48,847 nucleotides of DNA from IMG/VR virus record IMGVR_UViG_3300035698_005975, positions 1 through 48,847 of that record; one strand, written 5' to 3'. Made by a program: the position numbers and the translations under genes. How positions within the stretch are numbered: position 1 is the stretch's first letter; each line of letters begins with the position of its first letter. Of the stretch, positions 1 to 48,847 are shown piece after piece. The stretch comes from a virus. The notes under the pieces are model-generated. The model searched no databases. It saw nothing but the letters and a program-made list of their open reading frames with translations, and was not told the DNA's origin.

Positions 1-102
1 ACTGCCAGGTCCGCCCGTTCAAGAACCCCCTCGGCGACGATTTTGACCAATACAAAGCCGACGTGCATCACAAGACGTGGGCCGCGACTCACCGCTGGTC
101 CG
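1..102. repeat. Terminal direct repeat, left copy
   Basis: Bases 1-102 are identical to 48746-48847. The repeat lies inside the Sak4-like ATPase gene, and the reading frame continues from the right end into the left end. This is what a circular or circularly permuted assembly cut at an arbitrary point looks like, so it is more likely an assembly overlap than a biological terminus. Confidence 0.95.
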
Positions 103-329
103 ACGCGGCTCTTTTCATGAACTTCCTAACGGACGTTCAGAAGGTCGATGGTTCGGCCAAGAAGAAGGGCGTCGGAGGCACAACGCGGATGCTCTATACC
201 GAGCGCCGTGACGCCTTCGACGCCAAGAACCGGTTCGGAATGCCGGAAATGATCCAGCTTCCGGACGATCCCAATCAGATGTGGGCAACCGTCGATTACT
301 ACATGACGGCCAACAAGAAGGAGAGCTAA
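1..329 (+). CDS. Sak4-like RecA-fold ATPase (AAA_24), 3' part
   Basis: This is the C-terminal part of the gene that begins at 48190. The frame is open from base 3, and the first in-window start-like codon (GTG 63) is internal. Joined over the terminal repeat the protein has 294 residues. This part carries the C-terminal core with the segment reading HCQVRPFKN. Sak4-type proteins are RecA-like ATPases that promote single-strand annealing in phage recombination. The stop at 327-329 is 2 nt from the next gene, which encodes an SSB-like protein, the usual partner of this family. The annealing role is inferred from family and context. Confidence 0.8.
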   Translation, partial: CQVRPFKNPLGDDFDQYKADVHHKTWAATHRWSDAALFMNFLTDVQKVDGSAKKKGVGGTTRMLYTERRDAFDAKNRFGMPEMIQLPDDPNQMWATVDYYMTANKKES

Positions 330-331
330 TC

Positions 332-880
332 ATGCCCCAGATAGATCCGGGCGACTATCACGGAACAATCAAGACCATCGGGCTCGTAGAAGGCCGCACA
401 GCCCCGTACCTCTTCGTAGAGGTCGATGTCACACACATACTGGCGAACGGCGCTTGGGCGCCAACAGAAGCCGTCACGCGGACCCTCAGGTTCAGCTTCG
501 CCGAGGCCGCCTACGAGTACACCCAGAAGAAGCTGAAGCACCTTGGGTTCACTGGCGATTTTCAGAACCCGGCATTCTCTGACGAGATCATGAACAGCGG
601 CGTGCATGTGAAGTGTGAACACCAGAACCGGGACAACAAGACCTATGAGCAGTGGGACTTGGCCAATTGGGGCAGCACGGAGCGCAAGGCCGTGACCCAA
701 GAAACGGTAGCCAAGCTGACGGCTCGCTGGGGACAAGACCAGAAGACGGCCGCGCCGCCCGTTGGCCAGCCCGCTCCCCCGGCCGCGGCGAGTGCTGCAC
801 CTCCGGCGCCAACAGCGCCCCTGGCCCCACCGGATGACCACGACGGGCCGCCCCTCAGCGAAGACGATATTCCGTTTTAG
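332..880 (+). CDS. Phage single-stranded-DNA-binding protein (SSB-like)
   Basis: 182 residues; the ATG at 332 follows AAGGAGAGC. Residues 1-120 form a globular part; about 145-170 are a Pro/Ala-rich linker; the protein ends in the acidic tail LSEDDIPF. That tail closely matches the DDDIPF tip with which bacterial SSBs recruit partner proteins. The fold resembles phage DUF669-type recombination-associated proteins, though I cannot prove an OB fold by eye. Directly downstream of the Sak4-like ATPase, it probably binds ssDNA intermediates and loads or stimulates that protein. It shares the transcription unit starting at the 46972 promoter. Confidence 0.75.
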   Translation: MPQIDPGDYHGTIKTIGLVEGRTAPYLFVEVDVTHILANGAWAPTEAVTRTLRFSFAEAAYEYTQKKLKHLGFTGDFQNPAFSDEIMNSGVHVKCEHQNRDNKTYEQWDLANWGSTERKAVTQETVAKLTARWGQDQKTAAPPVGQPAPPAAASAAPPAPTAPLAPPDDHDGPPLSEDDIPF

Positions 881-1194
881 CTTTCCGGGGCGATGGTGCG
901 CGGCCTCATCCACCGCGTCGCCCCCGCCCGTGGTCGTCCCCAGCGGCCACGGGCTACAATTGAATCGCAGTTTTTGGGCGCGCGGCGGGAACACCCGGGG
1001 TTAGTGCGGTTTCCGTAACGCCCGTCGGCGCCCAAAGTTTTGCCCGTGCGGCGCGGCAGCGCCGAGTCGACAAAGCTTCGCCCAACGAAAGGCCGAGTGC
1101 CGAAGAAACTGCCAATAGTGGGCCTGAGCGAGGGAGCCGGTGGCGTGAACCCGGCCACGGGCATATTCAAAACGAGGGAAAAGGAGAAGCGCCG
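881..1194 (+). other. 314-bp GC-rich intergenic region with several inverted repeats
   Basis: No convincing gene is seen. The region holds an 8-bp inverted repeat GCCCGTGG (926-933) / CCACGGGC (947-954). A 9-bp pair follows: TTTGGGCGC (973-981) / GCGCCCAAA (1028-1036). A tight hairpin GGCGC-ggca-GCGCC spans 1050-1063, and a looser GTGGC/GCCAC pair lies at 1140-1158. A ribosome site for the next gene (AAGGAG) closes the region. It is the longest non-coding stretch in the window. It could be a structured RNA leader, a terminator/attenuator region after the SSB gene, or a replication origin; I recognise no known RNA family. Confidence 0.5.
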
Positions 1195-1596
1195 ATGCAA
1201 GAGTTTACGCTGAACATTGCGCGAACGGTTGGAGAGGAAGAGGTCTCGGCGAGCGTCGAGGTTGAGCTTCCTGATAGCTTGGGCGAGATGGGCACAATGC
1301 TTGAAGCGGACTACGCCGTAAATGCCGTTCAGTCTGCTATCCTCAAAACCATCCGCCGCAACATCTACAAAGCCCTGGGCGGTGGCCGCAAGCGGGGCGG
1401 CCAGATGACAGAGGAGGCGATTCAGGAGTTCTACTCCGACCCGGCGAATCTCCTGTTGAACCCCGTGAAGGTCGCCAGGGACGCCGCAGAACGCGAGCGG
1501 CTCCAGGCCAGCATCGACAAGACCAGAGCCCGCGAAGCCAGCCTGGTGGCGCAGCTCGCCGGGGTTGGGCCGGGCGGGGAAACGGAAGGGGGATGA
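1195..1596 (+). CDS. Hypothetical protein
   Basis: 133 residues; the ATG at 1195 follows AAAAGGAGAAGCGCCG. I do not recognise the family. The N-terminal 35 residues are strand-like and acidic; the middle has a basic segment GGGRKRGG; the last 35 residues are rich in Arg, Ala and Glu and look helical. It lies between the SSB-like gene and the MazG-like gene, with the stop one base before the latter's ATG, suggesting a shared operon for DNA or nucleotide metabolism. Codon use is like its neighbours. Confidence 0.7.
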   Translation: MQEFTLNIARTVGEEEVSASVEVELPDSLGEMGTMLEADYAVNAVQSAILKTIRRNIYKALGGGRKRGGQMTEEAIQEFYSDPANLLLNPVKVARDAAERERLQASIDKTRAREASLVAQLAGVGPGGETEGG

Positions 1597-1597
1597 C

Positions 1598-1930
1598 ATG
1601 AAGGCTGGCATGGGTGTCAACGGACTAGGCAAGGCGATTTATGAATTGGCTGTGGAGAAGGGGTGGCACAAAGAGAAACTTGATGTGCCGCTGCGCCTCG
1701 CGTTGATCCATTCAGAACTATCAGAGGCGCTGGAGGAATGGCGAAACGAGAAGCCGGACATCTATGTGCTCGACGGAAAACCCGAGGGGGTCGCGGTGGA
1801 ATTGGTAGATGCCTTGATCCGGATCTTGGATGCGCTGCACGAAATGGGAGTCGATATTGACGCCGTTGTGCGCATGAAGCACCAATTCAACGCGGGGCGT
1901 CCAATTCGACATGGGGGCAAGCGGGCATAA
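1598..1930 (+). CDS. MazG-like nucleotide pyrophosphohydrolase
   Basis: 110 residues, all-helical. The ATG at 1598 lies 2 nt after the previous stop and has GGGGGAT upstream. The motif SELSEALEEWR and the later ELVDALIRI supply the acidic residues (ExxE and ExxD) that bind Mg2+ in MazG/dUTPase-like all-alpha NTP pyrophosphohydrolases. Family members cleave (d)NTPs to monophosphates; phage versions are thought to adjust nucleotide pools or (p)ppGpp. A neighbouring DUF1937 protein fits a nucleotide-metabolism cluster. The exact substrate cannot be read from the sequence. Confidence 0.8.
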   Translation: MKAGMGVNGLGKAIYELAVEKGWHKEKLDVPLRLALIHSELSEALEEWRNEKPDIYVLDGKPEGVAVELVDALIRILDALHEMGVDIDAVVRMKHQFNAGRPIRHGGKRA

Positions 1931-1955
1931 CAGAAAGCCCACCCGAAGAAAGTAC

Positions 1956-1984
1956 TTGACAGTATTAGATACACGGTATATAAT
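1956..1984 (+). promoter_or_regulatory. Early sigma70-type promoter P1
   Basis: Perfect boxes TTGACA (1956-1961) and TATAAT (1979-1984) with a 17-nt spacer. The spacer sequence TAGATACACGGTA is shared with the other early promoters. It would drive the DUF1937, helicase and methyltransferase genes. From the spacer to 27 nt on it is identical to the promoter at 46972. Confidence 0.9.
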
Positions 1985-2072
1985 GCCTGCATGACACAAC
2001 CTAGCCAACGAAAGGGATGATGGATGAAAACAGGACTGGAAGCGCGCAAAGGGCGCGGGATGGGGGCGGCGA
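1985..2072 (+). other. P1 transcript leader with overlapping mini-ORFs
   Basis: An ATG sits at 1991, seven bases after the -10 box, so at the expected transcription start. It opens a 9-codon frame (1991-2020) whose stop overlaps another ATG at 2017 as ATGA. A further 18-codon frame (2024-2080) has AAAGGG upstream and overlaps the start of the next gene at 2073. These could be leaderless or coupling peptides. Nothing shows that the peptides themselves have a function. Confidence 0.35.
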
Positions 2073-2438
2073 ATGCCTGAGTTGAACCCCACCATCGACA
2101 AGTACATCTGCTGGCCGTACTCGCACCCAGACCCCGAGATCCGGGAACTGCGTTTCAGGGAGTGCGCCCAGTTCGCGGCCAAGCTGGCCATGGAAGGATA
2201 CGTGGTCATTGCGCCTATCGCCCACTCTCACCCGCTCGCAATCTACGGCGGACTTCGGGGTGATTGGGACTCATGGCGGAAACAAGACGAAGCCTTCATC
2301 CGCGCGTCGAAGGAAGTGCTTGTGCCCAAGGTGCGCGGCTGGGATACGAGCGTTGGTATCCGGGCCGAGATCGACTTCGCTCGCTCGCTCGGGATTCCTG
2401 TGGTGTTTCAGGAGATGGGAGAAGAGCATGACGGATGA
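2073..2438 (+). CDS. DUF1937 / nucleoside 2-deoxyribosyltransferase-like protein
   Basis: 121 residues. The N-terminus YICWPYSHPDPEIRELRF resembles the YLA.PYSHPD..vR..R start of DUF1937, a family related to nucleoside 2-deoxyribosyltransferases. Other recognisable pieces are the GYVVIAPIAHSHPLA strand and the acidic RAEIDFARSLGIPV segment near the end, where the family places its last active-site acid. The start is weakly supported by GGGGGCGG upstream. It is the first sizeable gene after promoter P1 and overlaps the helicase gene by 11 nt. The reaction is inferred from the family only. Confidence 0.65.
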   Translation: MPELNPTIDKYICWPYSHPDPEIRELRFRECAQFAAKLAMEGYVVIAPIAHSHPLAIYGGLRGDWDSWRKQDEAFIRASKEVLVPKVRGWDTSVGIRAEIDFARSLGIPVVFQEMGEEHDG

Positions 2439-3792
2439 CTACGTGGCCTTCGTGGATTCCAAACGGTGCGCACACAGCGACGCGGGTTTCGAGCCGGGCG
2501 AACTGCCAGACTTCCTGTATCCGTTTGAGAAGTTCGCGACGGATTGGGCGCTGCGAAAGGGACGCGCCGCATTGTTCGAGGATTGCGGCCTCGGGAAGAC
2601 TGTCCAGCAATTAGTGTGGGCAGACAAGGTGCGCGAGCACACTGAGCGGCCGGTCTTGATCCTTGCGCCGCTGGCTGTCTCGGCCCAAACACAACGCGAG
2701 GGTGAGAAGAAGTTCGGCATCCCCGTCAACGTGGTCCGATCACAAGCCGACGTTGTGGACGGAATCAACATCACGAACTATGAGATGCTGCATCACTTCG
2801 ATTCGCACGCATTCGGCGGCCTTGTGCTCGACGAGAGTAGCATTCTCAAGAGTTATTCGAGCAAGTATCGGCAAGAGATAACAGACTTCTCCGCATCGAT
2901 TCACTACCGGCTGGCCTGCACGGCGACACCGGCCCCAAACGACCTGATAGAGATCGTCAACCATGCGGATTTCTTGGGCGTCCTGAGCGGGAAGGAGGTC
3001 AAGGCGCTTTTCTTCCGGCAGGACGGAAACAGCACAAGTTCATGGAAACTGAAAGGCCACGCCGAGCGCGACTTCTGGCGCTGGCTTTCATCGTGGGCGT
3101 TGGCAATCCGAACGCCTGCCGATATTGGATTCGAGGATGAACGGTTCAACCTTCCAAAGCTCAATATCATCCCACATGTCGTGGGGGGGCACGTCGAAGA
3201 CGGCTACCTATTCCCCGTCGAGGCCGCCGACCTGCAAGACAGAATCCGCGCCCGCCGCGAGTCGGTAGGTGAGCGCGTGAAGAAATGCGCGGAACTAGTC
3301 AACAGCACGCCCGGCCCGTGGGTGGTGTGGTGTGCGTTGAACGCGGAGAGCGACGCGCTGCGCAAGGCAATAGACGGTGCTGTAGAGGTGAAAGGAAGCG
3401 ACAAACCAGAAACGAAAGCCGAGCGCATGATTGGGTTCTCGGACGGAGAGCACCGCGTCATCGTCACCAAGCCGTCTATCGCCGGGTTCGGGATGAACTG
3501 GCAACACTGCCATAACGTTGCGTTTGTTGGCCTGTCTGATTCGTGGGAGCAGTGGTATCAGGCCATCCGTAGGTGTTGGCGTTTTGGGCAGACGAAAGAC
3601 GTCACGGCCCATCTGATTGTGGCAGACACGGAGGGCGCGGTCGTGGCGAACATCGAGCGAAAGGAACGGCAGGCGGCTGAAATGATGGAGAAACTTGTCG
3701 AGCACATGGGGCAACAATACGAGCGAGTCGGGTACGAAGAACAAGACACGCCAACGGCGATGCCGTCTTGGCTGAAAGCAGAGGCCGTATAA
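2428..3792 (+). CDS. SNF2-family DEAD/DEAH-box helicase
   Basis: 454 residues. The ATG at 2428 has GGGAGAAGAGC upstream; the frame is open further 5' but there it only shadows the previous gene. Two RecA-like lobes are visible: Walker A EDCGLGKT (51-58), a DEAH-type box DESS (135-138), TATP (165-168), and motif VI QAIRRCWRFGQ at about 378-388. These define an ATP-dependent superfamily 2 DNA translocase or helicase. The stop codon overlaps the methyltransferase start (TAATG), so the two are translationally coupled. This suggests a joint role in phage DNA modification or replication. No nuclease domain is attached, so it is not a complete type III restriction subunit. Confidence 0.85.
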   Translation: MTDDYVAFVDSKRCAHSDAGFEPGELPDFLYPFEKFATDWALRKGRAALFEDCGLGKTVQQLVWADKVREHTERPVLILAPLAVSAQTQREGEKKFGIPVNVVRSQADVVDGINITNYEMLHHFDSHAFGGLVLDESSILKSYSSKYRQEITDFSASIHYRLACTATPAPNDLIEIVNHADFLGVLSGKEVKALFFRQDGNSTSSWKLKGHAERDFWRWLSSWALAIRTPADIGFEDERFNLPKLNIIPHVVGGHVEDGYLFPVEAADLQDRIRARRESVGERVKKCAELVNSTPGPWVVWCALNAESDALRKAIDGAVEVKGSDKPETKAERMIGFSDGEHRVIVTKPSIAGFGMNWQHCHNVAFVGLSDSWEQWYQAIRRCWRFGQTKDVTAHLIVADTEGAVVANIERKERQAAEMMEKLVEHMGQQYERVGYEEQDTPTAMPSWLKAEAV

Positions 3793-4772
3793 TGGAAGCG
3801 ACAGGAGAAAGGTACGCAGCGTACAATGGCGACTGTGTCGACGTGATCAAGGTAATCCCAGACGATAGCGTTGGATTGTCGGTCTTCTCTCCCCCCTTTC
3901 CGGGCATGTACGCCTATACCGACAGTCCTAGGGACATGGGGAACTGCAAGAACACGGACGACATGCTAGATCACTTCACGTTCCTGATTCCCGAGCTACT
4001 GCGAATCACAATGCCTGGCCGGTCGTGTTGCATTCACCTTGCGCAAGAGCCCATCTTCAAGTGGCAGGAAGGATTCAGCGGGCTTCGGGACTTCCGCGGC
4101 GAACTGATTCGGCGCATGGTTGATCATGATTGGGTATTCGCCAGCGAACGGATGATCGACAAAGACCCGCAACTCAAGGCGGCGCGCACGAAGGACATCG
4201 GCCTGGCCATGAAGACCGCGGCCACAGACAGCGCCAAGCTGACGGGGACTATGCCGGATTATCTTCTGCAATTCAAGAAGAAAGGTGACAACCCGACGCC
4301 GATCCGCGCGCTCATCGACCACGATAAACCGTCACTCCAGAACCAAGATGGATGGATTTCCAAACAGGAATGGATATGGTGGGCATCGGCCATCTGGTGG
4401 AACTCGAAACGCCACAGCCCGGACGGTGGAATTTCTGAGACACACGTGCTGCGGAACTTCCGAGACGGCAAAGACTCCGAAGATGAGAAGCACTTGTGTC
4501 CGCTTCAGCTCGGCGTCATCGAGCGATGTGTCAAGATCTGGTCTGCTCCCGGCGATGTCGTGTTCTCTCCGTTCATGGGCATCGGCTCCGAGGGGTACAT
4601 GGCCGTGACGCTTCAACGTAAATTCATCGGCATCGAGTTGAAGCCGTCATATTTCAACGTCGCATGCCGGAACTTGGAACGCGCCGAGCACGAAGCAACG
4701 ACTGGCGATCTGTGGGCATGGGCAGAAGATGAGGAAAACAACACGGAGGAAGCCAATGAAAAACCTAGATAA
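3792..4772 (+). CDS. DNA methyltransferase, N4/N6 type
   Basis: 326 residues. The ATG at 3792 overlaps the helicase stop. The catalytic motif IV is SPPF (33-36) and the SAM-binding motif I is FSPFMGIGSEG (258-268). Having motif IV before motif I marks the beta group of amino-methyltransferases (PF01555 family). The SPPF form is usual for N4-cytosine enzymes, but N6-adenine is possible. It would methylate phage DNA, most likely to evade host restriction. The target sequence cannot be predicted. The C-terminus is acidic and overlaps the next gene by 17 nt. Confidence 0.85.
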   Translation: MEATGERYAAYNGDCVDVIKVIPDDSVGLSVFSPPFPGMYAYTDSPRDMGNCKNTDDMLDHFTFLIPELLRITMPGRSCCIHLAQEPIFKWQEGFSGLRDFRGELIRRMVDHDWVFASERMIDKDPQLKAARTKDIGLAMKTAATDSAKLTGTMPDYLLQFKKKGDNPTPIRALIDHDKPSLQNQDGWISKQEWIWWASAIWWNSKRHSPDGGISETHVLRNFRDGKDSEDEKHLCPLQLGVIERCVKIWSAPGDVVFSPFMGIGSEGYMAVTLQRKFIGIELKPSYFNVACRNLERAEHEATTGDLWAWAEDEENNTEEANEKPR

Positions 4773-4995
4773 CGCAGACGGCCTGTTCCTCGTGGCCGTG
4801 ATTGAGGGGGAAGTGACCATAGCCGACGTGGTAGATGGCCATGCTCTTCCGCCGGCGAACTTCCAACAGGACGGCCTCGGCGTCCACGAATCGGCCATCG
4901 AACTGGTGACACGCATCAAGACGGTGCTGGCTGGCGTCGCGTATCAAGAGTCGATGCTTGCGGCTGAAATCGTGGAAGGGGAAATCACACCATGA
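4756..4995 (+). CDS. Small acidic hypothetical protein
   Basis: 79 residues. The ATG at 4756 follows CACGGAGGAAGCCA, a strong ribosome site, so it is chosen over upstream starts. The protein is acidic with short beta-like segments (FLVAVIEGEVTIADVV) and no recognised domain. It overlaps the methyltransferase at its start and the next gene at its stop by ATGA, so it belongs to the same operon. Confidence 0.65.
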   Translation: MKNLDNADGLFLVAVIEGEVTIADVVDGHALPPANFQQDGLGVHESAIELVTRIKTVLAGVAYQESMLAAEIVEGEITP

Positions 4996-5693
4996 ATGCA
5001 TCGGAACTCATGCGCCTGGACGCCATAGAACGCTTCATGGCCCGCGCGGTTGCGCAGTTCCCGTCTCTCGGGGAGCCGCCAGACAGTCTGGTATGCAAAG
5101 CCGTGCCAATCACCGACGCCCCCGACGATGACATCGGAAACGAGTACGTGTCCGGGGAGGCGCTGCGAGAGATTGGGCAGGCTATATCGCACGTGCTGTC
5201 GATGGCGGAACACGAGCGGTTAAAGACGTTGCTTCCCAAGCATGCGTATGGCTCGGACGCGGTAGCGGAGGTGGTGGACTGGCCGTATTTTGGATATTAT
5301 TGGTGGAAAGGGTCGCCAAATATTCTTATCGAAACCGGATGGCACTTCGATGGAGATCTAGGCGCTACTGTCAAGGACGCCCCCACCCCCGACGCCCCCG
5401 GCGACGACACCAGGGACGCGGCGCTGGCACAGATGGAAGCGCGGTTGGCGGTTGTGACGGAAGAGCGGGACGAGCTTTATGTCGAAGTGGATCGCGGTAA
5501 CGCTCGAATTGTCACGCTGGAAAACAATGTCCAAGGGCGCATTGAACGTCTTGCAATTTCGCACGGGTGCCAAAGCGGGTGCAACGCCCAGGATTGTGGC
5601 CGCACAAACCGATGCGAAGATCACGGCGAGCTCAATCGACTCAACCACCTGCTCTTTGGCACCGGCGAGTTCGCGCCGAAGGAGAAAGCATGA
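4992..5693 (+). CDS. Hypothetical protein with C-terminal Cys/His cluster
   Basis: 233 residues; the start overlaps the previous stop as ATGA. Residues 1-85 are helical. The centre has an aromatic patch (WPYFGYYWWKG) and an Asp/Pro linker repeated as DAPDDD and DAPGDD. Residues 143-185 look like a coiled coil. The last 45 residues hold HGCQSGCNAQDCGRTNRCEDH, four cysteines and two histidines able to bind a metal. I do not recognise the family. Similar modular early proteins of unknown role are common in phages. Confidence 0.65.
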   Translation: MNASELMRLDAIERFMARAVAQFPSLGEPPDSLVCKAVPITDAPDDDIGNEYVSGEALREIGQAISHVLSMAEHERLKTLLPKHAYGSDAVAEVVDWPYFGYYWWKGSPNILIETGWHFDGDLGATVKDAPTPDAPGDDTRDAALAQMEARLAVVTEERDELYVEVDRGNARIVTLENNVQGRIERLAISHGCQSGCNAQDCGRTNRCEDHGELNRLNHLLFGTGEFAPKEKA

Positions 5694-5776
5694 TGCCCCG
5701 CCTCAGAGTCATCTACGAACCCAAAGGCGCCGCGCGTGCAGAATCAACCGTATCGCAAATCACCGAAAAGGTGTAG
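5690..5776 (+). pseudogene. Possible N-terminal stub of a phage radical-SAM protein
   Basis: A 28-codon frame starts at 5690, overlapping the previous stop as ATGA. Its beginning, LRVIYEPKGAARAE, matches my memory of the N-terminus of phage radical-SAM proteins (RVIYEPKGrAREY..LalNLYxGC..GC), but the frame ends before the cysteine motif could appear. It may be a truncated remnant, or a genuine short peptide that merely resembles the family. No other radical-SAM sequence is seen downstream. Confidence 0.3.
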
Positions 5777-5816
5777 ACTGGATCAAAAAAGCCTCTCGTA
5801 GGCGAAAGGAGACACC

Positions 5817-6374
5817 ATGCGAAGAGCATACGTTGTGGCGCTGGTCTCGGCCCTGTGCCTGTTTGGGCTGGCACACGCGATCACCCCAGACGACCGTGCA
5901 CCGCTCGCCAGGTTTGAGCCAGCCGTCGTCAGCATTCTCGACACCGGCGCGAAATATCAGGTATGGCTGTCAGGCTATTCTCCGCACCATGTCGCGATCA
6001 AAGTCTACGACAACATGCAGCGCCTCGTAGGCGCCTACGCGGACGCTGTTCCCCCGGAACAGTTCGATGCCTTTCTAAAAACCACGATGACCGACTATGC
6101 CGCCGCTGCGCCCCCGGAACGCCTTGACGCGATTCTCAACCCGTTGGGATACGTGAAGACCTCGAAGGGCGTAGCGATGGCGTCTGGCGTGTCTGTCGCG
6201 TCCAAGGCCCAACGGCTGGAAGTGCGCGGACCTTTCGCCAATCTGTTCAAATCGCAGCCGGCCGCAACCAACGCGCAGCGGGCCATGCAGGAACTGTCGG
6301 CCATCGAGGCGGACCGGCTTACGGATGCGGCTATCGCGGCGGAGGTGGGCCCATGGAAGGAACTGTCAAAATGA
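5817..6374 (+). CDS. Exported protein with Sec signal peptide
   Basis: 185 residues; the ATG at 5817 follows GAAAGGAGACACC. The N-terminus MRR, a hydrophobic stretch VVALVSALCLFGL, then AHA before ITPDD make a typical Sec signal peptide with predicted cleavage after residue 21. The mature part is about 164 residues with no recognised domain. Two PPE(Q/R)(F/L)DA segments (around residues 81 and 100) look like an internal duplication. It probably acts in the periplasm or at the envelope, for example in superinfection exclusion; that role is a guess. It overlaps the next gene by ATGA. Confidence 0.7.
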   Translation: MRRAYVVALVSALCLFGLAHAITPDDRAPLARFEPAVVSILDTGAKYQVWLSGYSPHHVAIKVYDNMQRLVGAYADAVPPEQFDAFLKTTMTDYAAAAPPERLDAILNPLGYVKTSKGVAMASGVSVASKAQRLEVRGPFANLFKSQPAATNAQRAMQELSAIEADRLTDAAIAAEVGPWKELSK

Positions 6375-6946
6375 CATGGATTAGCCGAATGTCACGTTTT
6401 CTCAAATCCTCCAGACGGACCACCCGCCTGATAACCATCGAAACGCTTCAGCACCATTACAGGCGGAAATTCGAGGACATTGTCCACGACGGCATGACGC
6501 CGCTCGATCTCATCGGGCGCACCGAGGGGTTCTGGTCTTCTCGGATAAAGTTCCGCGCCCGCGATTGTATCACGATACTGATCGAGTCGGGCGTGTTGTC
6601 AGAGGACGTGATAACCGAGTTATGGGCGCGCGTCAAGAAGCGAGCCGGGGCCAAATATGGACGTCGTCCGGCCGATCCGGCGGCAGACTATGACGCCATG
6701 AATGGATATGAGGCGTTCTGTTCAGCCACTTCGTTGTGGCTCGGTTCGCCTCTTACCGCGTCCCTGTGGGAGCCGTCCAAGCACGCAGCGAGCGCCCTGA
6801 TACAGATCTCAGAGGCGGCGTTTCAGGCAGGCGGAGCCGACGCAAAGGGGTGTGAGGAGTCTGACGCCGAGGACGCTGCACAGCTTGAGGATTTGCGCGC
6901 GGTCATTTTGGAAGCGGAGGCCGCATGCCACACCTCCGACAACTAA
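6371..6946 (+). CDS. Hypothetical protein
   Basis: 191 residues from the ATGA-overlapping ATG at 6371, which has AAGGA upstream; an in-frame ATG at 6353 with GGAGG is an equally good start. The first 25 residues are very basic (RMSRFLKSSRRTTR), the middle is helical, and the end is acidic (EESDAEDAAQLEDL). I recognise no family. It lies between the exported protein and the sigma-like protein. Confidence 0.6.
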   Translation: MTWISRMSRFLKSSRRTTRLITIETLQHHYRRKFEDIVHDGMTPLDLIGRTEGFWSSRIKFRARDCITILIESGVLSEDVITELWARVKKRAGAKYGRRPADPAADYDAMNGYEAFCSATSLWLGSPLTASLWEPSKHAASALIQISEAAFQAGGADAKGCEESDAEDAAQLEDLRAVILEAEAACHTSDN

Positions 6947-6993
6947 CCCGAGCCGCGGCCATCGCAGCACCTGTGACCGTTCTCGCTCAATAG
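6925..6993 (+). CDS. Possible 22-residue peptide
   Basis: A 22-codon frame starts at 6925 behind a GGAGG, overlaps the end of the previous gene, and reads like a signal or membrane-active peptide (basic start, then AAAIAAPVTVL). It fills part of the only gap before the next gene. There is no evidence beyond ribosome site and length. Confidence 0.2.
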   Translation: MPHLRQLTRAAAIAAPVTVLAQ

Positions 6994-7009
6994 CGAAAGA
7001 GAGGGACTC

Positions 7010-7540
7010 TTGACCATAGCGGCGACGGACTCGCGGGCGGTGCCTCAACACCTACGCCGCGATCTGACTCGCATGAGCCGAATGTCCTCATGCCTCAGTG
7101 ATGGCTTCTGGGCCACGCAAGCCGTGAACGACGCGCTGTGGCATGAGCTACCGGAAGACGTTGGCCGCGGTCTTGTCCTTGGCGACTGCAAGCGGCTCTT
7201 GATTGGCTGGATTCGTGGACTCATGGCGGAAGTTCTAACTGAGCATCAACGCGAGTACGTCGAGCTGTACTATTTCCGTGGCCTCAGTTGTCGCGACATG
7301 GCCGTCGTCATGGGGGTGAACAAGTCAACAGCGAATCGTGGCGTTCAGCGGGGCGTTCGTACAATCCGGGACCGTTGGGTTGCCCGCGATTGCCCCGCCA
7401 ACGTCGTGACGGCTGCGATGGAATATACTGGAAGGAATGGCGGCGAACACAGGGAGATTTCTCATGGACCAGCTCAACCTCTTCACTACACGCAGCCCAA
7501 TCGAGGAAGCCTTCCTCGTCTTCCACCGGGCGAATCCTGA
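7010..7540 (+). CDS. Sigma-70 region 4-like HTH protein
   Basis: 176 residues using TTG 7010, which has GAGAGGGA upstream; ATG 7073 is an alternative that loses 21 residues. Residues 78-120 read LTEHQREYVELYYFRGLSCRD followed by a second helix MAVVMGVNKSTANRGVQRG, the pattern of the sigma-70 region 4 helix-turn-helix. It has no region 2, so it is not a full sigma factor. Phage proteins of this type act as transcription regulators or small ArpU/sigma-like late activators. This makes it the best candidate for switching on late genes, by inference. The C-terminal 40 residues overlap the next gene in another frame. Confidence 0.65.
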   Translation: MTIAATDSRAVPQHLRRDLTRMSRMSSCLSDGFWATQAVNDALWHELPEDVGRGLVLGDCKRLLIGWIRGLMAEVLTEHQREYVELYYFRGLSCRDMAVVMGVNKSTANRGVQRGVRTIRDRWVARDCPANVVTAAMEYTGRNGGEHREISHGPAQPLHYTQPNRGSLPRLPPGES

Positions 7541-7772
7541 CGTCTACAAGGCGCTTGTGGCGTTGTCCATGCAAGGGAGACGTGGTGGCCTTCGTCGCGG
7601 GTCAATAAATCAGCTATTCGAGGTCTTGCGCTGGAATACGATGATCCAGACCGACCCCGGCGCCGATCCGTTCAAACTCAACAACAACCATCGCCCCCAC
7701 TACGCCAGGCTCATCATGGCCGCCGAGCCGACGCTGGCCGGGTGGTTCGAGATACGGAAGGTGGCTGGATGA
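7464..7772 (+). CDS. Conserved phage protein of unknown function
   Basis: 102 residues; the ATG at 7464 with GGGAG upstream is preferred to 7437. The pattern FHRANPDVYKALVALS ... LRWNTMIQTD ... FKLNNNHRPHYARLIM is one I recognise as recurrent in phage and prophage genomes near replication genes, without an assigned function. It is probably a small alpha-helical or winged-helix protein. It overlaps the previous gene by 77 nt and the next by ATGA, placing it in the replication operon. Confidence 0.65.
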   Translation: MDQLNLFTTRSPIEEAFLVFHRANPDVYKALVALSMQGRRGGLRRGSINQLFEVLRWNTMIQTDPGADPFKLNNNHRPHYARLIMAAEPTLAGWFEIRKVAG

Positions 7773-8521
7773 AGGATCGAATCACCAACAAACACCCCGG
7801 CAAGAAGCCATGGCTACCCCTCTACACGGCCGATCTAATCACAGACAGCGCAGTCTGTCGCTGTTCATTCGAGACCCGAGGCGTCTGGGTATGGATGTTG
7901 TGTGCGATGTGGAGGGAGGAGGTCCGCGGCACGCTCCCGGGGGACATGGACGAGCTGTCAAGCATCGCCTTTGTGCCAATTCAAATCCTCTCAACTGCCG
8001 TCAAGGATCTTGAAATACACGGCGTGTTCTCCCGGGGCCGGGACTTTGACGGGCACGGCCTACCGCCCGATGCCATCGTGAATCGCCGGATGTACGGGGA
8101 CTGGCGCCTCGAACAAATGAAGGTCAAAGCGGGCCGAAAAGGGGGTAAGGCTTCCGCCGAGAAGCGGCGCATTCAAGCAAAAGCCCAGCAAAACGCAAGC
8201 AACGCGCGGACGCCTAACGACGCTCAAGTAATAGGATTAGATCCGACGACGCCAAGCACGGCCCCAAGCAAAGGCACAAGCACACTACTGGACAGGATCT
8301 CTGCGGTAACAGGTGACGGCCCCGAGTGGATGTCTTGGTTCAAGGCGGCTTTGGAAGTCATGGCCGGCTTCGGGGGCACGCCATATGCCGAGGCCGCGGT
8401 GCTTCACGTTGAGCGGTCGGGGGATATCGAACACCCGGGCCGGTTCCTTGCTGACAAGTTTCTGAGGTGGGCGCGCGAGAACAAGATGACGGGTTCGATG
8501 CCAAAGAAGCCAACAATATGA
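7769..8521 (+). CDS. DUF1376-like phage replication protein
   Basis: 250 residues; the ATG overlaps the previous stop. The N-terminal 110 residues (WLPLYTADLITDSAVCRCSF, then GVWVWMLCAMW) resemble the DUF1376/winged-helix domains found in phage replication initiators. A basic linker KAGRKGGKASAEKRR follows. The C-terminal 80 residues (HVERSGDIEHPGRFLADKFLRWA) form a separate helical domain. It probably acts in replisome assembly together with the protein at 8808. There is no ATPase motif, so it is not the helicase or loader itself. Confidence 0.6.
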   Translation: MKDRITNKHPGKKPWLPLYTADLITDSAVCRCSFETRGVWVWMLCAMWREEVRGTLPGDMDELSSIAFVPIQILSTAVKDLEIHGVFSRGRDFDGHGLPPDAIVNRRMYGDWRLEQMKVKAGRKGGKASAEKRRIQAKAQQNASNARTPNDAQVIGLDPTTPSTAPSKGTSTLLDRISAVTGDGPEWMSWFKAALEVMAGFGGTPYAEAAVLHVERSGDIEHPGRFLADKFLRWARENKMTGSMPKKPTI

Positions 8522-8598
8522 GCGGCCATCTAAAGTTTTCCTTGCAATCTAGAGTCAAGTGTAGTAATGTGTAGCGGAAGTCAAAGGAGAGCAGAAAT

Positions 8599-8811
8599 AT
8601 GGCACTCGTCAACACGAAAGCAGCCGCCGCACACCTCGGCATTCACCCAGCAACGTTGCGCCAAAAGGTGCGCGAGGGGCATATCCCTTGCGTGAGAATT
8701 GGGAACACGGCGTCCCTCCGCTTCAACTTGGACGCGATAGACGCGCACCTGGCCAAACAGCAGGCGCAACCCGGCACCGCAACTGACGGCCGGCCGGGGG
8801 GGGTGTCGTGA
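8599..8811 (+). CDS. Excisionase-like HTH DNA-binding protein (HTH_17)
   Basis: 70 residues; the ATG at 8599 follows AAAGGAGAGCAGAAAT. The sequence NTKAAAAHLGIHPATLRQKV followed by PCVRIGNTASLRFNLDAIDAHL is the winged-helix pattern of HTH_17/MerR-type excisionase-like proteins. No integrase is present in the window, so a role as a replication-region or transcription regulator is likelier than excision. The gap before it (8522-8598) is AT-richer than its surroundings and contains TTGCAA, but no good -10 box at the right distance. Confidence 0.75.
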   Translation: MALVNTKAAAAHLGIHPATLRQKVREGHIPCVRIGNTASLRFNLDAIDAHLAKQQAQPGTATDGRPGGVS

Positions 8812-9689
8812 AATACCTGCGCATCAAGAATTGGGACAAGTACCAGGCGTTCAAGGATCGCGAGCCGAAATGGATCAAAGTATACCGTTCACTTTTGAAC
8901 GATTACGACTTCTGTCAACTCACCGATTCTGCCCGTGGGCACCTGATTTGCCTGTGGCTTTTGGCCGCTGAAACGGACAACAAGATAGCCTACGACGCGA
9001 ATTGGATCAAATCGCGCATCAATGCAACATCAAAAATCGATTTGATTATTCTCATAAACCATGGCTTTTTAGAGGTTTATGAAGAAAACCCGCCCTCTGT
9101 ACAACCAACTCCAGATGTCTGTACAGACGATCCGGATCATCCGTACAGTGATCCTGAGTCGGTTGTACACAGAGAAGAGGAGAGAAGAGAAGAGAAGAGA
9201 AGAGATATGCTCGAACGTGCGTTCTGCGCTATGTGGGAAATTTATCCTCGCAAAGTGTCCAAACAAGAGGCCCGGAAGTCTTGGGAAAAACTGAGCCCGA
9301 CCGAAGATGACGCGCGGCTCATCATCAAGCGCCTTCGCCTTCACGTTGGCAAGTGGACCGACGACCGCACAGAGGCGAAGCACATCCCGCATGCCGCAAC
9401 ATGGCTGAACCGGCGACGGTGGGAGGATGACCTAGACTCCTCGATTCCAGACCAGCGCGAACAGGCGCCAGACCAGCGCCCAAGCGACATTTCAAACTGG
9501 CACCCGGATCCGGGGATTGCATCCTACGCCGAATCGTTGGCCCGTGACGAGGGCTTGAGCCAGGACGACGCGGTCAAAGAGGCGCTATCACGTCGCGCGG
9601 CACACGAAAAGGCCACGGCAGACGGCACGTTAGCCGCTGCGTTCACGGGAACCATGCCGGAGACACCGGCGGCGAAAGGGAAATCATGA
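8808..9689 (+). CDS. Phage replication-initiation / replisome-organizer-like protein
   Basis: 293 residues with a GTG start at 8808 overlapping the previous stop. Residues 1-100 form a winged-helix-like domain (IKNWDKYQAFKDREPKWIKVY). Residues 120-133 are a Glu/Arg run encoded by a pentanucleotide repeat. Residues 134-205 (AMWEIYPRKVSKQEARKSWEKL, then HIPHAATWLNRRRWED) match the C-terminal domain common to phage replication initiators. The protein likely binds the origin and recruits host helicase or primase. An in-frame ATG lies immediately after the repeat (9207), behind purine-rich SD-like sequence, so the C-terminal domain might also be made alone. Confidence 0.7.
   Translation: MKYLRIKNWDKYQAFKDREPKWIKVYRSLLNDYDFCQLTDSARGHLICLWLLAAETDNKIAYDANWIKSRINATSKIDLIILINHGFLEVYEENPPSVQPTPDVCTDDPDHPYSDPESVVHREEERREEKRRDMLERAFCAMWEIYPRKVSKQEARKSWEKLSPTEDDARLIIKRLRLHVGKWTDDRTEAKHIPHAATWLNRRRWEDDLDSSIPDQREQAPDQRPSDISNWHPDPGIASYAESLARDEGLSQDDAVKEALSRRAAHEKATADGTLAAAFTGTMPETPAAKGKS
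9172..9206 (+). repeat. Pentanucleotide (GAGAA)7-type microsatellite inside a gene
   Basis: Seven 5-bp units, five exactly GAGAA, one GAGGA and one GAGAT. It encodes EERREEKRRD in the replication protein. Because the unit is not a multiple of three, gain or loss of one unit would shift the frame of the C-terminal domain. Confidence 0.9.
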
Positions 9690-10162
9690 CCTGCATCGGA
9701 ATCGACCCGGCGTACGCGAAGCCAGTGACGCTGGCGTGGCGGGACAGGGCACTTGATGGCCTTTGGGTTTGCCGAACAGCCGATCCGCGCGGCGAAGGGT
9801 TTCCCGAAGATCTCGCTGACATCTTCGCTGAATTCAGAAGCCATGGAGCAGAACGGGTGTGCTTGGAAGACGGCTACGTTGGTCGAAACCTACAAGTTGC
9901 GCTCCGTTTGGGGCACAATCGCGGGATGATTCACGGAATCGCCCTGACACAGGGTCTAGAATGCTACCTCGTCGCCCCCAGTCGCTGGCAGAGCGATTGT
10001 CTGTCCTCGGGAGGGGTAAGACCCCACAAACACGCTCAAATTGCCTTAGCGGCCATCCTGCGCGCAAAACACGTCACCGGGATGGATCTAGGCGAAGATA
10101 TGGCCTGCGCTGTCTGTTTGGCCGAATGGGGCAACGCACACCCGGAGGTCTTCGGTGGGTAG
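9686..10162 (+). CDS. RuvC-like Holliday-junction resolvase
   Basis: 158 residues, ATGA-overlapping start. An RNase H fold is indicated by CIGIDPAYAK (Asp7), VCLEDG (Glu61) and DLGEDMACAVCLAEW (Asp134/Asp138), matching the acidic residues of RuvC-type nucleases. The length is close to bacterial RuvC (about 170). It would cut branched DNA before packaging or during recombination. Neighbours are a replication initiator and a small HTH protein, supporting a DNA-processing role. Confidence 0.75.
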   Translation: MTCIGIDPAYAKPVTLAWRDRALDGLWVCRTADPRGEGFPEDLADIFAEFRSHGAERVCLEDGYVGRNLQVALRLGHNRGMIHGIALTQGLECYLVAPSRWQSDCLSSGGVRPHKHAQIALAAILRAKHVTGMDLGEDMACAVCLAEWGNAHPEVFGG

Positions 10163-10628
10163 ACCATCTGGACTGACACCGGCCCTTGCTGCCAAGATTG
10201 CCAGGCACTTGGCAAGGGGGTTGTCTACGGGCGCAGCGGCTACCAAAGTCGGGGTGCCTAAGCGTACTCTGGAGCGGTGGTTACAGATTGCCAGTCGGGA
10301 CAACTCCAAGTGGTGGCAGTCCATCGTTTTCAGGGCCGGCGGGTACCGGAGGCTTATACATTCGAGGCGCCTTGCTAGGGCCCGATGCGAGCACGGCGTC
10401 GGACCAGAGGCCATGGTCGCTATGCTGTACTCTGAAATCATGGAGGCCCTCACCGACGGGAAGGTGCCGCTTGACGTCGCGTCGAAGGCGTTGGAAATGG
10501 CGCAAGACGAATTGCGCGATACGCTTGCGGCCGAATCGCTGAGCTTTGCCAGGACCGAACTCGCCCGCTGGCATCCTGGAGATCAGCGAATGTCAGGTAT
10601 TGGTGACATTGCGGACGGTGACGAATGA
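10155..10628 (+). CDS. HTH protein resembling small-terminase or regulatory proteins
   Basis: 157 residues; GTG at 10155 has GGAGG six bases upstream. Residues 8-45 (LTPALAAKIARHLARGLSTG, then VGVPKRTLERWLQIA) form a homeodomain-like HTH seen in phage terminase small subunits and replication regulators. The C-terminal half is helical. Because a better small terminase lies directly before TerL, this one is more likely a regulator or an accessory DNA-binding protein. Confidence 0.6.
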   Translation: MGRPSGLTPALAAKIARHLARGLSTGAAATKVGVPKRTLERWLQIASRDNSKWWQSIVFRAGGYRRLIHSRRLARARCEHGVGPEAMVAMLYSEIMEALTDGKVPLDVASKALEMAQDELRDTLAAESLSFARTELARWHPGDQRMSGIGDIADGDE

Positions 10629-10762
10629 CAAGAGAGTGGCGGATTCGTATGCGTAAGGTGTTGATATGTAAGGCTTCCAACAGTCTAGCTACTAACAGTA
10701 AGGCATGTTGTTTCGTGGGTTATCCATGTAAAGTATCGGTTACATTGGAGGTAAAGGTGTGA
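10625..10762 (+). CDS. Possible 45-residue protein
   Basis: An ATG at 10625 overlaps the previous stop as ATGA and opens 45 codons to 10762. The product is basic with four cysteines (ICKAS, KACCFVGYPC). The stretch is more AT-rich than neighbouring genes and has no good ribosome site, so it may instead be an intergenic regulatory region. Confidence 0.3.
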   Translation: MTREWRIRMRKVLICKASNSLATNSKACCFVGYPCKVSVTLEVKV

Positions 10763-10780
10763 AAAATGGAGGGCAGAGCA

Positions 10781-11113
10781 ATGGCAGACGAGAGCGTGCG
10801 AGAATTGGTGATTGGTAACGGCATTCCATCCCGCGCTCATTTCGGGACACCAACAGCGATCCAGTATCCCGAGTGCGCGAAGCTGGCATCAGCCCGCAAC
10901 CGGCACGTGGCCATCACTGAGTTTATGGAGTGGATTGACGGGCAGAAGCTCTTCCTGTGTGAGTCGTGGCCCACTGGAGAAGGTTATGACCAAACCCACC
11001 GGAGACACGACAACCTCATCTTCGACTTCCTTGGTATCGACCAGGCGAAGCTAGAAACGGAGCGTCGGGCAATGCTCGATGCGGCGGGCGAATATGGAGG
11101 ACACACCCTATGA
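10781..11113 (+). CDS. Hypothetical protein
   Basis: 110 residues; the ATG at 10781 has GGAGG eight bases upstream, better than ATG 10766. It contains a TAIQYPECAKLASARNRHVAI start and a mostly helical body (FMEWIDGQKLFLCESW). A similar layout occurs in small phage early proteins found in many siphoviruses, but no function is known to me. It begins a run of overlapping small genes (10781-11366). Confidence 0.65.
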   Translation: MADESVRELVIGNGIPSRAHFGTPTAIQYPECAKLASARNRHVAITEFMEWIDGQKLFLCESWPTGEGYDQTHRRHDNLIFDFLGIDQAKLETERRAMLDAAGEYGGHTL

Positions 11114-11271
11114 CACCCACTGAGCTGCGGAAAATATTGATACCAATACACAAGATTGCGCGGGAGGGTTGGAGTGCCGTGCTCAAAGAGACGATGGCTG
11201 AACGCGACGCGGCGCTGGAGCGGGTGAAGGGGTTGGAGGCCCGCGTGTCTGAACTGGAGGCGGAGCAATGA
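11110..11271 (+). CDS. Small coiled-coil protein (53 residues)
   Basis: The start overlaps the previous stop as ATGA and its own stop overlaps the next ATG. The C-terminal half (AALERVKGLEARVSELEAEQ) has leucine/valine heptads typical of a short leucine zipper. Perfect packing between two genes supports that it is real. Confidence 0.55.
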   Translation: MTPTELRKILIPIHKIAREGWSAVLKETMAERDAALERVKGLEARVSELEAEQ

Positions 11272-11366
11272 TTGACGCCCTATGGCCCTATATCAAAGCC
11301 GCCTGGGTCTTCGCGCAGTGGCTCGCTTACATGATGATCTTGATGGTGTTGAAGTCGTGTGCATGA
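11268..11366 (+). CDS. Small single-pass membrane peptide (32 residues)
   Basis: An ATGA-overlapping start and GGCGGAGCA upstream. Residues 9-29 are hydrophobic (AAWVFAQWLAYMMILMVL), one membrane span. It could be a small early membrane effector or holin-like peptide, but the sequence allows no choice. Confidence 0.5.
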   Translation: MIDALWPYIKAAWVFAQWLAYMMILMVLKSCA

Positions 11367-11382
11367 CCGGCGAAGAAACCCC

Positions 11383-11412
11383 TTGACAACCAATAGATAG
11401 ATTGTATATAAT
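11383..11412 (+). promoter_or_regulatory. Early sigma70-type promoter P2
   Basis: TTGACA (11383-11388) and TATAAT (11407-11412) with an 18-nt spacer ending TAGATAGATTGTA. This is the same subtype as the promoter at 44920. It would drive the small-gene cluster 11437-13033 and possibly the packaging genes behind it. Confidence 0.9.
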
Positions 11413-11436
11413 GCGGCAACGTTGAAGGGAGCAACC

Positions 11437-11664
11437 ATGGACATCCTGGACAAAATCAAAGACTGGGACAAGAGGCACAAGGCGGCCAGGGCGGACGACG
11501 ACAAAGAGAAGGCGCACAAGATCGAAGACGACGCCATGCATGCTTTCGTCCGCCACCTGTGGGCAAACAAGGAACTACCAGGATCTCCGATAGACCAGAC
11601 TTGCGTCACATTGCTTCGCCGTATGAATCGGCGCGGCGACAAGCTCGGGCGCTGGTACTCGTGA
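11437..11664 (+). CDS. Small charged helical protein
   Basis: 75 residues; the ATG at 11437 with GAAGGGA upstream. The first 45 residues are dominated by Lys, Asp and Glu (DKIKDWDKRHKAARADDDKE) and the last 25 are basic. First gene behind promoter P2. No known family. Confidence 0.6.
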   Translation: MDILDKIKDWDKRHKAARADDDKEKAHKIEDDAMHAFVRHLWANKELPGSPIDQTCVTLLRRMNRRGDKLGRWYS

Positions 11665-11675
11665 AGGGAGACGCC

Positions 11676-11843
11676 ATGCTAGACACAAAGAAGCGGCCGC
11701 GGTACGTTCAAATCCACACGAGCGGCCCGGTGTATCGTTGCGCCGCGACGGAAGCCGCGATGCTCGTCACGTTCGGCCATGCCCGGTACGTTGACCAACG
11801 CGGCGGGACGGTGATTCAAATCAAGGAGAGGGACAATGGGTAG
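11676..11843 (+). CDS. Hypothetical protein (55 residues)
   Basis: The ATG at 11676 follows GGGAGACGCC. The pattern KRPRYVQIHTSGPVYRCAATEAAMLV reads like a small beta-rich phage protein. It overlaps the next gene by 8 nt. Confidence 0.55.
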   Translation: MLDTKKRPRYVQIHTSGPVYRCAATEAAMLVTFGHARYVDQRGGTVIQIKERDNG

Positions 11844-12387
11844 GTTGGCGGATGCGATCAGGGTCGAGAGAGACGGCTTGCTGGTTGGCGCACCGAAGCG
11901 GCTTCTGGCACGGGTAGAACTATCTGAGCTTGACAGACAGCGTGAGCCCACCCCCGCCGCCGAGACGATGACCGAGAAACGGCTGGCGGAGATTGAAGAG
12001 TGGTGTGTTCCGCGCTCTGAGTACGGCACACCTGGGGGACGTTATTCTTGCCTGATGTCTGTGGACCTCATCGCCGAGGTACGCTGGTTGCGGGCGGAGG
12101 CGGAACGGGTCGAGATCTCGTGGGGCGAGGCGATTAAGGACTCCCATGGGCGTGCCAAGATAGCAAAGGAAAAAATCAAGACCGCCGAGGGCCATGCCGA
12201 ACGTCTTTTGGAGTCACAGCGAGAAACAGAGACCCGAGCCAAGGAATGGGAGGAAGCCGCCCACAAAGCCGAGGATCGGGCGAGTGTGGCAGAGCGGAAG
12301 GTGTCCCTGGCAATTGGCAACATCAGCGCAGCGCGCAAAACGTTGGACAACACAATTCAGGGATTGGAGTATGGCGACGATGCCTAA
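11836..12387 (+). CDS. Coiled-coil hypothetical protein
   Basis: 183 residues; the ATG at 11836 follows AAGGAGAGGGACA. Residues 46-90 (LAEIEEWCVPRSEYGTPGGR, then DLIAEVRWLRAE) resemble a segment found in many small phage proteins. Residues 95-165 are rich in Lys, Glu and Ala and form a likely long coiled coil. Function unknown. Its last codons overlap the zinc-finger gene. Confidence 0.6.
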   Translation: MGRLADAIRVERDGLLVGAPKRLLARVELSELDRQREPTPAAETMTEKRLAEIEEWCVPRSEYGTPGGRYSCLMSVDLIAEVRWLRAEAERVEISWGEAIKDSHGRAKIAKEKIKTAEGHAERLLESQRETETRAKEWEEAAHKAEDRASVAERKVSLAIGNISAARKTLDNTIQGLEYGDDA

Positions 12388-12658
12388 CACCTGCCAATCC
12401 TGCCACCGCCGCCTACCAGCCCTAGCCTTCGCCTACACCGACCGCTCGCACACGGAGCGCCGCGACGTATGTCGCCAGTGCAACCGCCGCGCGTGGGAAA
12501 AGGTGAACAACGCCCAGCGCCGGCGCGAACGTATCGCCAGAGAATTCGACGGCGGGGCCACAAGCCTGCGATTCAACCGGACGTTTGAATGGACACCATC
12601 GAAGGTGGACTTGGCCGAGCAAGCTGAATGCCGGGAAGCGTGCGGGATGGCGTGGTAG
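12380..12658 (+). CDS. Small zinc-finger protein
   Basis: 92 residues from ATG 12380. Two CxxC pairs (CQSC at 5-8 and CRQC at 32-35) make a compact zinc ribbon. A basic segment RRAWEKVNNAQRRRERIARE follows, suggesting nucleic-acid binding. In some phages HNH endonucleases begin with such a ribbon, but no HNH motif follows here. The start choice is uncertain (ATG 12371 is also possible). Confidence 0.55.
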   Translation: MPNTCQSCHRRLPALAFAYTDRSHTERRDVCRQCNRRAWEKVNNAQRRRERIAREFDGGATSLRFNRTFEWTPSKVDLAEQAECREACGMAW

Positions 12659-12886
12659 AATAGGTAAAGAACATGTGCCCGCACAAAGTGGAGATTGTGG
12701 ACCTATGAGCGAGCGCAAATCAGATCCAGCGACTACACCAAGCAAGGCGGCCAAGTTGATTTCACTAATCGGCGCGGCCGCTGCGCTGTGTGGCAAGGTA
12801 AAGAAAATCCCAAAGACACAACAGGGAGACGCCCTACCGATGTGGAAAAGGCCGCCAAAGCATTCGCGCCGGAACCGGAGGCACCC
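12659..12886 (+). other. Short stretch with ambiguous coding frames
   Basis: Two overlapping frames are open here. One starts at ATG 12705 and runs 61 residues to 12890 (it begins MSERKSDPATTPSKAAKL). The other continues in frame into the 12887 gene with only TTG 12695 as a start, and its final part (DVEKAAKAFAPEPEAP) looks more protein-like. An 11-codon frame at 12673 ends on the ATG of the first. None has a good ribosome site, so I call no gene with confidence. Confidence 0.35.
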
Positions 12887-13033
12887 ATGAACGAAATCAC
12901 CTTGCTGGACCTTTCACTTGCCGCCGCCCTCGCCTTGGCTTGGTACTGTTGGTATCAGTGGCGGAAGACGCTCAAGATAGCAAAGGAACTGGCATTTATG
13001 CTGGAGGAATCGACCCATGGCCCAAGAGCCTGA
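12887..13033 (+). CDS. Small single-pass membrane protein (48 residues)
   Basis: The ATG at 12887 follows CCGGAGGCACCC. Residues 4-24 (ITLLDLSLAAALALAWYCWYQ) form one hydrophobic helix followed by a basic, helical tail. Possible holin or membrane anchor. It overlaps the small-terminase gene start by 17 nt, so it belongs to the unit entering the packaging module. Confidence 0.55.
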   Translation: MNEITLLDLSLAAALALAWYCWYQWRKTLKIAKELAFMLEESTHGPRA

Positions 13034-13649
13034 AACCCCAAAACCACAGAAGATCAGAAGCGGGCAGCGAAACAAAGGCCAACGCGCTCATGACCGCCTG
13101 CTAATTTCGCGGTGGTTCCGTCGTGGCTACACCCAGAAGTCCATGAAGGTGATGCTGAACGACTCGCGCCAAGTGGACGGCGTCTACGAAAAGCCGTACC
13201 CAATCAGTGCAATGACCATCTCAAAGGATACCCGTGCCATCATCAAGGGATGGACGCATGAAGGCATCAAGAACATCGACAAGCGCCGGGCGGTTGAACT
13301 GGCGAAGCTCAACAACTTGGAATGTGAGGCGTGGGAGGCGTGGGAGCGCAGCAGGCGTGACGCCGAGAAGCACAGAACGGAAGACTCCGAAAGTACGGGC
13401 GGCGAACATGGCGGGGGCACGACCAGGAAGAAAAGCAAGGAAGTGCATGGCCGCGACGGCAACCCGGCATTCCTCGCGCAGATCCGGGCCGTCATCGAGA
13501 AGCGGTGCGCTCTGTTGGGCCTCGATGCGCCTACCTTGGTCGAGACCAACGGAACGATCAAGGTGCTCATGCCGGAGGACTACGGGAAGGAAGAGGCGGC
13601 GGGCGTGACGCCAGAGGCGGAACCAGAAACGGAGGACACAAAGGAATGA
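13017..13649 (+). CDS. Terminase small subunit (putative)
   Basis: 210 residues, ATG at 13017. Residues 20-75 hold an HTH-like segment (HDRLLISRWFRRGYTQKSMK, with ISAMTISKDTRAIIKGW). The middle is helical and acidic/basic, and the end is acidic (PEAEPETEDTKE). Position two genes before TerL, size and domain order fit a TerS that recognises phage DNA and feeds it to the motor. The assignment rests on context more than on similarity. Confidence 0.55.
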   Translation: MAQEPETPKPQKIRSGQRNKGQRAHDRLLISRWFRRGYTQKSMKVMLNDSRQVDGVYEKPYPISAMTISKDTRAIIKGWTHEGIKNIDKRRAVELAKLNNLECEAWEAWERSRRDAEKHRTEDSESTGGEHGGGTTRKKSKEVHGRDGNPAFLAQIRAVIEKRCALLGLDAPTLVETNGTIKVLMPEDYGKEEAAGVTPEAEPETEDTKE

Positions 13650-13669
13650 GCGGACACAAAGGAATGAGC
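13634..13669 (+). repeat. 18-bp tandem duplication of a ribosome site and start codon
   Basis: GGACACAAAGGAATGAGC occurs twice head to tail. Each copy has AAAGGA and an ATG (13646 and 13664), both in the frame of the following gene, giving it two starts six codons apart. The first ATG overlaps the TerS stop. Confidence 0.9.
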
Positions 13670-13993
13670 GGAGACTGGAGAGTTGAACTTGAAGATGGGT
13701 CTTTGTTGACCGGGGAAGCTGCCCGCCAAAACTTAGAATCCCGTGGGCTTCTGGACGAATACATTGGCGAAGACGTGCAATTTCAGCCCATCACGAACGC
13801 GGACCGATTCCCGGATGAAACAGATTACGAGTACGCCGCGCCGCGCTGGCTTTGGGACGACTTCGCGAAGTCGGCGATCGCCGGGCTTGTGCGGCGGCCA
13901 GGGAGGTGCTCGCACAGCGTCGCGAGGGAATCTTTCGACATCGCCGACGCTATGATGCTGGAGCGCAAGAAACGGCTGGATGGCAATAACTAG
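13646..13993 (+). CDS. Hypothetical protein between terminase genes
   Basis: 115 residues from ATG 13646, or 109 from ATG 13664; the two starts come from an 18-bp duplication. The sequence (GDWRVELEDGSLLTGEAARQ, later RFPDETDYEYAAPRWLWDDF) is acidic and not recognised. It ends 3 nt before TerL. Possibly a terminase accessory protein. Confidence 0.55.
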   Translation: MSGHKGMSGDWRVELEDGSLLTGEAARQNLESRGLLDEYIGEDVQFQPITNADRFPDETDYEYAAPRWLWDDFAKSAIAGLVRRPGRCSHSVARESFDIADAMMLERKKRLDGNN

Positions 13994-13996
13994 CCA

Positions 13997-15232
13997 ATGC
14001 CAAGAACCACAGTAGACCTACGCGGCCTCAAGAAAGCCGTCAACCCGACGTACTACCCCCTGCTCTGGGACGAACATCGCACCCTCGTCCTGATGGGCGG
14101 CGCCGGTAGCGGCAAGTCCGTCTTCTGTGTCCAGAAGATCCTAGCCCGGATCGCCATGGAGAAGCGGCACAAGATCTGCGTATTGCGCAAGGTGTCCAAG
14201 ACGCACCGCCACTCGACCTGGACTGAGTTTCAGCGGACTATTTCGCAATGGGGCTGGTCGAACTACTTCTCGACGAACAAGACGGATATGACATTCACCT
14301 TCCTTCCGAACGGCAATCAAATCATCTTCTCGGGTTTGGATGACGCCGAGAAGCTCAAGTCCATTACAGGCATCACGTCGTTTTGGATCGAGGAAGCCAC
14401 CGAATGTGTTGAAGACGATCTCAGTCAAGTCGATCTTCGCCTGCGAGGCTTCGGCACGTACAAGCAGATCATGCTCAGTTTCAACCCTATATCGGCCATG
14501 CACTGGCTGAAGGCCCGATTCTTCGACCAGCAAGAGAGGACCGTCCGCACGGTCCGGACAACGTACCGGGACAACCGATTCCTTGACGCGCCCTATGTGG
14601 CCATGCTCGAAGGCCTCAAGACCCGGGACAATGGCCTGTGGCGTATCTACTCAGAGGGCCTCTGGGGCGTGCTCAAGGGCCTCATCTACGAGCCATGGCC
14701 CATATTGGAGGAATGGCCCGAATCGTTCCATGACAAATGGTATGGGCTCGATTTTGGCTTCAACCATCCCATGGCCCTGGTTGAAGTCGGCGAGCGTGAC
14801 GGCGAATACTTCCCCACAGAGCTGGTCTACGAGAGCAAGATGACGACCGCGGACCTTGCCAAGCGGATGGCAGAACTAGACGTGTCGCGCACCTTGCCTA
14901 TCTATGCCGACTCAGCCGAACCCGACAGAATTGAGGAACTGTGCCGGGATGGGTGGAACGTGAAGCCCGCGAACAAGGGGCCCGGGTCCGTTCATGCTGG
15001 CATCGTCTTTCTCCGATCCAAGGCGATCTACACGCGCCACAGCAATGGCAATCTGAACAAGGAAGCCGCTACCTACAAATGGGCAGAAGACAAGGACGGG
15101 CGGCTCATGGAGGCCCCCGTCAAGTTCGCAGACCATTTGATCGACGGGCTACGCTACGCCATTTACACCCACCTGAATCAGCCGAAATTCGAGTCCTCGA
15201 AAGACCCGCTCGCCGGCGTCGGCATGTTCTAA
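13997..15232 (+). CDS. terL: Terminase large subunit
   Basis: 411 residues. The ATPase half has Walker A GGAGSGKS (34-41) and Walker B FWIEEATE (129-136). The RNase H-like nuclease half has LDFGFNHP (Asp252), YADSAEPD (Asp304) and ADHLIDGLRY (Asp379/Asp383), the three acidic clusters of the Terminase_3/PBSX-type family. It pumps DNA into the prohead and cuts the concatemer. The family commonly uses headful packaging, which would agree with a circularly permuted assembly. Downstream, a regulatory element separates it from the portal gene. Confidence 0.95.
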   Translation: MPRTTVDLRGLKKAVNPTYYPLLWDEHRTLVLMGGAGSGKSVFCVQKILARIAMEKRHKICVLRKVSKTHRHSTWTEFQRTISQWGWSNYFSTNKTDMTFTFLPNGNQIIFSGLDDAEKLKSITGITSFWIEEATECVEDDLSQVDLRLRGFGTYKQIMLSFNPISAMHWLKARFFDQQERTVRTVRTTYRDNRFLDAPYVAMLEGLKTRDNGLWRIYSEGLWGVLKGLIYEPWPILEEWPESFHDKWYGLDFGFNHPMALVEVGERDGEYFPTELVYESKMTTADLAKRMAELDVSRTLPIYADSAEPDRIEELCRDGWNVKPANKGPGSVHAGIVFLRSKAIYTRHSNGNLNKEAATYKWAEDKDGRLMEAPVKFADHLIDGLRYAIYTHLNQPKFESSKDPLAGVGMF

Positions 15233-15247
15233 ATCCAGCTGTAACCC

Positions 15248-15287
15248 CTTCCATTGGCGCGGTACGGTAGCCCATTCTATGCGCATG
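15248..15287 (+). promoter_or_regulatory. Late-gene element, copy 1 (upstream of portal)
   Basis: CTTCC-N4-GCGCGGTACGGTA at 15248-15269, followed by TTCTAT and ATGCGCATG. The same arrangement occurs at 26688, with 18 of the first 22 bases identical and the ATG of the downstream gene 16 nt after the block in both. No Shine-Dalgarno site is present, so it may be a promoter with leaderless transcripts or a regulator site. Confidence 0.6.
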
Positions 15288-16724
15288 GGCAAGGATCTTA
15301 CTCAAGAAAATCCCGCGTACAAGGCCACCAAAGCCGAACGGATCCGGGGGAGAGACTTCTTTGAAGGCGCGCGCGTCATCAAGGAAAAGAAGACCGCGTA
15401 TCTCTTCCGGGAAAAGAACGAAGCGGTTGAAGACTACAATAAGCGCCTGAGCCGTGCCGTGTTCGATCCCTACTCCGAAAAGATCATCACCGCGCGGCAA
15501 GCTGTGCTCTTTTCCAAGCCCGCCACACGCGAACTCGGGGGCCTCGAAGAATGGGCCGGCGACGTGGACAACAAAGGCACGGATGCCAACTCCTTTTTCT
15601 TCGACGTGGCCGAGAACGCCCAGGCGGATGGCATCCATTGGGTTGCTGTTGACCACACGAAACCCGATAAGGACCGCGTAAGCAAAGCAGACGAGGACGC
15701 CGCCGGGGACCGCCCATTCTTCGAGCAAGTCGCAGGCGCCGCCGTCATCGATTGGGAAGTCGGCACAGACCTTGAACTGAACTGGGCCGTTGTGAAGCAG
15801 ACCGCCACGAAGGCGCGCGCGACGGCTGGCGAAGAAATCGAAGCGGTTGAACAGTGGAAGATCTGGTATCGCGACCGTTGGGAAATCTGGCAGCGAGCGG
15901 ACGAGAAAGACAAGACCATTGATAAGTTCAAGAGGACTGAATGGGGCGCTCACCCTTGCGAAGCCGTCCCCCTTATCCCGTGGCTAGGGAAGCCGCGCAC
16001 ATCGTTCTCCGGATGGCCCATCACAATGCCCGTCCATGGCCACATTCTCGCCGTCTACAACCAACAGTCGGATCGCGACTGGTTCATGCAACTTGCATCG
16101 CACCCGCTCCCAGTCGTTATCGGCCCTCAGAACGTCGCGAAGCTCGACACCGGCAAGGGCATGTGGCTCAAGAGTATGGCTGGCGAGACGGTCGATATCA
16201 AGTATCTGGAGCCCGCCGGCACGGCTGTGGACGGCGTCAACGAAGTCATCGAAACCTACCAGCGCAAGATCTTCGCTCTCATGTTGTTCATTTCATCGAA
16301 GGATACGGCCCAGGTGCAATCCGCGGACTCGCAGCGGGAAGATCGGCGCGTGTTCACATCGTCCCTATCTGAGGTGTCCGTCCGATACGAATCCAACGAA
16401 AACCAGTGCTGGGATCTAATGGGGAAATGGACAGACCCAGAAGTACCCGCCGATGCCACCGAGGTCAAGTACAGCCGAGACTTCGATGACAAGTTCATCG
16501 AGGCGACGATGATTTCGGCCTTGACGGAACTGGTAGGCGAAGGCGTGATTACCAAGAGGACGGCGCTACAGGCCGTTGTGGCGGGCGAATTGGTGGAGGT
16601 AGAGGACATCGACGCAGAACTCGCCGCGGCTGCACAAGAGGCCAAAGCACGAACGGAAGAATTGACCCAGGCCGCGCTGGCAAGTCTACGGCGTAGCTCG
16701 GGAGAGGTATCGGGCGATGAATAG
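15279..16724 (+). CDS. Portal protein (DUF4055-type)
   Basis: 481 residues from ATG 15279; ATG 15285 is equally possible and is at the conserved distance from the upstream element. Recognisable portal features are AVFDPYSEKIITARQAVLF near the N-terminus, the long mixed core with IPWLGKPRTSFSG, and the helical end QREDRRVFTSSLSEVSVRYE. These fit the DUF4055 family of siphophage and podophage portals. It forms the dodecameric DNA gate at one capsid vertex and follows TerL directly. The last 45 residues are alanine- and glutamate-rich. Confidence 0.8.
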   Translation: MRMGKDLTQENPAYKATKAERIRGRDFFEGARVIKEKKTAYLFREKNEAVEDYNKRLSRAVFDPYSEKIITARQAVLFSKPATRELGGLEEWAGDVDNKGTDANSFFFDVAENAQADGIHWVAVDHTKPDKDRVSKADEDAAGDRPFFEQVAGAAVIDWEVGTDLELNWAVVKQTATKARATAGEEIEAVEQWKIWYRDRWEIWQRADEKDKTIDKFKRTEWGAHPCEAVPLIPWLGKPRTSFSGWPITMPVHGHILAVYNQQSDRDWFMQLASHPLPVVIGPQNVAKLDTGKGMWLKSMAGETVDIKYLEPAGTAVDGVNEVIETYQRKIFALMLFISSKDTAQVQSADSQREDRRVFTSSLSEVSVRYESNENQCWDLMGKWTDPEVPADATEVKYSRDFDDKFIEATMISALTELVGEGVITKRTALQAVVAGELVEVEDIDAELAAAAQEAKARTEELTQAALASLRRSSGEVSGDE

Positions 16725-16845
16725 GCCAGCGAGGCCGAATCGCCACAACGCCCAACGCAGGGGCGAACTACTGCGGGGGACACGGGACATCCCATTTGAA
16801 ACCCGGACGCGCACGGGCAGCGTAAAGCCCGGAAATGAGGAATGA
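16717..16845 (+). CDS. Small basic protein between portal and scaffold (42 residues)
   Basis: An ATG at 16717 with GGAGAGG upstream overlaps the portal stop and its own stop lies one base before the scaffold ATG, so it exactly fills the gap. The product is arginine-rich (RPARPNRHNAQRRGELLRG). Placement favours a real gene, but nothing identifies a function. Confidence 0.45.
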   Translation: MNRPARPNRHNAQRRGELLRGTRDIPFETRTRTGSVKPGNEE

Positions 16846-16846
16846 C

Positions 16847-17575
16847 ATGCCTTACACGATGAACGCAGAGGGACAGCTTGTAGGCGATGATGGCGCCGTT
16901 GTTGAGATCAATGGCGAAGCCGTCACCGTCACGGGCGCCAAGAGCCAGGCTGAAATGGACGCCGCATTTGCCAAGTCGAACAAGGCCCACAAGGCCAAGC
17001 TCGACGGGTTGACCGCGACGATCAAGACCCTGTCTGAACAGGTCGAAAAGAGCGCGGACACCGAGAAGCTGCTCGCGGATCTCCAGACCGAAAAGATGGT
17101 CCTTGAATCCAAGCTTGGCCAAGCCGAGGCGCACGCCGCCAGCGAGGTGGCAACGCAGCTCGACACTGCGAACAAGAAGGCCAGCGAGAACCAAGCGGCC
17201 TACGAGGCCGAGAGAGATGCCCGCGTGAAAGACCAAGTGCGAAACGTCGTGCTCGGCGCAGCGGGTGCCCGGTTCAACAAACCGGCTCTCGATGTAGTTC
17301 CCCATTTGCTTTCCGTTCACACACGCGAGCCCATCAAGGACGAGACGGGCAAAGCGACTGGCGAGTTCTCGGACACTTTCAAGATGACCTTCGACAAGGA
17401 AGGCAAGCCAGTAACCGAGGATCTGTCCATCGACAAAGCCCTGAAGGTCTGGGGGGAACAGAACCCCCACCACCTAGCCCCGAGCAAGCGCAGAGGTACC
17501 GGCGGCGGAGAGTATTCGCAATCCGGGGCCAGCGACAAGCCGGACGGGCTCGTATATCCAAGCATGGAACCATAA
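16847..17575 (+). CDS. Capsid scaffolding protein (putative)
   Basis: 242 residues; the ATG at 16847 has GAGGA upstream. Residues 35-130 are rich in Lys, Glu and Ala and read as a long coiled coil (ATIKTLSEQVEKSADTEKLL). The C-terminus (ALKVWGEQNPHHLAPSKRRG) is basic, as needed for binding coat subunits. Position between portal and major capsid protein is typical of scaffolds (GP20-like minor structural family). It would guide prohead assembly and leave before packaging. Confidence 0.75.
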   Translation: MPYTMNAEGQLVGDDGAVVEINGEAVTVTGAKSQAEMDAAFAKSNKAHKAKLDGLTATIKTLSEQVEKSADTEKLLADLQTEKMVLESKLGQAEAHAASEVATQLDTANKKASENQAAYEAERDARVKDQVRNVVLGAAGARFNKPALDVVPHLLSVHTREPIKDETGKATGEFSDTFKMTFDKEGKPVTEDLSIDKALKVWGEQNPHHLAPSKRRGTGGGEYSQSGASDKPDGLVYPSMEP

Positions 17576-17588
17576 AGGACACTGAGCT

Positions 17589-18539
17589 ATGCCCACAGCA
17601 CTGACACTAATCGAGCTGGCCCAACGGACCGGCGACTCCAACATCATGGAAATCGCGGAGGTGTTGGACAGAAGCAATCCCATTCTTGGCGACATTCCCA
17701 TCCGCCAATCGACCGACCAACACGTTGAGCAGGTCGTCCGCCGCAATTCGTTGCCCACGGGTGCATTCCGCGGGATCAATGAAGGCGTGGACAAAGAGGC
17801 CTCGGAAACGTCCAAGGTCAATGAGCCCATTTCGTTGCTGGAAGCGAGAAGCAACCAGGACGAGGCGCTCGTCGACATGGCCCCGAACCCCGTCGACTTC
17901 CGGCGCACGGAAGATGAGGCGTTCATCGAAGGGCTCGGCCAGACCATGGCGAGCAACCTGTTCTACGGCAACAATGCCGTTGACCCGAACGAGTTCAGCG
18001 GCTTCGCCGCGCGCCAGGACTCTATCCTCGCCGACGAAGTCTATGACAACGGCGGCTCCGGAAGCGACCTGACCAGCATCTACGTGGTCCAGTGGGGATT
18101 CAAGTACGTGTACGGCGTAGTCCCGCGATTCGCTTCGATCACCGGCCTCGCCATGCGGGATCTCGGTGTGCGGACCGTGCTAGACGCCGACAGCAAGGAA
18201 CTGGAGGCATATGTCTCCCTGTTCCAGTGGCGTCTTGGCTTGGCTGTGAAAGACAGCCGCGCCATGAAGCGAGTTGCGAACATCGAGACCAGCGGATCCA
18301 CCAACACGTTCGATGAGGATCTCTTGATCGAGGCGCTCAACGATCTGCCGAACGACCGCACCGACGCGGTAATCTACGTCAACCGGACGGTCAAAACCCA
18401 GATGGACATCGCCGCGAAAGACCACAACAACATCCGTTATGGCCTGGAGCAGTTCGGCGGGGTTCCCACGCTGTTTTTCAGTGGCGTACCGGTCCGGCGT
18501 GTGGACGCCATCGTGTCCACTGAGGACGCCATCACATAA
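17589..18539 (+). CDS. Major capsid protein (BPP-1 Bbp17 / GP7-like)
   Basis: 316 residues; ATG at 17589. The opening (TLIELAQRTGDSNIMEIAEVL), DIPIRQSTDQHVEQVVRRNSLP and the later NLFYGNNAVDPNEFSGFAAR match the GP7-type major capsid family that includes Bordetella phage BPP-1 Bbp17. The next gene is a Bbp16-like cement protein, as in BPP-1, which supports the call. The protein has an HK97-like fold in known relatives and forms the icosahedral shell. It is normally the most abundant structural protein. Confidence 0.85.
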   Translation: MPTALTLIELAQRTGDSNIMEIAEVLDRSNPILGDIPIRQSTDQHVEQVVRRNSLPTGAFRGINEGVDKEASETSKVNEPISLLEARSNQDEALVDMAPNPVDFRRTEDEAFIEGLGQTMASNLFYGNNAVDPNEFSGFAARQDSILADEVYDNGGSGSDLTSIYVVQWGFKYVYGVVPRFASITGLAMRDLGVRTVLDADSKELEAYVSLFQWRLGLAVKDSRAMKRVANIETSGSTNTFDEDLLIEALNDLPNDRTDAVIYVNRTVKTQMDIAAKDHNNIRYGLEQFGGVPTLFFSGVPVRRVDAIVSTEDAIT

Positions 18540-18577
18540 GCGGCGTGATCAAACGGTCCATGAAAGGACAACGAACC

Positions 18578-18964
18578 ATGATCGACAATATCCTGACACT
18601 ATCCGACCTCCAGGCCGTGACTGCCTCGGCGGATTCGACGGACTCCTATGACAGCGGCTCGGGAATCCCCGATTTGGGGCGCGCTGCTGAGCATTTCCTC
18701 GTGGTCGATGTTGCAGTCGACTTTGCAACATGCACGAGCATCCAGGTGGTGCTCAAAGACTCGGCTGACGATATCACGTTCGCCGTGATCGCGACGGCCC
18801 CGGCTGTCGCTTTGGCGGACGCGCTCATCGGCCAGCGGCTGGCGCTGCTCGCGATCCCGCAGGACAACCGCCGATACCTGAATGTCGGGTACATCATCGT
18901 CGGATCGAGCGCGACCGCAGGCAAGGTCAACGCCTACATCTCGCCGGACCCGGCCACTTCGTAG
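18578..18964 (+). CDS. Capsid cement/decoration protein (Bbp16-like)
   Basis: 128 residues; the ATG at 18578 follows AAGGACAACGAACC. The beta-rich sequence (DLGRAAEHFLVVDVAVDFAT, CTSIQVVLKDSADDITFAVI, DALIGQRLALLAIPQDNRRY) matches the jelly-roll Bbp16 family that binds the outside of BPP-1-type capsids. It follows the major capsid gene as expected. A strong hairpin lies just after its stop codon. Confidence 0.8.
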   Translation: MIDNILTLSDLQAVTASADSTDSYDSGSGIPDLGRAAEHFLVVDVAVDFATCTSIQVVLKDSADDITFAVIATAPAVALADALIGQRLALLAIPQDNRRYLNVGYIIVGSSATAGKVNAYISPDPATS

Positions 18965-18975
18965 CAGAAACCGTG

Positions 18976-19004
18976 GGGGCGTCGAGCGCCATGCTCGGCG
19001 CCCC
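18976..19004 (+). terminator. Stem-loop after the cement gene
   Basis: GGGGCGTCGAGC (18976-18987) pairs with GCTCGGCGCCCC (18993-19004), 12 bp with one G-U pair and a 5-nt loop. No T-run follows, so it is better read as an attenuator or mRNA-stabilising hairpin than as a full terminator. It separates the abundant capsid genes from the glycosyltransferase cassette. Confidence 0.6.
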
Positions 19005-19025
19005 TAACCAGAGAGGGGAATCTCT

Positions 19026-20873
19026 ATGGCCAAGAAGTGGAAATGCCTGCGAAGGTGTTTTTTCAAGAATCGCATGTGGAAGCCTGGCCAGATCTACGAC
19101 GGGGAAGACGCCTGTCGCCATTTCCAGATGATTGGGGTTGGGCCGTTGCGGTTGGCGGTGTATCCCGGGGCAAAGCCACAACAATGGGCCGGCGCCTGCA
19201 TTGAAAGTATCGCGCAAGCCGGACACAAGGTACTTTTCGACACCAACACCCCAATCGAATCCATTGACAACTACGATGCCCCTGTGATTTTCGACGGCCA
19301 TCCGAAGTTGATCGACATTGCCGCCGACTACCAAGCCGCGGGCAAGCCCGTCTATATCCTGTCAGTGGGCGCGGTTGACGTGCTCGGCTCATACCCCGTC
19401 GCCAAGATTGAAACCAACGGGACCGCGAGGCCAAGCCAATGGTCCCCCATCGGACTCCCGCTCCCGACCGCATACAACGGCCCGATGGACGGCGTGATCC
19501 TGCACCTCATTCCGAAACTGGAGACAACCAAGGAACGCGCCCCAGAACTGACCAAACCACGCGAGGCCATACACGGTCTATCTGCTGTCTTTTCCCCTCT
19601 CGCCTTCCGGGCGGCCCCTCGTGTGGTGTGCATCGGCGGGGGGCCGTCCTTGGCGGGTTTCAATTGGGATCTTCTGAAAAGCGAAGTGGTGGTCGGGGCC
19701 AATCGCGCCTACGAGAACCCAAACGTCGGGATGATGGTCACGATGGACGAACGGTTCTGTCGATGGGCCGCGTCCGGCCGCTTGCCTGCCGATGGTGAAG
19801 ACTCAGACCAAAAGGAATCATGGGGCAAGTACCCCGGATACAAGGTGTTGACCCGACTTGAGCCGAACCGTGCGTGGTCGGATGTAGTGTTCGTTCGGCG
19901 GGAGGACGGTTTCAAGCCATGCCCGCCTATGATGGATCTCTTCCCCGGGGGCCGCAACTCCGGCCTCTATGCCTTGATGACAGCGTGGGCGCTCGGGGCT
20001 GAGGAAATCATGCTGCTGGGCTATGATATGGGGGCCACGACCGAAGACGGGCCCGGGTGGTTCCATTCCGGGTATCCGATGGACAACGCGGCGGGCAACT
20101 TCGCAGACTTCCGGGAAGACTTCAACAAAATAGCGCCATGCCTGGAACACGACGGGGTGCGCGTCGTGGTCTACGGGCCATCCTCCCTCGATTGCTTCGA
20201 CAAAAAGACTCTTGCGGCCGGCCGCAAGCGCCTTGGCAGGGACAGTAAGCCCATGATGCCAGTCGTTTCAACCATGTACACCGACGCCGGATATGAGGCC
20301 GAGGTCAAAGCGATGACGCGGACGGCCGTAGCGTTCGGGCTTGAGGTGAAGCCAATCAAGGCGCCGGACCTTGGTACGTGGGGCGCGAACATTCGGCAGA
20401 AGCCCAGCATAATCCACGAGGCGCTATTGGCCGCGAACGGGAGGCCCATGGCCTTTGTTGACGCGGATGCCCGGTTCCGTGCGTTCCCGGATCTGTTCCA
20501 TTCCTGGATGAAGTCAGACGCAGAGCTGGGCTTGTCTTGGTTTGATTGGGACGCGGTGCCAGGCAACAAAGGATCGAGGAAAGGCCGCGAACTATCCGCA
20601 GCGGTGATGCTGTTCAAGCCTACGCCCGGCGTTCACAAACTGTTGGACGATTGGGAAGCGCAGATGCTCGTAGCTGAGCTCACTGAGTTCGCGGAACAGC
20701 GCGTGCTCCAGGACATGATCGAGGGCGGATATGAACTCCCGCCATGCTTCGAGTTTCCTATGTCCTACAACCAGATCTTTGATTCCATGGCCAGCCTCGG
20801 AAACCCGGTGATCGAACAGACACAGGCGAGCCGCTCTCGCCGAAAGGGGAAAGTATGCCTTCCAGCATCGTAG
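19026..20873 (+). CDS. Fusion of DUF115/MptE-like domain and GT-A glycosyltransferase
   Basis: 615 residues; the ATG at 19026 follows GAGAGGGGAATCTCT. Residues 1-175 are of unclear type. Around 195-400 lies a DUF115/MptE-like Rossmann domain (VVCIGGGPSLAGFNWDLLKS, then GANRAYENPNVGMMVTMDER). Residues 410-600 resemble a nucleotide-diphospho-sugar transferase with a DxD motif, Asp479-Ala-Asp481 in FVDADARF. DUF115 proteins act in flagellin or surface glycosylation (Maf family). It probably transfers a sugar to a virion or host surface component. It heads a four-gene cassette. Confidence 0.65.
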   Translation: MAKKWKCLRRCFFKNRMWKPGQIYDGEDACRHFQMIGVGPLRLAVYPGAKPQQWAGACIESIAQAGHKVLFDTNTPIESIDNYDAPVIFDGHPKLIDIAADYQAAGKPVYILSVGAVDVLGSYPVAKIETNGTARPSQWSPIGLPLPTAYNGPMDGVILHLIPKLETTKERAPELTKPREAIHGLSAVFSPLAFRAAPRVVCIGGGPSLAGFNWDLLKSEVVVGANRAYENPNVGMMVTMDERFCRWAASGRLPADGEDSDQKESWGKYPGYKVLTRLEPNRAWSDVVFVRREDGFKPCPPMMDLFPGGRNSGLYALMTAWALGAEEIMLLGYDMGATTEDGPGWFHSGYPMDNAAGNFADFREDFNKIAPCLEHDGVRVVVYGPSSLDCFDKKTLAAGRKRLGRDSKPMMPVVSTMYTDAGYEAEVKAMTRTAVAFGLEVKPIKAPDLGTWGANIRQKPSIIHEALLAANGRPMAFVDADARFRAFPDLFHSWMKSDAELGLSWFDWDAVPGNKGSRKGRELSAAVMLFKPTPGVHKLLDDWEAQMLVAELTEFAEQRVLQDMIEGGYELPPCFEFPMSYNQIFDSMASLGNPVIEQTQASRSRRKGKVCLPAS

Positions 20874-21427
20874 ACCATGTGCCCGCGATTATCCGGGCCG
20901 TTCAATCCGCCGATCCTAAGACCGTGCTCGATGTGGGCGTCGGGTTCGGGAAGTGGGGCCATCTCGTGCGCGAATACCTGGACATCTGGGCGTGTCGGTT
21001 GACGCCGGAAGAATGGCTCGTGCAGATCTTCGGCATCGAGGGATGCGAGGAATATATCAACCCGGCGACGGAGTACTACTATGATAATATCCATATCGGA
21101 TACGCCTGCGAGGTGATCAAGGATCTAGAGCCGGTGGACGTGGTCCTGGCCATCGACGTGATCGAGCATCAAGAAACAGAAGCAGGCCTTGTTCTCGCTT
21201 GGGAGTGTATCGCTCATGCCAAGGATCTGGCGATCCTGAGCATCCCGCTCGGCGAAAAGTGGCTCAACGCGAACGCCACGTACAAAGAGCGCAACCCGTT
21301 TGAAGAGCACAAGAGCGCGTGGACCGAAAGTATGATTCTTGAGTTGCCAGGGTGCATGACCATTGACAGATTCCCGGCCCCGCGTGGCGACGTAGGCGTC
21401 TTCGTTTTCAAGGGGGACGCAAAATGA
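20855..21427 (+). CDS. SAM-dependent methyltransferase
   Basis: 190 residues; the ATG at 20855 follows CGAAAGGGGAAAGT and overlaps the previous gene by 19 nt. The class I motif is TVLDVGVGFGKWG (23-35) and the post-motif acid is in VVLAIDVIEHQE, a pattern of small-molecule and sugar O-methyltransferases. Its place between two glycosyltransferase-like genes suggests that it methylates a glycan or sugar nucleotide. Specificity cannot be read. Confidence 0.7.
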   Translation: MPSSIVDHVPAIIRAVQSADPKTVLDVGVGFGKWGHLVREYLDIWACRLTPEEWLVQIFGIEGCEEYINPATEYYYDNIHIGYACEVIKDLEPVDVVLAIDVIEHQETEAGLVLAWECIAHAKDLAILSIPLGEKWLNANATYKERNPFEEHKSAWTESMILELPGCMTIDRFPAPRGDVGVFVFKGDAK

Positions 21428-22275
21428 AGGTAATGATCCCGTTTGACGAACGGCGCGATTTTGCGCGCTATGCTGACTACTTGGAGCGCGGGTTTCTCGA
21501 CGCCTACGGCCCATGCGTGACCGTGGAACACAATACAAGCATGTGTCTCTTGCCTGAAAGCATCATGCCGGTGGGCATCATAGACGAAGTCCGCGGCCGC
21601 GCCTATTGGGACTGGTCAGACTTCGGGGATGTCAATCGAGGCCTAGACGCGCCTTGCGGCAAGATCGAATTGCGCAGCGGCGACGAAAGCGCGGTCATGC
21701 AACCCACGGCACAGGTGATCCCGGAAGGGCTTGACGAGATCCTCGCGTTGCGTGAATCGGAGTGGAGAGAGCCGGTCCGCGACGTGTATTTCGTGGGCAG
21801 GAACACCAACCACGAGGACCGCGCCGCGTTGGTAGAAACGATCCGCGCGCAAACGCATTGGACCTCTTGTATCAAGCTCGTGCAACGTGTTGACAGGCCC
21901 AAGATACCGCCCGAGATCGTCGGCGAGAAGTTCAAGCGTGCCCAGAACTACGTCAACCAGCAAGAGTCCAGGGTCTGTATTGCGCCACCAGGGATAGGCG
22001 AGAAGACGTGGCGTCACATGGAAACGCTCGCGCTAGGACGTTGTCTGGTCATGCCGGAGACGGATTGTCTGTGGCCCGCCGACTACACGGGATGCGTTGC
22101 CATCGTGAAGCGCGACTGGTCGGATCTTCCCGAGGTGGTAGACGACCTTCTGGCAGATGACGACAAACGCAACCGCATTGCGAGCGCGGGCCGCAAGTAT
22201 TGGGACGAACACCTGTCCCCCGCCGCCTTGGCCCGCCAACTCTACCGGCTTGCATTCGGAAAGGATCGGACATGA
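21424..22275 (+). CDS. Glycosyltransferase-like protein
   Basis: 283 residues, ATGA-overlapping start. The C-terminal half has the layout of exostosin/GT4-like enzymes: VYFVGRNTNHEDR, then YVNQQESRVCIAPPGIGEKT, WRHMETLALGRCLVMPETD and a final helix SAGRKYWDEHLSP. The conserved glutamate-rich segment (METLALGRC) corresponds to the sugar-nucleotide binding part. The donor and acceptor are unknown. It works presumably with the flanking methyltransferases. Confidence 0.65.
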   Translation: MKVMIPFDERRDFARYADYLERGFLDAYGPCVTVEHNTSMCLLPESIMPVGIIDEVRGRAYWDWSDFGDVNRGLDAPCGKIELRSGDESAVMQPTAQVIPEGLDEILALRESEWREPVRDVYFVGRNTNHEDRAALVETIRAQTHWTSCIKLVQRVDRPKIPPEIVGEKFKRAQNYVNQQESRVCIAPPGIGEKTWRHMETLALGRCLVMPETDCLWPADYTGCVAIVKRDWSDLPEVVDDLLADDDKRNRIASAGRKYWDEHLSPAALARQLYRLAFGKDRT

Positions 22276-23156
22276 TCTTTCGCACAACAGGCGAATACGT
22301 CAACGGCGAAGGCAGCGCCTCGAAATGCGCGGACCATGCCGAGACGTTCGGATGTCCGATGTTCGGAACGTTCAATGTGAAATGCGCCGATCCATTTCCA
22401 GAGGACGCGAGTGCCTCGCGAGTCAACAATATCGGCCGATTCTACCTCGTGCGATTGGCGGAAAAGCACTATGGCTACGCCTTCAAGTGGGACGGCTCCA
22501 GGATTCCCCCGAATACGATTGAGGTGTTCTCGAAGGCGTTGCTAGCGGACCACCTGAAAAACGGCAACCCGTTCGCCGTAGAAATCCTTAGCCCCATGTT
22601 TCCAGACGAGCGCAACAAATGGATCGCGGACCAGCATTGGTTCCAGTCGTTTCCGTGGGGGCCACAGCGCGCGGATAGCGGCCTCGTGTGGGACACGATC
22701 AATCAAGGCCAATGGAGCGGGGCCACTGTCCTGGACATCGGTACGCATTTCGGATACTTCGCATTCCTGGCGGCTAAGGCGGGCGCACGCGTCCACGGAA
22801 TCGACAAGGCGCCGTGCTTGAAGGCCGCGCGCGTAGTCAATGACCAGATCGAAATGTGCGACGTGACATTCTCCGATTCCGTTCGCGGATGGGGCGAGAA
22901 CGTAGTTGACTACATCCTCTACCTGAGCGTCCATCACCAGATTGATCCTGAGTACGATGCCTTGATTGACACTGCTATTGGCCTCCAGGCCCGGGCAAAG
23001 CGCGCGGTCTATATTGAGCTCATCGACCCGCCGCTGGAAGGGCCGAAAATCAGCGTGGAATCCCTCTTGCCAGACGCAGAGGTGCTCTTGCGCCGGTATA
23101 TGCACAAGGTCCGCAGAACACGAACGATCCTGAAATTGGAGGGACACGCATCATGA
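22272..23156 (+). CDS. RibK-like domain fused to a SAM methyltransferase
   Basis: 294 residues, ATGA-overlapping start. Residues 1-115 resemble the archaeal CTP-dependent riboflavin kinase fold (GEYVNGEGSAS, then CPMFGTFNVKC, RFYLVRLAEKHYG and PPNTIEVFSKALLAD). Residues 150-290 are a class I methyltransferase with VLDIGTHFGYF (153-163) and GIDKAPCLKAARVVN. An RibK-like module on a phage methyltransferase is unusual; it may bind a nucleotide-activated substrate rather than make FMN. Last gene of the modification cassette. Confidence 0.55.
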   Translation: MIFRTTGEYVNGEGSASKCADHAETFGCPMFGTFNVKCADPFPEDASASRVNNIGRFYLVRLAEKHYGYAFKWDGSRIPPNTIEVFSKALLADHLKNGNPFAVEILSPMFPDERNKWIADQHWFQSFPWGPQRADSGLVWDTINQGQWSGATVLDIGTHFGYFAFLAAKAGARVHGIDKAPCLKAARVVNDQIEMCDVTFSDSVRGWGENVVDYILYLSVHHQIDPEYDALIDTAIGLQARAKRAVYIELIDPPLEGPKISVESLLPDAEVLLRRYMHKVRRTRTILKLEGHAS

Positions 23157-23572
23157 GCGATCTTTGGCCAACACCAGCAGAGGCGACCACCTACATGGAG
23201 ACGCGGCAAGGCGCCGACGACGTATGGCCCAGCGTCGAGGCGGACCAGACAACCATCCTCACCACGGCCCAAGCCGACATAGAGGCGCCGGGCATCTACA
23301 CCTTCGAGGATGACGACGGAGAGGACATCACGGACGACCCGACCGACGCCATGAAAGAGGCCGTATACGAACAGGCGCTTTTCCGGCTTCTCGATGAGGA
23401 CGTCGACGTTCGCGCCGGGATACAGGCCCAAGGCGTCACGGCGGCAACGCCAGTTGGCGAGACATACAACGGCCTCGGCGCCGCGATCACCATCGCAGCC
23501 CTCGCCGCCGCGCGAATCTCCACATACCAGACGGGCTCGACCAGTAGCGGCCCGTTTACCGTGACACGATGA
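23153..23572 (+). CDS. Head-tail connector / DnaT-like adaptor
   Basis: 139 residues, ATGA-overlapping start. The helical pattern ATTYMETRQGADDVWPSVEAD, DDPTDAMKEAVYEQALFRLL and AALAAARISTYQTGS is that of phage proteins annotated as DnaT-like or head-tail connector adaptors (the gp6-like fold). It resumes the structural module after the modification cassette. It likely docks under the portal ring. Confidence 0.55.
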   Translation: MSDLWPTPAEATTYMETRQGADDVWPSVEADQTTILTTAQADIEAPGIYTFEDDDGEDITDDPTDAMKEAVYEQALFRLLDEDVDVRAGIQAQGVTAATPVGETYNGLGAAITIAALAAARISTYQTGSTSSGPFTVTR

Positions 23573-24225
23573 GCATGAGCAGATGGAAGATGTTGAAGGC
23601 CGCATGGGCGGCACGGAAAGCAAAACGGAGGGCACGAAAGATGTTCAAGAAACTGTTAAAGTCGAGAACCACTCAGAACGTTGCGGCGGGTACCGCGGTC
23701 AGCACCGGCGTTGTGGCGGCCGCTTTGGCCATGCTCCGGACGTTCGCGCCGGACCTGTTGCCGTGGGGTCCGGAGATTGACCTCAAGATTGACATGCTCC
23801 TTGTGATGATCTTGGGCCCGCTCGTTTCCCGGTGGTTTGCCAAAGTGCGCAACCCCGAGAAAGCGCATCGAGGCTCTCGGGCGACGCCATTGATCGTGTT
23901 CTTCCTCATCGCTGGCCTGGCGGCCGGCGGTGTCGGGTGTCAGACGCGCAGTATCGCGCCGGACGGCACCGTGACGACCACAAGCCCCGACATTGAGGCC
24001 CTCGTAGCCGTTGGGCAGATTATCCAGCTATGCGGCGACTTGGCGACACCCTACGTCCGTGAATACCTGGCATTGAAGGCTGATAGAGACGCCGCCGACG
24101 ATGCCAACGATCTGGTTGAGCGCGACCGACTACAGTCCGCGCTTGAGGAGTTCTTGGCTTTGATCCTAAGCCCGCAACTGGGAACCACAGGCTCGGAGGT
24201 GCCGGACGCTGTCATTGTGCCATAG
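23569..24225 (+). CDS. Membrane protein with internal lipobox-like motif
   Basis: 218 residues, ATGA-overlapping start. The first 35 residues are strongly basic. Hydrophobic stretches lie at about 38-62, 72-95 and 103-124. The last ends LIAGLAAGGVGC, which resembles a lipoprotein signal with the cysteine at about residue 124. The rest (125-218) is soluble and partly coiled coil. It could be a holin or spanin-like lysis protein, or a fusion of a membrane protein with an Rz1-like lipoprotein. Internal initiation would be needed for lipidation. Confidence 0.5.
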   Translation: MSMSRWKMLKAAWAARKAKRRARKMFKKLLKSRTTQNVAAGTAVSTGVVAAALAMLRTFAPDLLPWGPEIDLKIDMLLVMILGPLVSRWFAKVRNPEKAHRGSRATPLIVFFLIAGLAAGGVGCQTRSIAPDGTVTTTSPDIEALVAVGQIIQLCGDLATPYVREYLALKADRDAADDANDLVERDRLQSALEEFLALILSPQLGTTGSEVPDAVIVP

Positions 24226-24279
24226 CCCTGGGCCTCGCCCTTTACTCCGCACACGAATGCGCCACACCGGAGATCATAG

Positions 24280-24597
24280 ATGAACATCACGCCCTCTTTT
24301 GCTGTCACCGTCGCGATACAGATCGCGACAATCGCCGCCTTTATTGGCGGCATGTGGATGGCCCAGAAGTCCATCAAAGAGGCTCTATCCCTTGTCAGGA
24401 AGGATATGGGTGGACTGTTTAGTCGTATGGTGAAAGCCGAGATCGACATCTCCGGTTTCCCCGCCCAAGTGGCGGAAAGCGAACGAACACAAGAACGGGT
24501 CCGGGGATTGGATCACGACCTTGGCGCGGTCCGCGGCGACGTCGAGCGGTTGGAGGCGGTCTGTCAAGAGCGGCATGGCGCGGCCGCGGGCGGCTGA
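24280..24597 (+). CDS. Single-pass membrane protein with coiled coil (holin/XhlA-like)
   Basis: 105 residues; ATG at 24280. Residues 8-27 form one membrane helix (VTVAIQIATIAAFIGGMWMA). Residues 60-98 are a coiled coil (AESERTQERVRGLDHDLGAV). The size and layout resemble small phage lysis-associated membrane proteins. It lies beside another membrane protein, but the endolysin is about 17 kb away, so a lysis role is tentative. Confidence 0.5.
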   Translation: MNITPSFAVTVAIQIATIAAFIGGMWMAQKSIKEALSLVRKDMGGLFSRMVKAEIDISGFPAQVAESERTQERVRGLDHDLGAVRGDVERLEAVCQERHGAAAGG

Positions 24598-24598
24598 T

Positions 24599-26683
24599 AT
24601 GGCAATCGATCCAACAATTCCAATCAGCGAAGCGGGCCGAATTCGCGAACTCCTTGGACTGTATCAGGCGGCCCAAGTCGAGATCACGAAGGAATTGCGC
24701 AAGGCGGCGTTGACGCCGTTCCGAAGGTTCCGGCTTAGAGAACAACTTCGCCAGGTGGAAGCCGTCACGGCGGCGCTACAGGTGTCGGCTGTGACCGCGT
24801 CAGAGGCCATCATTGCCGCCAACTATAAGACTGGGGCTGATATATCGTCGCTTGCCTTGAATGCCCAGGGCGTGAGCACCGCGCCGATCAACATGGGCAA
24901 CAGAATCAACACGGCGAGCGTGCAAGTCATCGCAGACCAGATGGCCCTTGAATTGGGCATAGCAGCCGATCAAGTCCGTAGGCAAGCCAGCTCCATCCTT
25001 CGCCAGACACAGCAGAAAGTCATTTCAGAAACTCAGATAAATCGGCTGATTGGCCAGGGGATTGTGCGTGGCGAGACCCGGCGCGAAACGTCAAGGGCAT
25101 TGACAAAGGTCATCACAGACCAGATAGGCGACGGAATCCGGGTGCAAGCGGGATCCCGGACGTTCGACCCCAAATACTACGCCGAACTCGTGACGCGGAC
25201 ACGGACGCGCGAGGCTATGACGGAAGGCGCGATACAACGCGGGCTTGAGTACGACGTAACGCTCTATCAGGTGTCCGTCCATGCCTGCGATTGCGATGAG
25301 TGTCTGCTCTATCAAGGCAAGATCTATTCCGTGGTGCCAGACGCCCGTTTCCCTTTACTAGAAGAGAGACCCCCTTATCACCCGAATTGCTTGCTAGAGG
25401 AAACGCCCGTCTTTGCCCCTGGAAAGCGGGCCGCGTTTGTCGCCACCTACAACGGACCTGTAGTCGATATTGCTCTGTCCAATTCCGCACGGTTCTCCAC
25501 CACCATGAATCACGTGTTCCTCACACCGAGTGGTTTTGCTTTCGCGAAGGATCTTCGCGAGGGAGACAAGATACTCTGTAGCGCCCTTTTCGAGGACGTA
25601 GTACTTCGTAACCCAGACAATGACAAGACTCCATCCACTATCAAGGATGAAGTCCGAACGTTTTCTGAATCTCTCGGCGGCTCTTCCTCCAGCGTGCCAG
25701 CTACCGCCAAAGATCTCCACGGCGATGGGCGGTTCGTTGATGGCAATATCAACATTGTAAGGGCCGATGGCCTTCTGAGCCGTGATGCTGAAACCGCGAT
25801 CCCTGAGCCGCCCAGCGAGCGTGACTTCGAGAGGCGTGATGTTGGCTTGTTTGGCCTCGTTGGTTGCCGCGATACGGCAGCGATGCTCATGGCTTTGGGT
25901 GGAGCCCCTGATGGCATCGTGGGCCGCGCGCGAGATCGCCTGGCGTCCCTCTGGCCCGAGTTTCGCCATGCGGAGCCTCATAACCTCACTTCTGGAACGC
26001 CTCTTGATTCCGCCCTTCACGAGAAGCCGATCAACGACACCTTGATCGACGTTAAGTTCTCGCATGAGTTCTCCGACGCTCTCCCCGGCGACGTAGCGGC
26101 TGCAAATCTCGGAAGCCGGGAGCAACGCGCCGGGGCGCTTGCGGGTCGGAATTCCGCGCCTCTTGAGAGTACTGTAAACGCGCGAAACGAGTATATCAAA
26201 TTGCTTGGCAACTTCCTTGCTGCTCATCCCGGCGACATACGCATCGCACACGTCACCAGCCACGGAGTCAGGCAATTTTCTGGACATGTTTACGACCTCC
26301 AAACTGTCTCTTCATTATATCTCTGCAATGGCGCATTGTCAAGCAACTGCAAACACGTCCTGATTGCCTTCGTCCCCATCCCAGGCGAGGAAGACGAACT
26401 AGACGCCATGTCCGCGCTCAGTAGCAAGAGAGGCCCAATCGCCACAGACCACGCCGGATTTGTTCAGGCGACAGACGCGGCGCGCAAGAGAGCGCGGAAG
26501 TCCTTCGTTTCCAAAGCCCAAAACATGACCGTGCCGGAACTGCGCGCACTCGTGACGTACCCGAACGCGAAACGATTCGGGACGAGAGACGCTCTCCTGG
26601 CCTTGGTTGTGGGCGGGAACCTCGCAGCCATCCGCCGCGCCAAAGCTGAAATCAACAGGAAGGCGGCGGAGGCCCGGGGGTAG
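24599..26683 (+). CDS. MuF-like head morphogenesis protein interrupted by an intein
   Basis: 694-residue precursor from ATG 24599 (ATG 24575 is an alternative; neither has a strong ribosome site). Residues 1-263 are an SPP1 gp7/MuF-type minor head protein ending in CDCDECLLYQGK and RPPYHPN. Residues 264-583 are an intein (Cys264 to Asn583). Residues 584-694 resume with CKHVLIAF. After splicing the host protein would be 374 residues with an intact HPNCKH motif, normally a metal-binding or structural motif of the MuF domain. MuF proteins sit inside the capsid near the portal and aid assembly or DNA ejection. The opposite strand of the intein carries a separate gene. Confidence 0.85.
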   Translation: MAIDPTIPISEAGRIRELLGLYQAAQVEITKELRKAALTPFRRFRLREQLRQVEAVTAALQVSAVTASEAIIAANYKTGADISSLALNAQGVSTAPINMGNRINTASVQVIADQMALELGIAADQVRRQASSILRQTQQKVISETQINRLIGQGIVRGETRRETSRALTKVITDQIGDGIRVQAGSRTFDPKYYAELVTRTRTREAMTEGAIQRGLEYDVTLYQVSVHACDCDECLLYQGKIYSVVPDARFPLLEERPPYHPNCLLEETPVFAPGKRAAFVATYNGPVVDIALSNSARFSTTMNHVFLTPSGFAFAKDLREGDKILCSALFEDVVLRNPDNDKTPSTIKDEVRTFSESLGGSSSSVPATAKDLHGDGRFVDGNINIVRADGLLSRDAETAIPEPPSERDFERRDVGLFGLVGCRDTAAMLMALGGAPDGIVGRARDRLASLWPEFRHAEPHNLTSGTPLDSALHEKPINDTLIDVKFSHEFSDALPGDVAAANLGSREQRAGALAGRNSAPLESTVNARNEYIKLLGNFLAAHPGDIRIAHVTSHGVRQFSGHVYDLQTVSSLYLCNGALSSNCKHVLIAFVPIPGEEDELDAMSALSSKRGPIATDHAGFVQATDAARKRARKSFVSKAQNMTVPELRALVTYPNAKRFGTRDALLALVVGGNLAAIRRAKAEINRKAAEARG
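25394..26287 (-). CDS. Antisense Vsr/EDxHD-type homing endonuclease nested in the intein
   Basis: 297 residues on the minus strand from ATG 26287-26285 to TAG 25396-25394. Two HTH-like repeats come first: GMSSKEVAKQFDILVSRVYS (20-39) and GESVGELMRELNVDQGVVDR (68-87), each followed by a KRRGI/KGGIKRR segment. A NUMOD-like stretch (GPEGRQAISRAAHDAIRG) lies at 111-128. The nuclease at about 150-228 has Glu154, Asp180 in YNVDIA, Glu191 in AVEIFGGSWH, His198 and Asp212, matching the Vsr-like EDxHD fold of phage homing endonucleases. The last 60 residues overlap the intein's N-terminal splicing block. It has its own promoter and ribosome site. It would cut intein-free MuF alleles, by inference. Confidence 0.85.
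   Translation of the reverse strand: MSRKLPDSVAGDVCDAYVAGMSSKEVAKQFDILVSRVYSTLKRRGIPTRKRPGALLPASEICSRYVAGESVGELMRELNVDQGVVDRLLVKGGIKRRSRSEVMRLRMAKLGPEGRQAISRAAHDAIRGSTQSHEHRCRIAATNEAKQANITPLEVTLAGRLRDRGFSITAQKAIGPYNVDIAINEPPIAVEIFGGSWHAGGRAAERFRKRSDFILDSGWSLVIVWVTKYYVLEKGATEYLVSLAKILRESKTTRCEEHVIHGGGEPCGIGQSNIDYRSVVGGDKRGPLSRGKDGRFL
26296..26300 (-). promoter_or_regulatory. Ribosome site deciding the antisense endonuclease start
   Basis: On the minus strand GGAGG (26300-26296) lies 8 nt before ATG 26287. A TTG five codons upstream overlaps the site itself, so the ATG is the credible start. Confidence 0.85.
26314..26342 (-). promoter_or_regulatory. Consensus antisense promoter inside the intein C-terminal block
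   Basis: On the minus strand TTGACA (26342-26337), a 17-nt spacer, and TATAAT (26319-26314), a perfect sigma70 consensus. Expected transcription start is near 26307, about 20 nt before the endonuclease ATG. The spacer lacks the TAGATA sequence of the phage's own early promoters, so it is independent of that set. It opposes transcription of the head genes. Confidence 0.85.
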
Positions 26684-26687
26684 CGTA

Positions 26688-26727
26688 CTTCCCCTTGCGC
26701 GGTACGGTACCCTACAATGCGGGCATG
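26688..26727 (+). promoter_or_regulatory. Late-gene element, copy 2 (upstream of head-tail adaptor)
   Basis: CTTCC-N4-GCGCGGTACGGTA at 26688-26709, then TACAAT (26713-26718) and GCGGGC directly before ATG 26725. The ATG is seven bases after the -10-like box, at the expected transcription start. No Shine-Dalgarno site is present. It contains the palindrome GGTACGGTACC. It is the partner of the element at 15248. Confidence 0.6.
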
Positions 26728-27024
26728 TTGCGCGCGTACATGACGGACGCTATCACCTGGATTCAGGCCGGTGAACCCGACGAATGGGGCGAGCCGACAG
26801 CGACAACTGAGACGGACATCAAGGCCCGTGTCGAGTGGGGCGAGCGCCGCGTAGTTGACCAGAGCGGCACGGAACGCCTCGCATCGGCCCTTGTCCACAT
26901 GTCTGGCAAGCCCGCGCCGGGTTCGGACAAGTTCAACATCGACGGGACGGAATACTCGATCCTGTCATACCACGAAAAGAAGTCTTTCAAGAAGATACGA
27001 GGATACACGGCGGCCATAGCATGA
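26725..27024 (+). CDS. Head-tail adaptor / joining protein
   Basis: 99 residues from ATG 26725, chosen because it sits at the same distance from the upstream element as the second portal ATG. The beta-rich sequence (DAITWIQAGEPDEWGEPTAT, IKARVEWGERRVVDQSGTER, then KFNIDGTEYSILSYHEKK) fits small phage head-tail joining proteins (stopper type). It is followed at once by a gp10-like neck gene and the tail terminator, the usual order. It would close the portal channel and dock the tail. Confidence 0.65.
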   Translation: MLRAYMTDAITWIQAGEPDEWGEPTATTETDIKARVEWGERRVVDQSGTERLASALVHMSGKPAPGSDKFNIDGTEYSILSYHEKKSFKKIRGYTAAIA

Positions 27025-27494
27025 GTGCGGAATTCAGCGATGTGCAATTCTTGAAGCGGCTGAACTCGGCCGACAAGAAGGTCCGTGCGTCCGCCACGAA
27101 GCACATGGGCCTCGCTGGCCGGCGATTGCTTCGTGACGCACTCATGGAACCAAAGACAGTTCCACTCAAGGAAGGCACGCTACGGGGCGCCGGGGCCGTG
27201 CACGTCAACAACCAGATGGTCGCCACCGCCGAGGAGCTGGGCTATCCACAGACAGCCAGCGGCAAGGAAGACGGGGCGCCCGCTGATTCTATCGGCCTTC
27301 CGATTGGCAAGGATTCGATCACCGCGACCGTTGGATTCAACACCGCCTACGCCGCGCGCTCACACGAACACCAGGAATTCAATTTCACTGAGCCGGGCTC
27401 CGGCGGCAAGTATCTGGAGCGTCCGCTGCTTGAGAACGCCGAACGGTATCCGAAGATCGTCGCTACGGGCATCCGAAAGGACGTGTTCGGATGA
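27021..27494 (+). CDS. HK97 gp10-like neck protein
   Basis: 157 residues, ATGA-overlapping start. Features are an N-terminal helix with KRLNSADKKVRASATKHMGL, the motif PLKEGTLRGAGAVHV, and FNTAYAARSHEHQEFNF before the C-terminal GKYLERPLLENAERY. This is the classic layout of HK97 gp10-type proteins (PLKTGxLRxS...Y...hE.....f). It acts at the neck between head and tail. Confidence 0.8.
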   Translation: MSAEFSDVQFLKRLNSADKKVRASATKHMGLAGRRLLRDALMEPKTVPLKEGTLRGAGAVHVNNQMVATAEELGYPQTASGKEDGAPADSIGLPIGKDSITATVGFNTAYAARSHEHQEFNFTEPGSGGKYLERPLLENAERYPKIVATGIRKDVFG

Positions 27495-27904
27495 GTATCA
27501 GTCTACACGAAGCCATCACGCAGCGCCTGGCAACCGACACCGGGTTGACGCTCGGAACGGATCTGTTCTGGGGCCACATTCCGCCCGAGGAAGCCGATCT
27601 AGCCGTCGCCATTCTTGAGCGCGTTCCGATGCCGCGCGACGGGTATAACAACAATTTCAGAAAGCACAGGTTCCAGGTGTTCGGGCGCGGTCCGTCGTTC
27701 AAGACAGGCAAAGACAGAACGGCGCTCGTGAATGACGCCCTCATTGCTAAAACGTTCCGTGGAATTCAACTCACGGATTGGTATCTGTATTTTGCTGTTG
27801 GTGAAGAAGTCATGCACCTTGGAAAAGACGAGCGGGACCGGTTCGAGTTCACAGCGAACGCGACGGCTACCGCCAGAGTAGGAGCACCTTATGGCGCTAC
27901 TTAA
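27491..27904 (+). CDS. Tail terminator/completion protein
   Basis: 137 residues, ATGA-overlapping start. An N-terminal helix (HEAITQRLATDTGL), a strand LFWGHIPPEEADLAVAILER, and a second part ending FEFTANATATARVG match the size, order and alpha/beta pattern of gpU-like tail terminators. It would cap the tail tube at the head end. The call relies mainly on position between neck protein and tail tube. It overlaps the tube gene by 14 nt. Confidence 0.6.
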   Translation: MSISLHEAITQRLATDTGLTLGTDLFWGHIPPEEADLAVAILERVPMPRDGYNNNFRKHRFQVFGRGPSFKTGKDRTALVNDALIAKTFRGIQLTDWYLYFAVGEEVMHLGKDERDRFEFTANATATARVGAPYGAT

Positions 27905-28433
27905 CATCGGACCAGTAGAACTTATCTTCGACGCTGTGAGCCTTGGGCTCACCCACGGAGGCGCTGTGTTGACGTACACAGAGGCCACCGTGCCGACAAC
28001 CGCGGACGTCACCGGCGATACGCCACGGGCGATCATGGTGACTGGAACGGACGCATCCGTCAAGGCGGCAATCACGGAAGCCACGCTCGCACAGCTCAAC
28101 GCTATCGCGGGCGGCACCCTCACAACCACGCAATTGGACCTCACGAACCGCGTCGGCAAAAACCTTGTCGATGACGCGGCAACGTTGATCATGAAGCCCG
28201 TTGTGGAAGGCGTCATCAGCGTAACTGAGACGGAATGGATCTACATTCCCAAGTGCGTGCTCGCGCCGGCATTCGAGGTTCCCAACGATCTCGATGAGCA
28301 GAAGGCGTGGGCGTTCATGGCAACCGGGTTGCCGGTGCTTGCCGCGGACATCGAATCGGGCGGGTTCCTGTACAATTCCGGCGCCCCAGAATACGCGGCA
28401 AATGACCTCGTGCGCCTCGGGTACGTCGCGTAA
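27891..28433 (+). CDS. Major tail (tube) protein
   Basis: 180 residues; the ATG at 27891 follows AGAGTAGGAGCACCTT. The beta-rich sequence (LLNIGPVELIFDAVSLGLTH, ALVTGTD-like turns, LVDDAATLIMKPVVEG) and its position before the tail chaperones identify the tail tube subunit. Expression should be high. A 28-nt near-palindromic hairpin follows the stop, as after the capsid cement gene. Confidence 0.75.
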   Translation: MALLNIGPVELIFDAVSLGLTHGGAVLTYTEATVPTTADVTGDTPRAIMVTGTDASVKAAITEATLAQLNAIAGGTLTTTQLDLTNRVGKNLVDDAATLIMKPVVEGVISVTETEWIYIPKCVLAPAFEVPNDLDEQKAWAFMATGLPVLAADIESGGFLYNSGAPEYAANDLVRLGYVA

Positions 28434-28451
28434 ACAAGTCCCTTTCCGCTT

Positions 28452-28479
28452 GGGCGCGTCGGCATGTGCTGGCGCGCCC
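28452..28479 (+). terminator. Stem-loop after the tail tube gene
   Basis: GGGCGCGTC (28452-28460) pairs with GGCGCGCCC (28471-28479) with one G-U pair, and the GCA/TGC bases inside extend the stem. No clean T-run follows. It may limit read-through or protect the tube mRNA. Confidence 0.55.
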
Positions 28480-28515
28480 TGGCGGTTGACAAAAAAGAGA
28501 GAGGGGAAAGGCACC

Positions 28516-28824
28516 ATGGCACATTTTGACGCAGATAACACGGTAGCACTCCGCAAAGGCGTGACGTTTACGCTGTGCGGAGAAAAGCACGCAGTATTGC
28601 CGTTCACGGATGAACTCATGGAAGATCTCGACCAGATGTCCGCCGTAGACGGTGTCGGGCCGAATGTGTTGTTGCGAAGGCAGCTCGGCCACATCACCGG
28701 CAAAGATCCCGAGACCTTCGCAGGCGCCGATCTGCGAGCGATGTCCGCGACGATGGGCTTCGTGATGGAGCAGCATATCGACCCTTTGTCCGGGCAAAAG
28801 CGAGGGGCGAAGCGGCGAGGATAG
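28516..28824 (+). CDS. Tail assembly chaperone (gpG-like)
   Basis: 102 residues; the ATG at 28516 follows AGAGGGGAAAGGCACC. It is acidic and helical (PFTDELMEDLDQMSAVDGVG) with a basic end. It lies between tail tube and tape measure, where tailed phages encode a chaperone pair joined by a programmed -1 frameshift. The frame of the next gene is open across the whole 3' part of this one, and a CCCTTTG heptamer lies near the end. It would coat the tape measure during assembly. Confidence 0.8.
   Translation: MAHFDADNTVALRKGVTFTLCGEKHAVLPFTDELMEDLDQMSAVDGVGPNVLLRRQLGHITGKDPETFAGADLRAMSATMGFVMEQHIDPLSGQKRGAKRRG
28782..28788 (+). other. Putative -1 frameshift slippery heptamer
   Basis: C-CCT-TTG in the frame of the upstream chaperone fits the X-XXY-YYZ rule. 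A shift here joins residue 91 of gpG-like to the downstream frame, giving a product of about 208 residues. A weaker alternative is A-AAG at 28797-28800. Confidence 0.55.
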
Positions 28825-29141
28825 CGCATACCTGGTCTGCTTTCCCTGGGTTCCGGTATCGCGAATTGCTGAGAATGGACAGCGTAGAGTCTGCCATCTG
28901 GCATGACGAGGCAACGCGACAGATTGCACGACGGCAGAAAGCGGCAATGGACGCGGCGTGCTCGCCGTACTGGGAGAAAGAGGCGTTGGCGGCCGAGCAA
29001 AAGCGGCTGGTCAAGCTCATGTCCCCAGCCAAGGAAGATGGCGGTGAGGGAAACGCCGACGCGCAAGCACGCGCCCAGGAAGCCGAGTGGCTAAGAAATA
29101 GGCAACGATTGCCAGGGCTCATAGGCAGGAAACAGAGGTAG
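28788..29141 (+). CDS. Tail chaperone frameshift extension (gpT-like)
   Basis: This frame is open from well upstream of the slip site to the stop at 29139-29141 and is read after a -1 shift; the internal ATG at 28875 has no ribosome site. The extension (IAHTWSAFPGFRYRELLRMD, then AIWHDEATRQIARR) and its Lys/Glu-rich end match the T domain of gpGT proteins. The fusion product binds both the tape measure and the tail tube subunits. Confidence 0.7.
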   Translation, partial: VRAKARGEAARIAHTWSAFPGFRYRELLRMDSVESAIWHDEATRQIARRQKAAMDAACSPYWEKEALAAEQKRLVKLMSPAKEDGGEGNADAQARAQEAEWLRNRQRLPGLIGRKQR

Positions 29142-29144
29142 ACC

Positions 29145-32100
29145 ATGCCATACAAGGCCGGATCGATAGTCGCCGACTTCAAGTTGTCCCTCGGCAATTG
29201 GTCTGCTGGCATGCGGAAGATCGGGCGTGACACGAAGTCTCTCAGGGGACAGCTCAAATCTATCGGCACTTCGATATCAGGCGTAGGCAGGAAGCTGGCG
29301 ATAATGTCAACAGCCTTGGCCGCAGCAACACTTCTCGTGGCGCGCTCATTTACCCAAGCCGCAAGCACGGCGGAACAGTACCAGGTCCGGCTTAACATCC
29401 TTTTGGGCTCTGTTGAAGAGGGCAATCGTATGTTCAAGGAAATGGCGGATTTCGCGAGCCGCGTTCCTTTCGAGTTTGAGCATATCATGGAAGGCGCGAC
29501 GGTCCTATCCGGCGTGATGCGCAACGGGGTAGACGAAGTCAAGGCGTGGATGCCATTGATTGCCGATCTTGCCGTTGTTACTGGCTTTGGATTGCAGACA
29601 ACAATGGGGCAGTTCGTGCGCATGTTCTCGGCGGGTGCCGCGTCTGCTGATTTGTTCCGCGAAAAAGGCATCCTGACAATGCTCGGATTCACGGCGGGTG
29701 TGCGTGTGAGTGCGGAAGACACGCGACGCCAGCTTGTAGAAATGTGGACAGCGGCGGAGTCGAAATTCCGAGGCGCGATAGAGGCCATGGCGAATACGTT
29801 TGCTGGCCAAATCAGCATGATCAAGGATAAATGGTTCCTGTTTCGCATCGAGGTCATGGAATCTGGCATATTCGAGTGGATGAAAAAAGGGCTCAAGGCC
29901 GTCAATGCGTTCATCGACATTCATCGCGATGAAATGAACCAATGGATCGCAGACAACGGCAGACTCATCGCAAAGGTGGTGATCGCTACAGGGTCCATCA
30001 TTGCTTTGGCTGCAGCGGTAGCCAGCTTCACGCTTGTCGTGTACAGTGCATCTGCTGCTATTGGTGCGTTCGGAATTGCAATCAGCTTATTGAAACTCCT
30101 GACAATCAAGAATCTTGTTCTTGGTGTAGCGGCTGCGTTTCAGGCGCTCGGGCTTTCTGCCAGTGCGGCTTGGCTGTCTTTGTCTGCGCCAGCACTTATG
30201 GTTGTCGCGGCCATCGCAACCGTGACGGCCGCCGTGTATGCGTGGCGTGTGGTGTGGAATGAGAATCTAGGCGGAATGCGGGACATCCTAATCCGCATGG
30301 GTCAAACCATTAGTGACGTGTTTACCTCGGCGTGGACAGTGGTTAAGGGTTTCATGGAGTCCTTCGCCTCTGGGTGGTTCAGGCTCGTCATGATGCCATT
30401 GAATGGCTTCAACAAAATGATCAACATTGCTATCTCGCGCTATGCGTTCTGGCAGAAACTCATCGAGACTCGGTCCTTTGCCGAGGCAGACAAGGCGTTC
30501 TTGAGAGCAGAGAACCAGTTTGATATCGCCGACGTAATCACCGGAGCGGGAGAGAAAGCCAAAGACGCGATTAAGGGGTGGGGATTCCTGATCAAGAAAG
30601 GCGCAGAGGAGGCACAACAAACCATTGCGGAGTTTATGCCGGAGTTCAAAGCGGCGCTGATTAAGCAACTCGAAACAGACTTAGGCGCGGATCTAAGCCC
30701 CGAGGGTTTGGCAAAAATGAAGGCGTCGGCGTGGGAATTCCTTACCGGGTGGATTCCAACACCAGCGGAGATCGAGGCCAATGCAAAAGAGGCAACGGAA
30801 GCATTATTGAAGGAGCTTGAAGCAGGAATGGGGAGCGGAGTTTCTGAGGAAATGGGCAAGGCCGCGGCGAAACTAGCCGATAAGGGGAGAGCGGCATTCC
30901 TGTCACTTCACCCGGTCAAGGGCGCCATCGTTGATATAACCGAAACGCTCCATGAATTGAAAGCAGCAGGACTGCTCACGGACGTAGAATCCAGCCTCTT
31001 GGGCACGCAGACGTGGGACAAAATGAAAGGGCACGGGCAAGAGGCGCTGTCCAATCTAGCGATCGACTTGCGGGAACTCGGCGGGCAAGCGGCCATCGCT
31101 GGAGACGCCATTGTTCAGTCCATGTCCGACGCGATGGAAGCCACGGCCCGGGCGAAGTCGGACATCATTCTTGAACGCATCACGGACGATCCGTTCGCCG
31201 ATCTACAGGAAGACATCAACACTCTGATTGCGTCTGGCGACATGACGGAACAGACGCAGAATCTTCTCGGCCTGGATTACTGGAACCAGCTCAAGGGCGA
31301 GAGCGACGCAACGCTCGACGGCATGGCCGGCAAGCTGGCGAACGTCTCGGCCATCGGCGCGGCGGCTTTCAACAAAGCGCGCGAGGAACAGGCGAAAGCA
31401 GACAAAGAGACGGTCAAGTGGGGCAAGGATTTGTCAACGCTCGGGGCCAACATCGTCGCGGTTGGTGATTCCATCGGCAGCAAGATCGCAAAGAAGTTCG
31501 GCGCCGCGGCCTCCGCTGCTGGTTCGTTCATGCAATCATTGGACGCAGTATCAAAAGGGCTGAAGGACATTAAGGGGACCGGCGAGAGCGCGACAAAGGC
31601 GGTGTTGTCGGGCGTACTCCAGATGGGCTCTGGAATCATGGGCGCGGTTGGCGCCGTCGCGACATTGGCCGAGGCATTCGGTCTATTCGGCGAAAAGGCA
31701 GTCGAAGAACTCAAAGGCATGGACGCCGTCATAGATGACATCCGGCAAGCTTCCGAAGAATGGACGGATCGCATGGCCGAGGATCTGCTGGAATTTGTCA
31801 AGACCGGCAAGCTGGCAATCAAAGACCTTGCCGAATACATGCTCGATGAAATCTTCAAGATCTCCATTTCGCGCCTCGTGCTGGAGCCCGCGGTCGGAGC
31901 ATTCGGTGGCCTGATTGGATTCGCGGACGGCGGCGCATTCAAGAACGGCGCGGTAGTCAATACCCCGACCTATTTCGCCTCAAAGTCCGGCACGGTGGTT
32001 GCGGGTGAAGCCGGGACAGAAGTCATCCTCCCAGCCGTGCGTATGCCAGACGGTACGCTTGGCGTCCGTAGCGCGGACGGTGGCGGCGGCGGGAATGTCG

Positions 32101-32279
32101 TGGTCAACGTCAATGATCACCGTAGCGGCGGCGAAGCGGTGCAAGTGCAGACCACCGACATGGACGGACAGACACAGGTGGATATCACCATCCTGGACGC
32201 GGTGCAACGCGGGATCGCCAGCGGCGCGCTCGATGCTGCCTTTGGCGGTTCGTTCAAGTTGCAAAGGAGCCCAGGCTAA
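29145..32279 (+). CDS. Tape measure protein
   Basis: 1044 residues; the ATG at 29145 follows AGAGGTAGACC. Residues 1-150 resemble the phage tail tape-measure N-terminal domain (ADFKLSLGNWSAGMRKIGRD, QYQVRLNILLGSVEEGNRMF, PFEFEHIMEGATVL). Hydrophobic segments lie at about 270-370, with long helical Ala/Lys/Glu-rich parts to 900. The end (FADGGAFKNGAVVNTPTYFA and GEAGTEVILPAVRMPDGTLG) is the typical C-terminal module. It sets the tail length and may form the DNA channel. Its length suggests a tail of roughly 150 nm by the usual 1.5 Angstrom per residue rule. Confidence 0.9.
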   Translation: MPYKAGSIVADFKLSLGNWSAGMRKIGRDTKSLRGQLKSIGTSISGVGRKLAIMSTALAAATLLVARSFTQAASTAEQYQVRLNILLGSVEEGNRMFKEMADFASRVPFEFEHIMEGATVLSGVMRNGVDEVKAWMPLIADLAVVTGFGLQTTMGQFVRMFSAGAASADLFREKGILTMLGFTAGVRVSAEDTRRQLVEMWTAAESKFRGAIEAMANTFAGQISMIKDKWFLFRIEVMESGIFEWMKKGLKAVNAFIDIHRDEMNQWIADNGRLIAKVVIATGSIIALAAAVASFTLVVYSASAAIGAFGIAISLLKLLTIKNLVLGVAAAFQALGLSASAAWLSLSAPALMVVAAIATVTAAVYAWRVVWNENLGGMRDILIRMGQTISDVFTSAWTVVKGFMESFASGWFRLVMMPLNGFNKMINIAISRYAFWQKLIETRSFAEADKAFLRAENQFDIADVITGAGEKAKDAIKGWGFLIKKGAEEAQQTIAEFMPEFKAALIKQLETDLGADLSPEGLAKMKASAWEFLTGWIPTPAEIEANAKEATEALLKELEAGMGSGVSEEMGKAAAKLADKGRAAFLSLHPVKGAIVDITETLHELKAAGLLTDVESSLLGTQTWDKMKGHGQEALSNLAIDLRELGGQAAIAGDAIVQSMSDAMEATARAKSDIILERITDDPFADLQEDINTLIASGDMTEQTQNLLGLDYWNQLKGESDATLDGMAGKLANVSAIGAAAFNKAREEQAKADKETVKWGKDLSTLGANIVAVGDSIGSKIAKKFGAAASAAGSFMQSLDAVSKGLKDIKGTGESATKAVLSGVLQMGSGIMGAVGAVATLAEAFGLFGEKAVEELKGMDAVIDDIRQASEEWTDRMAEDLLEFVKTGKLAIKDLAEYMLDEIFKISISRLVLEPAVGAFGGLIGFADGGAFKNGAVVNTPTYFASKSGTVVAGEAGTEVILPAVRMPDGTLGVRSADGGGGGNVVVNVNDHRSGGEAVQVQTTDMDGQTQVDITILDAVQRGIASGALDAAFGGSFKLQRSPG

Positions 32280-32659
32280 TGGCTGTCGCGACATGGCCCG
32301 CAACGCTTCCACAAGACCCCATCGTCGGATGGTCGAATGCGCCCAAGCCACAGACGGTGTCTTTCACGCCGTCCACCGGCCCGATGAAAGTGCGCAGGCG
32401 CACGACGTTTGAGGTGCAAGATCGTAGGCTTGCCCTGCAATTGACAGGCCCGGAACTCGAAATCTTGCGCACGTTCTACAACACGACCCTAGCCGGTGGG
32501 TCTTTGCCGTTCGATTGGACAAACGGCGATCCGCTCGACGGCGACACGGTGCGCTACCGATTCAAGAAACCGATTCCCTTCAAGGGTTGGGTGCCCGCAA
32601 GCGACACGGACAACCGCTGGTACAACCTCACGCTCGATCTTGAGGTAATCAATGCCTAG
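32279..32659 (+). CDS. Minor tail protein
   Basis: 126 residues; TAATG overlap with the tape measure. Beta-rich with WPATLPQDPIVGWSNAPKPQ at the start and the ending NRWYNLTLDLEVI, a pattern found in phage proteins placed directly after the tape measure (lambda gpM-like position). It probably belongs to the distal tail/baseplate hub. The family name is not certain. Confidence 0.65.
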   Translation: MAVATWPATLPQDPIVGWSNAPKPQTVSFTPSTGPMKVRRRTTFEVQDRRLALQLTGPELEILRTFYNTTLAGGSLPFDWTNGDPLDGDTVRYRFKKPIPFKGWVPASDTDNRWYNLTLDLEVINA

Positions 32660-33146
32660 AGGACTCAGCAGCGCGATTGTTGAGGCAACGAACGCTCAAC
32701 AGTCCGGCGCGGTCTTGCTTGACGCGATTGTCATTGAGCACGATGATCTGGTAACTCCGATCCGGCTTGTGAAAAACAGCGAGGACGTTTCGATAGACGG
32801 CGAACTGTTCACGGCTTCTGAGTTCAACCTGAACCCGCCCGCCGACAAAGACCAGGGCGTGCCGCGGGCACAGGTCGAAATCCCAAACCCAGGCCGCGCG
32901 CTCACCCCGGCGATCCGCACATTGTCTGGAAACCTCTGGTTTACCTTGATGCGAGTGAGCGCCAGCGACCAAGCCGCGGACCCGCCCGAATTTGACACCA
33001 TCGAAGTTGAATACTTGCCGCTGCGCCTGCTGAATGTGGCCTACAACTCGATGAAAGTCCGGGGCGAATTGACCTATGACACCATCGACCAGAAGCAATG
33101 GCCGTCCGGTCAGTTCACGCCAGACGACTTTCCGGGGATGTTCTAA
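32652..33146 (+). CDS. DUF1833-type minor tail protein
   Basis: 164 residues, overlapping the previous gene by 8 nt. Recognisable parts are LLDAIVIEHDDLVTPIRLVK near the N-terminus and IEVEYLPLRLLNVAYNSMKV and QWPSGQFTPDDFPGMF at the end, which fit the DUF1833 family of tail proteins. Position between gpM-like and NlpC/P60 proteins is standard. Likely a hub component. Confidence 0.75.
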   Translation: MPRGLSSAIVEATNAQQSGAVLLDAIVIEHDDLVTPIRLVKNSEDVSIDGELFTASEFNLNPPADKDQGVPRAQVEIPNPGRALTPAIRTLSGNLWFTLMRVSASDQAADPPEFDTIEVEYLPLRLLNVAYNSMKVRGELTYDTIDQKQWPSGQFTPDDFPGMF

Positions 33147-33565
33147 TGTTGGCGGCGTGGGCGGCGGGCTACGTTGGGCGGCGATTCCATGCCGGGGGCC
33201 GTGGTGACGGCGCCCTCGACTGTTGGGGCCTCGTGCTGGCGGTCTACCGCGACGTGTTCGACATTGATCTTCCAGACCCGATGGCAGGCCTTGCGCCAAG
33301 CATCGAAACTGCGGACGTGGCTCTGGTTGCGTGTTCCAGGCTTCCAGAATGGCAACAACCGACGAGCAAGGCCGCGCCCGGCGACGTAGTTATCATGCGA
33401 ATGGCCGGGCTTCCCCTCCATTGCGGGATCGCCGTCTCACGGACGCACATGCTCCACACCCTGGAGGGCGTCGGCGCTATCATTGAACCATTCCGGGGCC
33501 GGGCGTGGGCCAACCGCTTGATCGGAATCTGGCACCATGACGGAATGGGGGCCGCCAATGTCTGA
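33146..33565 (+). CDS. NlpC/P60-type tail assembly peptidase
   Basis: 139 residues; TAATG-overlapping start. The catalytic motif is DCWGLV with Cys26, and LHCGIAV supplies His92, the arrangement of NlpC/P60 cysteine peptidases (lambda gpK-like). Such proteins at the tail tip cleave peptidoglycan stem peptides during DNA entry or process tail proteins. No JAB domain is fused here, unlike in lambda. It precedes the tip protein gene. Confidence 0.8.
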   Translation: MLAAWAAGYVGRRFHAGGRGDGALDCWGLVLAVYRDVFDIDLPDPMAGLAPSIETADVALVACSRLPEWQQPTSKAAPGDVVIMRMAGLPLHCGIAVSRTHMLHTLEGVGAIIEPFRGRAWANRLIGIWHHDGMGAANV

Positions 33566-36500
33566 TCAGAACCAAATCACGGTACACACGGGCTCGGCTG
33601 TCCTGCCTGTTCCACGTGGAACAATCCATCTCGAATGTGGCGAAACGCTCGCAGATATCATCGAGGCGCTGAAACTGCCGGAATGGGCCATTGGCTTGCT
33701 TGTGGTGACGCTCCAGGGGGCCACGGTGCCACGCAAGTGGTGGGGCAAGATAAAGCCGCGCCCCGGCACGATTATTGGCGTCTCGGCGGTTCCAGCGGGC
33801 TTGGACGGCGATAACACGCTCATGCGCCAGGTGGCTGGCATCTTAGGTACGGTCCTGCCCGCCATTGGTGGCCTTGCCATCGGCGGCGTGCCCGGCATGG
33901 TGATCCAGGTTGTGGGCGGGTTGGCCGGCGTTCTCGTGACCAGCGCCATGTTTTCGCCGCCAACCGAACCACTCGAAGCGGAAAGCTTCAGCCTCATGGG
34001 GGGGCAGAATCAGCTACAACAGTGGGGCATCGTCCCGAAAACCTACGGCAAGACGCTCATGGTGCCCCCCATGGCCGCCGAACCCATCACGGAGGTACAC
34101 GGGCAAGACCACTACTTGAAGCTGCTATTTTGCGTTGGGCACCAACCAGTCAAGGTGTCGGATATCAAGATCGGCGATCTGTCGATTGGGGAGATCGAAA
34201 GGACGGACCGGGAGAACGAATCAGACTACGGGACCATCGCTGTTGAAATCTCGACAGGATGGCGCGGGCAGCAAGACGCCATCACGCTATTCTCTGCCGA
34301 CGTCCACGAGGAACAGCTTGATCGCCCGTTGCTCTATGCCGATTCTTGGGACGATCCAAGCGACGCGCGCGAATTCAATGCAAACGTTGTCAGTTGGGAT
34401 ACGCAGGAAAACACGATAGAAATAGGCGTCGATCTCGTGTTCCCAGAAGGGCTTGCGCGACAGGAAGGCAATGCGCTTGAAGGCGAGCGCGTCGACGTGG
34501 CTGTCCGGTTCCGGATGCTCGGTGCCACGTCCGATGACGCATGGGAAAATGTGATCCCGGATTGGGTGGTCACGGAAGAGGATTCCATCGTTCGCACGTG
34601 GACAGATTCTGAAGTCTGGCAATTCATGGAGGATCTCGATGTTCAGCTTGATGGAATTGTGGTGGCGCTTAACGCAATCGATATCGGGCTTCGCACGGTT
34701 TCTGACCTGTTGGACGAGCAACTATACAGCAGCCTGTCCGGGTGGCAAGGGTACGTCAATTCGTGGATCACTGAGGAAAGTCTCAGCGCACCACGAGTGG
34801 CCACGGGCCAAGCCGTCAACGCCAATTTCTTGGCAATTCAGCAACTCATGGACACGGCGACCGAGGTCTCTGGGCGCATCGCCACGGGGGCCTCCTCATT
34901 CAACGACACACTCAGCACCGTCATCACGATAGGCAATTTCATCGATGGCCTTGTCCGCGTGGGCCGCTACATCGAGCAAGGGTATGGCCCGGATCTTCAA
35001 ACCTTGACATGGTTTCAGCGGTGGTCCATCACGCGCCGCGGCCTTGAGCGCCTATTCGGTGCGCCACCGGATGGATCGTTCTCGCTCACGAATCTTGACG
35101 CCGAGCCCGGACAGCGGTGGTTTTCGGTCAATTGGTCTGTCCCTGTTGGCCGATATGAGATCCAAGTCAGACGTATTACCGAGCCGGGCGGACTGGAAAG
35201 AGAGCAGACGGCATGGTATGACCCGCTGAACTGGCACAGTTGGGATGATCAAATCATCCCCGCAGATTCAGGCGTCCATGACCGCCTGAACGTCTACGCC
35301 GTGCGCTCTGTGGCGGACTCCCCGGCAGTTTCTGCCGCCGCCCTGGCAAAATATGCCTTCGTTGCGGTCCGGATTCGCGCGACTGAGTTCGTCAATGGCG
35401 CGGTTGACCAGTTCAATTGTATGGTGGATTCGCCGATCCCGTGGTACGATGGCGCCGTCTGGGTTGACCCGGTGCCAAGCGATACAACATGGGAGAGCAA
35501 GTACCGCAATCCCGCGTGGGCGCTTGCTGACATTCTGCGAGGCTCTGCCAGCAACAAACCCGTCAACGATACGCAAGTCGACGGGGACAGGCTCGTTGAA
35601 TTCGAGACATGGTGCGCGGCGCAGAACTACAACTTCGACCACGTATTCGAGACGACCTCGACCCTACAGAACGCCATGAAGACCGTCACGCGCGTCGGCA
35701 AAGGCTCCCCAACAATCCGCGACGGACAATACTCCGTGGTATTCGACTCTGGCGCACAGACGCCCGTAGCGGTCCTGTCTACCCGGACCGGCGGCGAAAT
35801 GAACGCATCCAAGGCCTTCGCCGAATTGCCCCACGCCTTGCGCGTCCGATTCATCGACGCCGAGCAAGGCTACCAAGCCCAGGAAATTGTCGTCTACGCG
35901 GACGGATACGGGCCCGGGCTCACGACGGCCACCTTGTTTGAACAGATGGATTTCACCGGTGCCACGAGCCGTGAGCACGCCGTCGCGTTGGCGCGGTATG
36001 CCATCGGGGTGGGAGAATTGCGCCCCGAGATCTACAAGATCCCTGTGGATTGGGAGCACTTGACCTTCGAGCGGGGCGATACGGTGCTCATCGAGAACGA
36101 TGTGACGCTGTGGGGGCTTGGTTCGGCCCGCGTGACAACGGTCCATGCCGGGGGCGTGGGCACAGATTACGTGCTGATTGACGAGGAAGCCACGATGGTG
36201 GCGGGGACGGTCTACCAGGCCCAATTGCGCAAGGCGGACGGGACGATACTCTACGCCAATGCCGTCACCTTCGATGGAACCCAGAAGAAAATCAGTTTCT
36301 CGCCAGACATGGCCACCGGCGCGGCGGAAGATGACTTGATCATGTGGGGCGAAACCGAAAGCGTATCGGCCCCGTGTATCGTGACAGAAGTGCGCCCTAC
36401 GTCTGACGCCGGTGCAATCGTGACGCTGGTCGACGAAGCGCCGGGCGTCCACTCGGCCGGAGAATTCCCGGAATACGATCCAAACGTGACATTGCCGCCA

Positions 36501-37967
36501 CGCCCGGAATGGGTGCAACCGCCGCCGCCAGTCATCACGGGCATTGTCACGGACGAACGGGCGCTCGTGCGGATGCCCAACGGCCTACTGAAAAGCCGGA
36601 TCGCCATTTCTCTGCGAATCCCGAGAGGTGAGAACGCTGCCGAACGGTTGGCGGCAAGCATCGTGGACGCCGCGGATGTAGAATATCGTCTGTCTATTTC
36701 GGAATACGAATTGATCACCATCGGCGGGGTGGAACGGCAGTGGGGCCCGGTTCCCCCATGGACAAAGGCGCCCAGACAGTCCGGCGACCTTGTCACGGTG
36801 TATGCCAGCGAAGTCATGGACTCCAGACTCTACGACGTGCGCGTCCGTGTCGTGACCGTTACCGGACAGGTGTCTAAGTGGGCTGAACAATGGAGCGTGT
36901 TTGTCTGGGGTCAACTCAAACCACCGCCCGATGTGATGCGAGTCGAGCATTTCCACGGTGAATTGCGCTGGGAATACCCGGACGCCCCAATCGACCATGA
37001 CGGATTCCACGTGCGCGTCGTGCAAGGCGAAGCGGCGGCATGGCTCTTTGCCCAGCCAGCCCACGAGGGGGTATTGCGCACGAATTTATGGTCTATCCCG
37101 AACGATGAAGGCGGCGCACGCACGTACTTTATCAAGGCGGTCGATGTGGCCGGCCATGAATCCAAGCGGGCGGCCCGGGTGGTGGTAGACCTTGGACCAT
37201 TACCCCTGGAAAGCGTGGCATTCAGCTACTCGCACAACGCGAATTCGTTCCCGGACACCAAAGAGAACATGACGCGGAACGGCGGCACAACGTTCCTAGA
37301 AGTCGACGCCGGGGCCACCGAGAGCTTCTGGCGCGACGTCGGACAACCGGCCTATGACGGCGGGGCGGCCCATCCCGCTTACCACACGGACTACTTGCGC
37401 GGACTCTACACGTGGACGCACACACCCGAAGGCGGCGATCTGCCCTACGATTACGGCGTAGATATCACAGTTTCGGATGGTCACGACGATTGGCTTCTCG
37501 AAATGAAGCACGACGGCGATCTGCTTTGGCCGGAACAGATGGATCAAGACATCTGGCCGATTTCGATGGAGAGCGCGTTCTGGCCGTTGGGCCTGTTTTG
37601 GGGACCGTTCACGGGCAAGATCCCCGCTGTCGAGGACGTTGAATACGAGTTCCGAATCCGTGTGCCCGCCGCTGAAAACCAGCTCATCGTCGAAGAAATA
37701 ACCGAGTGTTGGGACAAGCCCTGGATCGTAGAGTACATCGAGAATTTCGATGTTGCTGGCGTTGGCACGGTACGATTGCCTATAACGAAGGCATTCGAGA
37801 GCATCGAGACCGTCAACCTCACGCTCGAATACACGCTTGCCACAGCAACGGCAATGAGCGTCAAGGTAATGGACAAAAGCGAAACACTCGGCCCAGAAGT
37901 CCAGGTATACAATGCCGCGGGCGCACGGGTCGCTGGCCGCATAGACGCACAAGTACAGGGGTACTAG
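33558..37967 (+). CDS. Tail tip / host-specificity protein (lambda gpJ-like)
   Basis: 1469 residues from ATG 33558 (ATG 33537 is possible). Residues about 95-145 contain a Gly/Ala-rich hydrophobic segment (GIVPAIGGLAIGG-like). The stretch LMGGQNQLQQWGIVPKTYGK around residue 150 is the hallmark of the gpJ N-terminal hub (G..N..r.gg.ipviyG). Later parts include FN3-like domains at about 1100-1220 and a C-terminal beta-rich part. It forms the central tail tip and contacts the host receptor. The long central insertion (290-560), with many helices, is unlike lambda gpJ. Confidence 0.85.
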   Translation: MSDQNQITVHTGSAVLPVPRGTIHLECGETLADIIEALKLPEWAIGLLVVTLQGATVPRKWWGKIKPRPGTIIGVSAVPAGLDGDNTLMRQVAGILGTVLPAIGGLAIGGVPGMVIQVVGGLAGVLVTSAMFSPPTEPLEAESFSLMGGQNQLQQWGIVPKTYGKTLMVPPMAAEPITEVHGQDHYLKLLFCVGHQPVKVSDIKIGDLSIGEIERTDRENESDYGTIAVEISTGWRGQQDAITLFSADVHEEQLDRPLLYADSWDDPSDAREFNANVVSWDTQENTIEIGVDLVFPEGLARQEGNALEGERVDVAVRFRMLGATSDDAWENVIPDWVVTEEDSIVRTWTDSEVWQFMEDLDVQLDGIVVALNAIDIGLRTVSDLLDEQLYSSLSGWQGYVNSWITEESLSAPRVATGQAVNANFLAIQQLMDTATEVSGRIATGASSFNDTLSTVITIGNFIDGLVRVGRYIEQGYGPDLQTLTWFQRWSITRRGLERLFGAPPDGSFSLTNLDAEPGQRWFSVNWSVPVGRYEIQVRRITEPGGLEREQTAWYDPLNWHSWDDQIIPADSGVHDRLNVYAVRSVADSPAVSAAALAKYAFVAVRIRATEFVNGAVDQFNCMVDSPIPWYDGAVWVDPVPSDTTWESKYRNPAWALADILRGSASNKPVNDTQVDGDRLVEFETWCAAQNYNFDHVFETTSTLQNAMKTVTRVGKGSPTIRDGQYSVVFDSGAQTPVAVLSTRTGGEMNASKAFAELPHALRVRFIDAEQGYQAQEIVVYADGYGPGLTTATLFEQMDFTGATSREHAVALARYAIGVGELRPEIYKIPVDWEHLTFERGDTVLIENDVTLWGLGSARVTTVHAGGVGTDYVLIDEEATMVAGTVYQAQLRKADGTILYANAVTFDGTQKKISFSPDMATGAAEDDLIMWGETESVSAPCIVTEVRPTSDAGAIVTLVDEAPGVHSAGEFPEYDPNVTLPPRPEWVQPPPPVITGIVTDERALVRMPNGLLKSRIAISLRIPRGENAAERLAASIVDAADVEYRLSISEYELITIGGVERQWGPVPPWTKAPRQSGDLVTVYASEVMDSRLYDVRVRVVTVTGQVSKWAEQWSVFVWGQLKPPPDVMRVEHFHGELRWEYPDAPIDHDGFHVRVVQGEAAAWLFAQPAHEGVLRTNLWSIPNDEGGARTYFIKAVDVAGHESKRAARVVVDLGPLPLESVAFSYSHNANSFPDTKENMTRNGGTTFLEVDAGATESFWRDVGQPAYDGGAAHPAYHTDYLRGLYTWTHTPEGGDLPYDYGVDITVSDGHDDWLLEMKHDGDLLWPEQMDQDIWPISMESAFWPLGLFWGPFTGKIPAVEDVEYEFRIRVPAAENQLIVEEITECWDKPWIVEYIENFDVAGVGTVRLPITKAFESIETVNLTLEYTLATATAMSVKVMDKSETLGPEVQVYNAAGARVAGRIDAQVQGY

Positions 37968-38954
37968 ATGGCATCCACTCCATTTCCGGCAGAAGGCACG
38001 TTTGACGTCCCCGGAGCCCCCGGAGACTTCACAAATCAAGACATGTCCGACGCTGAGGAAGCGTGGCTCGCAGCCAATAAGCACCTTCTCGGAGCAGAGG
38101 CGATGGGCGATCTTGACGCGGCGGCTACGCAGTTAATCCCGACCGTGAACTCGCACAGAATCCAGCCCAACGGCGCGGCGGCCTCGCAGACGATCTATCA
38201 GATTGCAACAACGAATTTCCGCGAAGGCGAGACGCTGCTGTTGAAGCCGTTGGACCCCGCGAAGATCATCACGATCCACCAACAGGCCGCGAATAACATC
38301 CGCCTTGCTGGGGGCGAAGACTACGTGATGGACGAAACGCATTCGGCGATCTGGTTGCTGTTGCTTGGCTCGACATGGGTAGAAATCATGCGCGCGGGCA
38401 GGTCGCCGATCTTCCCGGCGGGCAAAGAACTCATCACCGCGTCTGGGTCATTCGTCGTGCCCACAGGGATCACCACCTTGTATGTGACGGCTGTCGGTTG
38501 CGGTGGAGGTGGTGGTGAAGGGGCTACGTCGGCGGCCAACGGCAACGCAGGCGGAATTGGCGCGGCTGTCGCGTTCGATTCAATCACGGCGTCGGGCGGC
38601 GCAGCGGGCGGTGGCGGTTTCATCACAGGATCTGGAGGCACGAACGCAGGAGCAATGGCCCAAGCCGGACATAACGGGAACGGGAGCACGCAATCAGGCC
38701 AAGGCGGGAAATCATTCCCAACGGCTCTTGACCCATACGGGCGTGGAGGAAAAGGCGGTGATGGTGCCTACGGTGGTGGCGGTGGCGCGTCGGGCGCGTC
38801 CGGGGCAATTGGCACAGCGGTATCAACGGATCTTGCCGTAACGCCCGGAGCAACCCTCACGGTCACGGTTGGCGCCGCAGGCGCGGGCGGCACAGGCACG
38901 ATTGGCGAAGACGGCGCGGCGGGCACGGCAGGCGCCGTGCTCGTGGAATGGTAG
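37968..38954 (+). CDS. Glycine-rich tail fibre / adhesin protein
   Basis: 328 residues. Residues 1-160 are a fibre-type N-terminus (PFPAEGTFDVPGAPGDFTNQ, then AWLAANKHLLGAEAMG). The rest, from VVPTGITTLYVTAVGCGGGG, is a glycine-rich domain with repeated GGGG, GGAGG and GAAGAGG runs, ending LVEW. It resembles phage adhesins with polyglycine-II-like sandwiches (T4/S16 gp38 type) by composition only. It probably tops the fibre and takes part in receptor choice. Confidence 0.65.
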   Translation: MASTPFPAEGTFDVPGAPGDFTNQDMSDAEEAWLAANKHLLGAEAMGDLDAAATQLIPTVNSHRIQPNGAAASQTIYQIATTNFREGETLLLKPLDPAKIITIHQQAANNIRLAGGEDYVMDETHSAIWLLLLGSTWVEIMRAGRSPIFPAGKELITASGSFVVPTGITTLYVTAVGCGGGGGEGATSAANGNAGGIGAAVAFDSITASGGAAGGGGFITGSGGTNAGAMAQAGHNGNGSTQSGQGGKSFPTALDPYGRGGKGGDGAYGGGGGASGASGAIGTAVSTDLAVTPGATLTVTVGAAGAGGTGTIGEDGAAGTAGAVLVEW

Positions 38955-38963
38955 GAGAGTGAA

Positions 38964-40661
38964 ATGGCAACGATAGTCTTCCCCGATGATCCTCCGGTCA
39001 GTGTAACCGGATCGCGCAAGGCGTCTGACCACCTCGCGTGGTTGCAAGATGTGAACGAGGCTATCAAGGATCTGCAAGGGGCGGTCCGTTCACTCGGCGG
39101 AAACGAAGACGGCGTTTTTAGTTTCAACCCCTACTGGCAAGACAGCCTTGAAGTAGTGCCAACCGCGCCGGTAAGTCTCAAAGTCACGATGTCCCTTGGT
39201 GCCGGTATCCTGGACAAGATCCCGTTCGACGTGACCGTTGCGCAGACATCGGCCTTCCTTGTGGCTCCGCTCGTTGACCCCCGGATCGATACCGTTGCGA
39301 TTGACGCCTTGACGGCCACCATGGTCATCCACACAGGCGTCGAGGGTGCTGTCCCTGTGGCTCCGACGGTGGACGATGGAGAACTGAAACTCGCAGAGAT
39401 CGATTGGGCCGTGGGCGATACCGCAATTGACGACCCAGCGGGGGCGGGCGAAGCGGGGATCACGGATTCCAGAACATTCAATTACCATCACGCTGCAATG
39501 ATTCCAGGCGGCGCCACGATAGGATATGAGCAGATCTCGGCCGGCTCAATTACGCCGGACCGGGGACACGTTCATGTGATCCCGGAATTCGCAGCCCCAG
39601 ACAATCTTGACACCATCGATGCAACGAATTTCCCGGACGATGCACTGCTCTTGCTCCACACGTTCGGGAGTGACGCGATAACGCTCAGAAGCGCGCAAGA
39701 CAACATATACCTTTCAGGCGGCCAAGACTTCGTGATGGACAACGCGGAGCACAGCATACTCCTGCGCTGGGCCTTTGGGGCTGGTTGGCAAGAGGTATGG
39801 CGCTCCTATGATGCCGATGCGTCGGGCCAAGAGTCTTTTGCTGCGTACTGGGGCGTGCCGCTACTCGCGGGCGGAAGCGTGTTTGCCGGATCAATCGAGT
39901 TTGCTGGAGACGTGACGGTCTCGACGGCCAACGGGATCAACTATGACCCTCTAGGCGATGTGGACGTAGACCTCATCACCGTTGACGTGACAGGCACGCC
40001 AAAGCTCTGGTGGGACGAAGCACCGGGGCAGTTCGTATTCAGCACCGCTGTAGACGTCGATGGCGCGTTCACGGCGGGCACCATCGCCAGTGACGCGGGG
40101 GTGTCGGGGACGACGTTTAATGGAACACAAGCTATTCTTGACAGCGGTGGAGCATCTGTTATACAAGAGTGGGACAATGATGCTTATGGTAGTGCAAATG
40201 TTAACCATAAATATCAGATGTTTGGGTTTTCCAGTCTCTTAATGTCATTCTTCGGAGCTGGCACAAATGATACGGTCACATCACGATTCACTGCTGGGAC
40301 TGGTGGGCATAACGTTGAAATAAGTGGCGACCTCGATGTGGGCGACGCGCTTGACGTGGGCGGGAACATCGCTTTGGATGGCAACACCACAATCGACGCC
40401 TATAGCGCCGCAGGCGCGACTGTTCTCACGATACTAAACTCCGACGCCACCTATAAGGCCAGTCTGTATGTCGAAGACAACGTCACCTGCCTTGGGGGCG
40501 TCTTTGGAGCCGCTGCAACCCTGTCCGCCGCATCCCCCCTCATCTTTGGTTCTGGGATGGGCAACTCCAGCAAAGACCCGACCTCGGACGCCCCGGCTGA
40601 TTGGGTGCAGATTTCGATTGGCGGAACAACTTACTACCTACCGGCCTACGCGGCCTCGTAG
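38964..40661 (+). CDS. Tail fibre protein
   Basis: 565 residues; the ATG at 38964 follows GGAGAGTGAA. N-terminal KASDHLAWLQDVNEAIKDLQ is a short coiled segment. Beta-rich repeats follow, including two similar motifs shared with the previous gene (DNIYLSGGQDFVMDNAEHSI here and NNIRLAGGEDYVMDETHSAI there). The C-terminal part (SASGATVLTILNSDATYK-like) is typical of fibre shafts. DNA at about 40120-40330 is clearly AT-richer than the rest, suggesting an imported segment. It likely binds the host surface. Confidence 0.7.
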   Translation: MATIVFPDDPPVSVTGSRKASDHLAWLQDVNEAIKDLQGAVRSLGGNEDGVFSFNPYWQDSLEVVPTAPVSLKVTMSLGAGILDKIPFDVTVAQTSAFLVAPLVDPRIDTVAIDALTATMVIHTGVEGAVPVAPTVDDGELKLAEIDWAVGDTAIDDPAGAGEAGITDSRTFNYHHAAMIPGGATIGYEQISAGSITPDRGHVHVIPEFAAPDNLDTIDATNFPDDALLLLHTFGSDAITLRSAQDNIYLSGGQDFVMDNAEHSILLRWAFGAGWQEVWRSYDADASGQESFAAYWGVPLLAGGSVFAGSIEFAGDVTVSTANGINYDPLGDVDVDLITVDVTGTPKLWWDEAPGQFVFSTAVDVDGAFTAGTIASDAGVSGTTFNGTQAILDSGGASVIQEWDNDAYGSANVNHKYQMFGFSSLLMSFFGAGTNDTVTSRFTAGTGGHNVEISGDLDVGDALDVGGNIALDGNTTIDAYSAAGATVLTILNSDATYKASLYVEDNVTCLGGVFGAAATLSAASPLIFGSGMGNSSKDPTSDAPADWVQISIGGTTYYLPAYAAS

Positions 40662-40675
40662 GGGAGGAATAAGCA

Positions 40676-40942
40676 ATGGCAATGCTTTGGGACAACGTAG
40701 ACGATTTTGCGGAGAGTGCGGCAAGCCTCGCCCGTCTTTCCAGGCAAGCTGCACGAAAGGCCGCAAAGGCGGTGGAGTTCAAAAACAGCATGGAGAGCAT
40801 CGGCGCTCCAATTACGGAGGACCAAAAGACGGCCATCCTCGCCAGCATTGGCGAGACAGCCGCTCCGCTCAACGTCCAATTCAACGAGACTAAGGCGATC
40901 TTCACAGCCACAGACCCTATCCCGGATGATCCGGAAGAGTAG
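40676..40942 (+). CDS. Small hypothetical protein after the fibre
   Basis: 88 residues; the ATG at 40676 follows GGGAGGAATAAGCA. Helical, with SAASLARLSRQAARKAAKAV and an acidic end DPIPDDPEE. It could be a fibre-assembly chaperone or a small tail component by position. Not recognised. Confidence 0.6.
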   Translation: MAMLWDNVDDFAESAASLARLSRQAARKAAKAVEFKNSMESIGAPITEDQKTAILASIGETAAPLNVQFNETKAIFTATDPIPDDPEE

Positions 40943-40980
40943 GATCGGTGGCAAGGCAACACGACCGAGAGGGGAACACC

Positions 40981-41295
40981 ATGGCAACGAAAGCAAAGGC
41001 AAGACCGACACGCAAGAAGCCGCCCGCCAAGCCCAAGGCCGCAGCAAAGCCGAAGCCCGAACCGGACGAGGGCAAACTCAACACAGGGCCGGAGCCCCAA
41101 CCGGACAAGGCGGCCATGCTCGCCCAGATGCACGATGGGGCGGGCCGCGCCCTGGACGCGCTCGCGAACGTCTTGGGCGCGTCGGTGCTGTCGGTTCCTC
41201 CCAACCAAGTCAACGCGATCATGGGAAGTCTGCGCCAATATGCCGCCTTCATGCGCGCCGAGACGGCCCCGGCGAAGGAAAAGGCCGATGCCTGA
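40981..41295 (+). CDS. Hypothetical protein with Lys/Pro/Ala-rich N-terminus
   Basis: 104 residues; the ATG at 40981 follows GAGAGGGGAACACC. The first 30 residues are a disordered basic tail (KARPTRKKPPAKPKAAAKPK). The rest is helical (AAMLAQMHDGAGRALDALAN). The gene directly precedes and overlaps the endolysin gene, where holins or antiholins are often found, but it has no membrane segment. Confidence 0.6.
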   Translation: MATKAKARPTRKKPPAKPKAAAKPKPEPDEGKLNTGPEPQPDKAAMLAQMHDGAGRALDALANVLGASVLSVPPNQVNAIMGSLRQYAAFMRAETAPAKEKADA

Positions 41296-41848
41296 TTACA
41301 AGGGAATCGCAATCGACCTACCGCAAGACTACCTAAACGCGCTCGGGGCGACGCTTCGTGTCGAGGGCAGGTATTCCGATCACGAGTCCGACCCCGGCGG
41401 CGAGACCATGTTCGGGATCTCGAAACGCTGGCACCCGGAAATGTGGCAGAACGGCCGGCCAACGATGGAAGGCGCTATCGCGTTCTACTGTCGCGAATTC
41501 TGGGTACCGATGGGCTTGGCAGAAATCGACAGCCCAGAGCTCCAAGCGGAGATCTTTGATAGTGGCGTGAACTGCGGACCCGGGGATGGGATCCGGTTTT
41601 CACAACAAGCCTTCAACCTGCTTCGCCCGGACGACTTCAGGATCGCGCTGCTCATCGAGGACGGCGCGCTCGGGCCAAAGACCGCGCACGCGCTCAACAG
41701 TTTCATGCGGGCCAACATCAAATGGAATCATGCCCTCGTGAACGCAGCCAACTACTTCCAGGGAAAGCACTATGAGGCGTTGGACAACAGAGACATGCTC
41801 CGTGGATGGTTCGCAAACCGGATCGCGTTCCTTCCTGGGCCGGATTAG
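41288..41848 (+). CDS. Endolysin, GH108-type N-acetylmuramidase
   Basis: 186 residues; the ATG at 41288 overlaps the previous stop. The motif RVEGRYSDHESDPGGETMFGIS carries the catalytic Glu26 and the DPGGET signature of glycoside hydrolase family 108. The C-terminal part (LLIEDGALGPKTAHALNSF) matches the PG_binding_3 module fused to these enzymes. It cleaves the glycan strands of peptidoglycan at lysis. It has no signal sequence, so a holin is needed; no holin is adjacent. Confidence 0.9.
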   Translation: MPDYKGIAIDLPQDYLNALGATLRVEGRYSDHESDPGGETMFGISKRWHPEMWQNGRPTMEGAIAFYCREFWVPMGLAEIDSPELQAEIFDSGVNCGPGDGIRFSQQAFNLLRPDDFRIALLIEDGALGPKTAHALNSFMRANIKWNHALVNAANYFQGKHYEALDNRDMLRGWFANRIAFLPGPD

Positions 41849-41867
41849 CCGGGCATTGCGCGGCCGC

Positions 41868-41957
41868 ATGGTGACGCTCTTCTCGTACTCATGGGGCGGC
41901 CACCAACTCACGGCGGGCCAGCGGCGGCGCAGGGCCGCCCGTAGGCGCAAGCGATAG
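41868..41957 (+). CDS. Possible 29-residue basic peptide
   Basis: A frame from ATG 41868 ends in a run of arginines (GQRRRRAARRRKR). It fills most of the gap between endolysin and phosphoesterase, but it has no good ribosome site and high GC can create such frames by chance. Confidence 0.25.
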   Translation: MVTLFSYSWGGHQLTAGQRRRRAARRRKR

Positions 41958-41992
41958 GCGATAGCACAGAAAGCAAACGGAAGGCGGGCCGC

Positions 41993-42814
41993 GTGAAGAA
42001 ACCGACCAAACCAACTAAACCAATCAATACCGTCGCTATCTTGGGAGACATCCATTGTGGGTCTGCCTACGCGCTTGTGCCACCGGATTGGTGGAACGGG
42101 CGCACACTCAAAGCGGTTAAGCAACTATGGGATTGTTGGGTGTGGGCTGTGGATCAACTGCCCGCGGTCGACCTGCTCATCTTGAACGGTGACTTGGTTG
42201 AAGGCAAAGCCCGCAAGTCGGATGCCACTGGGTTGGTTGCGACCAAGATGAGCGAACAGACCGAGATGGCTGTTGAGACGTTACGCCCGGTTGTAGCGAA
42301 GGCACGCAAGACGATCCGTATGTCGGGCACACCGTACCACGAGACGTTTGATGGGCCACTCAAGGCGCTCGATCAGGAGTTTGGGATCAAGGCGCCCCGC
42401 GACGACCGGCGCGGCATGGTACGCGATATCCGACTTGACGGCGATGCCATTTTGAATGTAGCACACCATCCCGAAGGTGGCGCGGCGATGTACCGCGCAA
42501 CCATGATGGAGCGCGAGGGCTTGTGGGCGACGCTCGCGCAAGAGGTCAAACAACTCCCGAAAGCTACCCATATCGTGCGCTCCCACGTCCATTTCTATTC
42601 CCAACTTGTAGCGTTCGGCAAGGTAATTGTGCAGTGCCCGTGCTGGAAGCTACAAGACCCGTACAGTATCAAGGGCCGCAATTGGCGCTGGCAACCCGAT
42701 CATGGGATTGTCTTGATGACCAGGGACGAGGTTTGGGGCCACCGCGGGTACCGGACAAACTGCCTGCAAGTCGACACTCCGAGGGTGAAAGCGACCACAT
42801 ATGCCGAACTCTAA
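41993..42814 (+). CDS. Calcineurin-like metallophosphoesterase
   Basis: 273 residues with GTG start 41993. Metal-binding motifs are LGDIHCGS (Asp19, His21), LNGDLVEG (Asp67), GTPYHE in the place of the usual GNHD/E (His116), VAHHP (His158/159) and SHVHFY (His198, His200). The family includes Mre11/SbcD nucleases and protein or nucleotide phosphatases. With an SbcC-like ATPase 3 kb downstream a nuclease role is possible, but the GTPYH variant and short length keep the substrate open. Confidence 0.75.
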   Translation: MKKPTKPTKPINTVAILGDIHCGSAYALVPPDWWNGRTLKAVKQLWDCWVWAVDQLPAVDLLILNGDLVEGKARKSDATGLVATKMSEQTEMAVETLRPVVAKARKTIRMSGTPYHETFDGPLKALDQEFGIKAPRDDRRGMVRDIRLDGDAILNVAHHPEGGAAMYRATMMEREGLWATLAQEVKQLPKATHIVRSHVHFYSQLVAFGKVIVQCPCWKLQDPYSIKGRNWRWQPDHGIVLMTRDEVWGHRGYRTNCLQVDTPRVKATTYAEL

Positions 42815-43109
42815 GGCGAGCGCAAAGCCCCGCATAACCGCGTCGGCGATGTCTGAATTTCTCGCTAACGTGTCGGAGCAAGACCGCCCGATCCGTGAGC
42901 GCGTACTCGACGAGGTGCGCCGCGCGGCGCAAGAGGCGTTGGGGGCTGGTGACGCGGACCTATTGTGCACAAATTCGAGCGTGGCCACAGCGACCGGCGA
43001 GAAGGTGTGCACCGTGCACGCGAACATGGTGGCCCTCGAATTGGAGGGCCTTGTGCGACGCGTGGCAATCCGCGGCAGATCTGTCCTCTGGGGGCCGTGC
43101 GATGAGTGA
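42801..43109 (+). CDS. Hypothetical HTH-like protein
   Basis: 102 residues; ATG at 42801 inside the end of the previous gene. The second half (TGEKVCTVHANMVALELEGL, VRRVAIRGRSVLW) reads like a winged-helix domain; the first half is basic and helical. Overlap with both neighbours supports a real gene in an operon. Not recognised further. Confidence 0.55.
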   Translation: MPNSKASAKPRITASAMSEFLANVSEQDRPIRERVLDEVRRAAQEALGAGDADLLCTNSSVATATGEKVCTVHANMVALELEGLVRRVAIRGRSVLWGPCDE

Positions 43110-43344
43110 CCTAATCGAGAATCCCCCACACTACACATGGCGCGGGGGAATCGAGCCGGAAAAGTTCATCAACTCTAACGAGTTCATCGCCATGGAAGCC
43201 AATATCATCAAGTACATCTACCGCTACCCAAAAAAGGGCGGCTTGGTGGATCTGCAAAAAGCACATCACAACCTCGTGCAACTCATTCAGCGCGAGATGG
43301 GGAAGGGCACCGACGCCAATGGCGAAGCCGACGCTACCGATTGA
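43102..43344 (+). CDS. DUF3310 protein
   Basis: 80 residues; the start overlaps the previous stop. NPPHYTWRGGIEPEKFINSN followed by EANIIKYIYRYPKKGGLVDL and KAHHNLVQLI is the signature of DUF3310, a small family widespread in phages and sometimes annotated as nucleotide kinase-like. The function is not established. It is one of the clearest family matches in this region. Confidence 0.85.
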   Translation: MSDLIENPPHYTWRGGIEPEKFINSNEFIAMEANIIKYIYRYPKKGGLVDLQKAHHNLVQLIQREMGKGTDANGEADATD

Positions 43345-43579
43345 CGTGCTTGTGCATTGGGTAGACAGCACCTCCGACCCCAGGTGGTTGGGGCTACGGA
43401 AGGCAAAGCGGGCGCGGCCATCGAAGTGCAAAACGCGCGGCCTATTGTTGAAGGCAACGCGAACGAAACTGGTTCTTGCGCACACAGTGTCTGCAAAACA
43501 ATGTGACTATACCGTCATCCCGCGCGGCTGCGTTGTGAGCGTTCGCGCCATGGTTCCAGGGAAGCGCATCAAGCTATAG
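43319..43579 (+). CDS. Small basic protein of unknown function
   Basis: 86 residues; ATG at 43319, overlapping the DUF3310 gene by 26 nt. Contains PIDVLVHWVDSTSDPRWLGL and an SH3-like end (CDYTVIPRGCVVSVRAMVPG). Rich in Lys and Arg. The last gene before the terminator at 43608. Not recognised. Confidence 0.6.
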   Translation: MAKPTLPIDVLVHWVDSTSDPRWLGLRKAKRARPSKCKTRGLLLKATRTKLVLAHTVSAKQCDYTVIPRGCVVSVRAMVPGKRIKL

Positions 43580-43607
43580 CTCACCCGCCACGCGCGGGCA
43601 GAGTAAC

Positions 43608-43640
43608 GGGGCCGTCCTCCGGGGCGGCCCTTGCTTGTTT
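43608..43640 (+). terminator. Strong Rho-independent terminator
   Basis: GGGCCGTCC (43609-43617) pairs with the GGGGCGGCCC segment (43621-43630), followed by TTGCTTGTTT. A smaller CCCGC/GCGGG hairpin lies just before (about 43584-43597). It ends the late/tail transcript before the early promoter P3. Confidence 0.8.
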
Positions 43641-43704
43641 GATGGTTGTTTGATTCTCCCCAGCAAGTCCTTGCTATGACACGACTTCCAATTTGACGCC
43701 AAAC

Positions 43705-43732
43705 TTTTCTCAGAAAACCCCCGATTTTCTCA
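43705..43732 (+). repeat. Direct repeats TTTTCTCA upstream of promoter P3
   Basis: TTTTCTCA at 43705-43712 and 43725-43732, with 20 bp between starts (two helical turns), 10 bp upstream of the -35 box. The spacing suits a regulator or an UP-like element. The whole stretch 43580-43806 has no gene: it holds the terminator, this repeat and P3. Confidence 0.5.
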
Positions 43733-43741
43733 CGAAAGGGC

Positions 43742-43770
43742 TTGACATCATTAGATACATGGTATATAAT
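43742..43770 (+). promoter_or_regulatory. Early sigma70-type promoter P3
   Basis: TTGACA (43742-43747) and TATAAT (43765-43770) with a 17-nt spacer ending TTAGATACATGGTA. It drives the small early genes 43807-44911. Confidence 0.9.
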
Positions 43771-43806
43771 ATAGACAGTTGAAGCGTAACAAAGGGAGAA
43801 CGAGCG

Positions 43807-43989
43807 ATGCGAAAAGGCGACAAGGTATGCGTGAGAAAAGCCGGGCGGCTCGTGCTAGAAACCGTCAAGGGATTCAGCGGCCCGTTTGTCTACACGGACG
43901 AAGGCAACGGCGCAACCCACCGCGCCGATGATGTGATTCCGGTGTACTGGTCAAAGGCCGTCGCCCGCTACGTGACGGTCCCCGCATAA
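43807..43989 (+). CDS. Small SH3-like early protein (60 residues)
   Basis: The ATG at 43807 follows AAAGGGAGAACGAGCG. Sequence MRKGDKVCVRKAGRLVLETV then PFVYTDEGNG looks like a KOW/SH3-type barrel. First gene behind promoter P3. Early phage proteins of this size often target host enzymes, but nothing here shows which. Confidence 0.6.
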   Translation: MRKGDKVCVRKAGRLVLETVKGFSGPFVYTDEGNGATHRADDVIPVYWSKAVARYVTVPA

Positions 43990-44013
43990 CTGCAACAACC
44001 AAGGAGACTGACG

Positions 44014-44292
44014 ATGGTGACCGTACACGACTACGAGATCGAGTTTGTGCGGGCCGACCTGGGTATCAGGCCGCGACGTTGGGACAGCACATTGACCGGC
44101 GAAGGCGATTGCGCCGCTGAGGCGCTGATTGACGCCCTTGACGGGCTGGAATCCAACAACGGCACGCTTGACCCTGCGGGCGAAGGCGAGGCGTATATGA
44201 AGGCCGACGCGCAAGAGGACGGCGCGTGGTTCTGCCTCTTGCATTACAACCGCCCCGATCCGATGGAGGACGTGACCACATGCCCAAAATGA
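44014..44292 (+). CDS. Small acidic early protein
   Basis: 92 residues; ATG at 44014 follows CAAGGAGACTGACG. Predicted alpha/beta (HDYEIEFVRADLGIRPRRWD, then CAAEALIDALDGLE). Not recognised. It overlaps the next gene. Confidence 0.6.
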   Translation: MVTVHDYEIEFVRADLGIRPRRWDSTLTGEGDCAAEALIDALDGLESNNGTLDPAGEGEAYMKADAQEDGAWFCLLHYNRPDPMEDVTTCPK

Positions 44293-44573
44293 CCCCCGAG
44301 CAAGCCGAGTGCGCGAAGGCGGCGGCCTTATTGCCAGCGAGCCCCACCAAACCCGCTAAGCATTTCGCGCACTTCGCGCTGGCCCGCAACGTCCTTGCAG
44401 TGGCGCACGTGTGGCCGGCCGTTGGTGACTTCCGCGTCTACCTTGACGCTGTGCCGGGCCGGAACCATGAGCACGAAGCCGCGGACGTGCTCGACCATGG
44501 CGCGAGGGTGTCCGAACCAGTCGCCCGCGCGATCTTCCCGCGCTTCGACGCGCTCACGTATTGGAGGTTCTAA
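44280..44573 (+). CDS. Hypothetical early protein
   Basis: 97 residues from ATG 44280 with GGAGG ten bases upstream; ATG 44289, which makes an ATGA overlap, is an alternative. Histidine- and alanine-rich (KHFAHFALARNVLAVAHVWP). No known family. Confidence 0.55.
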   Translation: MPKMTPEQAECAKAAALLPASPTKPAKHFAHFALARNVLAVAHVWPAVGDFRVYLDAVPGRNHEHEAADVLDHGARVSEPVARAIFPRFDALTYWRF

Positions 44574-44911
44574 TGCCAACACGCGAAACGCAAACCTACA
44601 AGATCCGCACCGACCAGGGGATATTCGAGGTCGAAGGCTACCTCGCGACGATTCCCGGGCATCCCGAGGTCCAGGTGTTCACGCGGTACGTGACGGTCGG
44701 CAAGCTGTTTGATTGCCGGTGGTGCGTCACGGAGGTCAAGACAGGGCGCGCGATTTCAAGGGGTCACAAGACAGAGGCACGCGCGCTGGAAGACGCCGAA
44801 GACAGCCTCGATAGGGTTGGCCTGTCGGCGCTGGTTGGTGCGATTAGATCTCGGGGTATCGGAGAAGATGAAGCCGTTGAACGCCCAGACGTTACATGGA
44901 AAGGCCTCTAG
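44573..44911 (+). CDS. Hypothetical early protein
   Basis: 112 residues; TAATG-overlapping start. Beta-rich first half (YKIRTDQGIFEVEGYLATIP, FDCRWCVTEVKTGRAIS) and helical end. The residues ISRGHKTEARALEDAEDSL resemble small phage proteins of unknown function. It ends 9 nt before promoter P4. Confidence 0.6.
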   Translation: MPTRETQTYKIRTDQGIFEVEGYLATIPGHPEVQVFTRYVTVGKLFDCRWCVTEVKTGRAISRGHKTEARALEDAEDSLDRVGLSALVGAIRSRGIGEDEAVERPDVTWKGL

Positions 44912-44919
44912 CCAACCCC

Positions 44920-44949
44920 CTTGACATTGGATAGATAGATTGTATATAA
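44920..44949 (+). promoter_or_regulatory. Early sigma70-type promoter P4
   Basis: TTGACA (44920-44925) and TATAAT (44944-44949) with an 18-nt spacer ending TAGATAGATTGTA, the same subtype as P2. It drives the 44991 gene and probably the SbcC-like ATPase. Confidence 0.9.
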
Positions 44950-44990
44950 TCCACGGAAAGCCCACCATGGGCTAACCGAAAGGAATACCT

Positions 44991-45371
44991 ATGTACCTCA
45001 TGTGCAGGAACCTCAAGACGCGCGAAGAAGAGATCGTGAGCGAGCACGTTGACACCTTGCGCGGGTGGAGGAACGCCGTGCGCAAGGGCAAGGCAACGCT
45101 AGGGCGGCGCGATTGGTGGATCGACGTTGACGGCAAGCTGTACCCTGGCAAGTTCTTGCTGGCGAATGGTGAGATTTCCGCCGCGTCATGCTTTGGCCCG
45201 GAGCCTTTCGCCGCCAAGTCCGCACGCCGCCGCCCAGGCCGCCCGGTTGACGGTGATCCCAAGCGCGGGGTCCGTGCCATGTTGACGGATGCCCAAATCG
45301 CCAAGGCCAATAAAGAGGGCGGCGACCAGGGCTTGTCTGCGGGTATCCGGGGGCTCATCGACAAGGCATAG
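44991..45371 (+). CDS. Hypothetical protein with AT-hook-like motif
   Basis: 126 residues; the ATG at 44991 follows AAAGGAATACCT. The N-terminal 65 residues are a small alpha/beta part (YLMCRNLKTREEEIVSEHVD). ARRRPGRPVDGDPKRG contains an RPGRP AT-hook-like core. The end (MLTDAQIAKANKEGGDQGLS, then AGIRGLIDKA) resembles a ribbon-helix-helix segment. It may be a DNA-binding early regulator, by inference. Confidence 0.6.
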   Translation: MYLMCRNLKTREEEIVSEHVDTLRGWRNAVRKGKATLGRRDWWIDVDGKLYPGKFLLANGEISAASCFGPEPFAAKSARRRPGRPVDGDPKRGVRAMLTDAQIAKANKEGGDQGLSAGIRGLIDKA

Positions 45372-45422
45372 CGCAAATCGCCATTGTGGCACAACTGCGC
45401 CAGAACTGAAAGGATGGATGAA

Positions 45423-46685
45423 ATGGATGACGCTGGAAAGTTGCACATATCGTGCATCGAGATCGAGAACGTGAAACGACTGAAAGCGGTTTATATCGAG
45501 CCCACCGAACAAGGCTTGACCATCGTAGGCGGCAAGAACGGGCAAGGCAAGACTTCCGTTTTGGATGCCATCGCATGGGCTTTGGGCGGGGCCAAACGCA
45601 GGCCGAGCAACGCCAAGCGCGACGAATCGAAGAAGGATCCTGTGATATCGATCACGATGAGCAACGGGCTTCGCGTCGAACGCAAGGGAAAGAAATCCGC
45701 GCTAACCGTCACGGACGATACCGGAATGCGCGGAGGTCAAGCGTTGTTGGATGCGTTTGTGTCCGAGTTCGCGCTGGATTTGCCGAAGTTTATGAACGCC
45801 AGCCCGGCCGAGAAGGCAAAGAGGCTATTGCAGATTCTGGGCATCGGGGACGAATTGGCGCAGCTAGAAGCGTCCGAGAAGCTCATCTACGACGAGCGGC
45901 GCGCGCTTGGAACGATTGCGGACCCCAAGACGAAACACGCCGCTTCTCTCCCGGAATATCCAGAGGCGCCGGCGGAAATCGTAAGTGTTTCGGATCTCAT
46001 TCGTCAACAGCAGGCGATCATTGTGGCCAACCGCGAGAATGAAGATGGTCGCAGAAACGCATCGGCGTGCGCTGATAACGTGGAAAAAGCCGATGGTATA
46101 GTCCTCCGCCTTGAAGGCCAGATCGCCGAGGCCCACGAAGCACAAGAGCGGGTACAACATATCTATGCCAAGGCGTTGAAGTTGGCGGAAGGACTGAAAG
46201 ACGAAAGCACCGCCGAGATCGAGGCGCAGATTGCGAGCGCCGAAACCGTAAATGCCAAGGTTGCGGCGAACAAACAGAAAGCCACGGCCACAAGCGAAGC
46301 GTCGGAACTCTCGGCACAGTACGATGCCAAGACGGATGCAATCGAAGACGTGCGAGCCAAGCGTCTGTCGCTTCTGGATGGTGCCGAGTTGCCTTTGCCG
46401 GGATTGGCAATCGAGAACGCCGAACTGGTCTATCAAGGCCAGCGGTGGGATTGTATGAGCAACGCCGAACAGCTCCGCGTATCCGTGGCTGTCATTCGCG
46501 GCTTGAATCCCGATTGTGGATTCGTGCTGATGGATAAGCTCGAACAGATGGACATGGACACGCTTCGCGAGTTTGGGGCGTGGTTGGAATCTGAGGGACT
46601 TCAAGTCATTGCCACGCGCGTCAGCACTGGCGATGAATGCTCAATCGTGCTCGAAGACGGTACGCCGCTTGTCGAGACCGACTGA
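45423..46685 (+). CDS. SbcC/RecF-like ATPase
   Basis: 420 residues; the ATG at 45423 is eight bases after GAAAGGA. Walker A is GGKNGQGKTS (36-45), with the SMC-like start ISCIEIENVKRLKAV. Residues 170-315 are a coiled-coil arm. The C-terminal lobe has MSNAEQLRVSVAV in the place of the ABC signature and the Walker B-like CGFVLMDKLEQMD. This matches small phage SbcC/RecF-type AAA_23 ATPases that act with nucleases on DNA ends. The catalytic Asp-Glu of Walker B is replaced by DK, so ATP hydrolysis may be altered. Confidence 0.75.
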   Translation: MDDAGKLHISCIEIENVKRLKAVYIEPTEQGLTIVGGKNGQGKTSVLDAIAWALGGAKRRPSNAKRDESKKDPVISITMSNGLRVERKGKKSALTVTDDTGMRGGQALLDAFVSEFALDLPKFMNASPAEKAKRLLQILGIGDELAQLEASEKLIYDERRALGTIADPKTKHAASLPEYPEAPAEIVSVSDLIRQQQAIIVANRENEDGRRNASACADNVEKADGIVLRLEGQIAEAHEAQERVQHIYAKALKLAEGLKDESTAEIEAQIASAETVNAKVAANKQKATATSEASELSAQYDAKTDAIEDVRAKRLSLLDGAELPLPGLAIENAELVYQGQRWDCMSNAEQLRVSVAVIRGLNPDCGFVLMDKLEQMDMDTLREFGAWLESEGLQVIATRVSTGDECSIVLEDGTPLVETD

Positions 46686-46975
46686 TGAAATCCGCATACT
46701 TCAATTCAGCAACAATCGACCCGCCCGATCCTGACACGACCGATCGCGATGACCCGACCGGGCTACAAGACCCGCGCCAATGCGATTGGTGCGAGCACCA
46801 CGGTCCGGATGTCCGGCGCGTCAATGGAGACGATTGTTGCTCAACCTGCCTTCGCGAGCAACACGATCTCCTGATCTGCACGGGGTGCGAAGGGCTCATG
46901 GACACAACCGACGCGGAACTCGACGGGCCAGTCTACTGCAAGGAATGCCAGCGGATTGATACAGAAAGTCCTTGA
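46685..46975 (+). CDS. Zinc-ribbon protein
   Basis: 96 residues; TGATG overlap with the ATPase gene. Four cysteine pairs (CDWCEHHG, CCSTC, CTGCEG, CKECQR) form two probable zinc knuckles in an acidic protein. It may be an adaptor for DNA or protein contact. Promoter P5 begins inside its last codons. Confidence 0.65.
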   Translation: MKSAYFNSATIDPPDPDTTDRDDPTGLQDPRQCDWCEHHGPDVRRVNGDDCCSTCLREQHDLLICTGCEGLMDTTDAELDGPVYCKECQRIDTESP

Positions 46976-47000
46976 CAAGAATAGTTACACGGTATATAAT
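46972..47000 (+). promoter_or_regulatory. Early sigma70-type promoter P5
   Basis: TTGACA (46972-46977) and TATAAT (46995-47000) with a 17-nt spacer. It is followed by GCCTGCATG as in P1, and 27 nt are identical to P1. An ATG at 47007 lies at the expected transcription start and opens 8 codons, ending in an ATGA overlap with the nuclease ATG at 47030. It drives the nuclease, Sak4-like and SSB-like genes. Confidence 0.9.
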
Positions 47001-47029
47001 GCCTGCATGACAACGGAAAGGGACAGATC

Positions 47030-48190
47030 ATGACGGAAGCACCCACAGAAGCACAACCCGAAGATCGCCGTCTCACAAATTCGGAAATGCAGACGGCCCG
47101 CGATTGTCTGCGCAAGCACCAGCTCGCCTACGGGTTGTCTTTGCGCAAGCGCGACCCTGCCCAGTATTTCCGGTTCGGCGATGGCCTACACGTCGGACTC
47201 GATGTCCGCGCGAAGGGCACCATAGACGATGCCATCGTCGCCTCGCTCGCTGCCTACGACAAAAACGCCCCAGGAACGATGGCGGAAAGCTACGACAAGT
47301 ACCGCTTGCAACGCACGTCCCTTGTAACACTTCTGAATGGCTACCACTGGCGATGGGGACAGATGGACGAGGAATGCGAGGTCGTGGCGTCGGAGCTCTC
47401 GTTCGATGTGCCCATCATCAACCCCGAAACAAACCGACCCTCCCGCACGTTCACGCTCGCGGGCAAGATCGACAAGATCGTCAAGCTCCCGGACGGACGG
47501 CTCGCGGTCATGGAGCACAAGACGACAGCCGACGATATTGGCCCGGACTCCGACTACTGGAAGCGGCTCCGAATTGATTCGCAGATTTCGATCTACTTCA
47601 TCGCCGCGCGCGCGCTTGGCTACGAAATCGACACCGTGCTCTATGACGTTGTCCGAAAGCCCACCATTGGGCTCGCAAGGTTGACGCAAGCCCAGACCCG
47701 GGAACTCGCAGATGAGCACGTCTACCGCATCAAGCGCGACGGGGAATCGGTCGAGGCTGGGCGCGTGAACACATTCGACAGAGGGCTTGTGGATGCTGCG
47801 AACTGTCTTGAGTCTGTGTTCGTCGATGGCGAACAGGCCGAGGTCATCCCCGGCAAGAAAGGCTACGCCATCCGCGAGACGTATGGCCTTTATGCCATGC
47901 GTTTGAATGCCGACCTGGCCCACCGTCCCGAGCACTACTTCCAGCGCCGCGAAATCCCGCGCGTCCAAGTCGATCTCGATGAAGCCCGGTTCGAGGTCTG
48001 GGAAGAGGCCAAGCGGATCAGGTTCCACGAACAACGCGGGATCTGGCCGCGCAACACGCGGGCATGTGTCGGCATCGGCAAGTGTCCGTACTTCGACCTA
48101 TGCACAACCGGATTTGACCCGTTGTCCGATTCGGTTCCCGAAGGCTTTTGTCGACCCGAAACGAATCACACCGAATTGGAGGCAGACTAA
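47030..48190 (+). CDS. PD-(D/E)XK nuclease with probable iron-sulfur cluster
   Basis: 386 residues; the ATG at 47030 follows GGAAAGGGACAGATC. The RecB/Cas4-type active site is GKIDKI (Asp148) and MEHKTT (Glu162, Lys164), with IDSQISIYF as the following Q motif. Cys26, Cys346, Cys352 and Cys358 (one N-terminal, three C-terminal) copy the spacing of AddB/Cas4-type Fe-S clusters. It is probably an exonuclease that makes ssDNA for the Sak4-like annealing ATPase encoded next, with which it overlaps (TAATG). Confidence 0.85.
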   Translation: MTEAPTEAQPEDRRLTNSEMQTARDCLRKHQLAYGLSLRKRDPAQYFRFGDGLHVGLDVRAKGTIDDAIVASLAAYDKNAPGTMAESYDKYRLQRTSLVTLLNGYHWRWGQMDEECEVVASELSFDVPIINPETNRPSRTFTLAGKIDKIVKLPDGRLAVMEHKTTADDIGPDSDYWKRLRIDSQISIYFIAARALGYEIDTVLYDVVRKPTIGLARLTQAQTRELADEHVYRIKRDGESVEAGRVNTFDRGLVDAANCLESVFVDGEQAEVIPGKKGYAIRETYGLYAMRLNADLAHRPEHYFQRREIPRVQVDLDEARFEVWEEAKRIRFHEQRGIWPRNTRACVGIGKCPYFDLCTTGFDPLSDSVPEGFCRPETNHTELEAD

Positions 48191-48847
48191 TGGCAGGCCC
48201 AATGGCCCCCCCAGCACCACCAAAAGTCCCGCCAGCACCCACGAATGGCCCCGTGGCCACAACGGCAGCAACAACGGCAGCCGCCGTGAAGAAACCAACG
48301 CGCTTGGCGCGACGCGCGATCGGTAACCGCATTGTGCTCATAGGCGTCGAGGGCGTCGGGAAAACCTCACTCGTAGCCTGTGCCCCTAATCCGTTGATCG
48401 TTATGGCGGGCAACGAAACGGGCTACGAGACCCTCATGAACAATCACAGGGTGCCCGAGGTCGACGTACTGCACGCCCATCGTTGGACTGATCTACTTGC
48501 CAGCCTGGAAGCCGTGGCGGCCGACACAGAGAACGCCTACGACGTGATAGGGCTTGATGCCATAGGCGGGATTGAGCGCCTCTGCCACGAGCACATCTGT
48601 GAAACGCAGTTCAATGGCGTCTGGGGCGAGAAAGGCTTCACCGGATACCAGCGCGGATACGACGTGTCTGTGACTCAATGGCTTCGTCTCCTGCACATTC
48701 TGGACAAGATGAAGGAGCGGGGAACCCACGTCGTGTTCTTGAGCCACTGCCAGGTCCGCCCGTTCAAGAACCCCCTCGGCGACGATTTTGACCAATACAA
48801 AGCCGACGTGCATCACAAGACGTGGGCCGCGACTCACCGCTGGTCCG
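48190..48847 (+). CDS. Sak4-like RecA-fold ATPase (AAA_24), 5' part
   Basis: The ATG at 48190 overlaps the nuclease stop (TAATG). The first 35 residues are a low-complexity Pro/Ala/Thr tail partly made of a duplicated ACAACGGCAGC. Walker A is GVEGVGKTS (52-60), followed by PLIVMAGNETGYETL and a Walker B-like strand YDVIGLDAIGG. The gene runs off the window and continues at 1-329, for a total of 294 residues. Family members (Sak4, AAA_24) bind ssDNA and promote annealing with SSB. The N-terminal tail is unusual for the family. Confidence 0.85.
   Translation, partial: MAGPMAPPAPPKVPPAPTNGPVATTAATTAAAVKKPTRLARRAIGNRIVLIGVEGVGKTSLVACAPNPLIVMAGNETGYETLMNNHRVPEVDVLHAHRWTDLLASLEAVAADTENAYDVIGLDAIGGIERLCHEHICETQFNGVWGEKGFTGYQRGYDVSVTQWLRLLHILDKMKERGTHVVFLSHCQVRPFKNPLGDDFDQYKADVHHKTWAATHRWS
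48746..48847. repeat. Terminal direct repeat, right copy
   Basis: Exact copy of bases 1-102. See the left copy; it indicates that the sequence closes into a circle of about 48,745 bp. Confidence 0.95.

Follow-up and report, generated by a model that had tools for sequence, protein, structure and literature searches.

In the textbook view an intein is one polypeptide, with its splicing and endonuclease functions fused and hence expressed together. The MuF-like minor head protein gene in the window analysed here, a 48,847-nucleotide stretch of viral DNA (IMG/VR record IMGVR_UViG_3300035698_005975), raises the question of where a large intein keeps its homing endonuclease when the sense strand codes for none. 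The original prediction, made from the letters alone, placed an intein in this gene with splicing blocks at both ends and no sense endonuclease, and assigned to the minus strand of the same DNA a 297-residue protein with helix-turn-helix (HTH) repeats and a Vsr-type nuclease domain. The features of both strands, as we now see them, are collected in Table 1.

Table 1. Features of the MuF locus, in window positions, with the predicted genes and signals of each strand.
Feature	Position	Strand	Basis or remark
MuF-like minor head (capsid) protein gene, exteins and intein	24599–26683	+	ORF open from 24521
Intein, Cys1 to Asn320 with Cys+1 next (320 codons/aa)	25388–26347	+	Boundary residues, Pfam Intein_splicing, intein folds
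N-terminal Hint half, blocks A and B (TTMNHVFLT), up to GDKIL	25388–25582	+	pLDDT 87–98; substitutions follow sense frame
C-terminal Hint half, block F (HVYDL) and block G (GALSSN/C)	26225–26347	+	pLDDT up to 98; sense-dominated conservation from 26231
Antisense nuclease gene (297 aa), ATG start at 26287, stop 25394–25396	25394–26287	-	Entirely inside intein
First HTH unit, residues 7–43	26159–26269	-	CENP-B_N E 6e-5; helices 7–43; Cbp1 (2lvs) among best folds
Second HTH unit, residues 58–91	26015–26116	-	Helices 58–91 in model
MTES_1575/Vsr-like nuclease domain, residues 156–241	25565–25822	-	PF18741; conserved core E154, D180, E191, H198, R210
Sigma-70-type promoter TTGACA-N17-TATAAT inside block G codons	26314–26342	-	12/12 consensus match
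Shine-Dalgarno GGAGGT of antisense gene, 7 nt before ATG	26295–26300	-	Sequence; GGAGGT or variant in many relatives
Antisense start codon, reverse complement of block F His codon (CAT)	26285–26287	-	Position kept in relatives

On the sense strand, the host gene matches Phage_min_cap2 (E 1e-8), Phage_Mu_F (E 1e-3) and the minor head protein family phrog_4611 (E 2e-37). Its intein runs from PPYHPN/CLLEETP to GALSSN/CKHVL (slashes mark junctions throughout), with the sense frame open throughout, and the predicted coordinates proved exact. Across 44 aligned sequences the class 1 residues C1, H42, N320 and C321 are invariant and T39 is kept in at least 90%. The Pfam Intein_splicing profile matches 37 of the 44 at E≤1e-3, the window copy itself (E 7e-5) lying below the cut-off, and a profile search with the intein finds the MJ0781 (KlbA) and Mtu RecA inteins. 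The penultimate residue is Ser in the window; a His at this position is usual in inteins, not obligatory, and among 58 sequences it is Ser in 38, His in 10, Lys in eight and Arg in two. The sense middle of the intein has no Pfam domain match, so that the sense-frame endonuclease of canonical inteins is absent, as had been claimed. AlphaFold gives the sense protein a Hint fold whose best structural matches are inteins, with both ends above pLDDT 90 and a disordered middle (residues 179–256, pLDDT below 50). One relative (L036) seems to carry, further upstream in its MuF frame, another intein of a different kind (VEDAACFYANGILVHN/CDYC), whose antisense side has an open segment with no recognised nuclease motif.

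The opposite strand encodes the predicted nuclease, which lengthens to 302 residues if an alternative in-frame TTG at 26302 serves as the start. Its match to PF18741 reaches 41.5 bits against a cut-off of 38.2 (E 1.5e-10), and 41 of 45 aligned members match at E≤1e-3; with a profile score above the cut-off and a conserved E/D/E core (E154, D180, E191), it belongs to the MTES_1575/DUF559 superfamily. Both HTH units foreseen in the original prediction are present, although one of the two is missing as a block from the alignment in some relatives. Of the four residues that had been singled out as those of an EDxHD-type nuclease, Glu154, Asp180 and His198 are kept in 44, 45 and 44 of the 45 near relatives, as are E191 in 43 and R210 in 45, whereas D212 is found in only 17. 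The I-Bth0305I-like EDxHD motif is thus incomplete when its final Asp is placed at D212, and roughly half of the relatives at greater distance have lost H198 as well.

Structure prediction, for which an alignment of the window with IMG/VR loci was used, speaks for the original prediction of a nuclease on the minus strand. The antisense protein is modelled confidently (mean pLDDT 86), residues 271–297 being of low confidence, and its best solved folds, all with weak E-values, include NGO0050 (3hrl), the CRISPR-repeat-binding protein Cbp1 (2lvs), I-Bth0305I and Vsr; the Foldseek matches to I-Bth0305I and Vsr (3r3p, 1cw0, 1vsr) are weak, with E 0.08–0.16 and probabilities of 0.85–0.97. A profile search finds 3hrl (E 0.002) and Cbp1 (E 0.001), and phmmer with the single protein against the PDB returned only 3hrl, at E 0.58. 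The antisense unit, from its −35 box at 26342 to its stop at 25394, had been described as lying wholly within the intein; this holds strictly in the window, but in a few relatives the antisense stop reaches some codons into the extein.

We consider it very probable that this is a mobile intein whose homing endonuclease gene is reversed and has a promoter to itself. The reversed gene lies at the usual place of the endonuclease, between Hint blocks B and F, and this promoter would let it be transcribed independently of the head operon. Its product would cut MuF alleles that lack the intein, and repair from the occupied copy would then duplicate both the intein and the nuclease gene. During expression of the head gene, ribosomes would read through the reversed nuclease gene as a loop of about 150–200 residues with no function of its own, around which the Hint halves would fold, and splicing would remove this loop along with the rest of the intein, leaving MuF intact. 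That the antisense promoter is used, that the empty site is cut, and that the intein homes and splices are all steps that we infer from sequence. The penultimate Ser, the Intein_splicing match below the cut-off in the window and the weak Foldseek matches to Vsr and I-Bth0305I count against the mobile-intein reading.

Mobility is best seen where host genes are closely related. Gordonia phages whose MuF proteins are ~99% identical have a site that is empty (Rofo and others) or occupied by an intein of the Vivi2 type, of the related Sampson/Keitabear type, or of a different kind, 825 nt long, at the same site (Lennon, Barsten). Recent transfer is indicated for Snoke (from E. coli) and LPSE1 (from Salmonella): the two phages differ at 50% of third positions in the exteins and at 13.5% of the freest positions within the intein. 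In the Guernseyvirinae, MuF has two different insertion sites, and the sites of SZH-1 are empty; fEg-Eco06 (L020) and Snoke (L019) have inteins at STTC/RARDG and HPNC/RSTT, both with antisense Vsr-like nucleases. LAGLIDADG proteins are a classical homing endonuclease family, and the intein of Lennon (L115, 2101–2925) and Barsten (L117) encodes, antisense and in codon register, a LAGLIDADG-like protein with the motif AAFIDGEG. This assignment is drawn from the motif, from I-MsoI (E 4e-4) and from phrog_5046 (E 1e-15, labelled HNH endonuclease), a Pfam search of the Lennon protein giving no match at E 0.01. On these assignments, two nuclease families, one Vsr-like and one LAGLIDADG-like, share the antisense arrangement.

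It could be argued that the antisense nuclease is real but serves a role other than homing, for example the exclusion of, or defence against, competing phages, as MTES_1575-type domains occur in anti-phage proteins (partial matches to the ProA and Hhe models). We consider this unlikely, given that the nuclease sits exactly in an intein at a conserved site which is empty or occupied in near-identical exteins, that the element appears to have been transferred between phage genera, and that a LAGLIDADG-like protein is found in the same position.

The mobile intein with a reversed nuclease gene is not peculiar to the window. A tblastn search with the antisense protein returned 120 phage records, covering phages of Gordonia, Vibrio, Pseudomonas, Haemophilus/Aggregatibacter, Klebsiella, Edwardsiella, Idiomarinaceae, Cronobacter and Mycobacterium, together with Guernseyvirinae of Salmonella and E. 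coli. At the loci that were examined, the matching segment is antisense to, and inside, a head-protein gene, except in virus Rctr197k (L016, 616–1968), where the same intein type with its antisense nuclease lies in a dCMP (deoxycytidylate) deaminase rather than MuF; this deaminase gene carries the annotation ‘head morphogenesis protein’. Both frames are open, and in the same register, at 27 of 27 loci in a first set that combined phage records with close relatives of the window. Scanning IMG/VR with a profile confirmed 450 relatives, and in the best 80 of these, retrieved with the antisense query only, the in-register sense frame has no stop in 80 of 80, the other two minus-strand frames carry 2–34 stops, and the nuclease frame is intact to its natural end in 80 of 80 once tail stops are recognised. 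The claim that the minus frame would stay unbroken where the intein is conserved is therefore upheld in both sets. Four IMG/VR loci (L048, L072, L074 and L086) were considered as broken antisense frames and rejected, each having a natural tail stop after its last conserved motif.

Among bacterial genomes, 23 of 25 loci have the same two-strand arrangement, and the groups represented include Firmicutes, Actinobacteria, Gammaproteobacteria, Chloroflexi, Cyanobacteria, Gemmatimonadales and Peregrinibacteria; one relative (L140) has an internal antisense stop. The antisense-in-intein arrangement is widespread, in well over a hundred sequences of phages and prophages from many bacterial phyla. A distant relative in a Bacillota genome bin (L142), with HTH and nuclease similarity and no open sense frame, is possibly a free-standing homologue.

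Codons of the splicing blocks also provide the predicted antisense gene with a ribosome-binding site and a start codon of its own and, in many relatives, with a promoter of consensus sequence. In 19 of 21 listed sequences the start is the reverse complement of the His codon of block F, which is CAT in 18 of them and CAC in the other, and GGAGGT or a variant of it is formed from the Asp/Asn-Leu codons of the block F motif. An exact TATAAT is present at the best site in 34 of 56 sequences, and in 40 of the 56 the promoter scores above synonymous recodings of its peptide (P<0.05), the other 16 not being significant; P values here are nominal, as the sequences in the promoter and selection tests are related. 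The Shine-Dalgarno sequence exceeds synonymous recoding at P<0.05 in only eight of 56, a weak test, by which block F may supply the ribosome-binding site at almost no extra cost. Where TTGACA lies over the last intein codons (26335–26347 in the window, and in relatives), the penultimate residue is Ser or Lys; the box lies there in none of the ten His-type inteins, several of which use an extended −10 (TGNTATAAT) instead, and we infer that the antisense promoter drove the loss of the penultimate His. What counts against a separately promoted nuclease is that the promoter is not clear in every lineage.

These signals bear on a second alternative, in which the nuclease gene is a relic, its expression lost, and splicing alone lets the MuF copy persist. 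Homing cycles do predict decaying copies, and L140 has its internal stop, yet the frame, the core residues, the promoter and the start are intact in the window copy and in nearly all relatives, which makes this explanation very unlikely.

There remains the matter of whether the antisense frame is a gene at all. Codons on the two strands are in register, with position 2 of one opposite position 2 of the other, and in a GC-rich window this register makes long antisense ORFs common, so that openness alone means little: minus-strand ORFs of 408, 405 and 389 aa lie at 28694–29920, 16256–17473 and 27897–29066, presumably as chance mirrors of sense genes. The antisense ORF might thus be a mere mirror of a conserved sense intein domain, left open by the chance of register, and the AlphaFold model offers some encouragement for such a view, with sense residues 85–125 modelled fairly confidently though they lie opposite the nuclease core. 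We attribute that confidence to mirrored conservation of the core, and these residues may also have a minor sense role.

It is the comparison with relatives that lifts the antisense gene above chance. In pairs of close relatives, the exteins and intein ends differ mainly at sense position 3, whereas the intein middle differs mainly at sense position 1, which is antisense position 3. Differences at sense positions 1/2/3 number 75/39/183 in the extein and 25/2/5 in the middle for Snoke and LPSE1, 30/12/109 and 18/4/5 for Vibrio 1.197 and 1.113, and 8/3/73 and 56/13/38 for Vivi2 and Angelicage. In the Snoke/LPSE1 middle, the sense protein differs at 26 of 185 residues and the antisense protein at five; the Lennon/Barsten-type intein shows the same reversal (31/2/8), with 31 of 110 sense residues differing and five antisense. 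Over 44 sequences the polarity switches near 25571 and 26230, antisense-dominated conservation extending over 25571–26230. These points are near the block boundaries, which indicates that the nuclease, with its HTH and catalytic domains, and the Hint halves are mostly on different stretches; the overlap relevant to both genes consists of the nuclease start region with blocks F and G and the last ~50 residues of the nuclease. An in-register nuclease gene must also avoid TTA, CTA and TCA, which would stop the sense frame. About 89 such codons are expected in the nuclease gene from local codon usage at 17 loci and none is observed, AT-rich relatives avoiding all three completely; the MuF exteins of the same phages contain 0.5–6.7 antisense-stopping codons per 100, and the intein interiors contain none.

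The original prediction had looked to selection in both frames among relatives, and the reversal of polarity answers to it. By this pattern, both frames are kept open in register and each strand is selected for its own protein in its own segment, the antisense gene in the intein middle and the sense protein at the Hint ends. The mirror of a sense domain is rejected by codon-position polarity, and sits poorly with a Pfam nuclease domain above the cut-off, matched in 41 of 45 members, with a confidently modelled antisense fold and with AT-rich relatives devoid of TTA, CTA and TCA; a chance open frame is rejected by the comparison with relatives, though openness alone is not significant in a GC-rich window. 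We regard the mirror explanation as extremely improbable. Equally hard to credit is a MuF gene broken by an inverted endonuclease insertion with an accidentally open sense frame, for which the non-canonical penultimate Ser might speak, since Cys1, the block B His, the terminal Asn and Cys+1 are kept in 44 of 44 aligned sequences, sense stops are avoided and the extein reading frame is intact on both sides.

For the intein with its reversed nuclease gene, a broader proposal can be made, for which we put the chances at about even. Antisense placement may be a recurrent, selected solution in phage inteins, reached with at least two unrelated nuclease families, in which block F doubles as ribosome-binding site and start and the −35 box now claims the codons for the penultimate residue (Ser or Lys in place of His), thereby shaping the splicing active site.

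The accessible literature yielded no account of an intein with an endonuclease encoded antisense within it. A 2025 preprint by Gosselin, Arsenault and Gogarten (doi 10.1101/2025.01.02.630785), said to treat Actinobacteriophage (PhagesDB) inteins and to have ‘non-canonical architecture’ in its title, may already describe cases and plausibly includes the Gordonia MuF inteins. Whatever that earlier survey covers of the Gordonia cases, neither the wide distribution nor the evidence for the promoter depends on it. Like the large LAGLIDADG/HNH inteins (PI-SceI, PI-PfuI, Tli VMA), the present element splits Hint around an endonuclease between blocks B and F and is inserted at a conserved site of an essential gene; in those inteins, however, the endonuclease is part of the sense polypeptide, whereas here it would be a separate opposite-strand gene with its own start and promoter. 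With the EDxHD/Vsr-like homing endonucleases such as I-Bth0305I it shares an association with introns or inteins, the conservation of E and D (often also H) and probably a Vsr-like fold, and differs in that the last D, placed at D212 by the original prediction, is not conserved and that E191 and R210 are.

Fractured genes with split inteins and EDxHD/Vsr-like homing endonucleases have been described (Dassa et al., 2009, as cited in PMC12350094). A fractured gene has its host gene in two separate ORFs with a free-standing nuclease gene between, whereas the MuF studied here is a single open frame, its intein contiguous with the host gene and its nuclease antisense. Antisense homing endonuclease genes are known in group I introns at nuclear rDNA L2066 (PMC9548176), and these likewise lie opposite their splicing host element; an RNA intron needs no sense frame, however, while an intein must be translated through the reversed gene. 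A hidden endonuclease without splicing is known on the same strand (PMC11855218): it too lies in a different frame of an insertion that leaves the host frame open, but no splicing domain and no ribosome-binding site were found there.

The minus-strand nuclease has almost never been recognised. The only annotation seen is an automatic hypothetical ORF in Salmonella records like that of phage PK2 (XRA40007.1; L018, 2405–3214); most other phage records examined leave the antisense ORF unannotated, while the sense head gene is annotated in many. Surveys that seek sense-frame endonucleases alone would score these elements as nuclease-free inteins. At this locus, selection on two antiparallel genes that overlap can be tested cleanly, and the non-canonical penultimate residues of the intein family gain a possible explanation. 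With splicing and nuclease functions on opposite strands of one DNA, the two would be under separate control, which suggests a way for the nuclease to escape the late timing of head-gene expression.
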